From Bacillota bacterium (GTDB taxonomy: Bacteria > Bacillota_I > Bacilli_A > RF39 > UBA660): DNA of 64,000 nucleotides. The stretch covers positions 923,811 through 987,810 of the forward strand of contig SVAI01000001.1 in assembly GCA_015059495.1 (NCBI GenBank). Direction: 5' to 3'. The translations under genes were made by a program, and so were the position numbers. The notes under the pieces are model-generated. The model did not search any database and was not told the DNA's origin. It saw only the letters and a program-made list of their open reading frames with translations. Of the stretch, positions 1 to 64,000 are shown piece after piece; position 1 is the stretch's first letter, and every line of letters begins with the position of its first letter.

Positions 1-1389
1 ATTAGTTAATTCTTCACTCATTCTAATAGTAAGTGTAGTAACAAGTACTCTTTCATTTTTCTCAATACGTTTATTAATTTCTTCTACTAAACTATCTATT
101 TGTCCTTCACTAGGTTTTACTTCAATAGTAGGATCAAGTAATCCAGTAGGACGAATAATTTGTTCAACATACTTATTATCAACATGTTCAAGTTCATAAT
201 CACCAGGAGTAGCACTAACATATATTGCATTTTTAATCTTACTTTCAAATTCATTAAACTTTAATGGTCTGTTATCTAAAGCACTTGGTAATCTAAATCC
301 ATAATCAACTAATGTTTGCTTACGCATTCTGTCCCCATTATACATACCTCTAATTTGTGGTAATGTAACATGACTTTCATCTATAACAATTAAGAAGTCA
401 TCACCAAAGAAATCAATTAAACAGTTACCTGGATCTCCTTCATTTCTTAATGTTAAATGTCTAGAGTAATTTTCAATACCATTACAATATCCAGTTTCTT
501 TTAACATCTCTAAATCATAATTAGTTCTCTCTTTTAATCTTTGTTCTTCTAATAACTTACCTTTATCATGTAATTCTTTTAATCTTTCATCTAACTCATT
601 TTCAATTCTCTTTATAGCTTCTTCTAATTTTTCTTTAGAAGTAATAAATTGAGTAGCAGGGGTAATAGTTAATGTTTTAACACTCTTTTCAACTACTCCA
701 GTTAACGGATCAAAGAAAGATAACTTCTCTACTTCATCACCAAATAACTCTATTCTAATACCCTTAGAATGTTCTGATGCTAATATTATATCTATTACAT
801 CACCATGTACTCTAAAAGTACCTCTTTTAAAATCTATATCATTTCTTTCAAAAGTCATATCAATTAATCTATTAACAATAGTATTACGAGACATAGTATC
901 TCCAACACTTAATATTAACATAGAGTTTTCATAATCTTCTTTATCACCAATACCATATATACATGAAACAGATGCGACTACTATAGTATCATTATATCTA
1001 ATTAATGATGCAGTAGCACTATTTCTAAGTTCATCTATTTCATCATTAATAGATGCATCTTTTTCAATATAAGTATCACTTTGAGGAACATATGCTTCAG
1101 GTTGGTAATAATCATAAAAAGAAATAAAGTACTCTACATGATTATTAGGAAATAATTCTTTCATTTCAGCATAGAATTGTCCTGCTAATGTTTTATTAGG
1201 TTCAATAATTAATGTTGGTTTATTAACCTTCTCTATAACATTAGCAATAGTATAAGTTTTACCAGTACCAGTAGCACCTAATAAAACTTGTTCTTTTTTA
1301 TTTTCATTAATACCTTTAACTAATTCATCGATAGCTTTAGGTTGATCACCACTAGGACTATACTTACTAACTAATTTAAATTCAGCCAT
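1..1389 (-). CDS. uvrB: Excinuclease ABC subunit B, 3' part cut by window edge
   Basis: Minus-strand translation from ATG at 1389: [27 protein letters not shown]...[17 protein letters not shown]...; typical UvrB N-terminus and Walker A. Confidence 0.95.
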
Positions 1390-1455
1390 ATTATCCCTCC
1401 TTTTCATATAATCAAACGTATTATAACATTTTATACTAAAAAAAGATATTGTATA

Positions 1456-2673
1456 TTACAATATCTCTATTTCACTATTATTTTCTTCTTCATCATCTAA
1501 TGCATCTAGCTTTTCTTTAATAATATATTCTAATGTTGCTCCACCACCAGTTGAAACAAAACTAAACTTATCAGCATAATTCATATTTCTGGCAGCACTG
1601 GCAGAATCCCCTCCACCAACAATAACATTAGCTAAACTCTTAGATAATATATCTAATAATTCTCTAGTACCATTAGCAAATCTATTATCTTCATATAAAC
1701 CAGCAGTACCATTAACAAATATACTCTTAGATTGATGAATAATATCTTTATAAATATTTATAGTTTTAATACCAATATCTTTAATTTCTTCATTAGTATC
1801 AACCGCAATAATATTCTTTTGAGAAATATATTCATCATTATAAGTATTACCTACTATTACATCAAATGGTAATAATATTTTATTTTTATATGTTACTAAC
1901 ATAGTTTTAACTTGATTAATAATATCAGGATCCTTAGATTTTAAAGAATTACCAGTTTGAAAACCAATAGTAGCTAAACATGTATTAGCTATACCTCCAG
2001 TTAATAGCATATGATCACACTTAGGTAATAACTTGTTCATAAGTTCTATCTTATCATCAATCTTAGCTCCACCCATAATAATAGTAAATGGATGTTCTGC
2101 ATTAATAACATATTTATTTAACATTTCTAATTCTTTTTGTACTAATAAACCTACACATGTTGGTAAGTATTTTGATATACCGTATGTTGAAGAATGGCGT
2201 CTATGTGACGAACCAAAAGCATCAAACACAAACACTTCACCAAGTGATGCCCAAAACTTTGCTAGTTCCATATCACATTTACTTTCCTTCTTTTCAGGAA
2301 AATCTTGAGTTCTAGTATTTTCTAACAATACAATGTCTTTAGGATTTAATTTATCTATTAAACCATGTAACTCTTCAGCATCATTTTGTTTAGCAAATAT
2401 AACATTAGATTTAAGTAGTTCTTTTAATCTCTTAGCAACTGGTTCTAAAGTGTTAATAATTTTATCTTTTTCACTCTTAACCTTACCTAAATGAGATAAA
2501 ATAACTATCTTACAATTCTTTTCCATCAAATACTTTAAAGTATCTAAAGATTGGACTATTTTAAAATCATCTAAAATATTACCATCTTTCATAGGAACAT
2601 TATAATCTAATCTAATGACTACTTTTTTATTAGTAACATCAATATCTTGTAGTTTCTTATACATACTAGTCAA
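1456..2673 (-). CDS. pgk: Phosphoglycerate kinase
   Basis: RLDYNVPMKDG, LSHLGK, GGAKIDDKIELM, GGGDSASAARN motifs. Confidence 0.95.
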   Translation of the reverse strand: MTSMYKKLQDIDVTNKKVVIRLDYNVPMKDGNILDDFKIVQSLDTLKYLMEKNCKIVILSHLGKVKSEKDKIINTLEPVAKRLKELLKSNVIFAKQNDAEELHGLIDKLNPKDIVLLENTRTQDFPEKKESKCDMELAKFWASLGEVFVFDAFGSSHRRHSSTYGISKYLPTCVGLLVQKELEMLNKYVINAEHPFTIIMGGAKIDDKIELMNKLLPKCDHMLLTGGIANTCLATIGFQTGNSLKSKDPDIINQVKTMLVTYKNKILLPFDVIVGNTYNDEYISQKNIIAVDTNEEIKDIGIKTINIYKDIIHQSKSIFVNGTAGLYEDNRFANGTRELLDILSKSLANVIVGGGDSASAARNMNYADKFSFVSTGGGATLEYIIKEKLDALDDEEENNSEIEIL

Positions 2674-2726
2674 CTCCCATTATTATTATAGAATATTTAT
2701 CATAAAATATAAATTAAAATAAATAA

Positions 2727-2752
2727 AAAAAGTGTCAATAGACACTTTTTAT
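2727..2752 (-). terminator. Intrinsic terminator
   Basis: AAAAAGTGTC-TATT-GACACTTTTTTT read on the minus strand at the end of the 2749-4062 gene. Confidence 0.8.
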
Positions 2753-4062
2753 TCAGCATATTGTGCACTAAAATTATATATTTTTTGATTTGATACACAC
2801 TGACCTTGTCCACCAATTTGTAGCATAGTATTATCATAATCAGTTTCATTATATTTAGAGTTTGCTCGTATATCCAAAATATAATTAGTTCTTGGTACAG
2901 TAACATTTAAAGGATTACTTGTTGCTTCATAATAGTAAATTGGTTGAAATATAGCATCACTTTCTTGATTATCAGGTATAAATACACCAGTCCATGCTCC
3001 TTGATTTGCTTCACAAGTTAAACTATATTCCATATCTACTGACACAGTTATATAATCATACGCATTAAATCCACTATATAGCCATCCACATCCATCACCT
3101 TCAATGGTAGTCTTATAATCAGCTAATATATTAATATATCCATCACCTTGAGTTCTTTCAACAAAATAATCATTCCAACCACTAGGAAAAGCTATATCAG
3201 GAGATACATTACCTAAGAATTGTCCATCTTTAACAATGTACCACGCTAATTTTTTTACAACAGATGATTCAGTTGTTCCATCAGTATAACTAACATCATA
3301 TTTAGCATATTCAGCATTTAAAGGATATTGACACTTAGTTGTACCAATAGCAGTACCTAATTCAGTTTGACTATTCTTATCACCATAATAACATGTGATT
3401 GATTCAACAGTCTTATTATTACCAGTATGTGCATCTAAAACAACATTATTACCATCTAATACTTTATTATTTAATATAGGTTTAGTAAATGCAGCTTCAC
3501 TATTAACTACAATTCTACCATTCCAAATCTTACCTTGAATATTTGGAGTATCAACAGTTACATTATAATCAATCCATGCTCTTAAACTATACGTAATTTT
3601 TTCACCAGCAGCTAAATAACCCTTAGTTAAATTCATACCGTTTTTAGCATCCTCGCTTAACCCCATAGTAGCATTATCAACATAATATTTAACAATAGTG
3701 TCATTAAAGTAAACTTTTAATTTAGATTCATCCATAGTAGAATTATTTAAAGTCTCTAATAAAACATTATATGAAGAAGCCACACTACAAGTATTAGTTA
3801 TAGTAAATTTGTATGGAATAGAAATCTTTCCAATATCATCACTAACTGGATACAAATTTTCTATATTAATATTTCCAGCTCCAGCTATATTCTGATCATT
3901 AAACGAAATATTAAAGCATCCAACATCAATTGTATTTGTACTTTCTTGATGTACAGAAGTTGTCCAAAGTGAATATGTAGTACCAATTGATACGGATATA
4001 ACTATTATTAAAGCAACTATAATTGAAATAATTGCAATCTTCTTTTGCATATCATCACCCAT
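2749..4062 (-). CDS. Secreted TasA/camelysin-like protein (YSLW family), paralog of the next gene
   Basis: N-terminal TM/signal followed by GTTYSLWTTSVHQESTNTIDVGCF; strong similarity to ORF 4142-5491. Confidence 0.6.
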   Translation of the reverse strand: MGDDMQKKIAIISIIVALIIVISVSIGTTYSLWTTSVHQESTNTIDVGCFNISFNDQNIAGAGNINIENLYPVSDDIGKISIPYKFTITNTCSVASSYNVLLETLNNSTMDESKLKVYFNDTIVKYYVDNATMGLSEDAKNGMNLTKGYLAAGEKITYSLRAWIDYNVTVDTPNIQGKIWNGRIVVNSEAAFTKPILNNKVLDGNNVVLDAHTGNNKTVESITCYYGDKNSQTELGTAIGTTKCQYPLNAEYAKYDVSYTDGTTESSVVKKLAWYIVKDGQFLGNVSPDIAFPSGWNDYFVERTQGDGYINILADYKTTIEGDGCGWLYSGFNAYDYITVSVDMEYSLTCEANQGAWTGVFIPDNQESDAIFQPIYYYEATSNPLNVTVPRTNYILDIRANSKYNETDYDNTMLQIGGQGQCVSNQKIYNFSAQYAE

Positions 4063-4104
4063 ATCCTATTATATACATTCATTATAACATTACATTTACA
4101 TAAT

Positions 4105-4145
4105 TTCCACATAAAAAAATTGCTTTACAACAAAGCAATTTTTAT
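4105..4145 (-). terminator. Intrinsic terminator
   Basis: AAATTGCTTTGTTGTAAAGCAATTTTTTT on minus strand. Confidence 0.8.
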
Positions 4146-5491
4146 TCAGCTAATTGAAAATACCAATTATATAAATCTAGTTCAGCAGAAGCAGTAGAAT
4201 CAGGAAAACTTAAAGCAAAAGATAATACTGTTCTTCTAAAATTATCATAATCAAATTCTTCTGGAGCAGGAGTAATACTTTCGGAAGTTAACTTATAATT
4301 ATTAGAAGAGTCATATACTACCTTAAATTGTTGTCTAGAAACATTTTGATTTACAGGACTAGTATTAGTGCCATAATAGAAATACTTACCAATCATATAT
4401 TCAACTTGAGTTCCATCATAATAGCCATTATCAATATTCATTACAGAAAATGAACCCATAGTATTACTTGGAATAGATAATGAATATGACATATCATAAT
4501 ATGCTGCATAATATTTTTCTATATCAAATAATCTATCATTAACAAAATATGTTGACGCATTATTTACGGAAGCACCAAATAATACTTTAACATATCCATC
4601 TTCAAATGATGATGTACTAGCCCAATTTTCCATGGTATATCTTTCAACTCCATCCTTAACAATATATTCTGCTAATTGTTTATGATAAGAAGTATCACTT
4701 GTACCATCTGTATATGTAACTTTATATTTAGCATATTCTGCAGTTAATGGAAATTGACACTTACTAGTACCAATTGCAGTACCAACTTCATTTTGTACTC
4801 TTTCATTTCCATAGAAGCATTCTAATGTTTGAACAGTTTTATCATTTTTAGTATCTATATCTAAAGTAACATTATCTTCACCAATAACCTTATTAGTAAA
4901 TGAAGGTTTAGTAAATGTAGCTTCGCTATTAACAACTACTCGGCCATTCCATACTTTACCTTGAATATTTGGTGTATCAACAGTTACATCATAATCAATC
5001 CATACCTTTAAATTATATGTAATTGTCTCTCCAGCATCTAAATAACCTGAAGCTAATTTCATACCATTTTTAGCATCTTCACTTAAACCTTCAGTAACAT
5101 TACTTACATAATGCTTTTTTGATGTATCATTAAATTTTACATCTAATTGCGTTTCATCCATAGTAGAAGCATTTAATGTTTCTAATAAAACATTATATGA
5201 TGATGCAACACTACATTGATTAGTAATACTAAATTTATATGGTGTTAACCCTTTAACAACTGCATCAGGCATTGGATAAGCATTTTCAAGATTTATATTA
5301 CCTGACATAGTAAATCCCTCATCGCTAAAATCAATTCTAAAGCATCCTACATCAATTGTGTTTGTAGATTCTTGTTGTACAGATGTAGTCCAAAGAGAAT
5401 ATGATGTACCTATAGTAATTGTTACGATTAATAATATAGCAATTAATAAAGATACAATAGATATTTTTCTTTGTTTTTCCATATCTTTCAC
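4142..5491 (-). CDS. Secreted TasA/camelysin-like protein (YSLW family)
   Basis: GTSYSLWTTSVQQESTNTIDVGCFRIDF; N-terminal two thirds similar to ORF 2749-4062, divergent C-terminus. Confidence 0.6.
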   Translation of the reverse strand: MKDMEKQRKISIVSLLIAILLIVTITIGTSYSLWTTSVQQESTNTIDVGCFRIDFSDEGFTMSGNINLENAYPMPDAVVKGLTPYKFSITNQCSVASSYNVLLETLNASTMDETQLDVKFNDTSKKHYVSNVTEGLSEDAKNGMKLASGYLDAGETITYNLKVWIDYDVTVDTPNIQGKVWNGRVVVNSEATFTKPSFTNKVIGEDNVTLDIDTKNDKTVQTLECFYGNERVQNEVGTAIGTSKCQFPLTAEYAKYKVTYTDGTSDTSYHKQLAEYIVKDGVERYTMENWASTSSFEDGYVKVLFGASVNNASTYFVNDRLFDIEKYYAAYYDMSYSLSIPSNTMGSFSVMNIDNGYYDGTQVEYMIGKYFYYGTNTSPVNQNVSRQQFKVVYDSSNNYKLTSESITPAPEEFDYDNFRRTVLSFALSFPDSTASAELDLYNWYFQLAE

Positions 5492-5553
5492 CTATACCTT
5501 ATTCATTATAAGTATAACATTTATTTATTATATTTACAATTTAAAAAAAGTTA

Positions 5554-6558
5554 TTATTTAAATAACTTTTTAGCAGTTCTCATCATTTGAGCAGTATAAC
5601 CCATCTCGTTATCATACCAAGCAATAACTTTAACTAATTGTTTACCATCTACTTCAACAATTGCTGTTGAAAGTAAATCAACTAAAGCACCACTCTTAAT
5701 ACCAATAACATCACTAGATACAATAGGATCTTTACTAACTCTTAAAGATTCACTAACATTATTAATAAATAAATTATTAATTTCTTCTACTGTTACATTC
5801 TTCTTTAATTCTAGTACTAAATCCACCATTGAACCATCACTAACTGGAACACGAAGAGCAATACCATCAAGTTTTCCATCTAATTCAGGAATAACTTTAC
5901 CAATTGCACTAGCTGCACCTGTTGAAGTTGGAACAATGTTTTGTGCACATGCTCTACCTCTACGAGAATAAATACCCTTTTTGTGTGACACATCAAGTGT
6001 TACTTGATCATTAGTATAAGCATGAACTGTTGTCATAAACCCTTTTTCTATACCGATATTATCTTGTAATACTTTTAACACTGGAGCTAAGCAGTTAGTA
6101 GTACACGAAGCAGCACTAACAACTTCTTCACTGCCATCTAAAACATTATCATTAACATTATAAACAACAGTCTTCATATCACCCTTACCAGGAGCACTAA
6201 TTAAAACTTTTTTAGCACCAGCTTCAATATGTTTTTTAGCACCTTCAATTGAAGTAAATAAACCAGTACATTCTAATACTAAATCTACTTGTAAATCTTT
6301 CCATGGTAAACTAACTGGATCTTTTTCATTATATACTCTAATCTTTTTCTTACCAGCAATAATTATATTTTCTTCATCATTACTAATTTCATTTATATGA
6401 AAATTTCTATGATTAGTATCATATTTTAATAGATATGCTAATTCTTCAGCACTACCTAAATCATTTATAGCAACAACATTAAAATCTGTTGAAGTAATCA
6501 TTTCTCTAAAAGCTAATCTACCAATTCTACCAAAACCATTAATAGCAACTCTAATCAT
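5554..6558 (-). CDS. gap: Glyceraldehyde-3-phosphate dehydrogenase, type I
   Basis: INGFGRIGRLAFRE, SAASCTTNCLAPVLKVL, WYDNEMGYTAQMMRT. Confidence 0.97.
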   Translation of the reverse strand: MIRVAINGFGRIGRLAFREMITSTDFNVVAINDLGSAEELAYLLKYDTNHRNFHINEISNDEENIIIAGKKKIRVYNEKDPVSLPWKDLQVDLVLECTGLFTSIEGAKKHIEAGAKKVLISAPGKGDMKTVVYNVNDNVLDGSEEVVSAASCTTNCLAPVLKVLQDNIGIEKGFMTTVHAYTNDQVTLDVSHKKGIYSRRGRACAQNIVPTSTGAASAIGKVIPELDGKLDGIALRVPVSDGSMVDLVLELKKNVTVEEINNLFINNVSESLRVSKDPIVSSDVIGIKSGALVDLLSTAIVEVDGKQLVKVIAWYDNEMGYTAQMMRTAKKLFK

Positions 6559-8228
6559 TACTTATCCCCTTCCTTTCTAAATATTGAACCACCTATAAAT
6601 TCTCTTATAATTGAATCTTCATCTACATATTCACTAGATATTGGATAAATATATTCTAAATATCTAATTAATCTTCTAGCTTCTTCTAAATATGGTGAAT
6701 TATTATCTACTGAATATAATAAAGGAATAGCAAATATTCTTAATACTCCTAATTCATATGGTAATGATGTATTAATAATCATATCTGCTTCACTTAAATA
6801 TGGGAATATATTTTCTTCTTCACCTTGTCTAACACTATCCCATAAAGCTAATGTTCTATCAACATTAACCGCTCTATTGTTATTATCTCTAATAATTCTT
6901 CTAATTAATCTTAAATCCGTAGTAGATAAATAATTATGTCTATCTATCTTAACACTCATAAACGGACTTAAATATACTTTAAATTTATCTTTTTTATCTA
7001 TTTCAGGAGTTAATTCATCATTTAAAGAATGAATACCTTCAATTAATATAATAGCATCCTTACTTAATTTAGTTTTTTCTTCACTGTATTCTCTTCTACC
7101 AGTTCTAAAGTTATATGAAGGTAATCTAACTTCTTCTTCATTAGCTAACTTTCTTAAATCTTCATTTAATGCTTTAACATCTACTGCTCTAATTGATTCA
7201 AAATCATACTCACCATCATCTTTTAATGGAGTATCTTCTAAATTCAAGAAATAATCATCAGTAGATATTAGTAATACTTCTTTACCCATAGCTTTTAAAC
7301 TAATTAATAACTTCTTAGCAGTAGTAGTCTTACCAGATGAAGATGGACCTGCTATTAAAACATATTTAACATTTTTATCTATTATTTGATTAGCACAATT
7401 AGTAATACTAATATCAAAATATGTTTCACATAACTTAATAATATTCTTTGAATATCCTCTAGCAACTTGTCTATTAATATCACTAACATATGGTAAATGA
7501 TAATTATTTAATATTTCGTATGAATCTTTAAAACATTTAGTAATACCATCATAATTCTTATATTCTACTAAATTAAATGTATGATTAGTAGGTAATACTA
7601 AAGCTAATTCTTTATCATCTATATAAACTAATTCAAAATCATTTAAATAACCAGTAGATACAGGCATATTATTAAAATAATAATTATAATAATTCTTTAA
7701 TTTATAAATAGTAACTATATCTGAATATAAATTATGAATATTTAATGCCTTTTCATAGAACTTATGTTTATCATAATAATTAACAGCTTCTTTAGCCATT
7801 ATATTATACTTTTCTATTTTTAAATCTTGAGCAATAATATCATCCATACATTTTTTTAATTTTAAAACATCTTCTTTAGTAAAATGTTCAACATTACTAA
7901 TAGTAGTATGAATACCATTACCTATAGAGTGATTAAAATTAACTTCAATACCTAAACCAAAGTTATCTTTTAAAGCAACCTCTAAAACAAACTTAAGCCC
8001 AGCTTGAGTCATTTTATATCCATCAATATCTTCTAAATCCATAAGGGTAACATTACAATCTTTTTTTAAGGCATAATCAAAACCAACAATCTCATTATGT
8101 ATTTTAGCTCCAACTATTTTATATTCACATACATCAGAGTTATTTAACACAATTTCTTGAATTGTTGTATTCTTACTAACAGTTATAGTTTTTTTATCAT
8201 TAAGTACGATATTAATTGTATCACTCAT
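6558..8228 (-). CDS. Uridine/nucleoside kinase fused to N-terminal ThrRS-like TGS/SAD-type region
   Basis: C-terminal IAGPSSSGKTTTAKKL P-loop kinase; N-terminal TGS-like and HSIGNGIH-like segment. Confidence 0.85.
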   Translation of the reverse strand: MSDTINIVLNDKKTITVSKNTTIQEIVLNNSDVCEYKIVGAKIHNEIVGFDYALKKDCNVTLMDLEDIDGYKMTQAGLKFVLEVALKDNFGLGIEVNFNHSIGNGIHTTISNVEHFTKEDVLKLKKCMDDIIAQDLKIEKYNIMAKEAVNYYDKHKFYEKALNIHNLYSDIVTIYKLKNYYNYYFNNMPVSTGYLNDFELVYIDDKELALVLPTNHTFNLVEYKNYDGITKCFKDSYEILNNYHLPYVSDINRQVARGYSKNIIKLCETYFDISITNCANQIIDKNVKYVLIAGPSSSGKTTTAKKLLISLKAMGKEVLLISTDDYFLNLEDTPLKDDGEYDFESIRAVDVKALNEDLRKLANEEEVRLPSYNFRTGRREYSEEKTKLSKDAIILIEGIHSLNDELTPEIDKKDKFKVYLSPFMSVKIDRHNYLSTTDLRLIRRIIRDNNNRAVNVDRTLALWDSVRQGEEENIFPYLSEADMIINTSLPYELGVLRIFAIPLLYSVDNNSPYLEEARRLIRYLEYIYPISSEYVDEDSIIREFIGGSIFRKEGDK

Positions 8229-8269
8229 ATAACTATTCCCCTTTATTATCTTTTATTATTATATCAAAA

Positions 8270-8302
8270 AAAATCAAATTATGACACCATAATTTGATTC
8301 TT
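8270..8302 (-). terminator. Intrinsic terminator
   Basis: AATCAAATTATG-GTGT-CATAATTTGATTTTTTTT inverted repeat. Confidence 0.75.
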
Positions 8303-8306
8303 TACA

Positions 8307-10076
8307 CTACATTGATAAATCTTGAGAATAATCTATTTGATTGAATGGCATTGCTGGCATAAAATCATACATTACACTATATAATATTTCACTAGCTTTA
8401 GTTTGAATATCATATAATTCTAATTCAGTCATTTCACTAATATCTTTAACAAACATACTAGAGTTATCTTTGATTTCAGCACCCTTAACAATATTAGTTT
8501 CACTATTAACATTAAAGTCAATATCTTCTTCATCAACACTAACTTTAACTTTAGCACCTAATTTAACAGTTTGTTTATTTCCTGAAACTACATTATCTAT
8601 ATCCATATCAACACTAATTTTATTCTTTTTATCACCAGCATTGAAACTAACATTAACTTTACTATCAGATACTTCTTTTACAGAAAATTCTACTGAATAA
8701 GTATTATCAGTATAATAAATATTAAATGTCTTAGTATCACTCATGTAATTACCTTTTAATGTATAAGATGAATCACCTTTCATAGCAAATTGATAATTAC
8801 CATTAATATTGTCTAATTCAAAAGTTTCTTCACTTTTAGGATTTCTTAAAGTCATACCAACAAAATTACCAAATAAATTATCTACATAAATATCAGCATA
8901 AATATTATCATATTCACCAATATCTTCTAAAGCATCTTTTAAATCTTTAGTAACATCTTCTTTACTTAAAGTAGTTAATCTAGATAATATTTCAATAGCT
9001 TCATTATCATTAATATATGCATTAATAATATCTTTTGAAATCTTACCAACATTTAATTCATAAGTAACTTTAGTATAATTTTTATCTTGTCTCTTACCAC
9101 TAGATTTAGTAATATTCTTTTCATCAATACCATTTATAGTAGCAACTTTAGCTTTTTCTACTAATTTTTTAATATCGTTTAAAGTAACAGATTGTTTAAA
9201 TTCAAAATCCATTGAACTAGGCATATCAGTTTGATAAGAATATAATGATACTTTATTAGATCCAACAGTTAATTTTTTATTTTTAAGTAATATATTACCA
9301 TCTATTAAATCATTACCTTCTTTATCTAATATAGCAGTAATAAACATACTTTCATTAGATAAATCAAATGCACTATCATACTTAATAGTATATTTAGATA
9401 GATTAGTTAAATCTATACTACTATCTTTATAATTAGATCCAAAATTAATATTACCAGATACTCCAACAATATCTTTAGATGGATCAATTACTAAAGATTT
9501 CTTTTCTACTTTATCAATAGAAGAAATAACAGAATCATAAACTTTAGTAATAGATGTTTTAACAACATTCTTACCAGTTACTAATACAAAACTAGTATAG
9601 CAATAAAAACCAATAACAGCTAAAAGTAGTAATGCAATTACTGCTATAGCAATTTTAATTGCTGGATTCTTCTTCTTTGGTTCATCAAAAGTAATACTTT
9701 CAGATGGATCTTGTTTAAATGGAGATTGAATAGTATCTGTAGTATTAACACTTTGAATTGGTTCAACACTTGGAGTAACATCACTTTGATTATTAACTTG
9801 AGCAGTTTGAGAACTCAAATCTTGACTAGGAGTTAATTCAATTGTAGGTTCAACACTAACTTGAGGTTGAACTTCAACTTGAGCAGGACTTTGAACAGTT
9901 GGTTCAACAGTGTTTTGTAGAACTTCAGTTTCAACATTGTTATTAACTACATTATTATCAACAACTGGAGTAACATTATCAAATGCACTAACAGGTGTAC
10001 TAGTATCACTATTTACATTGTTATTATCCATTGGATTTAATGGATTTAAATTATTATCATTATTCATATATAACAA
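8307..10076 (-). CDS. Membrane-anchored hypothetical protein with Pro/Thr/Gln-rich cytoplasmic N-terminus and extracellular domain
   Basis: Single TM AIKIAIAVIALLLLAVIGFYCYTSFVL after low-complexity N-terminus. Confidence 0.6.
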   Translation of the reverse strand: MLYMNNDNNLNPLNPMDNNNVNSDTSTPVSAFDNVTPVVDNNVVNNNVETEVLQNTVEPTVQSPAQVEVQPQVSVEPTIELTPSQDLSSQTAQVNNQSDVTPSVEPIQSVNTTDTIQSPFKQDPSESITFDEPKKKNPAIKIAIAVIALLLLAVIGFYCYTSFVLVTGKNVVKTSITKVYDSVISSIDKVEKKSLVIDPSKDIVGVSGNINFGSNYKDSSIDLTNLSKYTIKYDSAFDLSNESMFITAILDKEGNDLIDGNILLKNKKLTVGSNKVSLYSYQTDMPSSMDFEFKQSVTLNDIKKLVEKAKVATINGIDEKNITKSSGKRQDKNYTKVTYELNVGKISKDIINAYINDNEAIEILSRLTTLSKEDVTKDLKDALEDIGEYDNIYADIYVDNLFGNFVGMTLRNPKSEETFELDNINGNYQFAMKGDSSYTLKGNYMSDTKTFNIYYTDNTYSVEFSVKEVSDSKVNVSFNAGDKKNKISVDMDIDNVVSGNKQTVKLGAKVKVSVDEEDIDFNVNSETNIVKGAEIKDNSSMFVKDISEMTELELYDIQTKASEILYSVMYDFMPAMPFNQIDYSQDLSM

Positions 10077-10193
10077 CCCTTCCTTATTTTACATTTACAA
10101 TTTTATCATATATTTAAAAAATAAACTACATATTTCGACAAAATATTAATTATTTTTATATTATCATATAAATACAAAGGAGATGATAAAACA

Positions 10194-10757
10194 ATAATAC
10201 CAACAATAATAGAAAAATCTAATAACAAAGAATACGCATACGACTTATATTCAAGATTACTAAAAGATAGAATTATCTTTTTAACTGGTGAAATAAATAA
10301 TACTATATCAAGTATTATAGTAAGTGAATTACTATATTTAGATAGTATTAATCACGATGATATATCACTTTATATTAATTCACCAGGTGGAGAAATAACT
10401 TCAGGTCTTGCAATATATGATACTATGAACTTTATTAAAAGTGATGTAAAAACAATATGCGTTGGTCTTTGTGCTTCAATGGGAGCATTCCTACTCTCAT
10501 CAGGTAAAAAAGGAAAACGATACTCTCTTAAGAATTCTGAAATAATGATTCATCAACCTTTAGGAGGAGCTGAAGGTAAAGCAACGGACATTCAAATAGC
10601 AGCAGATCACATAATGAAAACTAAAGACAAAATGAATAAGATACTAGCAAAAAACACTAACCAAGCCTTAAAGAAAATCCTTAAAGATACTGAAGCTGAT
10701 TATTATATGAATGCTAAAGAAGCAAAAGAATATGGTCTTATTGATGAACTAATATAA
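10194..10757 (+). CDS. clpP: ATP-dependent Clp protease proteolytic subunit with non-canonical start
   Basis: Frame of ORF 10425-10757 extends upstream without stops: (I)[31 protein letters not shown]...[17 protein letters not shown]...[11 protein letters not shown]...MIHQPLGG. No in-frame ATG/GTG/TTG near the SD AAAGGAGATGAT. Confidence 0.85.
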
Positions 10758-10790
10758 AATAGCATAGATTATCTATGCTATTTTTCAATT
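10758..10790. terminator. Terminator between convergent clpP and downstream gene
   Basis: AAAATAGCATAGATTATCTATGCTATTTTT. Confidence 0.85.
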
Positions 10791-11689
10791 GATCTAATTA
10801 ATCTTTTAATATCTGTCATTTCTAACTTACCATATTCATAATATTTTAAAGCTAAGTTTTCTGGTACACCACATTTAACCATTTCTTCAATATGCTTATT
10901 AACATATTCTTGATAATAAGAATAATTACTATTATCTAAACCAAAATCATCATCACTTAAATTATCTTCATATAATTTAATCTTTGTTAGTACTTCTAAT
11001 ACCATAGAAGATAAAGCACTTAATACTATTGATGTCTTATTATGAGAATATGATTCAGTATATAATGTGGAGCTACCATCTAAGTCTACAATATGAACTC
11101 CATAATTAAAACCATGTTCTAATAATACATCACAATCATCTCTTGTTATAGGATTACTTACATTTCTTTTATCTAAATTTAAAGGATATATATTATTATC
11201 TAACAATTCTTCAACCTTAGATACTAAATCTTTGCAAGCCATTAATTTCAATCTTTTATGAACATATGCAGAAGAATATATTCCTAAAGTGTTTTTATAA
11301 TAAGGATAAACGCATCCAATAGCTTTATTACCTTCATAAATAATATTATTAGGTAAATATGATAATTTAACCTTACTACCAGCTTCAATGGCCTTCATAA
11401 TAGCTTCTTCCTTTGCAAGTATAACTCCATCATTATCCTTATAAGTTAATATTCTATTATCATCCTTCTTAGATATATTTCTTAACTTCTTATAACATGA
11501 AACATTAACTCCATCTTCATCTAATATGGCATTATCAATTTTTATTACTTGATCATTATCTTTATAAAACTTATATACATTCGGCCCAACTTTATACAAC
11601 TCTGCTTCTCTACCAGTTCCAACAACTTTATTCTTTTTCTTAATCTCATCAATTTCTTTAGATGTTAATCTAATAACTTGTTTTTGCAT
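10778..11689 (-). CDS. Protein kinase-fold-like hypothetical protein
   Basis: GTGREAELYKVGPNVYKFYK, NIYPLNLDKRNVSNP and VHIVDLDGSS resemble G-loop/VAIK, catalytic loop and DFG-like motifs. Confidence 0.4.
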   Translation of the reverse strand: MQKQVIRLTSKEIDEIKKKNKVVGTGREAELYKVGPNVYKFYKDNDQVIKIDNAILDEDGVNVSCYKKLRNISKKDDNRILTYKDNDGVILAKEEAIMKAIEAGSKVKLSYLPNNIIYEGNKAIGCVYPYYKNTLGIYSSAYVHKRLKLMACKDLVSKVEELLDNNIYPLNLDKRNVSNPITRDDCDVLLEHGFNYGVHIVDLDGSSTLYTESYSHNKTSIVLSALSSMVLEVLTKIKLYEDNLSDDDFGLDNSNYSYYQEYVNKHIEEMVKCGVPENLALKYYEYGKLEMTDIKRLIRSIEK

Positions 11690-11717
11690 AAAATCACTCC
11701 GTTCATATATATATTAT

Positions 11718-12641
11718 TTATTTATTTTTGTGTTTATTCACCAATTCCTTAATCTTTCTAAAGTAGTGGTTAATACCACTCTTACTTATTTTTTTATTTG
11801 TTTCCATAGTAACTATATCAGCTAATTCCTGATATGAAGTTTCGGGATATTTAATTCTATATTCTATTACTTCTTTTATTCTATCATCTAATAAATCTAT
11901 TAAATCATGTTCTTTTAAATAATTTATATCATCTAACTGAGTTAAACCAGTTCTAATAACTTTTTCTTGATTAGCTAAATCAACATTATTTAATCTATTA
12001 ACCATATTCTTATGATCTCTATATATTCTTATATCTTCAAAATAAAATAATGAATTAGTAGCTTTAAATAATTTCAACATATCACTAATTACTTCAGCTT
12101 GTTTAATATATATCATATATTTATTACTTCTTTTTAATGTTTTAGTTTCTATTCTAAAATTTTTAAATAACTTCTTAATGAAATTAGCTTCCTCTATCGT
12201 TGGAACTACATATTCAGCATGATATCCAGATCTTTTAGGATCATTAATAGATCCACATGCTAAGAATAATCCTTTTAGATAATTAATAATATCTTCATCA
12301 GTAGATAAAAAATATACTTCAGGTAATATAAATTCACCATCCTTAATTATATTTAACTTCTTTAATATAAAATCTACTTTTTCATTAATAGTTAACATGT
12401 ATATTTGTTTAGATTTAAATCTTTTTTGTATACGTACATTAATCTTTGGATTAATACCAAATATTACTTTAAATGTTTTATATACTACACGAGCTACATG
12501 AGCATTTTCCATTGTTAAAACAATACTATCTTTTTTGATAGTAGATGAATACTTAACAAAAGCAGATAAAAAAGGTAATAACTCTAAGTAATCTTTTAAA
12601 GAATTTGATATTTCTTCTTTAACTTGCATAGTAAATGTCAT
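11718..12641 (-). CDS. whiA: DNA-binding protein WhiA
   Basis: LAGLIDADG-like N-terminal domain (YLKGLFLACGSINDPKRSGYHAEYV) and C-terminal HTH (YPETSYQELADIV...KISKSGINHYFRKI). Confidence 0.9.
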   Translation of the reverse strand: MTFTMQVKEEISNSLKDYLELLPFLSAFVKYSSTIKKDSIVLTMENAHVARVVYKTFKVIFGINPKINVRIQKRFKSKQIYMLTINEKVDFILKKLNIIKDGEFILPEVYFLSTDEDIINYLKGLFLACGSINDPKRSGYHAEYVVPTIEEANFIKKLFKNFRIETKTLKRSNKYMIYIKQAEVISDMLKLFKATNSLFYFEDIRIYRDHKNMVNRLNNVDLANQEKVIRTGLTQLDDINYLKEHDLIDLLDDRIKEVIEYRIKYPETSYQELADIVTMETNKKISKSGINHYFRKIKELVNKHKNK

Positions 12642-12685
12642 GTTTTATCACCCAAAGTAATTTTAACATAAAAAAAGAGATATTT

Positions 12686-13918
12686 CTATCTCTTATACCA
12701 CCAAACTCCAGTTGAAGGGAATCCTGGTGGATTAATTAAATGTGCAACAAATTGATTCCATGAAGAGTAATCAACATGATACCAACCAGTAGCAACACCA
12801 TAGTGTAAGTGAGCACCATAAGCACAAGTGTCATAACCACCACTATAATATTTTGATGTTGAATAACCACCAACAGTACCAACAACAGTATCAGTTGTAA
12901 CAATTTGATTTAATTTAACTTTTATATCTAACATGTGAGCATATTGAACAGTATATCTCTTACCATTAACAGTAACATGAATATAAACCATATTACCACC
13001 ACATGATGATTTATAAGTTATTGCTGCAACTCTACCTGCTGCAGTAGCATATTCAGGAGTACCTTCGTTATTACCAGCAATATCAATTCCTGGATGGAAT
13101 GAACTATCAAATGATCTATAACCAAAACCAGATGATATTCTACCTTTAACAGTTGGTTTTACCCATCCAAATGATTGTGGATCACTTGTACATGTTGATA
13201 ACTTTTGTGTCTCACTGTCACATATAGATTGATAATATTTAATAACTGACTTTTGTGCAGCTATTTGAGTATCAATATCTTCAGATATTTCATCTATAGC
13301 AGCCATCTTATCATTTAATGTAGATAAGGCATTTGAAAATTTATTTATATTACCATCTAATTGTTTATTAGCTTCTTCTAGCTCAACTTGTCTATTTTGT
13401 TTTTCTACAATTAAATTTTGTAAAGACTTAATCTTATTATCATAATACTTAGTAATACTCTCAACAGATTTCATTCTCATTATCATTTCAGTAATTGAAG
13501 AGGAATCACTAAAATATTCCATATAATCATTACCATTTCTAGTTAATTGATAATATCTAAGCATATTATCTATATCTTCACTAGCTTGCTTAATAGCTTC
13601 TTCTGCTTCAGTAACTTTATTTTTAGCATCTTCAACTTCTTGAATATTCTTTTCTTTTTCTTGATAAGCATTATAAATATTACTTTTACTTTGATTAATT
13701 TCACTTTGTGTTTGTTTTTTAGCATTTGCTTGTCTTGTCTTTTCAGCTTCTAATTCAGCTAAATGATCTTTTAGTTCTAATATAGTAGTTGCTTCCTTAG
13801 CATGAACAGTCAATGGTGAGAATAAGTAACTAAAAGCAATTAAGAAAGCAAATGTAACTCTAAATAAACCAACAAAATATTTTCTCATATTTTTAAATAC
13901 TTTCTTACAGCATGCCAA
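12686..13918 (-). CDS. Coiled-coil M23 (LytM) peptidase, probable FtsEX partner
   Basis: Signal peptide, long coiled coil, C-terminal SGFGYRSFDSSFHPGIDIAG...GAHLHYGV; adjacent to ftsX. Confidence 0.85.
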   Translation of the reverse strand: MACCKKVFKNMRKYFVGLFRVTFAFLIAFSYLFSPLTVHAKEATTILELKDHLAELEAEKTRQANAKKQTQSEINQSKSNIYNAYQEKEKNIQEVEDAKNKVTEAEEAIKQASEDIDNMLRYYQLTRNGNDYMEYFSDSSSITEMIMRMKSVESITKYYDNKIKSLQNLIVEKQNRQVELEEANKQLDGNINKFSNALSTLNDKMAAIDEISEDIDTQIAAQKSVIKYYQSICDSETQKLSTCTSDPQSFGWVKPTVKGRISSGFGYRSFDSSFHPGIDIAGNNEGTPEYATAAGRVAAITYKSSCGGNMVYIHVTVNGKRYTVQYAHMLDIKVKLNQIVTTDTVVGTVGGYSTSKYYSGGYDTCAYGAHLHYGVATGWYHVDYSSWNQFVAHLINPPGFPSTGVWWYKR

Positions 13919-14778
13919 CTACCAAGCATACCTACAAGTCCACCTATAATAACTAATATCAATGATACATTTAATAATAATGCACCAGGACTAACTAATT
14001 GAATCATATGTGAGAATATATATCCATCAAAATAATCATATGCAATTATATAAGCATAAATAGTAATTAATATAGGAATAATAGAACCTAAAACTCCTAA
14101 GAATAATCCTTCAAACTCAAATGGTAATTTAATAGCAGTATTAGATGTACCAACAAGTCTCATGATTTCTATTTCATTTCTTCTTGAATAAATAGTTAAT
14201 CTAATAGTATTACTAATTAAGAAAGCAGTAACTAAGATTAACGCAGCAACAATAACAATTGATGCTTGTTCAATAATCTTAAATATACCTATCATTTGAT
14301 CTACACTATCTTTACCATATGTAGCTGATTCTACTCCATCTATTTCATTAATAGCATTAGTAGTAGCTTTTAAATCAGACACATTTTTAACTTTAACTAA
14401 TATTGAATCATATAAAGGATTCTCATCCATATTTTCAATTATCGAATCTAATTCACCTAAAGAATTTTTAATTTCTTCTTTCCAAGTATCTTTAGATTTA
14501 AATTCTAAACTTTCAAATGAAGACATAGATTTAATCTTATCTTCTATTTCATTTTTCTTTGTTTCATCTACATCAGTTTTTAAATATGTAACAATTGTTA
14601 ATTCATTTTCCATTGCTTGAGTAAAATGATTAACATTTGATGACATAATTAATGATATAGATACAAGTATTAAAGTAATAGCTATACAAGTAATAGAGGC
14701 AATAGATAAACTAAAGTTTCTAAATACACTCTTAAAAGCATCTCTAATACTTCTTATTAATATTCTAATTGCTTTCAT
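13885..14778 (-). CDS. ftsX: Cell division protein FtsX
   Basis: Four TM permease, IRSIRDAFKSVFRNFSLSIASI, NEIEIMRLVGTSN; next to ftsE. Confidence 0.92.
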   Translation of the reverse strand: MKAIRILIRSIRDAFKSVFRNFSLSIASITCIAITLILVSISLIMSSNVNHFTQAMENELTIVTYLKTDVDETKKNEIEDKIKSMSSFESLEFKSKDTWKEEIKNSLGELDSIIENMDENPLYDSILVKVKNVSDLKATTNAINEIDGVESATYGKDSVDQMIGIFKIIEQASIVIVAALILVTAFLISNTIRLTIYSRRNEIEIMRLVGTSNTAIKLPFEFEGLFLGVLGSIIPILITIYAYIIAYDYFDGYIFSHMIQLVSPGALLLNVSLILVIIGGLVGMLGSWHAVRKYLKI

Positions 14779-15466
14779 GTACTTTATAACTTCCTTTCAT
14801 CTTATCTCCAACTTTAACACCGTTTTCAATAACAACTACTCTCTTCTTCATTCTATTAACAATGTCTTTATCATGAGTAGCCATAACAACAGTTGTTCCA
14901 AGTTCCTTATTAATTGATGATATAACATCCATAATCTCTTTAGATGTTTCTGGATCTAAGTTACCTGTAGGTTCATCACATATTAATAATTTTGGATCAT
15001 TAACTATAGCTCTAGCTATACAAACTCTTTGTTGTTCACCACCAGATAATTGATTAGGAAATGATCTAGCCCTATCTTTTAATCCAACACGTTCAAGTGC
15101 TTTATTAACTTTAGGTCTAATATCATCAGTTTTTAATCCTAGTGTTTCAAGTCCAAAAGCAACATTTTCATAAACTGTTAATTTAGGTAATAACTTAAAG
15201 TCTTGAAATACAACTCCTAATTTTCTTCTTAATTTATATATCTTAGAATTTCTAAGTTTAGCAACATCAATACCACCAACTACAACACTACCACTTGTTG
15301 GTCTTTCTTCTCTATAAAGAAGTTTAATTAAAGTTGATTTACCAGATGCAGTTTGTCCAATAACGAATACAAACTCACCCTTGTCTATCTCTAAATCAAG
15401 ATTAGCTAAACCAGTAACACCATTCTTATATACTTTAGAACAGCCTTTAATCTCTATTAACTTCAT
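14765..15466 (-). CDS. ftsE: Cell division ATP-binding protein FtsE (start at MKLIEIKG)
   Basis: GQTASGKSTLIKLLYREERPTSG, LSGGEQQRVCIARAIVNDPKLLICDEPTGNLDP. Confidence 0.93.
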   Translation of the reverse strand: MKLIEIKGCSKVYKNGVTGLANLDLEIDKGEFVFVIGQTASGKSTLIKLLYREERPTSGSVVVGGIDVAKLRNSKIYKLRRKLGVVFQDFKLLPKLTVYENVAFGLETLGLKTDDIRPKVNKALERVGLKDRARSFPNQLSGGEQQRVCIARAIVNDPKLLICDEPTGNLDPETSKEIMDVISSINKELGTTVVMATHDKDIVNRMKKRVVVIENGVKVGDKMKGSYKVHESN

Positions 15467-15509
15467 TATTTCACTCCTCATCCTAAATAATTATAACAAA
15501 CATTAAATA

Positions 15510-16397
15510 CTAGATAAATGGTAATTGTTTCCTTCTAAATCCACCATTAACTTCATAACAATCACTTACTACAAAGAATGCTTCATTATCTATATCTAAT
15601 ACTTTTTCTTTAATTCTATAATAATCTCTATTAGGAACAACAGCCATTAACATTTCTCTCTTAGCTTTTAAGAAACCACCTTCAGTGTTAAATAATGTAA
15701 CTCCTGTTTCTAACTCATCCATAATAAACTTTTCTATTTCTTTATATTTCTTTGAATAAATAAAGAACATCTTTGATGAAGATACACCAATAATAATTCT
15801 ATCTACTATTTCAGTAAATACAATAATTATTAATACTGAATATAATAACTTATTAGTTCCAATTACAAAGAAACCACTAGCTAATATAACAACATTAACA
15901 TATAATGATGCATTACCTTCACTAACATGGAAATACTTATTAACTAACTTCATTAATATATCTCCACCACCAGTATTAAATCCCATTTTATATATTAATC
16001 CATCACCTATACCATATAATAATGAACATAATAAAATAGTCATTAATATATTTTCAAATTGAAAATATGGTGACAAATATGCAGCTAAACCTTGAGTTAA
16101 GCTAACAAATGTTGGATATATAATAGATCCAATAATTGCTCTTCTAGTAACCTTTGTACCCAATAAGAAAAAGCTTATAAACAATAACGCAAAACTAATT
16201 ACATAAATACTAATTGCAGGTGAAATACCAAATAAAACATTTAATATAACCGCAATACCACTAGCACCACCTAATACAAAACTATTTGGTACAACAAACA
16301 TGTTGTAAGCTAGTGAAAGAATAAAAACACCAATCAAGAAGATAATAAATCTACCAACTAGTTTTTCTCTTTTAATATACTCAACTATGTTATTCAT
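15510..16397 (-). CDS. YitT family membrane protein
   Basis: Multi-TM N-terminus with GGASGIAVILN, C-terminal DUF2179-like domain. Confidence 0.85.
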   Translation of the reverse strand: MNNIVEYIKREKLVGRFIIFLIGVFILSLAYNMFVVPNSFVLGGASGIAVILNVLFGISPAISIYVISFALLFISFFLLGTKVTRRAIIGSIIYPTFVSLTQGLAAYLSPYFQFENILMTILLCSLLYGIGDGLIYKMGFNTGGGDILMKLVNKYFHVSEGNASLYVNVVILASGFFVIGTNKLLYSVLIIIVFTEIVDRIIIGVSSSKMFFIYSKKYKEIEKFIMDELETGVTLFNTEGGFLKAKREMLMAVVPNRDYYRIKEKVLDIDNEAFFVVSDCYEVNGGFRRKQLPFI

Positions 16398-16462
16398 ATC
16401 TACACCTACCTTAAAACATTATACTATATTTTTAACAATTTGCATACGAAAAAAGATTATCA

Positions 16463-16969
16463 TTAAAATGATAATCTGTTAATTAATTCTTGACCTAAAG
16501 TAGATTTATCTCCATGACCAGGATAAATAATTGTATTAGATGGATAAGTAAATATATTATCTAATGATTTTTTCATATCATTAACACTACCAGTAGGTAA
16601 ATCCATTCTACCTATACCATCTTTAAATAAGAAGTCCCCAACAAACATAATATTATCGTCCTTAAAATAATATGTTTTAGAATCACTAGTATGTCCTGGA
16701 GTTTCAATAACTTCAAAATTAAAACCATCTATATTATATTTATTTTCTTGTAAATTATATTTTTCTTTTAACTCATTTAATGCTCCAATATGATCAAAAT
16801 GATAATGAGTTATTAATATACCCACTACTTCACAAGTTATATAACTAATTATCTTATCAGCTTCATCACCAGGATCAATAATAATACACTTATTATTCTT
16901 TTCAACTATATAACAATTTTCTTCTAAAGAACCAACAACTACTCTTTTAATATTCATATTAATCACCAA
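16463..16969 (-). CDS. MBL-fold metallo-hydrolase
   Basis: THYHFDHIGAL, GHTSDSKTYYF, PGHGDKSTLGQE. Confidence 0.9.
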   Translation of the reverse strand: MVINMNIKRVVVGSLEENCYIVEKNNKCIIIDPGDEADKIISYITCEVVGILITHYHFDHIGALNELKEKYNLQENKYNIDGFNFEVIETPGHTSDSKTYYFKDDNIMFVGDFLFKDGIGRMDLPTGSVNDMKKSLDNIFTYPSNTIIYPGHGDKSTLGQELINRLSF

Positions 16970-16993
16970 TATAATTATAACATAAAAAGAGTA

Positions 16994-17713
16994 CTATTTT
17001 TTAGGTACTCTTAATCTTGATCTAGCTTTTTCTTTGCTTAATTTTATATCTAATAAATTATCTAAAGCTCTATATGTGTCATATGAAGGTCCATATTGAG
17101 ATTCACTTACACTACAATGACTGCTAAAAAAATCTTGAAGTCTATCTATTACACCATTGTATTCAACAGGAGGATATTCTTGAAATATATCATAGCTTGC
17201 TCTATCACTTCTATAATATCCCATTGATTTAGCACCAACTGAATATACTTTTACTCCATTTTCCTTCTTTACTTTTCTAAATAGACCTTTTCTAACACTA
17301 TATATTTCTTCAGTATCAATTCCATTAAATGTATATTCTAAAGATCCATCAAAACCGAACTTATAGAAAACAAAATCTGAATAAACATAATCATTTTCTA
17401 AATTGAATTCTATATGAATATCATCATCATCATCAATAGTTAAAACAATTGTTTCACCTGATTCAAAATTTAATGATAATCCATCTTTTAAAGCTATTAG
17501 TTCAAACGTACTTTCATCAAAAGAATTACTTCCTAGTACTTTCTTTATATATTCATCAACTATATAATAAAATCCTTGACCATATTTTCTTAATGTATTA
17601 TTTACATGTAATTCTTCAGTCTTATCATTATCAAATGCTTCTTTGTCCTTATCATTTTTTAATTCTATAATTCCATATAATTCTTTTACCATTAATTCAC
17701 TTATATTAACCAT
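16994..17713 (-). CDS. Hypothetical protein
   Basis: Long ORF with SD, no recognised family. Confidence 0.5.
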   Translation of the reverse strand: MVNISELMVKELYGIIELKNDKDKEAFDNDKTEELHVNNTLRKYGQGFYYIVDEYIKKVLGSNSFDESTFELIALKDGLSLNFESGETIVLTIDDDDDIHIEFNLENDYVYSDFVFYKFGFDGSLEYTFNGIDTEEIYSVRKGLFRKVKKENGVKVYSVGAKSMGYYRSDRASYDIFQEYPPVEYNGVIDRLQDFFSSHCSVSESQYGPSYDTYRALDNLLDIKLSKEKARSRLRVPKK

Positions 17714-17880
17714 AAAAATTTGCCTCTTTCTTTTAAGTTGTATTTTTTATTATAGCACTTTACCGCATGTATTACGTAAAAACATATAATGTGTTTACAT
17801 ATTGTTTACACTTAATAATTAATTAAATTACTTATTTAAAATAATAACTTGTCATGTTATAATTATCATGGTGATAACAT

Positions 17881-18426
17881 ATGGATATAATAACATTATT
17901 TTTTACAATGGCAGCAGTAATCGCTATACTAGCATTAATATATGCATATCTTTATAATAGATTACAAGATTTTAAATTAAAAATAGATGAAGCTGAAAGT
18001 ATATTAGATGAAGAATTAAGAAATAAATATGATAAAGTATATGAACTTCAAACTACAGTACTAAAATTATCAAAGGTAAATGAAAAGGAATTTCAAGAAT
18101 TAGATAACATTAAAAAAGAAGATATATCTAACTTTGAATTAGATAGAAAAGTAATTGAAGTATATAATAAATTAGAAACAATCATTAATGATTATGAAAA
18201 GATTGAAACTAAAAAAGAAGTTATTGAATTACAAAATGAAATTAAGAAACTAGATGCAAGAATTGAATCTGCTAAATTATTCTATAATAAATATATTAAT
18301 GAATCTAATACTATGGTAAGAAAATTTCCATCAAACATCATAGCTAAAATACATAAGATTCAAATAAAGAATTTCTATGATAATAAAGATTTAAATGATG
18401 ATACTGTAAAAGATTTTAAACTATAA
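17881..18426 (+). CDS. LemA-like single-TM coiled-coil protein
   Basis: N-terminal TM, YAYLYNRLQDFKLKIDEAES..., Asn/Lys coiled coil. Confidence 0.55.
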   Translation: MDIITLFFTMAAVIAILALIYAYLYNRLQDFKLKIDEAESILDEELRNKYDKVYELQTTVLKLSKVNEKEFQELDNIKKEDISNFELDRKVIEVYNKLETIINDYEKIETKKEVIELQNEIKKLDARIESAKLFYNKYINESNTMVRKFPSNIIAKIHKIQIKNFYDNKDLNDDTVKDFKL

Positions 18427-18452
18427 AAAGATACTAATAAGTATCTTTTTTA
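18424..18452. terminator. Terminator
   Basis: AAAAAGATACTAATAAGTATCTTTTTT. Confidence 0.8.
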
Positions 18453-19106
18453 TAATTTCCAATCAATTTCTTTTATTTTATTATTCTTTAAAAATTCATT
18501 TGTCTTAGAAAAACATTTTGATCCAAAGAAACCTCTTCTTGCACTAAATGGAGATGGATGAGCACTTATTAATACTAAGTGTTTTTTATTTGTAATTAAA
18601 TCTTTTTTTCCTTCAGCAAATTTACCCCATAATATAAATACAATTGGTTTATCACTACAATTAAGTTTTCTAATGATTTCATCAGTATATTTATCCCAAC
18701 CTAACTTCGAATGTGAAGCTGGACTATCTTTTTTTACTGTTAAACATGAGTTAAGAAGCAATACACCTTCTTTTGCCCACTTAGTCAAATCACCTGTACT
18801 ATTTTTTATTCCTAAATCATCTTCTAATTCTTTATAAATATTTTTTAAAGATGGAGGCAGTTTAACGCCCTCTTGAACACTAAATGATAAACCATGTGCT
18901 TCACCTTCACCATGGTAAGGATCTTGACCAACAATAACTACTTTAACATCTTTATAAGGAGTTAACTTTAAAGCATTATATAAATTATCTTTACTTGGAT
19001 AAATAATATCATTCTTATATAAATCTTCAATATGTTTATAAAATTCTTTAAAGTTAACACTATCAAACATATCTTTTAAGACAACATCCCAGTCATTTCC
19101 TATCAT
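18450..19106 (-). CDS. ung: Uracil-DNA glycosylase family 1
   Basis: VVIVGQDPYHGEGEAHGLSFSV, SAHPSPFSA. Confidence 0.95.
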   Translation of the reverse strand: MIGNDWDVVLKDMFDSVNFKEFYKHIEDLYKNDIIYPSKDNLYNALKLTPYKDVKVVIVGQDPYHGEGEAHGLSFSVQEGVKLPPSLKNIYKELEDDLGIKNSTGDLTKWAKEGVLLLNSCLTVKKDSPASHSKLGWDKYTDEIIRKLNCSDKPIVFILWGKFAEGKKDLITNKKHLVLISAHPSPFSARRGFFGSKCFSKTNEFLKNNKIKEIDWKL

Positions 19107-19924
19107 AAGTTATCACCTATATATTTATTAATATCTACAATTATTTTAGCAGCATCATTAATAAATTCATTCTTATAATCTAATTCACCTAATTGAGTAA
19201 GAATAATTAAATAGTATGGCTTATTTGCTTCAACATAACCAACTTCATGATAAGCAATACCAAATTCTCCACCTTTTCTTAAGAAATTACCATTTAAGTT
19301 TTCTCTATCTACTTTTTTAGTTGTAGTATTTATCATCCAATCTCTATACATCTTTGAATGTTCACTATCTTTATTTATATATTCAATTACCTTATTAATA
19401 TATATATACATATCAGAACAGTTAGTAATACCAAAAGAGTCAGTTTCTTTACCTTCCATAGTATGTTTAGCACCCAAATATAAACCATATTCTTTTAATA
19501 CTTCTTTACCGCCTAATAAATCTACTATCTTCAAATAAGCAGTATTATCACTTTCAGTTATAGTTAGTTTCATTAATTCCTCTAAGGTATAATATGTATC
19601 TTCTTTTTGAAACTTAATAACACCACTATCTTGTTTTAAATCATTCATTGTAACTAATATTTTATCATCTAAATGAAATACATTATTATCAATTTTATTA
19701 AACATTAATAATACAGCTAATATTTTAATAGTAGATGCAGCATAAAATAATACTTCTTCATTATAAGATATAGTATTATCTTTATCCCTATAAAAGAATG
19801 CTACTTTATTACCTTTATAATATTCATTATTAAACATATCCATTAAATCTTTAATTTTCTTCTTAAGTTCAACATCATATATATCTTTAAATAAAGTATT
19901 AGATTTTAATTCCATAGATATCAC
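19103..19924 (-). CDS. Class A beta-lactamase-like serine hydrolase
   Basis: SxxK in FYAASTIKILAVL, SDN in TESDNTAYLKIVDLLG, KGG in LRKGGEFGIAYHE. Confidence 0.75.
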   Translation of the reverse strand: MISMELKSNTLFKDIYDVELKKKIKDLMDMFNNEYYKGNKVAFFYRDKDNTISYNEEVLFYAASTIKILAVLLMFNKIDNNVFHLDDKILVTMNDLKQDSGVIKFQKEDTYYTLEELMKLTITESDNTAYLKIVDLLGGKEVLKEYGLYLGAKHTMEGKETDSFGITNCSDMYIYINKVIEYINKDSEHSKMYRDWMINTTTKKVDRENLNGNFLRKGGEFGIAYHEVGYVEANKPYYLIILTQLGELDYKNEFINDAAKIIVDINKYIGDNL

Positions 19925-19952
19925 CTAAGTACATTATAACATAAAAGAAGAG

Positions 19953-20567
19953 TTATTTAACTCTTCTTAATATTCTAAGATTACCTTCAAATAAATATTC
20001 CTTATCCTTAGCATCTTTTAAATCTTCTTCACTAGGATTCCAATATCCAAATGATTCTTCATAAATCATTCTAATCTTGTGATATCCATTTGGTAAAAGT
20101 TTGTTAGTAGAAACAAATATATTACCATCTGCTTCTACTTCAAATAATTGATAACCATCTCTATATCTTAAATATTTCATCCATGTATCAACCGATTCCT
20201 CATCAGTCAACCATGCACAATATCTTCTAGATGGAAGATGACTAAAGCATGCTTCTCTTACTTGTTCTAAAATCATCTCTCTAGTATCTATTTGAGAATT
20301 ATGAACATAATTACAAATAATATCAAGAGTTTTTAATTTTTCTTCAGCACTCATATTAGCTATTTTGTCGTTATCTAAAAGTTCAGTAATATTACCATAA
20401 TGATAATAAAGTGTGCCATTTACTTCTTCAGTATTTTTTAAATAAGCAGCAGATCTTTCAAAAAAATCATTAGTAAAAGTATTATAATTATTTCCTATAA
20501 AAATATTTGATCCTTCATAATATAAATCATCATATTTATTTGGTTTATGTATATGATATAACTTCAT
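19953..20567 (-). CDS. Hypothetical protein, DUF2441-like
   Basis: N-terminal LYHIHKPNKYDDLYYEGSNIFIGNNYNTF; family assignment from memory only. Confidence 0.4.
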   Translation of the reverse strand: MKLYHIHKPNKYDDLYYEGSNIFIGNNYNTFTNDFFERSAAYLKNTEEVNGTLYYHYGNITELLDNDKIANMSAEEKLKTLDIICNYVHNSQIDTREMILEQVREACFSHLPSRRYCAWLTDEESVDTWMKYLRYRDGYQLFEVEADGNIFVSTNKLLPNGYHKIRMIYEESFGYWNPSEEDLKDAKDKEYLFEGNLRILRRVK

Positions 20568-20633
20568 AAAATTTTCCCCCTTAATTAGTACGATATTATA
20601 AAATAAAAATTAAAAAAGTTCAATAGAACTTTT

Positions 20634-22040
20634 TTATATTGTTTCAATCTTCATTAGATTAGTAAATCCAATTTTACCAGCAACTAAACCACCAGTAATA
20701 ATAATATTATCACCTTCAGTTAAATTCATAAATTCTTTTGCTTCTTTAATAGATAAATCAATTAATTCATCCATATCTTTAACCATTGGAACAACTTTAG
20801 CATAAACCCCATAGTTAACAGCTAATTTATTAGCAGCATCTTCACTACCTACTAAAGCTAAAATTGGGCATTTAGGTTCTAAATTAGATATTAATCTTGC
20901 AGATGTACCACTAACAGTTGGAACAACAATTAATTTAGCATCTAAAGAGTTAGCTGCAGTAGCAACACTCTTAACGATTGCATCTCTTGCATTATCAACT
21001 GTCTTATCAGCAAAAACATTTTTATAATCAATTGATGCTTCAATGTTTTCACAAATATCAGCCATAGCTTTAACTGTTTCACATACATAATCACCAGTAG
21101 TTGTTTCACCACTTAACATAACAGCATCAGTACCATTATATACAGCATTAGCAACATCAGTAACTTCTGCTCTTGTTGGTCTTGGATTATGTTTCATTGA
21201 TTCTAACATTTCTGTAGCAACAATACACATTTTCTTGTGAGCTCTACAAGCCTTAACAATCTTCTTTTGGCAGATAGGAAGTAAATACATAGGTACTTCA
21301 ACACCTAAATCACCTCTGGCAACCATACAACCATCAGCAACTTCAACGATTTCTTCTAAGTTATCCATACCCATTTGAGATTCAATCTTAGCAATAATCT
21401 TCATATCTTCTCTATTTTCTTCTTTTAAGATTTCTCTAATAGCTAATACATCTTGAGCACTTTGAACAAAAGATGCAGCTAAGAAATCACCGTCATGTCT
21501 ACAAGCATAAATAATATCTTCTCTATCAACATCACTAATAAAAGGAATTTGTAAATCAACACCAGGAGCAGCTAAACTTTTTCTAGAGAATAATGTACCA
21601 CCATTAATAACCTTACATGTTAATGAGTCACTATCTTTTTCAATTACTTCAATAGACATAAGTCCATTTTCTAATAATATAGTATTACCAACATTTAAAG
21701 CATCAATAGCATTTGGATGATTTAAAGAAAATCTTTCTTGATTTCCAACAACATTTTCTTTAACAACTTTAATAGTATTTCCAGCAACTAATTTAATACC
21801 TTCTTCTACTACTTCACCATTTCTAAATTCTGGTCCTTTAGTATCATATAAAATACCTACATTAGCACCTAATCTTTCTCTTACAGCTTTAACAGTACTA
21901 ACAACTTGTTCTCTTTCTTCTATAGTAGCATGAGAAAAGTTAATTCTAGCAACATTAGCACCATTTTTAACCATTTGTTCAAATACTTCAACTGTATTAG
22001 AAGCAGGTCCAATACTTGTTACAATCTTTGTCTTTTTCAT
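20634..22040 (-). CDS. pyk: Pyruvate kinase
   Basis: TKIVTSIGPASNTVEVFEQM, MVARGDLGVEVP, MLESMKHNPRPTRAEVTDVANAVYNGTDAVMLSGETTTG. Confidence 0.97.
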   Translation of the reverse strand: MKKTKIVTSIGPASNTVEVFEQMVKNGANVARINFSHATIEEREQVVSTVKAVRERLGANVGILYDTKGPEFRNGEVVEEGIKLVAGNTIKVVKENVVGNQERFSLNHPNAIDALNVGNTILLENGLMSIEVIEKDSDSLTCKVINGGTLFSRKSLAAPGVDLQIPFISDVDREDIIYACRHDGDFLAASFVQSAQDVLAIREILKEENREDMKIIAKIESQMGMDNLEEIVEVADGCMVARGDLGVEVPMYLLPICQKKIVKACRAHKKMCIVATEMLESMKHNPRPTRAEVTDVANAVYNGTDAVMLSGETTTGDYVCETVKAMADICENIEASIDYKNVFADKTVDNARDAIVKSVATAANSLDAKLIVVPTVSGTSARLISNLEPKCPILALVGSEDAANKLAVNYGVYAKVVPMVKDMDELIDLSIKEAKEFMNLTEGDNIIITGGLVAGKIGFTNLMKIETI

Positions 22041-22143
22041 AAATTTATCTCTCCTTTTTTAAACGCAACAGGAAACATTTTAACATATTATCTAAAAAAA
22101 CGCAAATTTTTAAATTATAAAATAAAAAAATAAGCCCTAAGAC

Positions 22144-24636
22144 TTATTTTTTACCATGACATTGTTTATATTTCTTACCAGAACCACAATAGCAAAGTTC
22201 ATTTCTACCTATCTTTTTAGATTTAACAGGTTCTTTTTTACCTTCGTTTTCTTTGATTTGATTTCCTTCACCTATTGTTTGTTTTCTTTGAACAGTTTGA
22301 TCAATAACAGTTCTTAATAAGAATGTTGTTATAGTTCTATCAATATCTTGTTGCATCTTATCGAAGATATCAAATCCTTCTTCAGTATAAGCAGTTAAAG
22401 GATTACTTTGAGCATATCCTCTTAAACCAATACCTTCTTTTAATTGTTCCATAGTAGAAATATGTTCAACCCAAGCAGCATCAATAACTCTTAAGCTAAT
22501 AGCTTTTTCAAATTCATTAACTACTACTTCAGGAATTCCTTCTAATTTCTTTTCATAATCTTCTTTAACTCTATCAACAATTAAATCAATAACTTGATTT
22601 GGATCTTTCTTGTCTAAATCATCTTCAGTTAATTTAGAGAATCTTAAGAAATTATTATTAACAACTTCTAAGATATCTTCAATATCATGTTCAGTTAAAT
22701 ATCCTTCTGGAGCAATATGTCCATCAATTAAATCAGCAATAGTATTTTCAAATACTTCAAATACTAATTTATGAACATTATCACTATCAATTAATTCATT
22801 TCTTCTTCTATATACAATTTCTCTTTGTTGATTCATTACATTATCATAATCTAATAAAGATTTTCTTGTATCATAGTTATTTCCTTCAACCTTCTTTTGA
22901 GCTGATTCTACAGATCTAGTAAACATCTTAGATCTAATAGCTTCATCTTCAGGTAAACCAACAGAAATAAGAGCATTCTTAACTTTATCAGTTCCGAATC
23001 TTCTCATTAAGTCATCATCAAATGATACGAAGAATTGAGAAGTACCTGGATCACCTTGACGACCAGATCTACCTCTTAACTGATTATCAATACGTCTTGA
23101 TTCATGTCTTTCAGTACCAATAACATAAAGACCACCAAGTTCTTTAACACCTTCACCAAGCTTAATATCTGTACCACGTCCTGCCATGTTAGTAGCAATA
23201 GTAATAGCACCTTTTTCACCAGCATGAGAAATAATTTCTGCTTCTCTAGCATGGTTCTTAGCATTTAATACTTCATGAGGTAATTTTTCTTTCTTTAATA
23301 ATGATGATAATAATTCATTCTTTTCTACTGAAATAGTACCAACAAGAATAGGTTGTCCACTCTTATGTACTTCTTTAATAACTCTAATGATAGCTTCAAA
23401 CTTACCTTTTTCAGTTGAATATAAAAGGTCAGTTAAATCTTGTCTAGCAACAGGTCTATTAGTAGGAATTTGAATTACATACATATTATAAATATGAACA
23501 AATTCTTCTTCTTCAGTCTTAGCAGTACCTGTCATACCAGATAATTTATTATACATTCTAAATAAATTTTGGAATGTAATAGTAGCCATAGTTCTAGTTT
23601 CTTCATTAATTGTAACGCCTTCTTTAGCTTCAATTGCTTGATGTAAACCTTCACTATATTGTCTACCATGCATTAAACGTCCAGTAAATGGATCAACAAT
23701 AATAATTGCTCCATCTTCAATAACGTAATCAACATCTAATTTAAATCCATAATTAGCTTTTAAAGCTTGATTAATATGATGTACTAATACAGAATTCTTA
23801 ATATCATATAGATTATCTAAATGGAATTCTTTTTCTAACTTCTTAGTTCCTTCTTCAGTTAAAGAAACATTCTTAGTTTTAACATCTACATCATAATCTT
23901 CTTTATTTAATTTCTTAACAGCTCTATCAGCTTCCTTATATAAGTTCTTAGAATCAAACTTACCACCAGAAATAATTAATGGAGTTCTAGCTTCATCAAT
24001 TAAGATTGAGTCAACTTCGTCAACTATACAATAGTTAAGTGGTCTTTGAACTCTATCTTCTTTTCTAACTACCATATTATCTCTTAAGTAGTCGAAACCA
24101 ATTTCATTATTAGTTGAATATAAAACATCACAATTATATGCTTCTTGTTTTTCTTTATTAGACATTTCTCTTAAATTTAAACCAACTGTTAAACCTAAGA
24201 ATCTATAAATTTCACCCATCCACTTAGAGTCACGTTCTGCTAAGAATTCGTTAACAGTAACAATATGTACACCCTTACCTTCTAAGGCATTTAAATAAAC
24301 AGGTAATGTAGCAGTTAATGTTTTACCTTCACCAGTTTTCATTTCAGCAATGTTACCATAGTGTAGAGCTAAACCACCTAAAAGTTGTACGTGGAATGGT
24401 TTTTCACCAATAACACGATAAGCAGCTTCTCTAACTGTAGCAAAAGCTGGAACGATTATATCATCTAAAGTTTTACCCTTTTCTAATTCTTCTCTAAATT
24501 CAATTGTCTTGTGTTGTAATTCTTTATCACTTAACTTAGAATATTCTTCTTCTAATGCATCAATTTGATTAGCAATTTTCTCAAATTTTCTAAGTTCTTT
24601 ATATTCAGAATCAACAAGTCTTTTTATAAATCCCAT
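22144..24636 (-). CDS. secA: Preprotein translocase subunit SecA (start at MGFIKRL)
   Basis: MKTGEGKTLTATLP, VDEVDSILIDEARTPLIISG, C-terminal zinc motif CYCGSGKKYKQCHGKK. Confidence 0.97.
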   Translation of the reverse strand: MGFIKRLVDSEYKELRKFEKIANQIDALEEEYSKLSDKELQHKTIEFREELEKGKTLDDIIVPAFATVREAAYRVIGEKPFHVQLLGGLALHYGNIAEMKTGEGKTLTATLPVYLNALEGKGVHIVTVNEFLAERDSKWMGEIYRFLGLTVGLNLREMSNKEKQEAYNCDVLYSTNNEIGFDYLRDNMVVRKEDRVQRPLNYCIVDEVDSILIDEARTPLIISGGKFDSKNLYKEADRAVKKLNKEDYDVDVKTKNVSLTEEGTKKLEKEFHLDNLYDIKNSVLVHHINQALKANYGFKLDVDYVIEDGAIIIVDPFTGRLMHGRQYSEGLHQAIEAKEGVTINEETRTMATITFQNLFRMYNKLSGMTGTAKTEEEEFVHIYNMYVIQIPTNRPVARQDLTDLLYSTEKGKFEAIIRVIKEVHKSGQPILVGTISVEKNELLSSLLKKEKLPHEVLNAKNHAREAEIISHAGEKGAITIATNMAGRGTDIKLGEGVKELGGLYVIGTERHESRRIDNQLRGRSGRQGDPGTSQFFVSFDDDLMRRFGTDKVKNALISVGLPEDEAIRSKMFTRSVESAQKKVEGNNYDTRKSLLDYDNVMNQQREIVYRRRNELIDSDNVHKLVFEVFENTIADLIDGHIAPEGYLTEHDIEDILEVVNNNFLRFSKLTEDDLDKKDPNQVIDLIVDRVKEDYEKKLEGIPEVVVNEFEKAISLRVIDAAWVEHISTMEQLKEGIGLRGYAQSNPLTAYTEEGFDIFDKMQQDIDRTITTFLLRTVIDQTVQRKQTIGEGNQIKENEGKKEPVKSKKIGRNELCYCGSGKKYKQCHGKK

Positions 24637-24718
24637 TGTTTCTACCTCCACATAGTCTATTGTAACAAATAAAAAAAGCAAAGACAACTTTTTTTGCTTA
24701 TTTTATACGGATTTTTAC

Positions 24719-25321
24719 TTATTTTTCAATATTTTTTTCAGGTGTTAACACTCTTTTTTTATTGTTAGTTGAACCTAACTCATAATCTGCTTTCATTCCA
24801 AGATTATATGCATGTTTTCTAAGAGCACCTAAAACAAGTTGATAATAAGTAATATAATCACTATTATCTTGTATTTTTTTAATTATTTCATTTCTCTTCT
24901 TACAAAAATAGATAAAAGCTGTTGGTGTTAAAATACAACTAGCTGGAGCAGTTAGTGACGAAACAAATTCACTAAAACTAAGCATATTTCCATTGTGCAT
25001 TACATAATTATTAAAATCACAATCTGATCCAACATAAATACTATCAATATTAGTTGCCTTTAAAACAAGGTATATAATTGCAGGAATTGAAACACCAGCA
25101 ACAATAGGTATCAATAAATTTTTATCTTCATAATCATCATATAATTTATCATTTTCTATAGATAAATTTCTTATATAATCTTTGGTATTAGCAATAGCTT
25201 TAATAGTATCTTTGGGAGTTAAGGTATTGTCTTCTAATATTTCAGCACCTATCCTTTTATTATCACCAAAAATACCTAAACTTTTACCATTATAAGAACC
25301 AATTTCAAGCATAACATTCAC
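24719..25321 (-). CDS. Hypothetical protein
   Basis: ORF only. Confidence 0.45.
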   Translation of the reverse strand: MNVMLEIGSYNGKSLGIFGDNKRIGAEILEDNTLTPKDTIKAIANTKDYIRNLSIENDKLYDDYEDKNLLIPIVAGVSIPAIIYLVLKATNIDSIYVGSDCDFNNYVMHNGNMLSFSEFVSSLTAPASCILTPTAFIYFCKKRNEIIKKIQDNSDYITYYQLVLGALRKHAYNLGMKADYELGSTNNKKRVLTPEKNIEK

Positions 25322-25392
25322 CCTTTCAAAGTAAGTTCAATTATTATATCAAACAATTAAAAATAGTCAAATAAAAGAGGCTAAAAAGCCTC

Positions 25393-25926
25393 TTATTTAA
25401 CATTTATAATACCGTAATTTCCATCTTTTCTTTCATATAAAACAGAAACACAGTCTTCATTAATATTTTTAAATACAAAGAAATCATGGTTTAATAACTC
25501 TGCTTGTAAAATAGCTTCTTCTTCACTCATAGGTTTAGTATCGATTTCTTTTCTCTTAACAATCTTAGAATCTGATACTTCATTATTATCAGCTTCAAAG
25601 TCATATTTAACCATAGCTACAGAACTATCTTTGTACTTTCTTTCAAATCTAGTTTTATTTTTTCTAATTTGCCTTTCTAATTTGTCTACAACTAAATCAA
25701 TAGAAGCATACAAATCTTCATCACTTTCTTCACGTCTTAATGTAAAATCTTTAGTAGGAATTGTCACTTCGATGATTTGTTCCAAATTTCTTACTCTTAC
25801 TCTAACAGTAGCAGTAACATTATCTGGATCTTCGAAGTACTTATCAAGCTTAGCTAGTTTTTCCTCGATATAAGCATGAATCGCAGGAGTTACACTAACT
25901 TTATCGCCATGTACTTGTAATTTCAT
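25393..25926 (-). CDS. hpf: Long-form ribosome hibernation promoting factor
   Basis: MKLQVHGDKVSVTPAIHAYIEEKLAKLDKYF... and C-terminal MSEEEAILQAELLNHDFFVFKN. Confidence 0.9.
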   Translation of the reverse strand: MKLQVHGDKVSVTPAIHAYIEEKLAKLDKYFEDPDNVTATVRVRVRNLEQIIEVTIPTKDFTLRREESDEDLYASIDLVVDKLERQIRKNKTRFERKYKDSSVAMVKYDFEADNNEVSDSKIVKRKEIDTKPMSEEEAILQAELLNHDFFVFKNINEDCVSVLYERKDGNYGIINVK

Positions 25927-26037
25927 TACAACATCTCCTCCTATGAACATTATATGATATATTTTTACTTTAGTAAAGAATTGACTTTAATAATTTTTAG
26001 TATATAATAAATATTTATTGGGTAATAAAAATAGAGA

Positions 26038-26262
26038 CTACATAGTCGCTGTAGTCTCTATAGTTGTTACTTCTTGAGCTTGTAAACCCTTAGGGGTTTC
26101 TATTAATTTAAAACTAACATAATCACCCTGATTTAAAGTTTTAAATCCTTGCTTATCGATTTGTGAATAATGTACAAAGATATCTAAAGTTTCATTATAT
26201 TCAATAAATCCATATCCTTTTTCATTATTAAACCACTTCACTCTACTTTCCAAACTAGCCAA
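26038..26262 (-). CDS. csp: Cold shock protein
   Basis: VKWFNNEKGYGFIEYNETLDIFVHYSQI. Confidence 0.93.
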   Translation of the reverse strand: MASLESRVKWFNNEKGYGFIEYNETLDIFVHYSQIDKQGFKTLNQGDYVSFKLIETPKGLQAQEVTTIETTATM

Positions 26263-26422
26263 CTCCTTCCTGTAATAATTGTGATTTTAAAACTTGAGAT
26301 CTCTATTAATCACAACTAAATATTAGCACACATTTTTTTGCAATAAAATACTTAGCCTGTAAAGTATATATTGCTAATAAAATACGGGGTTGTTATAATA
26401 ATTTATAAGGTAAGTGAAACAT

Positions 26423-27625
26423 ATGAAAAAGAAAATAATAGTTTTAATATCAATACTTTTAATTATTCTAATAGGTGTAATCTTAAAATTGACAGTATTT
26501 AAAAAAGTAACCACAGTAATTACACCATTAAATAACCTAGATTTTGAATATAATCAAGAAGTATATCTATTAGATACCATATCAATTATAGATGGAATAA
26601 TAATAGATCAAAATTATTTATTAGATACAGACTCTCTAGGAGAAAAGGAAATAACTATTAATTATAAAAACTCAAATGGATGGAAAAAGAAATATACTTA
26701 TAAATATAATGTAAAAGATACAACATCACCTATATTTTCTATATCAAAAAACACATATATAGAAGTAAATGCAGATGTTAATTCAATATTAAATAAAATA
26801 TTTGCAGGAGATAATTGTGATAGAAAGTTAGACTTTACAATCGAAGGAGATTATGACGTATCAACAGTTGGTAATTATGACATAAAAGTAATCGCTACAG
26901 ATGATTCAAATAACAAAACAGAAAAAGAAACAACTCTACATGTATATGAAAGAAAAAATACAACCAACAATAATACTAATAATAATCAAGTAAATGAAGG
27001 TACACCTTTATCTTACTTTATTAAAAATTATAGAAGTACTAATACTTCATTTGGGTTAGATTTATCAACATATCAAACTGTCGAAGATTTCAACCTAGTT
27101 AAAGAACAAGGAATAGACTTTGTTATGCTTAGAATTGGCTGGGGTCCAAATGAAGATATGACTTTTAATACTGACAAAAAATTCGAAGACTTTTACCAAA
27201 GAGCAAAAGAAGCAAACCTAAAAGTTGGAGTATATTACTTTTCATATGCTACAACTTTAGATGAAGTAGATTTAGAAGTTAACTATGTACTCGATATGTT
27301 AAAAGATAAAGAACTAGATCTACCTATAGCGTATGACTGGGAAAACTGGAATCTATTCAAAGACTGCAATATGAACTTTACTGATCTAAATAAAATGGCT
27401 AAAAAGTTTATGGATAAATTAAAAGATAAAGGATACCAAGTAATGAACTATTCATCTAAATATTATCTTGAAAACATATGGCAAACAGATGAATATGACA
27501 CATGGTATGCACAATACTACAAAGAAGCAACTACAACTAAAAAATTTAAGATATGGCAAATATCTGATGAAGGTAAAGTTGAAGGTGTTAATAATCTAGT
27601 AGATATTAACATCCTATATAATTAA
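26423..27625 (+). CDS. Membrane-anchored GH25 lysozyme with Ig-like domains
   Basis: FGLDLSTYQTVEDFNLVKEQGIDFVMLRIGWG, YDWENWN; N-terminal TM; DDNCDxxLD Ig-like region. Confidence 0.85.
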   Translation: MKKKIIVLISILLIILIGVILKLTVFKKVTTVITPLNNLDFEYNQEVYLLDTISIIDGIIIDQNYLLDTDSLGEKEITINYKNSNGWKKKYTYKYNVKDTTSPIFSISKNTYIEVNADVNSILNKIFAGDNCDRKLDFTIEGDYDVSTVGNYDIKVIATDDSNNKTEKETTLHVYERKNTTNNNTNNNQVNEGTPLSYFIKNYRSTNTSFGLDLSTYQTVEDFNLVKEQGIDFVMLRIGWGPNEDMTFNTDKKFEDFYQRAKEANLKVGVYYFSYATTLDEVDLEVNYVLDMLKDKELDLPIAYDWENWNLFKDCNMNFTDLNKMAKKFMDKLKDKGYQVMNYSSKYYLENIWQTDEYDTWYAQYYKEATTTKKFKIWQISDEGKVEGVNNLVDINILYN

Positions 27626-29059
27626 GCTAATATTAACATTATTAGCTTTTTTTATTTCTTTAATAAACATAGATTCATTAAACATAGGGGTTAATAAATA
27701 AACATAACTTTTAGTTCTAGTTAATGCAACATAAAACAATCTTCTCTCTTCATCCAGTGTTTCTTCTCCTTTAAGTAAACTAATTACTTCATTATCTTTA
27801 ACTCTACCAGGCATACCATATATATCATTACTCATATTAAGTATAATAACTACATCACTTTCTAATCCTTTAGAGGAATGAATAGTCATATACTTTAATC
27901 TTTTATCTACATTATCAATATATAATTCATTGTTAATAATTTCATAATTATTAACATATTTTTTTATATCAAAATTATTTCTAGATAATATTAAAATATC
28001 TTCACTATTAATTTTCTTTAATAATTTAATTAATACATTATCTTCATTAAAATAATAAATAATATTAATTGGATTCTTTAGATGTATATCACTAACTAAA
28101 TTTTTCTTTATTTGTTTATCGTTCTTGTTTATAAATGATCCAGCAACATCAATCAACTCTTGTGAATTACGATAAGTCTTATTTAAATAAAATACTTTAG
28201 TATCTTCATAATAATTATTAAAGTTAATAAACAAATCTAAATCACATCCTTGAAATTTATATATAGATTGATAATCATCTCCTACTACACATAATTTAGT
28301 ATGATAATTATCAACAATAGATTTAATTAAATTAAATCTAAGTAATGATGTATCTTGAAACTCATCAATAATAATATACTTATATGGTATTTTAATTTGT
28401 TTATTAACAATAACTTCATTAGCTTTAATTATCATACTATCAAAATCTATTAGATTAGAACTACTTAACTCATTTAAATATAATGTGTATAAACTATAAA
28501 TTATTAACAATATATTTTGATACTTTTTATTCTTTAACAATTCACTCCATTTATATTCTAGATCATTACTTCTCATATAACTAATAAATGACTTAATTAA
28601 TTTCTTTAATTCAATATATTTATAACTATTTAAAAATTTCTTATAATAATATTTTTTAAATACATATATATTAAGATATTTATATATAATTTTAATTAAT
28701 ATTTCATTACCAAAACAATTTGTATTAAAATACTCATCTATTAACTTATCAAAGTAATCATCACTAACTATTTCATAACAAATATTAGCTCTATCTAATA
28801 TATTTAAAGATAATTTATGAAAAGTAAATACATCTATATTTTTATTAGTTAAATCATATATTTTATTTTTTAAGCTATCAACAGCTTTATTAGTATACGT
28901 AATAGCACATATCTCATCTTCTTTTAATATATTATTATCTAATAAATATTTAATCTTATTGACCATAGTAAAACTCTTACCAGAACCTGCTCCAGCAATA
29001 ACCATTGATACATCAGATGTATCTTCAATAATACTTTTTTGTTCATCACTTAAAGTCAT
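27614..29059 (-). CDS. UvrD/Rep-type helicase, short form (start at MTLSDEQ after AAGGGGG)
   Basis: VIAGAGSGKSFTMVNKI, YIIIDEFQDTSLLRF, VGDDYQSIYKFQGCDL, MTIHSSKGLESDVVIIL. Confidence 0.88.
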   Translation of the reverse strand: MTLSDEQKSIIEDTSDVSMVIAGAGSGKSFTMVNKIKYLLDNNILKEDEICAITYTNKAVDSLKNKIYDLTNKNIDVFTFHKLSLNILDRANICYEIVSDDYFDKLIDEYFNTNCFGNEILIKIIYKYLNIYVFKKYYYKKFLNSYKYIELKKLIKSFISYMRSNDLEYKWSELLKNKKYQNILLIIYSLYTLYLNELSSSNLIDFDSMIIKANEVIVNKQIKIPYKYIIIDEFQDTSLLRFNLIKSIVDNYHTKLCVVGDDYQSIYKFQGCDLDLFINFNNYYEDTKVFYLNKTYRNSQELIDVAGSFINKNDKQIKKNLVSDIHLKNPINIIYYFNEDNVLIKLLKKINSEDILILSRNNFDIKKYVNNYEIINNELYIDNVDKRLKYMTIHSSKGLESDVVIILNMSNDIYGMPGRVKDNEVISLLKGEETLDEERRLFYVALTRTKSYVYLLTPMFNESMFIKEIKKANNVNISLII

Positions 29060-29068
29060 ATATCCCCC

Positions 29069-29097
29069 TTGAATAATAAATAAAACTATGTTATAAA
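29069..29097 (+). promoter_or_regulatory. Sigma-A promoter for putative antisense RNA
   Basis: TTGAAT-N17-TATAAA with TGn extended -10 (TGTTATAAA). Confidence 0.6.
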
Positions 29098-29103
29098 TTA
29101 AGT

Positions 29104-29214
29104 ATGGACACACCTGATATAGACTGTATCAGTGTGCATGTGCCATTTTGGTGGTTATGCACTAACTGACCAAAACCCCCTTTAGGTTAAAATCAGTTAA
29201 TGCACTTTTTATTT
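29104..29214 (+). ncRNA. Putative antisense antitoxin RNA overlapping 3' region of toxin mRNA
   Basis: Starts about 7 nt after the -10, ends at the intrinsic terminator at 29158-29214; antisense to minus-strand small-ORF transcript. Confidence 0.5.
29158..29214 (+). terminator. Intrinsic terminator of putative antisense RNA
   Basis: TGCACTAACTGA...TCAGTTAATGCA followed by CTTTTTATTT. Confidence 0.65.
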
Positions 29215-29224
29215 ATAAAAATAA

Positions 29225-29293
29225 CTACTTACAAAGAAGTATGATTATGATTACAATTAATAAGATGATTATAGAATAGACTTTTCTAGTCAT
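29225..29293 (-). CDS. 22-aa hydrophobic peptide, putative type I toxin
   Basis: ATG...TAG: MTRKVYSIIILLIVIIIILLCK with SD AAAGGAGGG 5 nt upstream; own promoter. Confidence 0.6.
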   Translation of the reverse strand: MTRKVYSIIILLIVIIIILLCK

Positions 29294-29363
29294 AAACATC
29301 CCTCCTTTCGATAAGAAAGGCACATGCACACTGATTTTCACCTATATTAGGTGCGTCTTGTTT

Positions 29364-29392
29364 TATATATCACAATTAAAAAATACTGTCAA
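29364..29392 (-). promoter_or_regulatory. Sigma-A promoter for the 22-aa peptide
   Basis: TTGACA-N17-TATATA with TGn extended -10 on minus strand. Confidence 0.7.
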
Positions 29393-29473
29393 AAAGCAAA
29401 AATTCAATTATTGAGCAAAAAAAATCGACAATAATTTAATTATTGTCTAAGGCAAAAATTGAATAACTGTATA

Positions 29474-29512
29474 AAAAAAAGATACAACTTTTCAAAAGTT
29501 GTATTTTTTTAT
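29474..29512 (-). terminator. Enolase terminator
   Basis: ATACAACTTTTGAAAAGTTGTATCTTTTTTTT. Confidence 0.75.
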
Positions 29513-30738
29513 TTTTTTAAATTTTCTTCAATAGTTACTAGTCTATTGTACTTAGCAATTCTTTCTCCTCTAGATAAAGAACCAGCTTTAATATAAGGAA
29601 TAGCTAAACCTACTGCTAAGTCTGAAATAAATGTATCCATTGTTTCACCACTTCTGTGTGAAATAACCATTTTATAATTATTTCTCTTAGCAAGCATTAT
29701 AGTTTCAATCATTTCAGTTATAGTACCAATTTGATTTGCTTTAAGTAATACTGCATTACCAGCACCCATTTCAATACCTTTTCTTAAGAATTCTTTATTA
29801 GTAACAAAATAATCATCACCAACAAGCATAATCTTATCACCTAACTTAGTAGTTATAGTTTCAAATGATTTAAAGTCTTCTTCAAAGAAAGGATCTTCGA
29901 TACTAATTATTGGATACTTTTCAGTTAAATAAACATAGTAATTAGCTAATTCATCAGCAGTTACTTGCTTTCCATCTAAAGTATACTTTTGACTTACTTC
30001 ATCATACATAGATGTTGCAGCACAATCTAGTGCAACAAATACATCTTTACCAGGAACATAGCCACTCTTTTCAATTGCATCAACAATCAATGCTATAGCT
30101 TGTTCATTCGAATCAAGTCTTGGAGCAAATCCACCTTCATCTCCAACACTAACATTTAATTTCATAGACTTTAATATACCTTTTAAAGTATGGAATATTT
30201 CAGATCCTGCTCTTAGTCTTTCTTTAAATTCTTTAACAACAGGAACAATCATAAACTCTTGAATATCTAATCCACTATCAGCATGTTTACCACCATTAAT
30301 AATATTCATCATTGGAATTGGCATAGTAACTCTACCAGTAGATACATATTCATATAATTCCTTATTATGAGCCATAGCACCAGCCTTTAAACATGCTAGT
30401 GATACACTTAATATAGCATTGGCACCTAAATTAGTTTTAAATTCAGTACCATCCAATTTTAATAATAAATCATCAATCTTATTTTGTTCAATTGGTTTAC
30501 CTACTAAAGCATTTTTAATAACTGTATTAACATTTTCAACAGCTTTTAAAACACCTTGTCCATGATATCTCTTTTCGTCTTTATCTCTTAACTCTAAAGC
30601 CTCATGAACACCAGTTGAAGCACCAGATGGAACACTAGCAGTTGCAATAACTCCATTTTCCAATCTAACAGTTGTTTCAACAGTTGGATTACCTCTTGAA
30701 TCTAATATTTCATGTGCAAATATATCTTTTATTATCAT
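29509..30738 (-). CDS. eno: Enolase
   Basis: AHEILDSRGNPTVE, GDEGGFAP, ISIEDPFFEEDF, SHRSGETMDTFISDLAV. Confidence 0.97.
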   Translation of the reverse strand: MIIKDIFAHEILDSRGNPTVETTVRLENGVIATASVPSGASTGVHEALELRDKDEKRYHGQGVLKAVENVNTVIKNALVGKPIEQNKIDDLLLKLDGTEFKTNLGANAILSVSLACLKAGAMAHNKELYEYVSTGRVTMPIPMMNIINGGKHADSGLDIQEFMIVPVVKEFKERLRAGSEIFHTLKGILKSMKLNVSVGDEGGFAPRLDSNEQAIALIVDAIEKSGYVPGKDVFVALDCAATSMYDEVSQKYTLDGKQVTADELANYYVYLTEKYPIISIEDPFFEEDFKSFETITTKLGDKIMLVGDDYFVTNKEFLRKGIEMGAGNAVLLKANQIGTITEMIETIMLAKRNNYKMVISHRSGETMDTFISDLAVGLAIPYIKAGSLSRGERIAKYNRLVTIEENLKK

Positions 30739-30808
30739 ATCTAATCACCTATTATAATTATACAACTAAATAATTAAAGAAAAAATAAAAAAAGTGTAAC
30801 ATTACACT

Positions 30809-31405
30809 TTATTTACTTAAAAATTTTAATATTTTACTAGCTCTTTTTCTAATATAGATTTGTTCTACTAAATCACTAGCAGCGTACATAATTATCATTA
30901 TAGCAGCATATGTAGATAAAATAATATATCCACTAAAAGGATTAATTACTAACATAAATCCTAAAAATAATGTTAATACTGATAATCCCATATCAAATGT
31001 CCATGAACTAATATTTAAATTCTTTAATTCAACAGAAATAGCAAACTTAAATATAGATGAAACAATTAACCAGAATCCTGCTAAAACAGTAATTAAATTA
31101 GCAATAGCAAATGGTTTAAATAAAGCTATTAAACCAATAACAATACTAGCAATACCATATATTAATTCAAACTTAAATATATTCTTATTATTAATACTAT
31201 ATTTAACAATAGAATATAATCCACTAACTAATAAAATAATACCTATTAACATTAATGCTGAATTTAATCCAACAGTTGGATTAGCTATTAAAAACATACC
31301 TAATACAATAAATACAACATCAAGCATCATAGCTCCAATAGTAATATAATTAAAGTTCTTTTTGATATCTTTCATATCTTCACTCTCCCTATTATAAGAA
31401 TACAA
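30809..31405 (-). CDS. DUF308/HdeD-like membrane protein
   Basis: Six TM-like hydrophobic segments with GIILLVSGLYSIV pattern. Confidence 0.6.
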   Translation of the reverse strand: MYSYNRESEDMKDIKKNFNYITIGAMMLDVVFIVLGMFLIANPTVGLNSALMLIGIILLVSGLYSIVKYSINNKNIFKFELIYGIASIVIGLIALFKPFAIANLITVLAGFWLIVSSIFKFAISVELKNLNISSWTFDMGLSVLTLFLGFMLVINPFSGYIILSTYAAIMIIMYAASDLVEQIYIRKRASKILKFLSK

Positions 31406-31489
31406 TTTTTATACCTAAAAGTCAATATATTAGACTTTTTTTATATGTTGTGATAGAATATAATCTTCTATGTAGAAAGGAGCATAAAT

Positions 31490-32704
31490 ATGTATATTGA
31501 AAGGCTAACAACACAAGAATTTCAAGAGTTTACTTTTAACCATCCACTAACATCATATAACCAAACTTTACAATATGCTAAATACAAAGAACTTGAAGGT
31601 TATACATATGATTTAATTGGTTTAAAAGACTCAACTGGAACAATTATCGCAGCATCTTTAATACTATTTAAAAAAGTTAATAAGTACACATACGGATATG
31701 CTCCAAGAGGATTCTTAATTGATTATACTAATCTAGATTTACTTAAAGCATTTAATCAATTACTTTATGAATTCTATAAGAATTATAAAATAACTTTTAT
31801 TAAAATTAACCCTAATATATTTATATCTAAGTATGATAAAAACAATAATAGATATTTATATAACGATAACTCTCAAATAATAATGAACTTAAGAAATGCT
31901 AAATTTCAAGAATTAATAAGAAACAAAAACTTTGAATCTAAAGTACCAGCATTTACTCCAATAATAAACTTAAAAGAGTTTAAATACGCTAATTTAGATA
32001 AGAATGTAAGAAATAAAATAAGAAAATCATATCGTAGAGGTTTATCTATTGAAAAGATAGATTATTATCATTTAAATGAAATATATCCATTCTTTAAAAA
32101 TAAAACAAAAAGACCATTAAGTCATTATGAAAATCTATTTAAAGCTCTATATTTATCTAATATGATTGATGTATTTAAAATAAATGTAGACTTTGAAGAA
32201 TTCTTAATAAACACAAGAGAAAAATACGAAGAAGTACAAGAAAAAAATCAAAGAATAGTTAACAAAATAGCATTTAATGCTACTGATAAAATACTTAGTC
32301 AAAAAATACAAAGCGATAACGAGCTAAGAGCTTTAGAAGATGATATTGTAATGGCAACAAAAGGATTATCAAAACAAAGAGTAAAACCAATCGCAGGAGC
32401 TATGGTAATAAAATATAAAGATATGATAACAGTATATGTATCTGGATATAACTATAGATATAAGAAACTAAATCCAAAAGATTTCTTATATTATAAGATA
32501 ATAGAATACTATAAATATAATTATACTTATATGGACTTAAACGGATTTAGTGGAGATACTAACAATGTTAATAATCCTTATAAAGGATTCAATGATTTTA
32601 TTCTAGGATTTAATCCAACCGTAGTTGAAACAATTGGTGAATATGATCTAGTATTTGACCCTAAAAAATACAACAAATTTATTCAAGAAGTAAAAATAAA
32701 ATAA
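31490..32704 (+). CDS. FemAB/FmhB-like peptidoglycan interpeptide bridge aminoacyltransferase
   Basis: LTSYNQTLQYAKYKELEGY, YGYAPRGFLIDY, C-terminal YMDLNGFSGDTNNVNNPYKGFNDFILGFNP. Confidence 0.88.
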   Translation: MYIERLTTQEFQEFTFNHPLTSYNQTLQYAKYKELEGYTYDLIGLKDSTGTIIAASLILFKKVNKYTYGYAPRGFLIDYTNLDLLKAFNQLLYEFYKNYKITFIKINPNIFISKYDKNNNRYLYNDNSQIIMNLRNAKFQELIRNKNFESKVPAFTPIINLKEFKYANLDKNVRNKIRKSYRRGLSIEKIDYYHLNEIYPFFKNKTKRPLSHYENLFKALYLSNMIDVFKINVDFEEFLINTREKYEEVQEKNQRIVNKIAFNATDKILSQKIQSDNELRALEDDIVMATKGLSKQRVKPIAGAMVIKYKDMITVYVSGYNYRYKKLNPKDFLYYKIIEYYKYNYTYMDLNGFSGDTNNVNNPYKGFNDFILGFNPTVVETIGEYDLVFDPKKYNKFIQEVKIK

Positions 32705-32724
32705 CCACTTAAGTGGTTATTTTT
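32698..32724. terminator. Terminator between convergent genes
   Basis: AAATAACCACTTAAGTGGTTATTTTTT. Confidence 0.85.
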
Positions 32725-33299
32725 TAATGTCTAAAATGACTCCAAAAATAAGATGATATATCCTCTTCACTACCATTTCTATAAGCATATATTTGATAAT
32801 CTACAGGAATGTCAGCTTGAGGATGTGAATTCTTTTGAATAAGATGATCAAATGTACCTACACTATCTAAGTTATCAATTAAAGATACATTCTTACCACA
32901 TACTAACGCATCCATATCTAAAGCAGTAACAATAGTATTATTAGATTCAAATATTAAAACACCTCTACCACTACACATATCAGACATACCTAGTTTAAAG
33001 TCATAATATCTAGTAACATTAGAAGCAATAGTTTTTTCCTCTTCTCCTAGTTTTACTACTACGGAACCATCGCTTTTCCATTCAACATTATAATCACTAC
33101 CTTTAGCAATAATTAATGCTTTTTGTTCTGAATTTGTGCTGTCATCGCACTTCTTTTCTTCACACTTTGGACAATTAGGTTCACATTTACAAGAACCGCA
33201 AAGATGAATAATCCCTCTATCATTTAATATTAAAACTACTGCAATACCTATAATAATAAATATTAACAAGCCTATTATAATTTTACTACCCTTATTCAT
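32724..33299 (-). CDS. Cys-rich single-TM hypothetical protein
   Basis: N-terminal TM then CGSCKCEPNCPKCEEKKCD. Confidence 0.5.
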   Translation of the reverse strand: MNKGSKIIIGLLIFIIIGIAVVLILNDRGIIHLCGSCKCEPNCPKCEEKKCDDSTNSEQKALIIAKGSDYNVEWKSDGSVVVKLGEEEKTIASNVTRYYDFKLGMSDMCSGRGVLIFESNNTIVTALDMDALVCGKNVSLIDNLDSVGTFDHLIQKNSHPQADIPVDYQIYAYRNGSEEDISSYFWSHFRH

Positions 33300-33390
33300 A
33301 TATCCAACCTCTTCTATATTATGATTATATAATAAGAATATAAAAAAAAGAAGAGTTAAACTCTTCTTAATTTATTTGTTTACACTGATA

Positions 33391-34566
33391 TTAGTCTAAA
33401 ATCTTAGTAACTGTACCAGCACCAACAGTTCTACCACCTTCACGGATAGAGAATTTAGTTCCTTGTTCTAATGCGATAGGAGCAATTAATTCAACTGTCA
33501 TATCAACATTGTCACCAGGCATAACCATTTCTACACCAGCAGGTAATTCGATAACTCCAGTAACATCAGTAGTTCTGAAGTAGAATTGTGGTCTATAATT
33601 TGAGAAGAATGGAGTATGTCTACCGCCTTCATCAGCAGTTAAAACATAAACTTTTCCTTCAAATTTATGATGTGGAGTAACTGATCCTGGTTTAGCAAGA
33701 ACTTGTCCTCTTTCAACATCATTTCTATCAACACCACGAAGTAAAACTCCGGCATTGTCACCAGCCATAGCTTCATCTAATGTTTTTCTAAACATTTCGA
33801 TTCCAGTTACAACTGTTTTTCTAGTGTCTTTTAATCCAACGATTTCAACTTCATCATTTAAATGTAAAGCACCTCTTTCAACACGTCCAGTAACAACTGT
33901 ACCACGTCCTGAAATAGTAAATACGTCTTCAATTGACATTAAGAATGGTTTATCTAAATCTCTTTCAGGTAAATCAAAATATTCATCGCAAGCAGCCATT
34001 AATTTCTTAATAGATTCTTGTCCGATTTCTGAAGTATCTCCTTCAAGAGCTTTTAGAGCAGAACCTCTAATGATTGGACAATCAGCATCAAATTCGTATT
34101 CTCCTAATTTTTCTCTGATTTCCATTTCTACTAAGTCTAGTAATTCTGGATCGTCTACTTGATCAACTTTGTTCATGTAAACGATAATTTTAGGAACACC
34201 TACTTGTCTAGCAAGTAAGATATGTTCACTAGTTTGAGGCATAACACCGTCTGATGCAGATACAACTAAGATAGCACCATCCATTTGAGCAGCACCAGTG
34301 ATCATGTTTTTAACATAGTCAGCATGTCCTGGACAGTCAACGTGAGCATAGTGTCTAGTTTCAGTTTCGTATTCTACGTGAGCAGTATTAATTGTAATAC
34401 CTCTTTCTCTTTCTTCTGGAGCCTTATCGATTTCATCATATCTCATAGGATCCTTAGAGAACATACTTGTGATAGCCGCAGTTAAAGTTGTTTTACCATG
34501 GTCTACATGACCGATAGTACCAATATTTAAATGTGGTTTACTTCTATCAAACTTTTCTTTTGCCAT
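33391..34566 (-). CDS. tuf: Elongation factor Tu
   Basis: [36 protein letters not shown]. Confidence 0.98.
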
Positions 34567-34645
34567 AAAAATTTTCCTCCTTAAATTTATACAAACTTAT
34601 TTTATCTAATACTTGCCTATTTTGCAAGTATTATTTAGCAAAATA

Positions 34646-36721
34646 TTAATTATTTACACTATTTTTCTTTATGATTTCATCACTAATAGATTTAGGTACT
34701 GGTTCATAATGATCAAGTTCCATTACGAAGTTACCTCTACCTTGTGTATTAGATCTTAAAGAAGTAGCGTAACCAAACATTTCAGCAAGTGGAACCATAG
34801 CTTGGATTTGTAGAGCATTACCTCTAGATTCTTGACCAAGTGGTTTACCTCTTCTTGAAGTTAAGTCACCCATAACATTACCCATGTATTCATCTGGAAC
34901 TGTTACAGATACCTTCATGATTGGTTCTAAAATAACTGGTTGACATTTATTCTTCATTTCTTTAACAGCTAATGAAGCAGCGATCTTGAATGCCATTTCT
35001 GATGAGTCTACATCATGGTATGAACCATCATGTAATGTTGCTTTAACGTCTACCATAGGGTATCCAGCTAAAACACCACCAGCTAAAGCTTCTTGTAATC
35101 CCTTATCTGTTACTGGAATGTATTCTCTAGGAACTACACCACCAACAACAGCGTCAACAAATTCATATCCTTTACCAGGATTTGGTTCAAAGTTAACCCA
35201 AACGTGTCCGTATTGTCCTCTACCACCTGATTGTTTAATGTATTTACCTTCACAATCACCAGCAGCTTGAATAGTTTCTCTATAAGCAACTTGTGGTCTA
35301 CCAACGTTAACTTCAACGCCGAATTCTCTCTTCATTCTTTCAACATATACATCTAAGTGAAGTTCACCCATACCAGAAATAACTGTTTGTCCAGTTTCTG
35401 GATCAGTTTTATATTTGAATGTTGGATCTTCTTCAGCTAGTTTTTGTAAAGCGTTACCCATCTTTTCTAAATCAGATTTAGATTTTGGTTCAACAGCTTC
35501 ATCAATAACTGGTAATGGGAATTCCATACCATTCATGATAACTGGTGATTTTTCATCACATAATGTATCAGCAGTTGTAGTATCTTTTAAACCAACTAAA
35601 GCAGCAATTTCACCAGTATAAACTTCTGAAATTTCTTTTCTTGTATTGGCATGCATTTGTAGGATACGTCCAACTCTTTCTTTAACACCCTTAGTAGCAT
35701 TTAAAATGTATGATCCACTAGTTAAGTGACCAGAATATACTCTAAAGAATGCTAATCTACCAACAAATGGGTCAGTCATGATCTTGAATGCCATTGCAGT
35801 GAATGGTTCACTATCCTTTGGATGTCTCATAACTGTATTACCATTTTTATCAGTACATTCAATAGCTTCAATATCAGTTGGAGCTGGTAAGTAATCGATA
35901 ACTGCATCTAATGCTAATTTAACACCAACATTAAAGTGAGCAGTACCACACATTACTGGGAAGAATTCAGCAGCTAAAACACCTTTACGGATAGCTCCCT
36001 TAATTTCTTCAACAGTTAATTCTTCTCCACTTAGATATTTTTCCATTAAAGCATCATCAAATTCAACAGCTTTTTCAATAAGTTCTAATCTCTTTTCTTC
36101 TACGATATCTTTTAAGTTATCTGGAATTTCGATTTCAACCATATTTTCATGAGCTTCTTTATCAAATTGATAAGCTTTTCTAGTAACTAAATCAACGATT
36201 CCGTTGAAGTTTCCTTCAGCACCAATTGGCCATTCAATTGGAGCAAAGTTTACATTTAATCTTTCTTTAATATTATTTAAGCACCATTCAAATTCAGCAC
36301 CGATCTTATCCATCTTATTACAGAAAATTAATCTTGGTACCTTATATTCTGTTGCTTGTCTCCATACTGTTTCAGATTGAGGTTCTACACCACCTTGAGT
36401 ATCAAGTACCATAATAGCACCGTCTAATACTTTAAGTGATCTTTGAACTTCTACAGTAAAGTCTACGTGTCCTGGAGTATCAATAATATTAAGTCTATAA
36501 CCTTTCCAGTGTGCTGTAGTAGCAGCTGAAGTAATAGTTATACCTCTTTCTTTTTCTTGATCCATCCAGTCCATTTGTGATTCACCATCATGTGTTTCAC
36601 CAATTTTATGAGTTATACCTGTATGGAATAAAACTCTTTCTGTAAAAGTAGTTTTACCAGCATCGATGTGAGCCATGATACCAATATTTCTAATTTTATC
36701 AATTGTTACGTCTCTTGCCAT
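34646..36721 (-). CDS. fusA: Elongation factor G
   Basis: [37 protein letters not shown]. Confidence 0.98.
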
Positions 36722-36730
36722 ATAAAACTC

Positions 36731-37198
36731 CTACCATCTATAATGAGCAAATGCTTTATTAGCTTCAGCCATTTTGTGAGTATCTTCTCTCTTCTTAACA
36801 GCTCCACCAACACCATTTGCAGCATCCATAATTTCATTTGCTAAATTAATAGCCATACCTTTACCACTTCTTTGTTTAGAATATTGAACTAACCATCTAA
36901 GTGCTAAAGTTTGTTTTCTATCTTCTCTAACTTCCATTGGAACTTGTACGTTTCCACCACCTACACGTCTAGCTTTAACTTCTAGAGCAGGTGCGATGTT
37001 TTCGATTGCAGTATTGAAAACTTCAATTGGATCTTTACCAGTTTTGTTAGCAATTATATCGAAAGCATCTTTTAATATTTTTTGAGCAGTACCTTTTTTA
37101 CCACCGATCATAATTTGATTAACTAATTTAGTAATCATTTTTGAATTGTATATAGGATCAGGTAATACTTCTCTTTTCTTTGCACGATATTTACGCAT
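36731..37198 (-). CDS. rpsG: 30S ribosomal protein S7
   Basis: [41 protein letters not shown]. Confidence 0.97.
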
Positions 37199-37230
37199 AA
37201 ATTTTCTCCTTCCTAATTAATAATTATTTC

Positions 37231-37641
37231 TTATTTTGGTCTTTTTGCACCGTATTTAGATCTTGCTTGTTTTCTATCTTGTACACCTTGAGTATCTAAA
37301 GTACCTCTGATTACATGATATCTAACACCGATTAAGTCTTTAACACGTCCACCACGAATTAAAACTACACTGTGTTCTTGTAAGTTGTGTCCTTCACCAG
37401 GAATGTATGTATCAACTTCTCTACCATTAGATAATCTAACACGAGCGAATTTTCTTAACGCTGAGTTTGGTTTCTTAGGTGTTCTAGTTCCTACCTTAAC
37501 ACATACACCTCTTTTTTGAGGACTAGATTGTTTAGTTTCCTTCTTTTCAATTGTATTAAAACCTACGTTTAATACTGGACTCTTACTTTTTCTAGTTTTG
37601 TTTTTTCTACCTTTTTTAACAAGTTGGTTAATTGTTGGCAT
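37231..37641 (-). CDS. rpsL: 30S ribosomal protein S12 (start at MPTINQL)
   Basis: [22 protein letters not shown]...[54 protein letters not shown]. Confidence 0.97.
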
Positions 37642-37746
37642 AAAATATACTCCTTTCCATGTCCACACATCCAGGTGTGTCAATTTCTTTTATAAATATT
37701 ATTCTACCTGCATTTGAAGTAGAATTATATCGCATTTAAAATGCAA
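37642..37746 (-). promoter_or_regulatory. Structured leader of str operon
   Basis: Three inverted repeats: GCATTT/AAATGC (37732-37744), ATTCTAC/GTAGAAT (37701-37725), CACAC/GTGTG (37664-37679). Confidence 0.45.
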
Positions 37747-37750
37747 GAAT

Positions 37751-37779
37751 ACTATAACATTTATTAAATATAATGTCAA
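37751..37779 (-). promoter_or_regulatory. Sigma-A promoter of str operon
   Basis: TTGACA-N17-TATAGT with TGn extended -10. Confidence 0.7.
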
Positions 37780-37820
37780 CAAAAAAAGAAGTATTATATA
37801 CTTCTATATTGTAAACAATA

Positions 37821-38732
37821 TTACTTAATGAAATTTTCAATAGTTTTCCAATAATTATCATAGTCTAAAGCCTGTGCTTCAGTATGATTAGCACCTTTAA
37901 CTATGAATACTTCTTTTTGAGTATTACAATTCTTAAGTAACTCCTCTAACATATAATATGGTACAAAAGTATCTTTTGTTCCATGAATCATTAATAAAGG
38001 AATATTAGTATTAGCAACACTCTTGATTGCACTATATTGTTTAAAATTAAACTTAGCTATTAATCTAGCATACATATTACATATATCTAGCAATGGAAAT
38101 GCTGGTAAATGAAATAAATTCTTTAATTGATATTTATATTCTTCATATGGACTAGTAAATCCACAATCTTCTATGGCAAACTTAACTTCTTTAGGTAAAT
38201 CTTTATCTAAACTCATCATAACAGATGCAGCACCCATAGATATACCAAATAACACTATTTTTTTAGCACCTTGTTTCTTAACTAAATATTCACACCAAGA
38301 TTTAATATCTTCACAGTCTCTAATCCCCATAGTGATATATTTACCTTCACTCTCACCATGTCCTCTTAAATCTATTAATAAAACATTATTATTAAGTTCA
38401 TTAAACTTTTGTGCTCTATTAATCATATCAATATGAGATGAAGTAAATCCATGTACTACAATAACATAATTATGATTCTTTTTATTGTTAATTAAATAAC
38501 CTTGTAATTTCAAACCATCCCAAGACTTAATATGGACCTTTCTTTGATGATCTACTAACCACTTAGTATCATTTTCAATTCTAATAGCACCTTTAGTAAC
38601 TGCACTATTCTTATCATTATTTAAAATGAAATCCTTCTTAGCATTCCTACAAATAGCTAACCTAAATATAAAATAACCTATCAAGAATAAAATAATTATA
38701 AGTACTAATATAACGTATACCATAATTACCAC
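37821..38732 (-). CDS. Alpha/beta hydrolase
   Basis: VVHGFTSSHIDM, GISMGAAS nucleophile elbow, HGTKDTFVP, GANHTEA. Confidence 0.88.
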   Translation of the reverse strand: MVIMVYVILVLIIILFLIGYFIFRLAICRNAKKDFILNNDKNSAVTKGAIRIENDTKWLVDHQRKVHIKSWDGLKLQGYLINNKKNHNYVIVVHGFTSSHIDMINRAQKFNELNNNVLLIDLRGHGESEGKYITMGIRDCEDIKSWCEYLVKKQGAKKIVLFGISMGAASVMMSLDKDLPKEVKFAIEDCGFTSPYEEYKYQLKNLFHLPAFPLLDICNMYARLIAKFNFKQYSAIKSVANTNIPLLMIHGTKDTFVPYYMLEELLKNCNTQKEVFIVKGANHTEAQALDYDNYWKTIENFIK

Positions 38733-38791
38733 CTAACCTTATTCTACTATAAAAATGAAAAAAAATGAAGAAAACTCTCCATTTCTTTACA

Positions 38792-39850
38792 CTATTTACT
38801 TTCTTTAACTACGTATCTATAAAGTAATCCTAAACCATAAATGAATGCAAACATAGTAAATAATACACCACAATATGGTATTAATTCAATTACTTTAACT
38901 ACTAAGATACCTATTAATAAATCTACATAAATATTATCTTTTTGTTTAAATAATTTAGTATATAAGTTACTACCAATAACATAAGATACCATTATCATAG
39001 ATATCATTAAAGCTAGAATATATAATAGTATTAATATAACACCAACTACAACACCTACATTAGATATTAATAGTAACATTGAAAGTATTGGAGCAATAAC
39101 AAATAATCCTAAACCAATAAATGCTTTTTTAAATACATCCTTAACACTTAATTCGTAATCTAGCTTCTTAAATAATTTAGGGAACATTAATGCTAATACT
39201 ATAGCAGTAAATATCATAGTTAATATACTTAATAATTCATCTTTAATTCTAGTTTTAAATTCTACTTTAGTAAACTTTTCTAATACTTTATCACCAGTAG
39301 TTAACTTATCTTCATTTTTAATAATTGTTCCTTCACTAACATATAAAGTACCTTTAACATTAGCAGTATCATTAATAATTAATTGATTTGAGTAAACTCT
39401 TAAATCACCTTCAACAGTAATATTATCTAATGTAACAATAGAACCAGTAATAAATGCACTACCAGGAATATCACTCTTAATAGTAATATCATTAGCAGCT
39501 AAATATAAATCTCTAGTTATTTTAGCATCCTTACTAATAGTAATATTTCCACCAGCAGCAAATAAATCATGATCAATAGTTCCATCAACTATAATTGAAC
39601 TACCTGCTAAGAAACCATATGATACTTTACCAGATAAATTTACATCATTACCCGCTCCAAAGTATATACCATTGATTGTTGCACCAGACTTAACCTTTTC
39701 ACCAGCAGCAAATACACTGTGATTATGTTCTTCGTTATTAACAACTGCAGTATTTCCATCAGCATAGATATAATTGTCTTCGGCTTTAACACTAAAAGGT
39801 AATACCAACATTGTAATTATTAATAATAAACTAACTATTTTCTTTTTCAT
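38792..39850 (-). CDS. Exported bactofilin-like (polymer-forming) domain fused to TM region
   Basis: Signal peptide, beta-helix-like repeats (GTIDHDLFAAGGNITISKDAKITRDLYLAANDITI), then four TM segments. Confidence 0.6.
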   Translation of the reverse strand: MKKKIVSLLLIITMLVLPFSVKAEDNYIYADGNTAVVNNEEHNHSVFAAGEKVKSGATINGIYFGAGNDVNLSGKVSYGFLAGSSIIVDGTIDHDLFAAGGNITISKDAKITRDLYLAANDITIKSDIPGSAFITGSIVTLDNITVEGDLRVYSNQLIINDTANVKGTLYVSEGTIIKNEDKLTTGDKVLEKFTKVEFKTRIKDELLSILTMIFTAIVLALMFPKLFKKLDYELSVKDVFKKAFIGLGLFVIAPILSMLLLISNVGVVVGVILILLYILALMISMIMVSYVIGSNLYTKLFKQKDNIYVDLLIGILVVKVIELIPYCGVLFTMFAFIYGLGLLYRYVVKESK

Positions 39851-39904
39851 AACACGTCTCCTTCTTGTTATTTATATTATCACAACATTAATTTTATTAC
39901 AAAC

Positions 39905-40843
39905 TTATACTATTTTATTAATAGCATCTTTAATAGTATCTATAGACTTTTGTAACTTAGCTTCTTCAGTCCTATTTATATTAAAATATATCTTATTAAT
40001 TACTCCAGCTCTACCCAAAACTACAGGAAGTCCAACATATACATCATTTATTTGATCGTATGTACTAACAACTAGTACACTTTTTTCATCACCTAATATT
40101 GCATTAGTAATTCTAACTAAACATGATCCAATACCATATGAAGTATTACCTTTTCTATTAATAATTTCATAAGCAGCATTTCTTACTTCATCTTCTATTA
40201 CTTGTTTATCATTATCACTTAAAAAATAATTTATATTTTGTAATCCTATATTAACACTAGACCAAGCAACAAACTCTGAGTCCCCATGTTCACCAATAAC
40301 ATAACCATTAACACATTTAGCACTAATACCTAATTTATTACCTACTAAATATTTTAATCTAGCACTATCTAAAGATGTACCACTACCAATAACTTTTCTT
40401 GAAGGTAATCCACTATACTTCCATGTTATATAACTCATAACATCTAAAGGATTAGTGGCAACAATAAATACACCTTTAAAATTATTTTGCATTACTTCAT
40501 CTATAATAGTTTTAAATATCTTAGCGTTCTTATTAATTAAGTCCATTCTAGTTTCGCCAACTTTTTGATTAGCACCAGCACAAATAACACATATATCTGC
40601 ATCACTTAAATCTTTATATGTTCCACATTTAATATGTATTTTAGATGGACTATAAGGAAGGGAATGATTAAGGTCCATTACTTCACCCTTAACCCTATCC
40701 ATATCAAGATCTATTAAACAAAGTTCATCAACGTGAGTTTGTTGATTAACTAAAGCATATGCATATGACATACCAACATTACCGCAGCCAATTAATACAA
40801 CTTTGTTCATGTATATCCCTCTATTCTTCTTACAATTATACAA
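39905..40843 (-). CDS. ldh: L-lactate dehydrogenase
   Basis: VVLIGCGNVGMSYAYALVNQ, VATNPLDVMSYITWKYSG, IGEHGDSEFVAWSS. Confidence 0.92.
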   Translation of the reverse strand: MYNCKKNRGIYMNKVVLIGCGNVGMSYAYALVNQQTHVDELCLIDLDMDRVKGEVMDLNHSLPYSPSKIHIKCGTYKDLSDADICVICAGANQKVGETRMDLINKNAKIFKTIIDEVMQNNFKGVFIVATNPLDVMSYITWKYSGLPSRKVIGSGTSLDSARLKYLVGNKLGISAKCVNGYVIGEHGDSEFVAWSSVNIGLQNINYFLSDNDKQVIEDEVRNAAYEIINRKGNTSYGIGSCLVRITNAILGDEKSVLVVSTYDQINDVYVGLPVVLGRAGVINKIYFNINRTEEAKLQKSIDTIKDAINKIV

Positions 40844-40881
40844 AAAAAATACTAAATAGTAAATCTATTTAGTATTAATTA

Positions 40882-41718
40882 TTATTTTAAAAAGCGTTTA
40901 TCACAAGAAGTAGGAACTAATTTCTTCTTAAAATTATAAATATCATTTTCTAAATAAGCTTTATCAATTAAATCAGTATAAATACCTCCCATAAGTTCTC
41001 TACTTGGATTAGTATGAATTAAACCATTAATATCATTTAATGATTTTTTAGCATCTTGAAATAAAGCACTTAAAACAGATACTCTAACACTATCAGCTGT
41101 ATATAAATGTGCATCCATAAAATGTTCATCTACTTGATAAACACTATCAGCTATGATTGATAGTGGATTAGAAGTATAAAAATCTACATATTTTTTATGT
41201 TCTTCTAAAAATTCAATATACTTATCTTTTCTTTCTGTAGCGCCAATAATTGGATCATCAGATAAAGTATGTTTAACACTAACAGTAGGTAAATAAGGAT
41301 AAACACCATCACTAAAAATAGTATCTCCATTAGCAGTACATAAACCACTTTGAATATTTTCACTAGTATTATCCACTCTGAAATTCATAATTAATCCAGA
41401 TGCCATTTCCATAACTTGTCCATTACCTATATATTTAACAATAAATACTAAGTTACGATACATACTATTAACTGAAGCAGATTCTTTACTAAAAGAATCA
41501 ACTAATGATAAATATGGAAAATAACTATATCCAAATTTATAACTAGGATAATATATAGAATCTTTACTAATACCAATTATATCTCCTACTTTAATACTAC
41601 TTACTGTTTTACTTTTATCTAATGAATTTTCTAAATCAATATCCTCTTTATCCATAATATAATCCTCCTTCAAAAGATAAGTATTATTATAATTAAAAGG
41701 CACAAATATGTCAAACAT
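40882..41718 (-). CDS. Hypothetical protein
   Basis: ORF only. Confidence 0.45.
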   Translation of the reverse strand: MFDIFVPFNYNNTYLLKEDYIMDKEDIDLENSLDKSKTVSSIKVGDIIGISKDSIYYPSYKFGYSYFPYLSLVDSFSKESASVNSMYRNLVFIVKYIGNGQVMEMASGLIMNFRVDNTSENIQSGLCTANGDTIFSDGVYPYLPTVSVKHTLSDDPIIGATERKDKYIEFLEEHKKYVDFYTSNPLSIIADSVYQVDEHFMDAHLYTADSVRVSVLSALFQDAKKSLNDINGLIHTNPSRELMGGIYTDLIDKAYLENDIYNFKKKLVPTSCDKRFLK

Positions 41719-41749
41719 AATTTTGATATAAAAAACTAAGTATTTCTAC

Positions 41750-44122
41750 TTAGTTTACTTTATAAATATCTGATTCTACCTTAATTGAATCATCATAATG
41801 ATTAAATATTTTTGTAATAACAAAATTTAATAACTTATATACATAGAATGAATCTAAAGTTAATACAAATATAATTAATGCACTAACACTATTTATTGGT
41901 TGTAATTCAAATAATGATGTTTGGAAGAACATACAATATAAGAATCCAAATAACATAGTAAAGAATAATGCACCTCTATATAAATTAAGTGGATAACATA
42001 TCTTAAATAAGTAATATAAACCAATAATAGTAGTTATAATAACACACATAGTACTTTGTAATTCATAAGGTATATTAAATAATGCAGAGAAAGCACTAAC
42101 TAATATAACATTAAATACTACAGTTAAAGCAGTTGGTAAACTTCTAGCAAAGACTTTAAATAAGAAATTACCTTTAACCAAATTATTATTAGATTCCAAT
42201 GCTAATATAAATGATGGAGCACCAATAGTAAATGTAGTAATAAATGTCATATGGATTGGTACAAAGAAATACTTTTGAAATGATATTATACTAAATATAA
42301 TTAACATAATAGTAAATAATGTTTTATATAGTAATAATGATGCACTTCTTTCTACATTATTAATTGTTTGTCTACCTTCAGCAACTACTCTAGGTAATGA
42401 ATTAAAATCATCATCTAATAATATTAATTGCGATACATTTCTAGCAGCATCAGTACCACTCTTAATAGATATTGCACAATCACTTTCTTTTAAAGCAAGA
42501 ACATCGTTAACACCGTCTCCAGTCATTGCAACAACATGTCCTTGTTTCTTCAAATACTTAATAATAAATTTCTTTTGTTCTGGTTTAACTCTACCAAATA
42601 CTTGATATTCATCAATAACATTTTTTAATTCTTTATCATCTAAATTACCAATATCAATACCTTTAATATCTTCTAAACCAACCTTCTTAGCTATAGACAT
42701 AACAGTTTTAACATTATCTCCTGATATAATCTTAACTAATACATTATTATCTCTAAAATAATCTAAAGTCTTTTTAGCACTAGGTCTAATAACATCTTCA
42801 ATTAAAACATAACCTACTTCTTTAATATTAGTTAAAGATTCATCTAACTTACCATCTTTATATCCTAAAGCTAATACTCTATAATCTTCAACATATTTAT
42901 CCATTTCTTTATTATAGTTACTTTTTAATACTATATCAGGAGCACCTAGATATAAACTATAATTATCAAATTCAATAGCACTAAATTTTCTATCTGAAGA
43001 GAAATCTATTCTATTAGATACTTCTAACTTATTACCTTTAAAATAATCCTTTAACGCTAACATAGTTTGATTAGAATCTTCACTAGCTAATGTATAATCA
43101 GCAAAATAATCTTCTACTTCTTCTTGATTATAATTATTAGAATTAATAATCTTAACTACTTTCATTCTACCTTCAGTTAATGTACCAGTTTTATCTAAAC
43201 ATATCGCATCAACTCTAGCTAGTATTTCAATCGCATATAATTCTTGTACTAAAACATGTACTCTATAAAGTTTAATAATACCTACAGCCATAACTGATGA
43301 TGTTAAAAGAATTAAACCTTCAGGTATCATACCTATTAATGATGCTACCGTAGTAAATATTGAATTAGGTAAATCATAATCAATTAAATATTGATTAATA
43401 ACCATAACTATACCTATAGGTATAATCATAATAGATAATACCTTTAACATCTTAGTAAAACTCTTCATAACAATTGAATTAACTTCTTTTTTATATTTAG
43501 CTTCACTACTTATTTTAGATACATAATTATCTTTACCTACATGAATAACTTGAGCAATAGCTTTACCAGATACAATAAATGAACCAGATAATAACTGATC
43601 ACCCTTTTTCTTCTTTATCGCATTACTCTCACCAGTAATTAATGATTCATTAACTTCTATTTCACCATCAAGTACAACTGAATCAGATACTATTTGATGT
43701 CCTAGTGATAACTTAATAATATCATCCATTACAATTTGATCTAGAGGTAATTCAACTACCTTACCATCTCTTAATACTTCTGCTTTATTTTCAGATACTA
43801 CACTTAACTTATCAATAATTTTTTTAGATATAATTTCTTCAATAATACTTATTATTGAGTTAACTATAATAACACCCATAAATAAGCAATTCTTTAATCC
43901 ATAAAATAAATTACCTTTAATTAAACTAGCAGTAAATACTGCAGCTCCTAACATTAAGTTTAAAAAGTTAAAGTATGTAAAAAAGTTATCTCTTATGATT
44001 TGTCCTATAGTCTTTGTTTTAGGTGCATCATCATAATTTACTAACCCTGCTCTAACTCTACTCTCAACTTGAGAAGCACTTAACCCTGTGTTTATATCTA
44101 CATTCTTTTCCATAACAAACAC
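41750..44122 (-). CDS. Cation-translocating P-type ATPase
   Basis: ITGESNAIKK, CLDKTGTLTEGRMKV, MTGDGVNDVLALKESDCAI. Confidence 0.92.
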   Translation of the reverse strand: MFVMEKNVDINTGLSASQVESRVRAGLVNYDDAPKTKTIGQIIRDNFFTYFNFLNLMLGAAVFTASLIKGNLFYGLKNCLFMGVIIVNSIISIIEEIISKKIIDKLSVVSENKAEVLRDGKVVELPLDQIVMDDIIKLSLGHQIVSDSVVLDGEIEVNESLITGESNAIKKKKGDQLLSGSFIVSGKAIAQVIHVGKDNYVSKISSEAKYKKEVNSIVMKSFTKMLKVLSIMIIPIGIVMVINQYLIDYDLPNSIFTTVASLIGMIPEGLILLTSSVMAVGIIKLYRVHVLVQELYAIEILARVDAICLDKTGTLTEGRMKVVKIINSNNYNQEEVEDYFADYTLASEDSNQTMLALKDYFKGNKLEVSNRIDFSSDRKFSAIEFDNYSLYLGAPDIVLKSNYNKEMDKYVEDYRVLALGYKDGKLDESLTNIKEVGYVLIEDVIRPSAKKTLDYFRDNNVLVKIISGDNVKTVMSIAKKVGLEDIKGIDIGNLDDKELKNVIDEYQVFGRVKPEQKKFIIKYLKKQGHVVAMTGDGVNDVLALKESDCAISIKSGTDAARNVSQLILLDDDFNSLPRVVAEGRQTINNVERSASLLLYKTLFTIMLIIFSIISFQKYFFVPIHMTFITTFTIGAPSFILALESNNNLVKGNFLFKVFARSLPTALTVVFNVILVSAFSALFNIPYELQSTMCVIITTIIGLYYLFKICYPLNLYRGALFFTMLFGFLYCMFFQTSLFELQPINSVSALIIFVLTLDSFYVYKLLNFVITKIFNHYDDSIKVESDIYKVN

Positions 44123-44245
44123 CTACTAATCTAGTATAATAATACCACAAAATAATAGTCAAATTAAGACTTATAAAGATACTATACATAATTAATTGTA
44201 AAATAACTCTTAATTATGATAAGATATTAAAGTCAGGAGGATAAC

Positions 44246-45583
44246 ATGAAAAAGTTATTTAACATTCTAACTTATATAGTATTAGTATTAATAGTTTTAT
44301 CGTTTTTATTTACTAATAATTTATTACTTGGACTACTAGCAATAGTAATAAGTTATTTTATAGCTAAAGATAAAAGAATTAATAACTTTACTTTATTTAT
44401 TATAATAATATCTTTAATAATAAGGATGTTAACAATTATATTAATGAATATACCTCAAGTAACAGATTATTATTTAATAAATGAAGCAGCAATGAAATTT
44501 GCTAACAATGATTTATCATTTGTTAATGATTCATACTTTTCTATGTGGCCTTATCAATTAGGATTCACATTATATGAAGGTCTAATATATAAAATAATAC
44601 CTAATATATGGGTATTAAAAATATTAAATATAATTTATTCAACTTTAACAGTATTATTAATCTATAAGATATCTAAAAAATTTACTACTGAAAGAGCATC
44701 CCGTATGGTATCACTTCTATATATGATACTTCCTCTTCCATTACTTTTAAATATAACTTTAAATAATCATATCTTATCAGGATTATTAATATTAGATGCT
44801 ACAACATTCCTAATTAAAAAGAAAACCAAAAAACAAGATTATATAATTGCATCCATTTTAATAGCTCTAGCTAATATAATTAGACCAGAATCAATTATTA
44901 TAGTATTCTCTCTATTTATATTCTTACTTATTAAAACAAAAAAGAAAACATTTAAAACTAATGCAATTAATTATCTAATATTTATAGTTATATATCTAAT
45001 AATAACTATTGGCACATCAAAACTATTAATACTAACTAATTTTAATAAAGATGGATTAACAAATACTAATCCAACATGGAAGTTTGTTTTAGGAACTAAT
45101 CATGAAACATGTGGACATTATTCATATGAAGATGAAGTTAACATATTAGGTAATAAAGAACTACAACTAGAAACAATAAAAGAAAGAGTTAGTGATCCAG
45201 TTAAACTAGCATCACTTGCAACATGCAAAATAAATAACTACTGGACCCTAAGTGATTTTGATACAGCTAATGAATCATACAATAATAAGAAAATATTTAA
45301 TATAGATTTTAATTATATTAAAAAACAAGTTATATCTATTAATTCTGTTATCTATTTAACCACATTACTAATGGCAATTATAGGTATAATTAAATATAGA
45401 AAGGATATGTACAAAAATAATTCTATATTATTTGTTATTATGATGGTAGTAACATTCTTTGTATATTTATTAATTGAAATACAAGCTAGATATACATACT
45501 TTAATATAATATCTATATTTATAATTTCATCATATGGATATGAATATATATTTAAATTAATAGATAAGAAAAAAGAAGACTAA
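44246..45583 (+). CDS. GT39-like membrane glycosyltransferase
   Basis: Multi-TM ORF with mannosyltransferase-like organisation and C-terminal YIFKLI. Confidence 0.5.
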   Translation: MKKLFNILTYIVLVLIVLSFLFTNNLLLGLLAIVISYFIAKDKRINNFTLFIIIISLIIRMLTIILMNIPQVTDYYLINEAAMKFANNDLSFVNDSYFSMWPYQLGFTLYEGLIYKIIPNIWVLKILNIIYSTLTVLLIYKISKKFTTERASRMVSLLYMILPLPLLLNITLNNHILSGLLILDATTFLIKKKTKKQDYIIASILIALANIIRPESIIIVFSLFIFLLIKTKKKTFKTNAINYLIFIVIYLIITIGTSKLLILTNFNKDGLTNTNPTWKFVLGTNHETCGHYSYEDEVNILGNKELQLETIKERVSDPVKLASLATCKINNYWTLSDFDTANESYNNKKIFNIDFNYIKKQVISINSVIYLTTLLMAIIGIIKYRKDMYKNNSILFVIMMVVTFFVYLLIEIQARYTYFNIISIFIISSYGYEYIFKLIDKKKED

Positions 45584-45592
45584 TGTCTTCTT

Positions 45593-46357
45593 TTATTTTT
45601 CTCTTATGCTTGGTATATCACTAAATTCCGATAACTGAAGTTGTCTTGTATAATTTTTTTGACCATTTAATTCATATCCATAAATTCCATCTTTTGGCCA
45701 TTCATTAGCATTCCATATTAATGGACCAATTTCTGGATTATAACCAGAACAACATAATATACATTCTAACATTAATTTTCTAAGCTCAGTATATCTACAA
45801 TAATAATAAATTATTTCATTAGTATGTTTATCTAAATATTCTTCAGTAGATAATTTCTTATATTGAGTTAAATATCTTCTTCTTATAAATGTTTTAACTT
45901 CAGGAGATATAATTGATTTATCACCATATATAGATTCTAATTTTTTATCAATAATATCTTGTAATATACCCTTTATATATTCTAAATATAATCTATCATT
46001 TTCAATATTCAACTCTAACAATTTATTATGCTGAAAATTATAATTTCTTTGTTGTGCATATTCATTTAATAAATAATAAAACAATTCTAATCCTTTTTTA
46101 TCATATTTAAAGATAGGCGCAAATACCCTACATTTATCCTTAAAAGGATAACCAGCAATATAAAACATACCATCTTTATCTATACCAGGATTATAATTAC
46201 CTAAATAAGACTTTGCTTCATTTTTATTAATATTCATAGTAGCCAAATCAAGAGTTGAGATATCTTCAAAATCTAATTTTAATTTATTACCTACAGGTAT
46301 AAACAAAGAGGTACTATAATCAATGTTACCATTCATTAAATAATACCTTTTTTGCAT
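45593..46357 (-). CDS. Hypothetical protein
   Basis: ORF with strong upstream promoter at 46448-46476. Confidence 0.5.
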   Translation of the reverse strand: MQKRYYLMNGNIDYSTSLFIPVGNKLKLDFEDISTLDLATMNINKNEAKSYLGNYNPGIDKDGMFYIAGYPFKDKCRVFAPIFKYDKKGLELFYYLLNEYAQQRNYNFQHNKLLELNIENDRLYLEYIKGILQDIIDKKLESIYGDKSIISPEVKTFIRRRYLTQYKKLSTEEYLDKHTNEIIYYYCRYTELRKLMLECILCCSGYNPEIGPLIWNANEWPKDGIYGYELNGQKNYTRQLQLSEFSDIPSIREK

Positions 46358-46447
46358 AATTAATACCTAATAATTATCGAATATCTCTTGGATAACCTAC
46401 TTTTCTTTCCATATTCTTCATATTTAATTTCCACTAAATATAACAAA

Positions 46448-46490
46448 ATTATACCACACATTTATTTGTATGTCAAATTTGATACACAAA
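46448..46490 (-). promoter_or_regulatory. Promoter with palindromic operator, copy 1
   Basis: TGTGTATCAAATTTGACA-N17-TATAAT; TCAAATTTGA palindrome overlaps -35. Confidence 0.65.
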
Positions 46491-46505
46491 ACAAAAAGAA
46501 AAGAT

Positions 46506-47444
46506 CTATTTCTTTTCTTTACTTCTCTTATCATTAATAATCTTCATTTCTTTTTCAGTTATTAAAGTAACATTATTTTCTTTAGCCCAATCAACACAAC
46601 CTCTTAAAACCATAGTTAAAAATACTCTTGGTACTTTAACTAACATAGCACATGCTTCATCACTAAACTTAACTTCAGGATCAATTCTAGATGCAGCATA
46701 TTTAACTGAATCTAATCCTACGCCCTTGTTTTTAGGTATAGGTTCTTTTCTAGGTCTTTTAAATGTTGTATACCAAAAATTCTTCGAATCTCTATAGCCA
46801 TAATCAACAGGCACACTAGGAAAGCCAGATGCACTAACTCCATTGATAATTGCATCATAATATTTTTCTTTTATTAATATGTTATCTATTTTTAATATGA
46901 AATGAGCGCCAAACTTAGATGTAATACCATTAAAATTATGATATGGTCCATTATACTCTTCTTCTACTTTATCATTAAAAGCATTATCTAAACTATCATC
47001 CCAAGTACATTCAAATACTTGATATGCTTCCTTAATAACCTTAGGATATTTACCATTTTTATCTTCTTTAGCTCTTTTACCATCCACTAAAGAAAAAATA
47101 CAATCCTTCATCTTTTCTTCAGTTGTCTCACCTGGAAAACCTAATCTAACTGCTTCTTTAAAATACTTAGGTTTATCAGTAATAAAATTTAAAGCACACT
47201 TCTTAGTTCTAAGTAAATTCTTACATGTATTAGATGAATTTCTACATTCTAAAATCATGGCATAATAATCCTTACCAGCAATATAATATGGAAAACATAA
47301 ACTATAAGATCCTATGTTAGTGTTACCATTTTCATCCAATGTAGATATTTCTATCGTAGGCATTGGTATAAACGAACTTGTTTGATAAAAATTATCTACC
47401 ATTCTAATATTTTTAAAACCATTTATATCTTCTTTCATAAACAA
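46506..47444 (-). CDS. Flavin reductase-like/FMN-binding split-barrel protein
   Basis: YSLCFPYYIAGKDYYAMILECRNSSNTCKNLLRTKKCALNFI pattern. Confidence 0.6.
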   Translation of the reverse strand: MFMKEDINGFKNIRMVDNFYQTSSFIPMPTIEISTLDENGNTNIGSYSLCFPYYIAGKDYYAMILECRNSSNTCKNLLRTKKCALNFITDKPKYFKEAVRLGFPGETTEEKMKDCIFSLVDGKRAKEDKNGKYPKVIKEAYQVFECTWDDSLDNAFNDKVEEEYNGPYHNFNGITSKFGAHFILKIDNILIKEKYYDAIINGVSASGFPSVPVDYGYRDSKNFWYTTFKRPRKEPIPKNKGVGLDSVKYAASRIDPEVKFSDEACAMLVKVPRVFLTMVLRGCVDWAKENNVTLITEKEMKIINDKRSKEKK

Positions 47445-47534
47445 TTCTCCTTATAATTAGATTATAGCGCTAATAAATATAAATATCTAATAATAATAAA
47501 AAATAAATGTAAAGTAAAAGTAAGCACAAAGTGC

Positions 47535-49361
47535 TTACTTAAATATTGCATCTAACTTTTGTTTAATTTGATCTTTACTAAATGGTTTAGCAATATAATC
47601 AACAAATCCTTCTTTTAAGTACTTTTCTTTAGCCCCTGCGATAGCATCTGCAGTTAATGCTATGGTTGGTATTTCAAATGCCTTATTTTCTTTTAGTTTA
47701 GCAAGTGCTGTTTCACCAGACATATTAGGCATCATAATATCCATTAGTATTAAATCATATTCATTACCATTTTTAATCTTTTGTAGACATTGTAAACCAT
47801 CATTACAAGTATCTATTTCAAAATCAAAATCTTGTAATGCTCTTTTTGCAACTTTAATATTTAATTCATTATCATCAACAATTAATACTTTCTTATATCC
47901 ATAATTAACTTCATTATTAGCATTGATATCACTATCAACATTACCTACACTAATAGGTTTACTTAGAGAACTAATCTTTTGTGGTAATTGAACAATAAAT
48001 ATTGAACCCTTACCAAATGATGAATCAACGTTAATCTTTCCACCCATCATCTCAACTAAGCTCTTAGTAATAGCAAGTCCTAAACCTGTACCTTCAGTAG
48101 TAGTATTAAGTTCAATATCCAATCTATCAAACTTATTAAATAATCTTTTAATATCTTCACTCTTAATACCTCTACCAGTATCCCTTACAGCAATTAATAT
48201 ATTAGAATAATGTTTAGTATTAATACATTTAACAGTTAAACTAACTTCACCTTTTTCAGTATATTTAAATGCATTAGATAATAAATTATTTAATATTTGT
48301 TTAAAATGTAATTTATCACCTAATAATTCATATGGTAAATCATCCGCGATATTTTGAACAAAATTAATATCTTTGTCACCAATTCTAGTAGCATTAATAG
48401 TAGCAACACTTTCTATTAATTCTTTTGGATTATAAACTTCATTAACAATTTCCATCTTTTCTGATTCTATCTTGTTAATATCTAAAATGTTACCAACAAT
48501 TTCCAGTAATGTTTGTGATGCTTCCATTATATATGTAGAATCTTCGATAACTTGATTAGGTAATTCATTTTTATATTCTTGTATATCTTCACTAAATCCA
48601 ACTATAGCATTAAGTGGAGTTCTAATCTCATGTGACATGGAAGATAAGAAATCACTTTTAGCTCTATTAGCTTTTTCAGCTTGTTCTTTAGCAATTTCCA
48701 TCTTTTCTAATAACTTAACATCAGGATTTTCAATAGTGTTATACATAACTAAATAACTTAAAGTAAAAATAAATGTTTCAGTTATAACTTCTGGGTAATA
48801 TATTCTTAAAAATAAACCCAAAACAAAAAACACAAATAATATTAAAAATGGTAATAACTTACTTCTTTCATTTTTAAATCTAACAGCGAATAAAGTACAT
48901 AAAGACATAATAGCAAAGAAGTATAGTATAACCTCAACCATTGCTGCATAATAAGCTGGACCATTTAAATCAACTGTTTCACCAACGATAATAGTGTCCA
49001 TTGGTAATGCTAAAATAAATATAACAACAATAGTAGTAATAATATTAATTATCTTATTAAATATATTATGAATCTTCTTATCAAACCTATTTAACTCAAT
49101 AACATATTTAAGTAAAAATAATAACATTAAATCCATCATAATAAGATAAAAAGATTGTAACACCCCAGTTAGATATAAATGTCCAACTAGCATAGCAAAT
49201 AAATATATACCTACTCCAAAAGTAGAATAAACCAAATTTATTACTATAAGTTTTTTATAAATATTAGTTTCAAAGTTTTTAACATTTCCCCTAGTAAAAA
49301 ATAACACAACGAGATATATAGCAAGAACAAGAGATCCACTAGGTAACCATATTCCACTCAT
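47535..49361 (-). CDS. Hybrid histidine kinase with C-terminal receiver (start at MSGIWLP after AGGAGATGACTAT)
   Basis: Multi-TM N-terminus; [15 protein letters not shown]-box; [37 protein letters not shown]...[12 protein letters not shown]. Confidence 0.92.
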
Positions 49362-49410
49362 ATAGTCATCTCCTATTATACAAACTATTATAACAAAAAA
49401 AAGGTCTTTA

Positions 49411-50391
49411 TTAAAGACCTTTTCTAACCAATTTAAAAACATTTTCTGGCGCATTCTTATCATAATATCTAGTATTTTTAATAACATCTATAGTATAACC
49501 ATTTTCAGATTCTCTCATGATATCATTAATAAATGCTAATTCATTTTCTTCAGGAGTTCCCATTTCTGCTCTTGAATTAACTTTATCATCATCAAATACT
49601 ATTTCTCCTACTAAAGCACACATTTTTTCTCTTAACTCTTTTGTAATATCTTTAGTATCACTTAAAGTAGCACCTTCTATATCCATTTCACTACCAATAT
49701 TAACAATATACTTTTTATTATCTCTGACTATTCCTATAGGAACAATAAAACCATTTCCGTTAATAGCTATTCTTGCTGCACCATCAAACATTGGTTGTAC
49801 TATTCTTGGTGTAATATTCCATGCACCCTCTGTAAATATTAATATTTTATCTTTATTTAATACTCTCTTAGTACATGTATCTTCACCTATAAATCTATCC
49901 TTTTTATATTCATCATATAATGCTTGTTCTTTTAACGATAATTCTTCGTTATTTCTTTTCTTATCAAATATATCTGCTATTTGATATCCAGTATCTAAAC
50001 AAATTCTACCTTGAATATTATCTAAAAAGAATCCTTCAAAATTTCTATAAGTTTCTTCTGGATCACCCATTACAAAATATACTTGCTCATTTATAGCTTC
50101 CATAGCAGATTCAATATCATATCTACCAACATGAGTTGAAGCATAAACAACACCTTTAGACTTATCCATAAATCTATTATCATCAAATACAACTAGTTTT
50201 CTACCAGATGTAATTCTATCTATTTTAAGTATTAACTTAGTTAAAAAGTAAATTTTTTTCTTAATTTCACTTGTTTTTAAAGGTTTATTATTATCATATT
50301 CAAAAGAACGTAATTGTCTATAATACGCTGATAATTCATCTAATGATAATTTTTTAAGTTCACTTAACTTTTTATAATCAAAATCTACCAT
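49411..50391 (-). CDS. PlsC-type 1-acylglycerol-3-phosphate acyltransferase-like
   Basis: HX4D in [21 protein letters not shown]. Confidence 0.75.
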
Positions 50392-50417
50392 ATAAACCCC
50401 TCTTTTTTAATGACTAA

Positions 50418-50460
50418 ATTATAGCACATTATTACATTTATGTCAAATTTGATACACATA
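50418..50460 (-). promoter_or_regulatory. Promoter with palindromic operator, copy 2
   Basis: TGTGTATCAAATTTGACA-N17-TATAAT, same operator as 46448-46490. Confidence 0.65.
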
Positions 50461-50482
50461 TTAAAAGGTAAACATATTCTGT

Positions 50483-52303
50483 TTACCTAAATATAGCATC
50501 TAATTTTTGTTTAATTTGATCTTTACTAAATGGTTTAGCAATATAATCTATAAAACCTTCTTTTAAGTACTTTTCTTTAGCTCCAGCAATAGCATCTGCA
50601 GTTAGAGCAATAGTTGGTATTTCAAACGCTTCATTTTCTTTTAGTTTAGCAAGTGCTGTTTCACCAGACATATTAGGCATCATTATATCCATTAATATCA
50701 AATCATATTCATTACCATTTTTAATCTTTTGTAAACACTGTAATCCATCATAACAAGTATCTATTTCAAAATTAAAATCTTGTAATGCTCTTTTTGCAAC
50801 TTTAATATTTAATTCATTATCATCTACAATTAATATTTTCTTATATCCATAATTAGCATCATTATCTTTTTTAGCATCCTTAACTGGGACTTCTTCTTTA
50901 TTCATATTTTTAATTCTTTGAGGTAATTGAACAATAAATATTGATCCTTTACCAAAATTAGATTCAACATTAATCTTTCCACCTAACATTTCAACCAAAC
51001 TCTTAGTAATAGCTAGTCCAAGACCAGTTCCTTCTGTAGTAGTATTAAGTTCAATATCTAATCTTTCAAATTTAGTAAATAATTTATTAATATCTTTAGC
51101 TTTAATACCTTTACCAGTATCTCTAACAGCAAATAACAAATTACATACACTAGAAGTATTAACACACTTAACAGTTAAAATAACTTCACCACTAGGTGTA
51201 TATTTAAATGCATTAGATAACAAATTATTTAATATTTGTTTAACGTGTAATTTATCACCATATAATTCATATGGTAAATCTTCAGCAATATCAGTAATAA
51301 AATTAATATTTTTACTTCCTATTCTAGTAGCATTAATAGTAGCTAAACTATCAATTAATTCTTTAGGATTATATACTTCATTAACAATTTCCATCTTTTC
51401 TGATTCTATCTTGTTAATATCTAATATGTTACCAACAATTTCAAGTAGTGTTTGAGAAGCTTCCATTATATATGTTGCATCCTCTTGTACAATTGGATCT
51501 AGTCCATCTTTTCTAGATTGAATATCCTCACTAAAACCTACAATAGCGTTAAGTGGCGTTCTAATCTCATGTGACATAGAAGATAAGAAATCACTCTTAG
51601 CTCTATTAGCTTGTTCAGCTTGATTTTTAGCAACTTCCATCATAGTTACTAACTTAACATCTGGATTTTCAATAGTAAAATACATAATCAAATCTATATA
51701 TACTAATATAGCAGGTATAACAATAATTGTAGGAGAAACACTTCTTAAATATATTGCTAATACCATAAATATAATTAATATTCCATATGGAACATATTTT
51801 TTAAATTCTAATTTTTTTAAATTTAATGCCATCATAACAACTATATTTATAAAATAAACTATTGCTACAGCAAAAGTAAAATTAGTAGCAATACCATCAA
51901 CACCTATTAAACCATTTTCGTTAATTATATTAATTGGTAAACAAAATTCTACAATAATAAATAGTAAATCTATATAAGAACAAATAGTACAAGCTTTTTT
52001 AAACTTTTTTTCATCCTTATATGTAATATAAAACATATATAGAAATAGCAAAGTAGGCCATAAAATATAGTAAATCATATCAACCTTATTAGTTAACTTT
52101 AAAAAATCATAAGGTATTTCTTTTAAATTCATATATCCAAATGATACTTCAAGCATAACTATTAAAATATCAATTAAACTACATATAAGCATTATTCCAT
52201 ATAACTTAGTTTCGTAAGATTCAATTTTTTTCTTACAAAAGAATACAATTAGTAAAAGAATAATACACAAAAAACCACTTATTGAAAAATATTGATTTGG
52301 CAC
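50483..52303 (-). CDS. Hybrid histidine kinase with C-terminal receiver, paralog of 47535-49361
   Basis: Near-identical kinase and REC modules, divergent multi-TM sensor. Confidence 0.92.
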   Translation of the reverse strand: MPNQYFSISGFLCIILLLIVFFCKKKIESYETKLYGIMLICSLIDILIVMLEVSFGYMNLKEIPYDFLKLTNKVDMIYYILWPTLLFLYMFYITYKDEKKFKKACTICSYIDLLFIIVEFCLPINIINENGLIGVDGIATNFTFAVAIVYFINIVVMMALNLKKLEFKKYVPYGILIIFMVLAIYLRSVSPTIIVIPAILVYIDLIMYFTIENPDVKLVTMMEVAKNQAEQANRAKSDFLSSMSHEIRTPLNAIVGFSEDIQSRKDGLDPIVQEDATYIMEASQTLLEIVGNILDINKIESEKMEIVNEVYNPKELIDSLATINATRIGSKNINFITDIAEDLPYELYGDKLHVKQILNNLLSNAFKYTPSGEVILTVKCVNTSSVCNLLFAVRDTGKGIKAKDINKLFTKFERLDIELNTTTEGTGLGLAITKSLVEMLGGKINVESNFGKGSIFIVQLPQRIKNMNKEEVPVKDAKKDNDANYGYKKILIVDDNELNIKVAKRALQDFNFEIDTCYDGLQCLQKIKNGNEYDLILMDIMMPNMSGETALAKLKENEAFEIPTIALTADAIAGAKEKYLKEGFIDYIAKPFSKDQIKQKLDAIFR

Positions 52304-52315
52304 AATTTTTCACCC

Positions 52316-53251
52316 CTACCTTTTTGGTGTAACACCAGGAACAAATTGATTATTTTCATTCAAAGTATATTCATTTTCAACTCTACCATTTTTATCTTTA
52401 AGTAAAAATTGACTTTCATAAGCTGAATCATACTCAAAAGAAGGATCGCCAAATTTTTTTAAATATGTGTGATTTAAATAAATATCCTTATTAACATCAT
52501 CTAAAGATTCTTTTTTAATACCTAATCCATTCCAAAGCTCTGAACGCATTTCTTCAAGAGTACTTTGTACTAGTTTAGTCTTAGCTGCTACTTCGTCTAG
52601 ATTAACCATAATAGGTTTTCCAAACTTAACAATGCATTGACTATATAATTCTTTTTCTTTATCTACAACATCAGGAACTTCAACATACTCAAATATAGTA
52701 GGTATGATAGGACAACCAGACAAAGCAGCAACATATGCTGCACCATATTTAACTGGTTGCATTACTTTTGTTGGATGAATATTCCAAGTTGATTCTCCAC
52801 AAATAACAACATCTACACCCATATATAAATTTTTTACCATTTGTATAGTACCAGCAGTACATGATTCTTTATTATTTCTATCCATCAATGTTAGACCACT
52901 AAGTTCAAATTCCTTTTGTGTAAAATAAGTCAAGCAATCACTAGCAGCTATTGGAGATACTCTTCTATTATTTTGTCCAAAAGCTTCTTGTATTGTAAAA
53001 AAATCATGAGAGTTAGAATGATTAATCACAAATATTGCAGGTTGATCTTTAGGTAAATTATTTTCTCCTTCAATAGTAAAATCATAATTTCTTAAAGCAG
53101 GAGATACCATTGATAGAACTTTATTAATCATTACATGAGATTTAACTTTACTCTTAACTGAATTAGTATATTCCATAACTTCTTGACAGTATTTTTTTTG
53201 TTCTTCAAGTGATAATTTATCTAATTCTTTAACAGGTTTCAATTCAAACAT
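52316..53251 (-). CDS. PlsC-type acyltransferase, paralog of 49411-50391
   Basis: HX4D in INHSNSHDFF; CGESTWNIHPTKVMQP. Confidence 0.8.
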   Translation of the reverse strand: MFELKPVKELDKLSLEEQKKYCQEVMEYTNSVKSKVKSHVMINKVLSMVSPALRNYDFTIEGENNLPKDQPAIFVINHSNSHDFFTIQEAFGQNNRRVSPIAASDCLTYFTQKEFELSGLTLMDRNNKESCTAGTIQMVKNLYMGVDVVICGESTWNIHPTKVMQPVKYGAAYVAALSGCPIIPTIFEYVEVPDVVDKEKELYSQCIVKFGKPIMVNLDEVAAKTKLVQSTLEEMRSELWNGLGIKKESLDDVNKDIYLNHTYLKKFGDPSFEYDSAYESQFLLKDKNGRVENEYTLNENNQFVPGVTPKR

Positions 53252-53332
53252 AAAAAACTCCTCGATTCTTACTACTCTACTATATATAAAATACCATTTT
53301 AAAGCAGTTTTATCAATAAAAAAAAGAATAAA

Positions 53333-54346
53333 TCACTTTATTCTTTTTAATATTTCATCAAATTTAGGCTTTAATCCTTCTTTATCTTCAGATAAGTGTA
53401 CCTTAGATTGGTATAAATCATATCCAGGTAATTCATTACCTTCAATTAATAAAGGACCATCCTCAGATATAGCAACATCAAATCCAATATATCTAATTTG
53501 TGGTATTACCTTAGCAGCTTCTTTAACCATCTTAATTGCTTCATCACAATCAGGTATTTTAAATCCTACTATCTTTTCTTTAGTATAAGGATGTATATCA
53601 TATACTTGACCTTCTCTATCAACAGCTTTCTTTTCTATTACACCATCTTCATTAAAGAAAGTATACATACCACCACTATGGAAATTATCTACTGGATTAA
53701 TACCATTACCAAATCTAATACATCTAAGCATTATATGAATATCTTTACCATCGTTAATAGTAACAATTCTAAGAGTATTAACGGAATTAGAACTTAATTT
53801 ATTCATAGTCTTATGTTGTTTAACACATTCCTCTACTAAAGTTCTTTTAGTTTCAATTAATTCTTTATATAACTTGTTAATATCTAAAGATTTATCCACA
53901 ACTAATTTAGATATTCCATGTCCACCAGTTTCATCCACAGGTTTAATAATAACAGTCTTATTTCTCTTTAAGAAATCTTTAAATTCCTCAACGCTACTTC
54001 TAGTTAAATCAATATAATCTCTTTTAATATATTTCTTAAAAGTATCATTAAATAATACTTTATCTCTAAAATATTTATAATATTCTCTATCATTTAATCT
54101 TCTAATATAATTAGTATTAATACCTCTAGTTATATATGTACTTCTTTGTTTCTTATTTAAATCTTCAAAATAAAATAAGAAATAATCAGTATATCCAGCC
54201 ATATATTTATATGAACAATATAGCATATCAAAGAATATTATTATTCTAGATTTACCACTTCTCTTATGAACTTTACCAACTGTTCTAAACATAGCTTTAT
54301 AGTCCATACCTAATAATCTTTTAAATATATATTTTATTTTTTTCAT
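53333..54346 (-). CDS. Sugar-transfer-associated ATP-grasp protein
   Basis: VIIKPVDETGGHGISKLVV, RCIRFGNGINPVDNFHSGGMYTFF, IGFDVAISEDGPLLIEGNELPG. Confidence 0.85.
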   Translation of the reverse strand: MKKIKYIFKRLLGMDYKAMFRTVGKVHKRSGKSRIIIFFDMLYCSYKYMAGYTDYFLFYFEDLNKKQRSTYITRGINTNYIRRLNDREYYKYFRDKVLFNDTFKKYIKRDYIDLTRSSVEEFKDFLKRNKTVIIKPVDETGGHGISKLVVDKSLDINKLYKELIETKRTLVEECVKQHKTMNKLSSNSVNTLRIVTINDGKDIHIMLRCIRFGNGINPVDNFHSGGMYTFFNEDGVIEKKAVDREGQVYDIHPYTKEKIVGFKIPDCDEAIKMVKEAAKVIPQIRYIGFDVAISEDGPLLIEGNELPGYDLYQSKVHLSEDKEGLKPKFDEILKRIK

Positions 54347-54418
54347 AATACTACCTCACATAAATACTATATCACAATTAATTATGATATAATAGCATTA
54401 TTAAGTAGGAGGACATAT

Positions 54419-54739
54419 ATGAAAAAATACTTATATGATTACATCAATAAAATAGATGAAATAATTAATAATAAAAAAGTAAATAAAGATATAATAGATA
54501 ATCATTTAATTAAAATAGGATTCTTTCAACATGAAAGACTAATCCATCTATTAGTAACTTTAAGTTATGCTTTTCTATTTCTAATATTCTTTGCCTTAGG
54601 TTATTTACATTATTTATTCTTTATACCTACTGCGTTAATACTAATATTATTAATATGTTATATTATTCATTATTTTCATTTAGAAAATGGTGTACAATAT
54701 CTATATAAACAATATGATAAATTAAAAGAGTTAACTTAA
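54419..54739 (+). CDS. Small two-TM hypothetical protein
   Basis: ORF with SD (AGGAGG) and hydrophobic segments. Confidence 0.55.
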   Translation: MKKYLYDYINKIDEIINNKKVNKDIIDNHLIKIGFFQHERLIHLLVTLSYAFLFLIFFALGYLHYLFFIPTALILILLICYIIHYFHLENGVQYLYKQYDKLKELT

Positions 54740-54792
54740 TAAGAGTTAACTCTTTTTTTATATATAATGTAATCAAGATGGAGGTTAATAAA

Positions 54793-54831
54793 ATGAACTT
54801 AAAAGAATTAAAAAGCACTAACAATTGTTAG
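54793..54831 (+). CDS. 12-aa micro-ORF MNLKELKSTNNC running into a terminator hairpin
   Basis: SD GGAGG upstream of ATG; ORF ends inside CACTAACAATTGTTAGTG. Confidence 0.3.
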   Translation: MNLKELKSTNNC

Positions 54832-54838
54832 TGTTTTA
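54812..54838. terminator. CACTAAC-family terminator, copy 1
   Basis: CACTAACAATTGTTAGTG perfect palindrome followed by TTTTA. Confidence 0.85.
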
Positions 54839-54839
54839 T

Positions 54840-55256
54840 TTATTGATGTCTTTCTGAAGTATATCTTGTTTCAAAAATTAAAGCATAGTCTAAATCACTT
54901 TTGAATTTATTTAAATAAGTAGTATAACGATTTAAATCAACAGAATCAGTTCCAAGTAATCTTAAATCACGTTCCATTGACGCAATATTAACATTGTCAA
55001 TTAATAATCTTTTAGCCATAAATGAGTTTTGAATTTGATTAAATAATTTTGCGTCCTCTTCTTCACTATCTCTATATGATAAACCTAATGCACCAATATA
55101 ACCTAGGGTTTCATCAACTTCAGCAATTGGATCTAATGTAATAGCCTTTCTTGCAAGTCTATCAATATCATCTAAATTAAAGCTTTCTACATGCTTATCA
55201 CAATATGTTTCATCAATTTCATTTCCATATACTAAATCTAAAAAAATACGTTTCAT
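54840..55256 (-). CDS. Hypothetical protein
   Basis: ORF only. Confidence 0.5.
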   Translation of the reverse strand: MKRIFLDLVYGNEIDETYCDKHVESFNLDDIDRLARKAITLDPIAEVDETLGYIGALGLSYRDSEEEDAKLFNQIQNSFMAKRLLIDNVNIASMERDLRLLGTDSVDLNRYTTYLNKFKSDLDYALIFETRYTSERHQ

Positions 55257-55365
55257 AACAAAATCCCCTTTTTCATAAGATGGTTGATATTATAACAAAC
55301 AAATAGCGAAAAGTCAAATTAACACTATAACAAAAATATATGCTATACTATCATTAGGTGATAAT

Positions 55366-56031
55366 ATGAAACTATTTATAAAAGCTATAACAAAATTTAT
55401 TGCAGGTGTAATTCTTGTTGGAGCACTTCTCTTTATTCCAGCTGGAACATTTAATTATTGGAATGCATGGTTATTTATGGAATTACTATTTATACCAATG
55501 TTTATAGCAGGTATAATATTAATGTTTAAAAATCCAATGCTACTAAAAAGTAGATTAGATGTTAATGAAAAAGAAAAGGAACAAAAACAAGTAATAATCT
55601 ATAGTGGATTAATGTTCCTATCAGGATTCATAGTAGCAGGTCTAAACTATAGATATTCATGGATTAATATATCTAATATTACTGTTATAATATCTTCAAT
55701 TTTATTTGTTATATCTTATATTTTATATGCTGAAGTATTAAGAGAAAATACTTATCTATCAAGAACAATAAAAGTACAAGATAATCAAACAGTAGTAGAT
55801 ACTGGATTATATTCTATAGTAAGACATCCAATGTATTCAATAACACTATTATTATTTTTAACAATACCTCTAATTTTAGGATCAATAATTTCATTTATTA
55901 TATTCCTAACTTATCCATTTATTATTATCAAAAGAATTAAAAATGAAGAAAAAGTACTAGAGAAAGATCTTAAAGGATATAAAGAATATAAAAAGAAAGT
56001 TAAATATAAATTAATACCATTTATATATTGA
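55366..56031 (+). CDS. Isoprenylcysteine carboxyl methyltransferase-like membrane methyltransferase
   Basis: TGLYSIVRHPMYSITLLLFLTIPLILGS, RIKNEEKVLEKDLKGYKEYKKKVKYKLIPFIY. Confidence 0.88.
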   Translation: MKLFIKAITKFIAGVILVGALLFIPAGTFNYWNAWLFMELLFIPMFIAGIILMFKNPMLLKSRLDVNEKEKEQKQVIIYSGLMFLSGFIVAGLNYRYSWINISNITVIISSILFVISYILYAEVLRENTYLSRTIKVQDNQTVVDTGLYSIVRHPMYSITLLLFLTIPLILGSIISFIIFLTYPFIIIKRIKNEEKVLEKDLKGYKEYKKKVKYKLIPFIY

Positions 56032-56079
56032 TTAATTCATAAAAAAATTATATACTATTAACCCGAAACAGGTGATATT

Positions 56080-56502
56080 ATGCAATTAAAAAAATGGAGA
56101 AATTATACTAAAGAAGAAAAGAAAGAAATATTATTTCATTGGTGGCATTACTATGGAAAATTACCTTATACTATTGAAGAATTAAATTACTTTAATGATT
56201 TATTAGATAAAGACGTAGATAAAATGTTTATATGTGCTCTATGTAGTGATATAGAAGGATACTCTAGTCAAATGTTAATAAGATATATGAGACAAGATAA
56301 AGTACAAGAATACCTAAATACAATGCCAAGATTTGAATCAGTAGCAGAACAATCAATACTAGAAAGATTAAGTGATGTTTACTTACAAGAACTAGTTGGA
56401 ACACTTAACAATCCAGAACCTGATGTTCCATTGACTGAAGAAGAAATGATTAATGGTATAAAAGAAATACTAAGACAAAGAAAAAACACTAACAATAGTT
56501 AG
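56080..56502 (+). CDS. Hypothetical protein
   Basis: ORF; C-terminus KNTNNS encoded by the terminator hairpin. Confidence 0.5.
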   Translation: MQLKKWRNYTKEEKKEILFHWWHYYGKLPYTIEELNYFNDLLDKDVDKMFICALCSDIEGYSSQMLIRYMRQDKVQEYLNTMPRFESVAEQSILERLSDVYLQELVGTLNNPEPDVPLTEEEMINGIKEILRQRKNTNNS

Positions 56503-56512
56503 TGTTTTTTTA
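56485..56512. terminator. CACTAAC-family terminator, copy 2
   Basis: AACACTAACAATAGTTAGTGTTTTTTT. Confidence 0.85.
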
Positions 56513-56514
56513 TA

Positions 56515-58428
56515 TTATCTTTTATATATATTATATAATTTAGCAACATCACCAATTGTTACTTTATTATTATGAGTTAATAAACCAGCCTCTAAATAAT
56601 AACTAGTTAAATAACCACCAGTTTTATAATGATTATATAATTTAGCAATATCAGAAATATTTATTAATCCATCTCCTGTAACATCGCCCATTATAACAAT
56701 ATGATATGATGAACTACCAGTATTAACTGTATATCCAGTACCAATAATAGCATCATCACTAACAACATTATTGTTATTATCATATATAGTATAATTTTGT
56801 TTAGAATCAATATTATTTTTAAATTCACTTACAGTTAATTTATTATGATTATTAGAATCAACTACTATCTCATCATTACTTACATCATATGTATCAGATG
56901 ATACATCTGTAGATGGTTTATATTTATAATTCCAATCTATTTTTTCTCCTACTAAATCATTATCACCATATGTATTATATGTAAAGTAGAACTTTCCATT
57001 TTCTAAAGCTTCTTGAATGAAAGCAGGTTTAGTATTTACTTTACAATTATATATAGCAAATCTAAAATATTTAGCACCTTCAGGTATAGCAAATTTATTT
57101 GAGTTATATCCTGGGAAATTCTTATGATAAGCAAATAATGGTTTTTGTTCTGCATCAAAATAATATATACCATGTAGGTTTAATAAACCTGCATCTGTTC
57201 TATTATGAACATAAAATGATATAAATTTTTGTCCATCTTTTATTGGAATTAATTCTTCATTAATCCATACTCCCCACCATTCAGGTTTATTCTTTTCATC
57301 AAATGTACCATCATCATGAACTCTCTTATAGTATAATTGTTCATACTTATCATATACTACTGCTTTATTTTTATTAGTATACTTAACAGGTTTAGTAACA
57401 GCATCAATTAAATCAAACTTAGATTTAGAAAAATCTTTTCTATTAATTATTGAATAATCACTACCATTATCCCATATTACTGGTATAATACCATTTTCAT
57501 ATGCTCTAGCAACATAATTACTTAAATTAATAGCTCTATGAGCAATTGGTGAATAAGAAGTTGTATTACCAAACTCAGTAATCATTACTCTTAAACCTTT
57601 ATTTGCAGCATCATCACTAATTCTTTTAAATGCTTGTCCTAAAAGCTCATCTTCTTGTCCACTATACATATGAACACTTAATATTATTTTATTTTTAGCA
57701 GAATCATTTGGAACTTTAATAGCATTTATAGCTTGAGTAGTATTTTGCATAATTAGTGGTGAAATAATTAATAATCTATATTGATTATTACCACCAGTAC
57801 TTCTTACAGCATCTACAAATATTTGATTTAATGTATTAACTTCACCAGCAGCAAAATCACTAAATACCCATGAATCTTGTTTATTATCAATTTCATTATA
57901 TGCTTCAAACATTAAATGTTCATCATAATCTTTAAACTTAGTAGCAATTTGTTTCCATAAATTAGATGCGGTTAATTTAATTTCATCCCATTCACCTTGT
58001 TCAACTACACCAGTATAAAGTATCTTATCATCATGATGAGTATTAATCATAACATACATACCTCTATTGTATGCATAATCCACTACTTCTTTTACTCTAT
58101 CTAACCACTCTTCATAGATAACATAATGATCATTAGCATCTTTATAAGTGTGATTAAACCAAGTAACTGGAATACGTATAACGTTAAATCCTTGTGCTTG
58201 TACAAAGTCAATTAATTCTTGACTTACTTTTGGGTTACCCCAAATTGTTTCTTCAGATAGATTAGGTGCACCAGATGATTTGTAGTGTGAATCAAGTGAA
58301 TTACCTAAATTCCATCCTACACGTGCCTCGCTAAAAAAGTCATCGGCACTAAAAGTTTTAATATCAGTTGCATTTACAAAAGTTGGAAATAACAGTATTA
58401 AAACTATCAATAATAATAGTTTTTTCAT
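56515..58428 (-). CDS. Secreted GH5-family cellulase with C-terminal dockerin-like module
   Basis: GWNLGNSLDSHY, GFNVIRIPVTWFNH, EAYNEID, MITEFGN; C-terminal GDVTGDGLINISDIAKLYNHYK and NNKVTIGDVAKLYNIYK. Confidence 0.88.
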   Translation of the reverse strand: MKKLLLLIVLILLFPTFVNATDIKTFSADDFFSEARVGWNLGNSLDSHYKSSGAPNLSEETIWGNPKVSQELIDFVQAQGFNVIRIPVTWFNHTYKDANDHYVIYEEWLDRVKEVVDYAYNRGMYVMINTHHDDKILYTGVVEQGEWDEIKLTASNLWKQIATKFKDYDEHLMFEAYNEIDNKQDSWVFSDFAAGEVNTLNQIFVDAVRSTGGNNQYRLLIISPLIMQNTTQAINAIKVPNDSAKNKIILSVHMYSGQEDELLGQAFKRISDDAANKGLRVMITEFGNTTSYSPIAHRAINLSNYVARAYENGIIPVIWDNGSDYSIINRKDFSKSKFDLIDAVTKPVKYTNKNKAVVYDKYEQLYYKRVHDDGTFDEKNKPEWWGVWINEELIPIKDGQKFISFYVHNRTDAGLLNLHGIYYFDAEQKPLFAYHKNFPGYNSNKFAIPEGAKYFRFAIYNCKVNTKPAFIQEALENGKFYFTYNTYGDNDLVGEKIDWNYKYKPSTDVSSDTYDVSNDEIVVDSNNHNKLTVSEFKNNIDSKQNYTIYDNNNNVVSDDAIIGTGYTVNTGSSSYHIVIMGDVTGDGLINISDIAKLYNHYKTGGYLTSYYLEAGLLTHNNKVTIGDVAKLYNIYKR

Positions 58429-58485
58429 ATTATCCCCCCAGATTGCCGTTTATTATAGCACTATTTTTTTAAAATGCAACTCTTT

Positions 58486-58515
58486 TAAAAAAAAGAGCTT
58501 TTTTAAGCTCTTCTT
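58486..58515 (-). terminator. Orphan intrinsic terminator
   Basis: AAGAGCTTAAAAAAGCTCTTTTTTTT on minus strand. Confidence 0.65.
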
Positions 58516-58615
58516 TAAGTTACATTATTATATTATTTTCAGGTACTAAAATACACTTTTTGCCCAGTAAATAATAGTTTGGCCCATAATTAAACAATTG
58601 TGTTATATTTAATCA

Positions 58616-58645
58616 AAAAAACTAACTTATTTGTTAGTTCTTATT
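58616..58645 (-). terminator. Terminator of 58644-59165
   Basis: AACTAACAAATAAGTTAGTTTTTTTG. Confidence 0.75.
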
Positions 58646-59165
58646 AATTATAAATATTTGCTAAACAACATTTAACTCTTCTAGCTAATGGACGTTTTCT
58701 ACCTACTTTATATTCTTCTAAACCATTCTCAGTCATTTTATACATATTAAATTTGTTATCCATTAGATTATACATTTCATAATCACTTTCACCAGGTCTA
58801 TACATTAATTCACCATGCATTATACCAAACCCATCATAAAACACATCCCATACTTTGTCATATTCTACATCTTCACAACAAAAACCTTTTAATTCTAAGA
58901 ATGCTATTATTTCTTCATTTGTTATATTAAAATCATTAACAACTTTTTTTATTTTAGAATCTATTTGCTCATTATAAGCTTGATAGAATTCACCTTCACT
59001 AACCATTAATGGTTCAAACTTATCTTTTTCAGGTAATAATAACATTGCTAATAAATTTGCAGGATGTGGATGACATCCACAACTCTTATATTCATAAAGA
59101 TATAACTCATATAATTTTTTTAATACACTAACTCTACTACTCACTATAAACACCTCTATTAACAT
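58644..59165 (-). CDS. Hypothetical protein, Cys-containing
   Basis: ORF only. Confidence 0.5.
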   Translation of the reverse strand: MLIEVFIVSSRVSVLKKLYELYLYEYKSCGCHPHPANLLAMLLLPEKDKFEPLMVSEGEFYQAYNEQIDSKIKKVVNDFNITNEEIIAFLELKGFCCEDVEYDKVWDVFYDGFGIMHGELMYRPGESDYEMYNLMDNKFNMYKMTENGLEEYKVGRKRPLARRVKCCLANIYN

Positions 59166-59204
59166 TATACCATGAAAAAAAGTAGCATTGCTACTTTGAT
59201 TTTA

Positions 59205-59245
59205 AACTGGCAGGGTAATCATAGGGGTTTAAAACTTATTATACT
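59205..59245. repeat. Intergenic repeat copy A
   Basis: ACTGGCAGGGTAATCATAGGGGTTTAAAACTTATTATAC. Confidence 0.7.
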
Positions 59246-59295
59246 TTATTAAAATAATATGACAACAGTATGATATAATTTGGTTAGGTGATGAT

Positions 59296-60138
59296 ATGAT
59301 AGATATAATAATACCGGTATATAATACTCCAAAAATAGATTTGGAACGATGCTTAAATAGTATTTTAAAGCAAACATATACGAATTATAAAGTATATATA
59401 ATAGATGACGGTAGTAATGATATTACTAAAAAATACTTAGATGATTTTGTTAAAAATAAAGATAACTTTTTAGTAAAACATATTAAAAATAACGGAGTTA
59501 GTAATGCAAGAAATTTAGGAATTGAGATATCTCATTCCAAATACATAACTTTTGTTGATGCGGATGATACTCTAGAAAATAATTTTTTGCAAGAAGCATA
59601 CGAAATAATTGAAAAGAATAATTTAGATATTATAATTGGTGGATATAATGAAATTAAAAATGGTAATATAGTTAGAACTAGATTGTCATTACCAGGGTTA
59701 CATATTTATGAAGGTAAAACTATTGATAATTTTTTTGAAAAGCTATTAACAGGTAAAACTAATGAAACTAATAGGGAAATTGGTGATTGTCCAACAGGAA
59801 GAATATATACACGATTAATTAAAAGGGATAGTATAGGCAATTTAAGATTCGATACTAATATTCATATGAGTGAAGATACATTATTTATGATTGATTATAC
59901 TAGAAAAGCAATTAAAATAGGTGTTATTGATTGCCTTTGGTATAACTACTATATAAATGACTATTCAATATCTAATGCGACCAAAAAGGAAAGAATGATA
60001 AGTAACATCAATGACTTTATAAGTGAAATAGAAAAAAGAATGGATAATGAATCAAAAGACAACATAAAAAATGCATATCAAGCTAGAATTGAAAAATCAA
60101 AGAAATATATTAACAAAATAAAAAACACTAACAGTTAA
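59296..60138 (+). CDS. Family 2 glycosyltransferase
   Basis: IDIIIPVYNTPKIDLERCLNSILKQTYTNYKVYIIDDGSND, YITFVDADDTLE. Confidence 0.95.
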   Translation: MIDIIIPVYNTPKIDLERCLNSILKQTYTNYKVYIIDDGSNDITKKYLDDFVKNKDNFLVKHIKNNGVSNARNLGIEISHSKYITFVDADDTLENNFLQEAYEIIEKNNLDIIIGGYNEIKNGNIVRTRLSLPGLHIYEGKTIDNFFEKLLTGKTNETNREIGDCPTGRIYTRLIKRDSIGNLRFDTNIHMSEDTLFMIDYTRKAIKIGVIDCLWYNYYINDYSISNATKKERMISNINDFISEIEKRMDNESKDNIKNAYQARIEKSKKYINKIKNTNS

Positions 60139-60215
60139 GTTAGTGTTTTAATATCCTAAATGGCACGATAATCATAAGGGTTTAAAACTTTTTATTATAC
60201 CTTTCTAACAACATT
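60123..60215. repeat. Intergenic repeat copy B (terminator plus conserved 50-70 bp)
   Basis: AACACTAACAGTTAAGTTAGTGTTTTAATATCCTAAATGGCACGATAATCATAAGGGTTTAAAACTTTTTATTATACCTTTCTA. Confidence 0.85.
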
Positions 60216-60321
60216 ATACTACCTATAATATAGTGATTAGAACAGTTAGTAAAATAAAATTATTACAAGTAAAGTAATTTAAAAAATCTATGATATAATT
60301 GATATGTAAGGACGTGATTTA

Positions 60322-60861
60322 ATGAATAAAAAAATATTAATATTAGTTACTTTATTTATTTTATTAATGGTAGTAGCACCTTCTATAGTAAGATATAAAG
60401 ATGAAAAAGAGAGAGAAGAAAAAGAAAATGAAGTTGTAGAATGTGATAGAAGTAGAAAAGTTGCAAATAATGATTATGATACTTGCAATTATTTACTTCC
60501 ATGGATAGTTGAATGTGAAGATAGTGAAAACTATGAACTAACACCTTATAAAAATTCTTGCATATTAAAAGATAGAAAAGAAGCAATTGTAGAAAAAGAA
60601 AATGGGGAAATGAATATTTCTTGCCCTGAAGGATATATCAGAGTACTAAGTAACGAAATAGTGACTCATTTTGAAAACATTGAGTTTTATTGTAAACCAG
60701 AAAGTATGAAAGATAAAGAACTTGAGGTATGGGGTGGATATGTAATAAGACGTTGTCCTGAAGGTTATTATCCGTTTAACGAAAAATACTGTAGTAAAAA
60801 AGATACAGGTGAATATCACAATTATAATCCTATTTATAATCACGATGCATCACCAAGATAA
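60322..60861 (+). CDS. Secreted or membrane-anchored Cys-containing hypothetical protein
   Basis: N-terminal TM/signal; two CPEGY motifs. Confidence 0.5.
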   Translation: MNKKILILVTLFILLMVVAPSIVRYKDEKEREEKENEVVECDRSRKVANNDYDTCNYLLPWIVECEDSENYELTPYKNSCILKDRKEAIVEKENGEMNISCPEGYIRVLSNEIVTHFENIEFYCKPESMKDKELEVWGGYVIRRCPEGYYPFNEKYCSKKDTGEYHNYNPIYNHDASPR

Positions 60862-60900
60862 AGCGACTATAATGTTTATTATATTATTGATATAACATGA

Positions 60901-60990
60901 GATATTAGAAATAAAATAAATGAATCACTCGGTGATACAATAGAAGCTATAATAAAAACAGGTATCATTCGTAAACTGTTGATATTATGA
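60901..60990 (+). pseudogene. Possible C-terminal gene fragment
   Basis: Open frame after a TGA: DIRNKINESLGDTIEAIIKTGIIRKLLIL*, without start or SD. Confidence 0.25.
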
Positions 60991-60999
60991 ACAAAACAA

Positions 61000-61092
61000 A
61001 ACACTAACAATTAAGTTAGTGTTTTAATATTCAAAATGGCACGATAATCATAATGGTTCAAAACTTTTTAATAACCTTTCTATTGCTATTAT
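61000..61092. repeat. Intergenic repeat copy C
   Basis: AACACTAACAATTAAGTTAGTGTTTTAATATTCAAAATGGCACGATAATCATAATGGTTCAAAACTTTTTAATAACCTTTCTA. Confidence 0.85.
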
Positions 61093-61190
61093 ACACCACA
61101 TAATCAAACATTAAAACATGAGTAATATCTATAAAAAATTTTTTTAAAAGCTACTAAAAATGATATAATAATATAAGAGGTGGTTTTCTT

Positions 61191-61970
61191 ATGAGAAATA
61201 AATCATTATTATTAGTAATAATAAGCATATTATTACTAACTGGATGTAGTAAAAACAATAGCAACGTTTCTGACACGAAAAAAGTAACAAGTATTAATCC
61301 ACAAGAAGTGTATAAAAATATAATAGATAGTTATGCTGACTACATTTATAGTTATGGTGATAACGGAGATATTCTTTTAGGTACTCCAGGATGGTATAGT
61401 TACATGAATATGTCAGAACTTCATAAATCTTGTGCTACAACTCAAATAATCAATATGTGCGATGAAATGGAAAATATTAGGACATATTTATCATATGCTT
61501 TTTCTGATTTGGATAACGATGGAATTGAAGAATTAATAGTAGCTCAACATGGTTCTTATTACGATGAAGATATTTATCACCCATCAAATTTAATAATGGG
61601 TATTTACTACTATGAAAACGATGAAGTTAAAAATATATTTTTAGCACCACACGCAGTAGATAACGAAATAACAATTCTTGAAGATGGCTATTTAAAATAT
61701 TCTGGGGGACGACAAGGAAATTATACTTACGATTATTTAAAAAAGGAAAGTTCTTGGAGCAAAATGAAAAGCGTTATACGTTATGATGTTGAAGAAATTG
61801 ATGGTATTATAACAGTTACAAAAACAATTCCAGGAAAAGCTCCAGAAAAACACAAAAATATTACGTATGAATCTTTGAACGATTTTGATGACTCATATAA
61901 AAATACTGGTAAATATAGTCTAAATTTAAATACATTAAAATGGGATACCATACAGTCTGTAATGGACTAA
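61191..61970 (+). CDS. Lipoprotein
   Basis: Lipobox LLLTGCSKNN; FSDLDNDGIEELIVAQHG. Confidence 0.75.
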   Translation: MRNKSLLLVIISILLLTGCSKNNSNVSDTKKVTSINPQEVYKNIIDSYADYIYSYGDNGDILLGTPGWYSYMNMSELHKSCATTQIINMCDEMENIRTYLSYAFSDLDNDGIEELIVAQHGSYYDEDIYHPSNLIMGIYYYENDEVKNIFLAPHAVDNEITILEDGYLKYSGGRQGNYTYDYLKKESSWSKMKSVIRYDVEEIDGIITVTKTIPGKAPEKHKNITYESLNDFDDSYKNTGKYSLNLNTLKWDTIQSVMD

Positions 61971-61972
61971 AA

Positions 61973-61999
61973 AACACTAACGTAAAAGTTAGTGTTTTA
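61973..61999. terminator. CACTAAC-family terminator, copy 5
   Basis: AACACTAACGTAAAAGTTAGTGTTTT. Confidence 0.85.
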
Positions 62000-62005
62000 T
62001 TATGT

Positions 62006-63643
62006 TTATCTTATTAATTCTAAGTATAGAGTGTTATCTGGTTCGACAGCTCTATTACTTTTAATCTTTATAATTCTAAACAAATCATGTCCATAGTATT
62101 CATCTTTATCTTTAAGTTCATCAATAACTCTAATATTAAAGATTTTACTAAGTTTAGATATATAGTCATCAGCTTTCTTTCTACTATTCATTTCACAGAT
62201 GTTGTACTTTTCATCTTTAGTATCAACAGCTATATCTTTTAATACAGCTCCCATACCATTACTCATTAACTCACTTATCTTATAAGGCCTTATAGTTAAA
62301 TCTGGTAATTCTAGTTCAGTAATCTTATTTTTAGATCTCTTTTTAGTTTTTATCTGAATAGTATCAATGTACTCGTGAATAAACCTACATTTAATATCAT
62401 GTGGAGCCATATCCCATAATCTAGAAAATAAACCATTACCACACATATACTTTCTTTCGATAGCAAAAGCGTCTAATGTGAATCTAATCTTATCTTCTAG
62501 TTTATTCTCATTCATAATTTTAGCGAAATTATCATCTACCATAACGTAGTTTTGCTCTAATGCAGTATACAATTCGAATAGAGTAGTTAATCTTTCAACT
62601 AAAGCTGTTTCTACTAAATCCTCATTAAAGTAAGTCTTACATTCCTTACACTTATAATAAAGATACTCTTTACCATTAGGTTTCTTAGTACCAGCACAAG
62701 CCATAATGCAACCACACTTAGGACATACTAACTTTTGTAAGAATAGATAAGGTTTATTACGATAGTAATTTCTAGCATTTCTTTTAATACATTCCTGACA
62801 TTCATCAAAGACTTCTTTAGTTATAATAGGTGGAATAAAACCACTTATCTCAACTGATTCAGCGTCTTTAACTTTTCTTCTATGTTCCCATACTCCATAA
62901 TACATTTTATTATTTAATATAGTACCAATAGAACTATCAGTCCAACCTTTTTTAATTGTGTATTTCTCACCAGTTTTTTTATCTTTACGATTCAGAGACA
63001 TATCACCATATTTATCTTTCATAATCTTTGAAATACTTGTATAGGTATAACCTTTTAAACACAAGTCAAAGATTTCTTTAACAATAGGAGCTGTTTCTTC
63101 ATCAATTACTAATAACTTACTTTCTGTTTCTTTCTTATATCCTAGTGGAGCAGGTCCACCAAAGTGACCACGATTTACTGCTCCTTGAACTCCTATAAGG
63201 GTTCTTTCTCTTATCATCTCACGTTCAAATTGAGCAAATACCCCTAAGATATTAAGTATCATTCTACCACTAGGAGAAGTAGTATCGAACTTTTCTAATA
63301 CAAATTCGAAACCACAGTTATACTTATCAGTAGTTCTTGTAAAAGATACGAAGTCATATAAGTCCCTAGTTATTCTATCTAGTTTCAAAGCTATTATCTT
63401 TTTAAACTTATGAGCCTTCATATCAGACATCATCTTATTAAATTGTTTTCTCTTAGTTGTTTCTTTACCGCTAAAACCTTCATCAGAATATACCCTATAA
63501 ACTTTATAACCTTGTATCTCACAAAACTTTCTCATTATATTTTCTTGTTCGTCTAGTGAATGACCTTCACGAGCTTGGTCATCAGTAGATACTCTTTTAT
63601 AAAGAGCTACTAAAATTGGTTCTTGATTTTCCTGTTCAAACAT
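62006..63643 (-). CDS. Large serine recombinase
   Basis: ALYKRVSTDDQAREGHSLDEQ, KLDRITRDLYDF, recombinase domain, zinc ribbon CPKCGCIMAC...YKCKECKTYF. Confidence 0.95.
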   Translation of the reverse strand: MFEQENQEPILVALYKRVSTDDQAREGHSLDEQENIMRKFCEIQGYKVYRVYSDEGFSGKETTKRKQFNKMMSDMKAHKFKKIIALKLDRITRDLYDFVSFTRTTDKYNCGFEFVLEKFDTTSPSGRMILNILGVFAQFEREMIRERTLIGVQGAVNRGHFGGPAPLGYKKETESKLLVIDEETAPIVKEIFDLCLKGYTYTSISKIMKDKYGDMSLNRKDKKTGEKYTIKKGWTDSSIGTILNNKMYYGVWEHRRKVKDAESVEISGFIPPIITKEVFDECQECIKRNARNYYRNKPYLFLQKLVCPKCGCIMACAGTKKPNGKEYLYYKCKECKTYFNEDLVETALVERLTTLFELYTALEQNYVMVDDNFAKIMNENKLEDKIRFTLDAFAIERKYMCGNGLFSRLWDMAPHDIKCRFIHEYIDTIQIKTKKRSKNKITELELPDLTIRPYKISELMSNGMGAVLKDIAVDTKDEKYNICEMNSRKKADDYISKLSKIFNIRVIDELKDKDEYYGHDLFRIIKIKSNRAVEPDNTLYLELIR

Positions 63644-63645
63644 AT

Positions 63646-64000
63646 TTAATAGCTCCTTCCTTCATATAATGTAAAAAGTGAGTTAGTAGTTTTACCTAAA
63701 TATGAGAACATATCAAAATTATCTAATGTTTCATATTCACAGTTATAAGTAGATAAATATTTATTGAAAGTTGAAGGATCATTAAGTATATCAGTAGTAC
63801 TGATAATAACTTTATTAATACCGTTATCTTTTAAATCAGTTAATAAACTATTAAGTTCAGGTCGCCCCATACCATAATCACTTATAAAGTCTTTATATAC
63901 TTTCTTTACTTTATATGATTTTAAGTCACAATATTTCTTTAATCTATTTAGTTGATCCATTGTAGACTCTTCATCATTTCCATAAATGTATATAAATACT
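63646..64000 (-). CDS. Resolvase-N-like protein, apparently catalytically inactive, extends beyond window
   Basis: Frame stays open upstream of the listed ATG: VFIYIYGNDEESTMDQLNRLKKYCDLKSYKVKKVYKDFISDYGMGRPELNSLLTDLKDNGINKVIISTTDILNDP; aligns to the serine recombinase N-terminus without catalytic Ser/Arg. Confidence 0.6.
   Translation of the reverse strand, partial: VFIYIYGNDEESTMDQLNRLKKYCDLKSYKVKKVYKDFISDYGMGRPELNSLLTDLKDNGINKVIISTTDILNDPSTFNKYLSTYNCEYETLDNFDMFSYLGKTTNSLFTLYEGRSY

What the first reader, a model, noticed from the sequence alone, without database searches (positions are those of the whole stretch)
29069..29392. Unannotated candidate type I toxin-antitoxin locus between UvrD-like helicase and enolase
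Seen directly on the minus strand: TTGACA-N17-TATATA (extended -10), a ~65-nt leader, SD AAAGGAGGG, and a 22-codon ORF MTRKVYSIIILLIVIIIILLCK (short charged N-terminus, then an uninterrupted hydrophobic helix). Converging on the plus strand: TTGAAT-N17-TATAAA (extended -10), driving a ~110-nt RNA that ends in an intrinsic terminator (29158-29214) and is fully antisense to the toxin mRNA 3' region. Two convergent consensus promoters, a tiny membrane peptide and a 3'-overlapping antisense RNA match the architecture of characterised type I modules (TxpA/RatA, BsrG/SR4, Fst). The peptide does not resemble the families I can recall by sequence; composition is closest to Ibs/TisB-type peptides. The ORF track misses it because of its length.
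Basis: partly seen in the sequence, partly recalled or inferred. Interest (0 to 1): 0.86.

Follow-up and report, generated by a model that had tools for sequence, protein, structure and literature searches.

The report
New hydrophobic-peptide toxin–antitoxin RNA family

Summary
The 22-codon ORF, both promoters, the leader and the antisense terminator are as described. The module occurs five times in this 1.26-Mb genome, plus one solo antisense gene, and in three of four other genus members searched. Covariance searches find it across the bacterial family: about 72 of 295 genomes at E<1e-9, often 5-10 copies, some in tandem. The peptide consensus is M-T/S-K-R/K-E/D...IIILLL...LL-K, under coding selection (dN/dS about 0.22). 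The RNA fold is strongly supported: the toxin mRNA leader pairs with its own 3' end, the SD and AUG sit in hairpins, and 23 of 64 pairs show compensatory changes (0 of 500 shuffles). The antisense terminator is present in every module scanned, and an extended -10 promoter recurs at a near-constant place in most. Pfam, NCBIfam, PHROGs and Rfam give nothing above cut-off; Rfam BsrG is nearest, far below threshold. Best reading: a new type I toxin-antitoxin family, BsrG/TxpA-like in layout with a Hok/AapA-like 5'-3' lock. Transcription and toxicity are untested.

The parts
29104..29357 (-). inferred toxin mRNA (about 255 nt), folding into a closed multibranch structure
   Evidence: MFE -99.5 kcal/mol, z -11.5 against dinucleotide shuffles; ends inferred from the promoter and from the paired 3' arm
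29387..29392 (-). toxin promoter -35 TTGACA
   Evidence: sequence
29364..29369 (-). toxin promoter -10 TATATA, extended (TGA before it)
   Evidence: sequence; TTGTGATATA conserved in copies
29319..29357 (-). 5' leader arm of the long-range helix
   Evidence: inverted repeat with 29107-29144; cognate pairing test
29304..29320 (-). hairpin that holds the Shine-Dalgarno (CCUUUC...GAAAGG)
   Evidence: folds; compensatory change to CCUUAAU...AUUAAGG in the fifth copy
29300..29308 (-). Shine-Dalgarno AAAGGAGGG
   Evidence: sequence
29225..29293 (-). 22-codon ORF, hydrophobic peptide MTRKVYSIIILLIVIIIILLCK
   Evidence: sequence; family alignment; purifying selection
29107..29144 (-). 3' arm of the long-range helix of the toxin mRNA
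29069..29074 (+). antisense promoter -35 TTGAAT
   Evidence: sequence; TTGACT in other copies
29092..29097 (+). antisense promoter -10 TATAAA, extended (TGT before it)
   Evidence: sequence; ATGTTATAAA conserved
29104..29214 (+). inferred antisense RNA (about 110 nt), antisense to the toxin mRNA 3' part
   Evidence: covariance model R1 finds 5 copies in the genome; single-strand folds z -2.8 to -5.6
29158..29216 (+). intrinsic terminator of the antisense RNA
   Evidence: stem plus T run; found in all modules scanned
29386..29480 (-). upstream element with two palindromes (29396-29416, 29427-29447) abutting the toxin -35; possible operator, shared with one other toxin copy and an ssb gene

Best explanation
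A chromosomal, multicopy type I toxin-antitoxin module. Shown by sequence comparison: a conserved hydrophobic peptide of 21-30 residues with its own strong RBS; a conserved convergent RNA gene whose terminator lies just past the ORF stop; and a toxin mRNA whose 5' leader pairs with its 3' end while the SD and start codon sit in local hairpins. Inferred: the full-length toxin mRNA is held translationally silent by this fold; the antisense RNA pairs with the toxin mRNA 3' region (complementary over about 110 nt) and leads to its decay; if antisense transcription drops, surviving mRNA is translated and the peptide inserts into and damages the cell membrane. A further inference is that the antisense 5' end and the toxin leader compete for the same toxin 3' arm, because they are near-identical in sequence.
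For: Five toxin copies in the genome, each with an antisense gene. Copies in G001, G002, G003 and in many other genera. Of 20 weaker R3 hits fetched, 19 encode the peptide and one appears to have an in-frame stop at codon 4. Coding: dN/dS about 0.22 in 28 distinct 25-aa ORFs, pN<pS in 370 of 378 pairs, differences by codon position 1489/887/2313. RNA: cognate leader/3'-arm duplexes average -44.4 against -27.6 kcal/mol for non-cognate, 0 of 50000 permutations as good; 97.2% of cells paired, 23 pairs with double-sided changes, 0 of 500 shuffles, slid controls 38-43% paired. Antisense terminator in all 45 module entries scanned (43 distinct) and a TTGANA-N17-TG.TATNAT-like promoter at a near-constant place in most. 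Literature for the layout: PMC6562991 (txpA, bsrG, bsrE antitoxins pair at the toxin mRNA 3' end; RBS sequestered), PMC6733600 (5'-3' long-distance interaction in aapA).
Against: No transcript data and no toxicity test. The SD stays buried in 3'-truncated folds as well, so the Hok/AapA activation route (3' trimming frees the SD) is not predicted. In the window copy the toxin mRNA lacks a clear U-tract terminator, unlike the MTKRE-type copies, and could read on into the helicase gene. G004, of the same genus, has no detectable copy, so the module is dispensable.
Confidence: 0.85

Rival explanations
1. A small membrane peptide with a beneficial regulatory or membrane role (not a toxin), whose mRNA is controlled by an antisense RNA; the layout is toxin-like but the peptide is not harmful at native levels.
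For: Strong conservation of the peptide, unusual for type I toxins, which often drift (PMC6562991 on BsrG); chromosomal, not found on public phages or plasmids.
Against: Layered locking of translation (SD hairpin, start hairpin, 5'-3' helix) plus an antisense gene, multicopy tandem arrays, patchy presence and solo antisense genes are typical of toxin-antitoxin loci.
Confidence: 0.1
2. A miniature mobile element whose terminal inverted repeats happen to surround a short ORF; the inverted arms are transposase sites and not an RNA helix.
For: Multicopy, inverted repeat near the ends, tandem copies, contigs ending at copies.
Against: The arms differ between copies but change together within each copy; they begin at the inferred transcription starts; homology between copies runs on through the toxin promoter and upstream element; flanks are kept between two species; the SD hairpin and the ORF are under their own constraint.
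Confidence: 0.03
3. A leader-peptide or attenuator device for the downstream gene (here the UvrD-like helicase).
For: The window ORF is co-oriented with and just upstream of the helicase gene, which shows no obvious promoter of its own.
Against: Neighbouring genes differ from copy to copy; at L010 the downstream gene appears to be on the other strand; an antisense gene with its own terminator lies between.
Confidence: 0.02

Closest known systems
bsrG/SR4 and txpA/RatA (Bacillus subtilis type I modules)
   Same: Antisense RNA overlaps the toxin mRNA 3' end by about 100 nt; SD held in a short helix; small single-helix membrane peptide (PMC6562991). The Rfam BsrG model aligns end to end with the window toxin mRNA (29357-29098).
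   Different: BsrG model score 16.1 bits against a cut-off of 55; peptide of 22 aa with no detectable relation to Pfam or NCBIfam families; copies sit among chromosomal genes.
aapA/IsoA (Helicobacter pylori) and hok/Sok
   Same: 5'-3' long-distance helix in the full-length toxin mRNA, local SD hairpins, several chromosomal copies (PMC6733600).
   Different: Here the antisense RNA covers the 3' part of the toxin mRNA; the predicted SD remains buried after 3' trimming.
Fst/RNAII (par of pAD1)
   Same: Convergent promoters, small membrane peptide, terminator hairpin inside the overlap (from general knowledge).
   Different: No direct repeats shared by the two RNAs; the repeat here is inverted; peptide not alike.
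Ibs/Sib (Escherichia coli)
   Same: Very short, almost wholly hydrophobic peptide (recalled, composition only).
   Different: Sib covers the toxin gene itself (general knowledge); here the antisense RNA ends just past the stop codon.

Membership tests
Type I toxin-antitoxin (kind) | small hydrophobic peptide gene with RBS, conserved as protein | tested here: met
Type I toxin-antitoxin (kind) | antisense RNA gene complementary to the toxin mRNA, with promoter and terminator | tested here: met
   by conserved sequence signals only; no transcript data
Type I toxin-antitoxin (kind) | peptide is toxic | not testable with these tools
   needs an expression assay
Type I toxin-antitoxin (kind) | antisense RNA represses the toxin | not testable with these tools
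   needs a reporter or Northern
BsrG/TxpA family | Rfam BsrG covariance model above curated cut-off | tested here: not met
   16.1 bits against 55; weak matches also in L008, L078, L153
BsrG/TxpA family | antitoxin pairs at the toxin mRNA 3' end | tested here: met
   geometry of the two genes
BsrG/TxpA family | toxin peptide homologous to a curated family | tested here: not met
   no significant Pfam or NCBIfam hit
hok / aapA-like lock | 5'-3' long-range helix in the toxin mRNA | tested here: met
hok / aapA-like lock | 3' truncation exposes the SD | tested here: inconclusive
   predicted SD accessibility 0.18 full, 0.21-0.22 truncated in the window copy; energy model only
Fst/RNAII family | direct repeats shared between the two RNAs | tested here: not met
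   no direct repeat family in 28900-29520
Ibs/Sib family | antisense RNA covers the whole toxin gene | tested here: not met
   antisense terminator lies between the ORF stop and the 3' arm

The most novel reading that the evidence does not exclude
A lineage-wide, previously unknown type I toxin-antitoxin superfamily in which the antisense RNA 5' end is a sequence mimic of the toxin leader, so that the two compete for the toxin mRNA 3' arm, with some toxin promoters wired to the same operator as a single-strand DNA-binding protein gene (a DNA-damage or competence trigger).
Probability: 0.25. Interest if true: 0.8.

Novelty: new member of a known kind. Interest (0 to 1): 0.66.

Why it matters
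Type I toxin-antitoxin loci are reported from few phyla, and their narrow spread is thought to reflect search bias (PMC12390103). This family was invisible to Pfam, NCBIfam, PHROGs and Rfam, yet occurs in about a quarter of the sampled species of one uncultured Bacilli family, often in many copies in genomes near 1 Mb. It comes with a covariation-supported RNA fold that can be turned into a search model, and with ready test cases: tandem arrays, solo antisense genes and a genus member without it.

Tried and rejected
Rfam at curated cut-offs: no match in the window. Pfam, NCBIfam, PHROGs, PDB sequences: nothing significant. Leader pattern CCTTTCTTN{0,14}RAAGGAG across the family: mostly chance or coding hits outside the genus, true ones in genus g64. 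Weak R1 hits L033 and L034 lie in or beside unrelated genes. BLAST hits L011-L014, L016, L017 and L019 are AT-rich chance matches. R3 hits weaker than about E 1e-9 are not trusted: the model has no base pairs and 256 of 295 genomes pass 0.01. Mobile-element, leader-peptide and phage/plasmid-cargo readings were considered and disfavoured (see rivals). Papers joining RF39 (the lineage name I would guess, not tested) with toxin-antitoxin: none.

Full report
Observation. The described elements are in the sequence at the stated places. The consensus promoter scan by itself would not make the case. The terminator and the tiny ORF would be weak evidence alone; conservation decides.

Copies in the genome. 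The window lies in a single 1,256,952-base contig. The module recurs at C1:341.7k, 572.2k and 759.6k and as a diverged fifth copy at 771.7k, found while following the upstream element and confirmed by model R2. Peptides: MTRKVYSIIILLIVIIIILLCK (window), MDKRVYHICILLLIIIIMLLMK, MSNKVYFVIILLFVVIFTLLGIIIYK, MSNKVYFIIILLFVVIFTLLGIIIYR, MNKYSYVIIILLIITIILMIIN. Next to the 341.7k copy there is a second, solo antisense gene; another solo antisense gene lies in G003.

Relatives. G001, G002 and G003 of the same genus carry copies; none was detected in G004. Records that match by name are rumen, roe-deer and other MAGs called Tenericutes, Erysipelotrichaceae or Bacilli. I take this to be an uncultured Bacilli lineage; its GTDB name was not tested. 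Models R2 and R3 then reached other genera. The commonest form is MTKRExSxFIIILLLFFIVITLLFK; a second is MSKKDFLIVILLIIIILLIIYR. About 72 of 295 family genomes (my count from the table) have a hit below E 1e-9. To check that threshold I fetched 20 of the weaker listed hits: 19 encode the peptide; the remaining one (L235) appears, from its neighbouring frame, to read MTK-stop-EIS, a broken copy. Tandem arrays occur, e.g. three copies 347-350 bp apart in G119. A peptide profile searched in 398 genomes of the class hit only members of this family, 14 genomes; a 22-position profile is weak, so absence elsewhere is not proven.

Coding. In 28 distinct 25-codon ORFs pooled dN/dS is about 0.22 and 370 of 378 pairs have pN below pS. 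Window against G002: one change, synonymous. Part of the constraint on the DNA is structural, so the exact ratio is only indicative.

RNA fold. The inferred full-length toxin mRNA folds at -99.5 kcal/mol, z -11.5; without the 3' part z is only -1.9. The leader arm and the 3' arm change together: window GUGUGCAUGUGCC/GGCACAUGCACAC, 759k copy AGGUGUGCUUGUGCC/GGCACAACACCU, G003 GAAUGUCUUGUGCC/GGCACAACAUUC, and quite different sequences in other genera. Across 18 representatives the cognate duplex mean is -44.4 against -27.6 kcal/mol, 0 of 50000 permutations. In a 24-sequence alignment 97.2% of cells pair, 23 of 64 pairs have double-sided changes, none of 500 shuffles reaches this, and slid structures fall to 38-43%. 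Relatedness can inflate the shuffle test, and the structure was derived from the same alignment; the cross-genus permutation is the more independent check. The SD hairpin covaries too (CCUUUC/GAAAGG to CCUUAAU/AUUAAGG). In MTKRE-type copies the 3' arm is followed by a U tract, so the 3' arm is part of the toxin mRNA terminator; the window copy lacks a good U tract.

Antisense. The terminator on the antisense strand just past the stop codon was found in all 45 module entries scanned (43 distinct), and a -35/extended -10 pair recurs about 150 nt from the ORF end in most (two entries lack the flank). Because the toxin leader is complementary to the 3' arm, the antisense RNA, also complementary to that arm, begins with nearly the same sequence as the toxin leader. 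The two should compete for the 3' arm; this is inference.

How it works, committed view. Transcription makes a locked toxin mRNA; the antisense RNA pairs with its 3' half and marks it for decay, as shown for txpA, bsrG and bsrE (PMC6562991); the lock guards against leaky translation, as in aapA (PMC6733600). Loss of the antisense RNA lets the peptide be made, and a bare hydrophobic helix with basic ends would perturb the membrane (general knowledge of type I toxins; PMC8309996). Shown: genes, fold, selection. Inferred: silence of the locked form, decay, toxicity. Open: how the SD is ever freed, since it stays buried in 3'-shortened folds.

Upstream element. A 95-bp stretch with two palindromes about 32 bp apart abuts the toxin -35. 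It occurs 94% identical in front of a stand-alone ssb gene and 84% identical in front of the 341k toxin copy, and also at ssb in G004, which lacks the module. Co-regulation with ssb is a lead only.

Known families. Nothing above cut-offs. The Rfam BsrG model spans the whole window mRNA at 16.1 bits (cut-off 55) and gives faint hits in three other loci: alike in layout, not a member. Verdict: a new type I toxin-antitoxin family, strongly supported in anatomy, unproven in action.

Noticed in passing
window 29386-29480; C1:79835-79928; C1:341627-341720: 95-bp upstream element with two palindromes (GACAATAATTTAATTATTGTC and a variant) 32 bp apart, shared by two toxin promoters and a stand-alone ssb promoter; possible common regulator.
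   Followed up: partly
L005 (C1:342049-342202) and L036 (G003:C6:39360-39422): Solo antisense genes without a toxin partner; remnants or trans-acting antitoxins. The first resembles the window antisense more than its neighbour.
   Followed up: partly
L080 (G175:C30:7300-8500): A different hydrophobic-peptide pair (read by eye: MKQIKEILQLSCILVILLIIFISIIKY, MRQLKSLLDKLIIILVLLFILKLTFVIFR) 355 bp apart, with the same kind of SD hairpin CTCCTTTC...GAAAGGAG: perhaps a second type I family.
   Followed up: no
window 29171-29181 and equivalents in L102, L032, L078: The element GGGGGUUUUGG in the toxin 3' UTR is conserved even where it lies outside the antisense terminator; role unexplained.
   Followed up: no
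window 27614-29113: The helicase ORF is better started at ATG 29059-29057 behind AAGGGGG (29070-29064); its SD region overlaps the antisense promoter, and it shows no clear promoter of its own.
   Followed up: no
L235 (G195:C2:20750-21700): A copy that appears to carry an in-frame TGA at codon 4 of the peptide, i.e. a decayed toxin.
   Followed up: partly
L006 9-1403: A BspA-like repeat protein gene upstream of the ssb gene, with many near-identical repeats.
   Followed up: no
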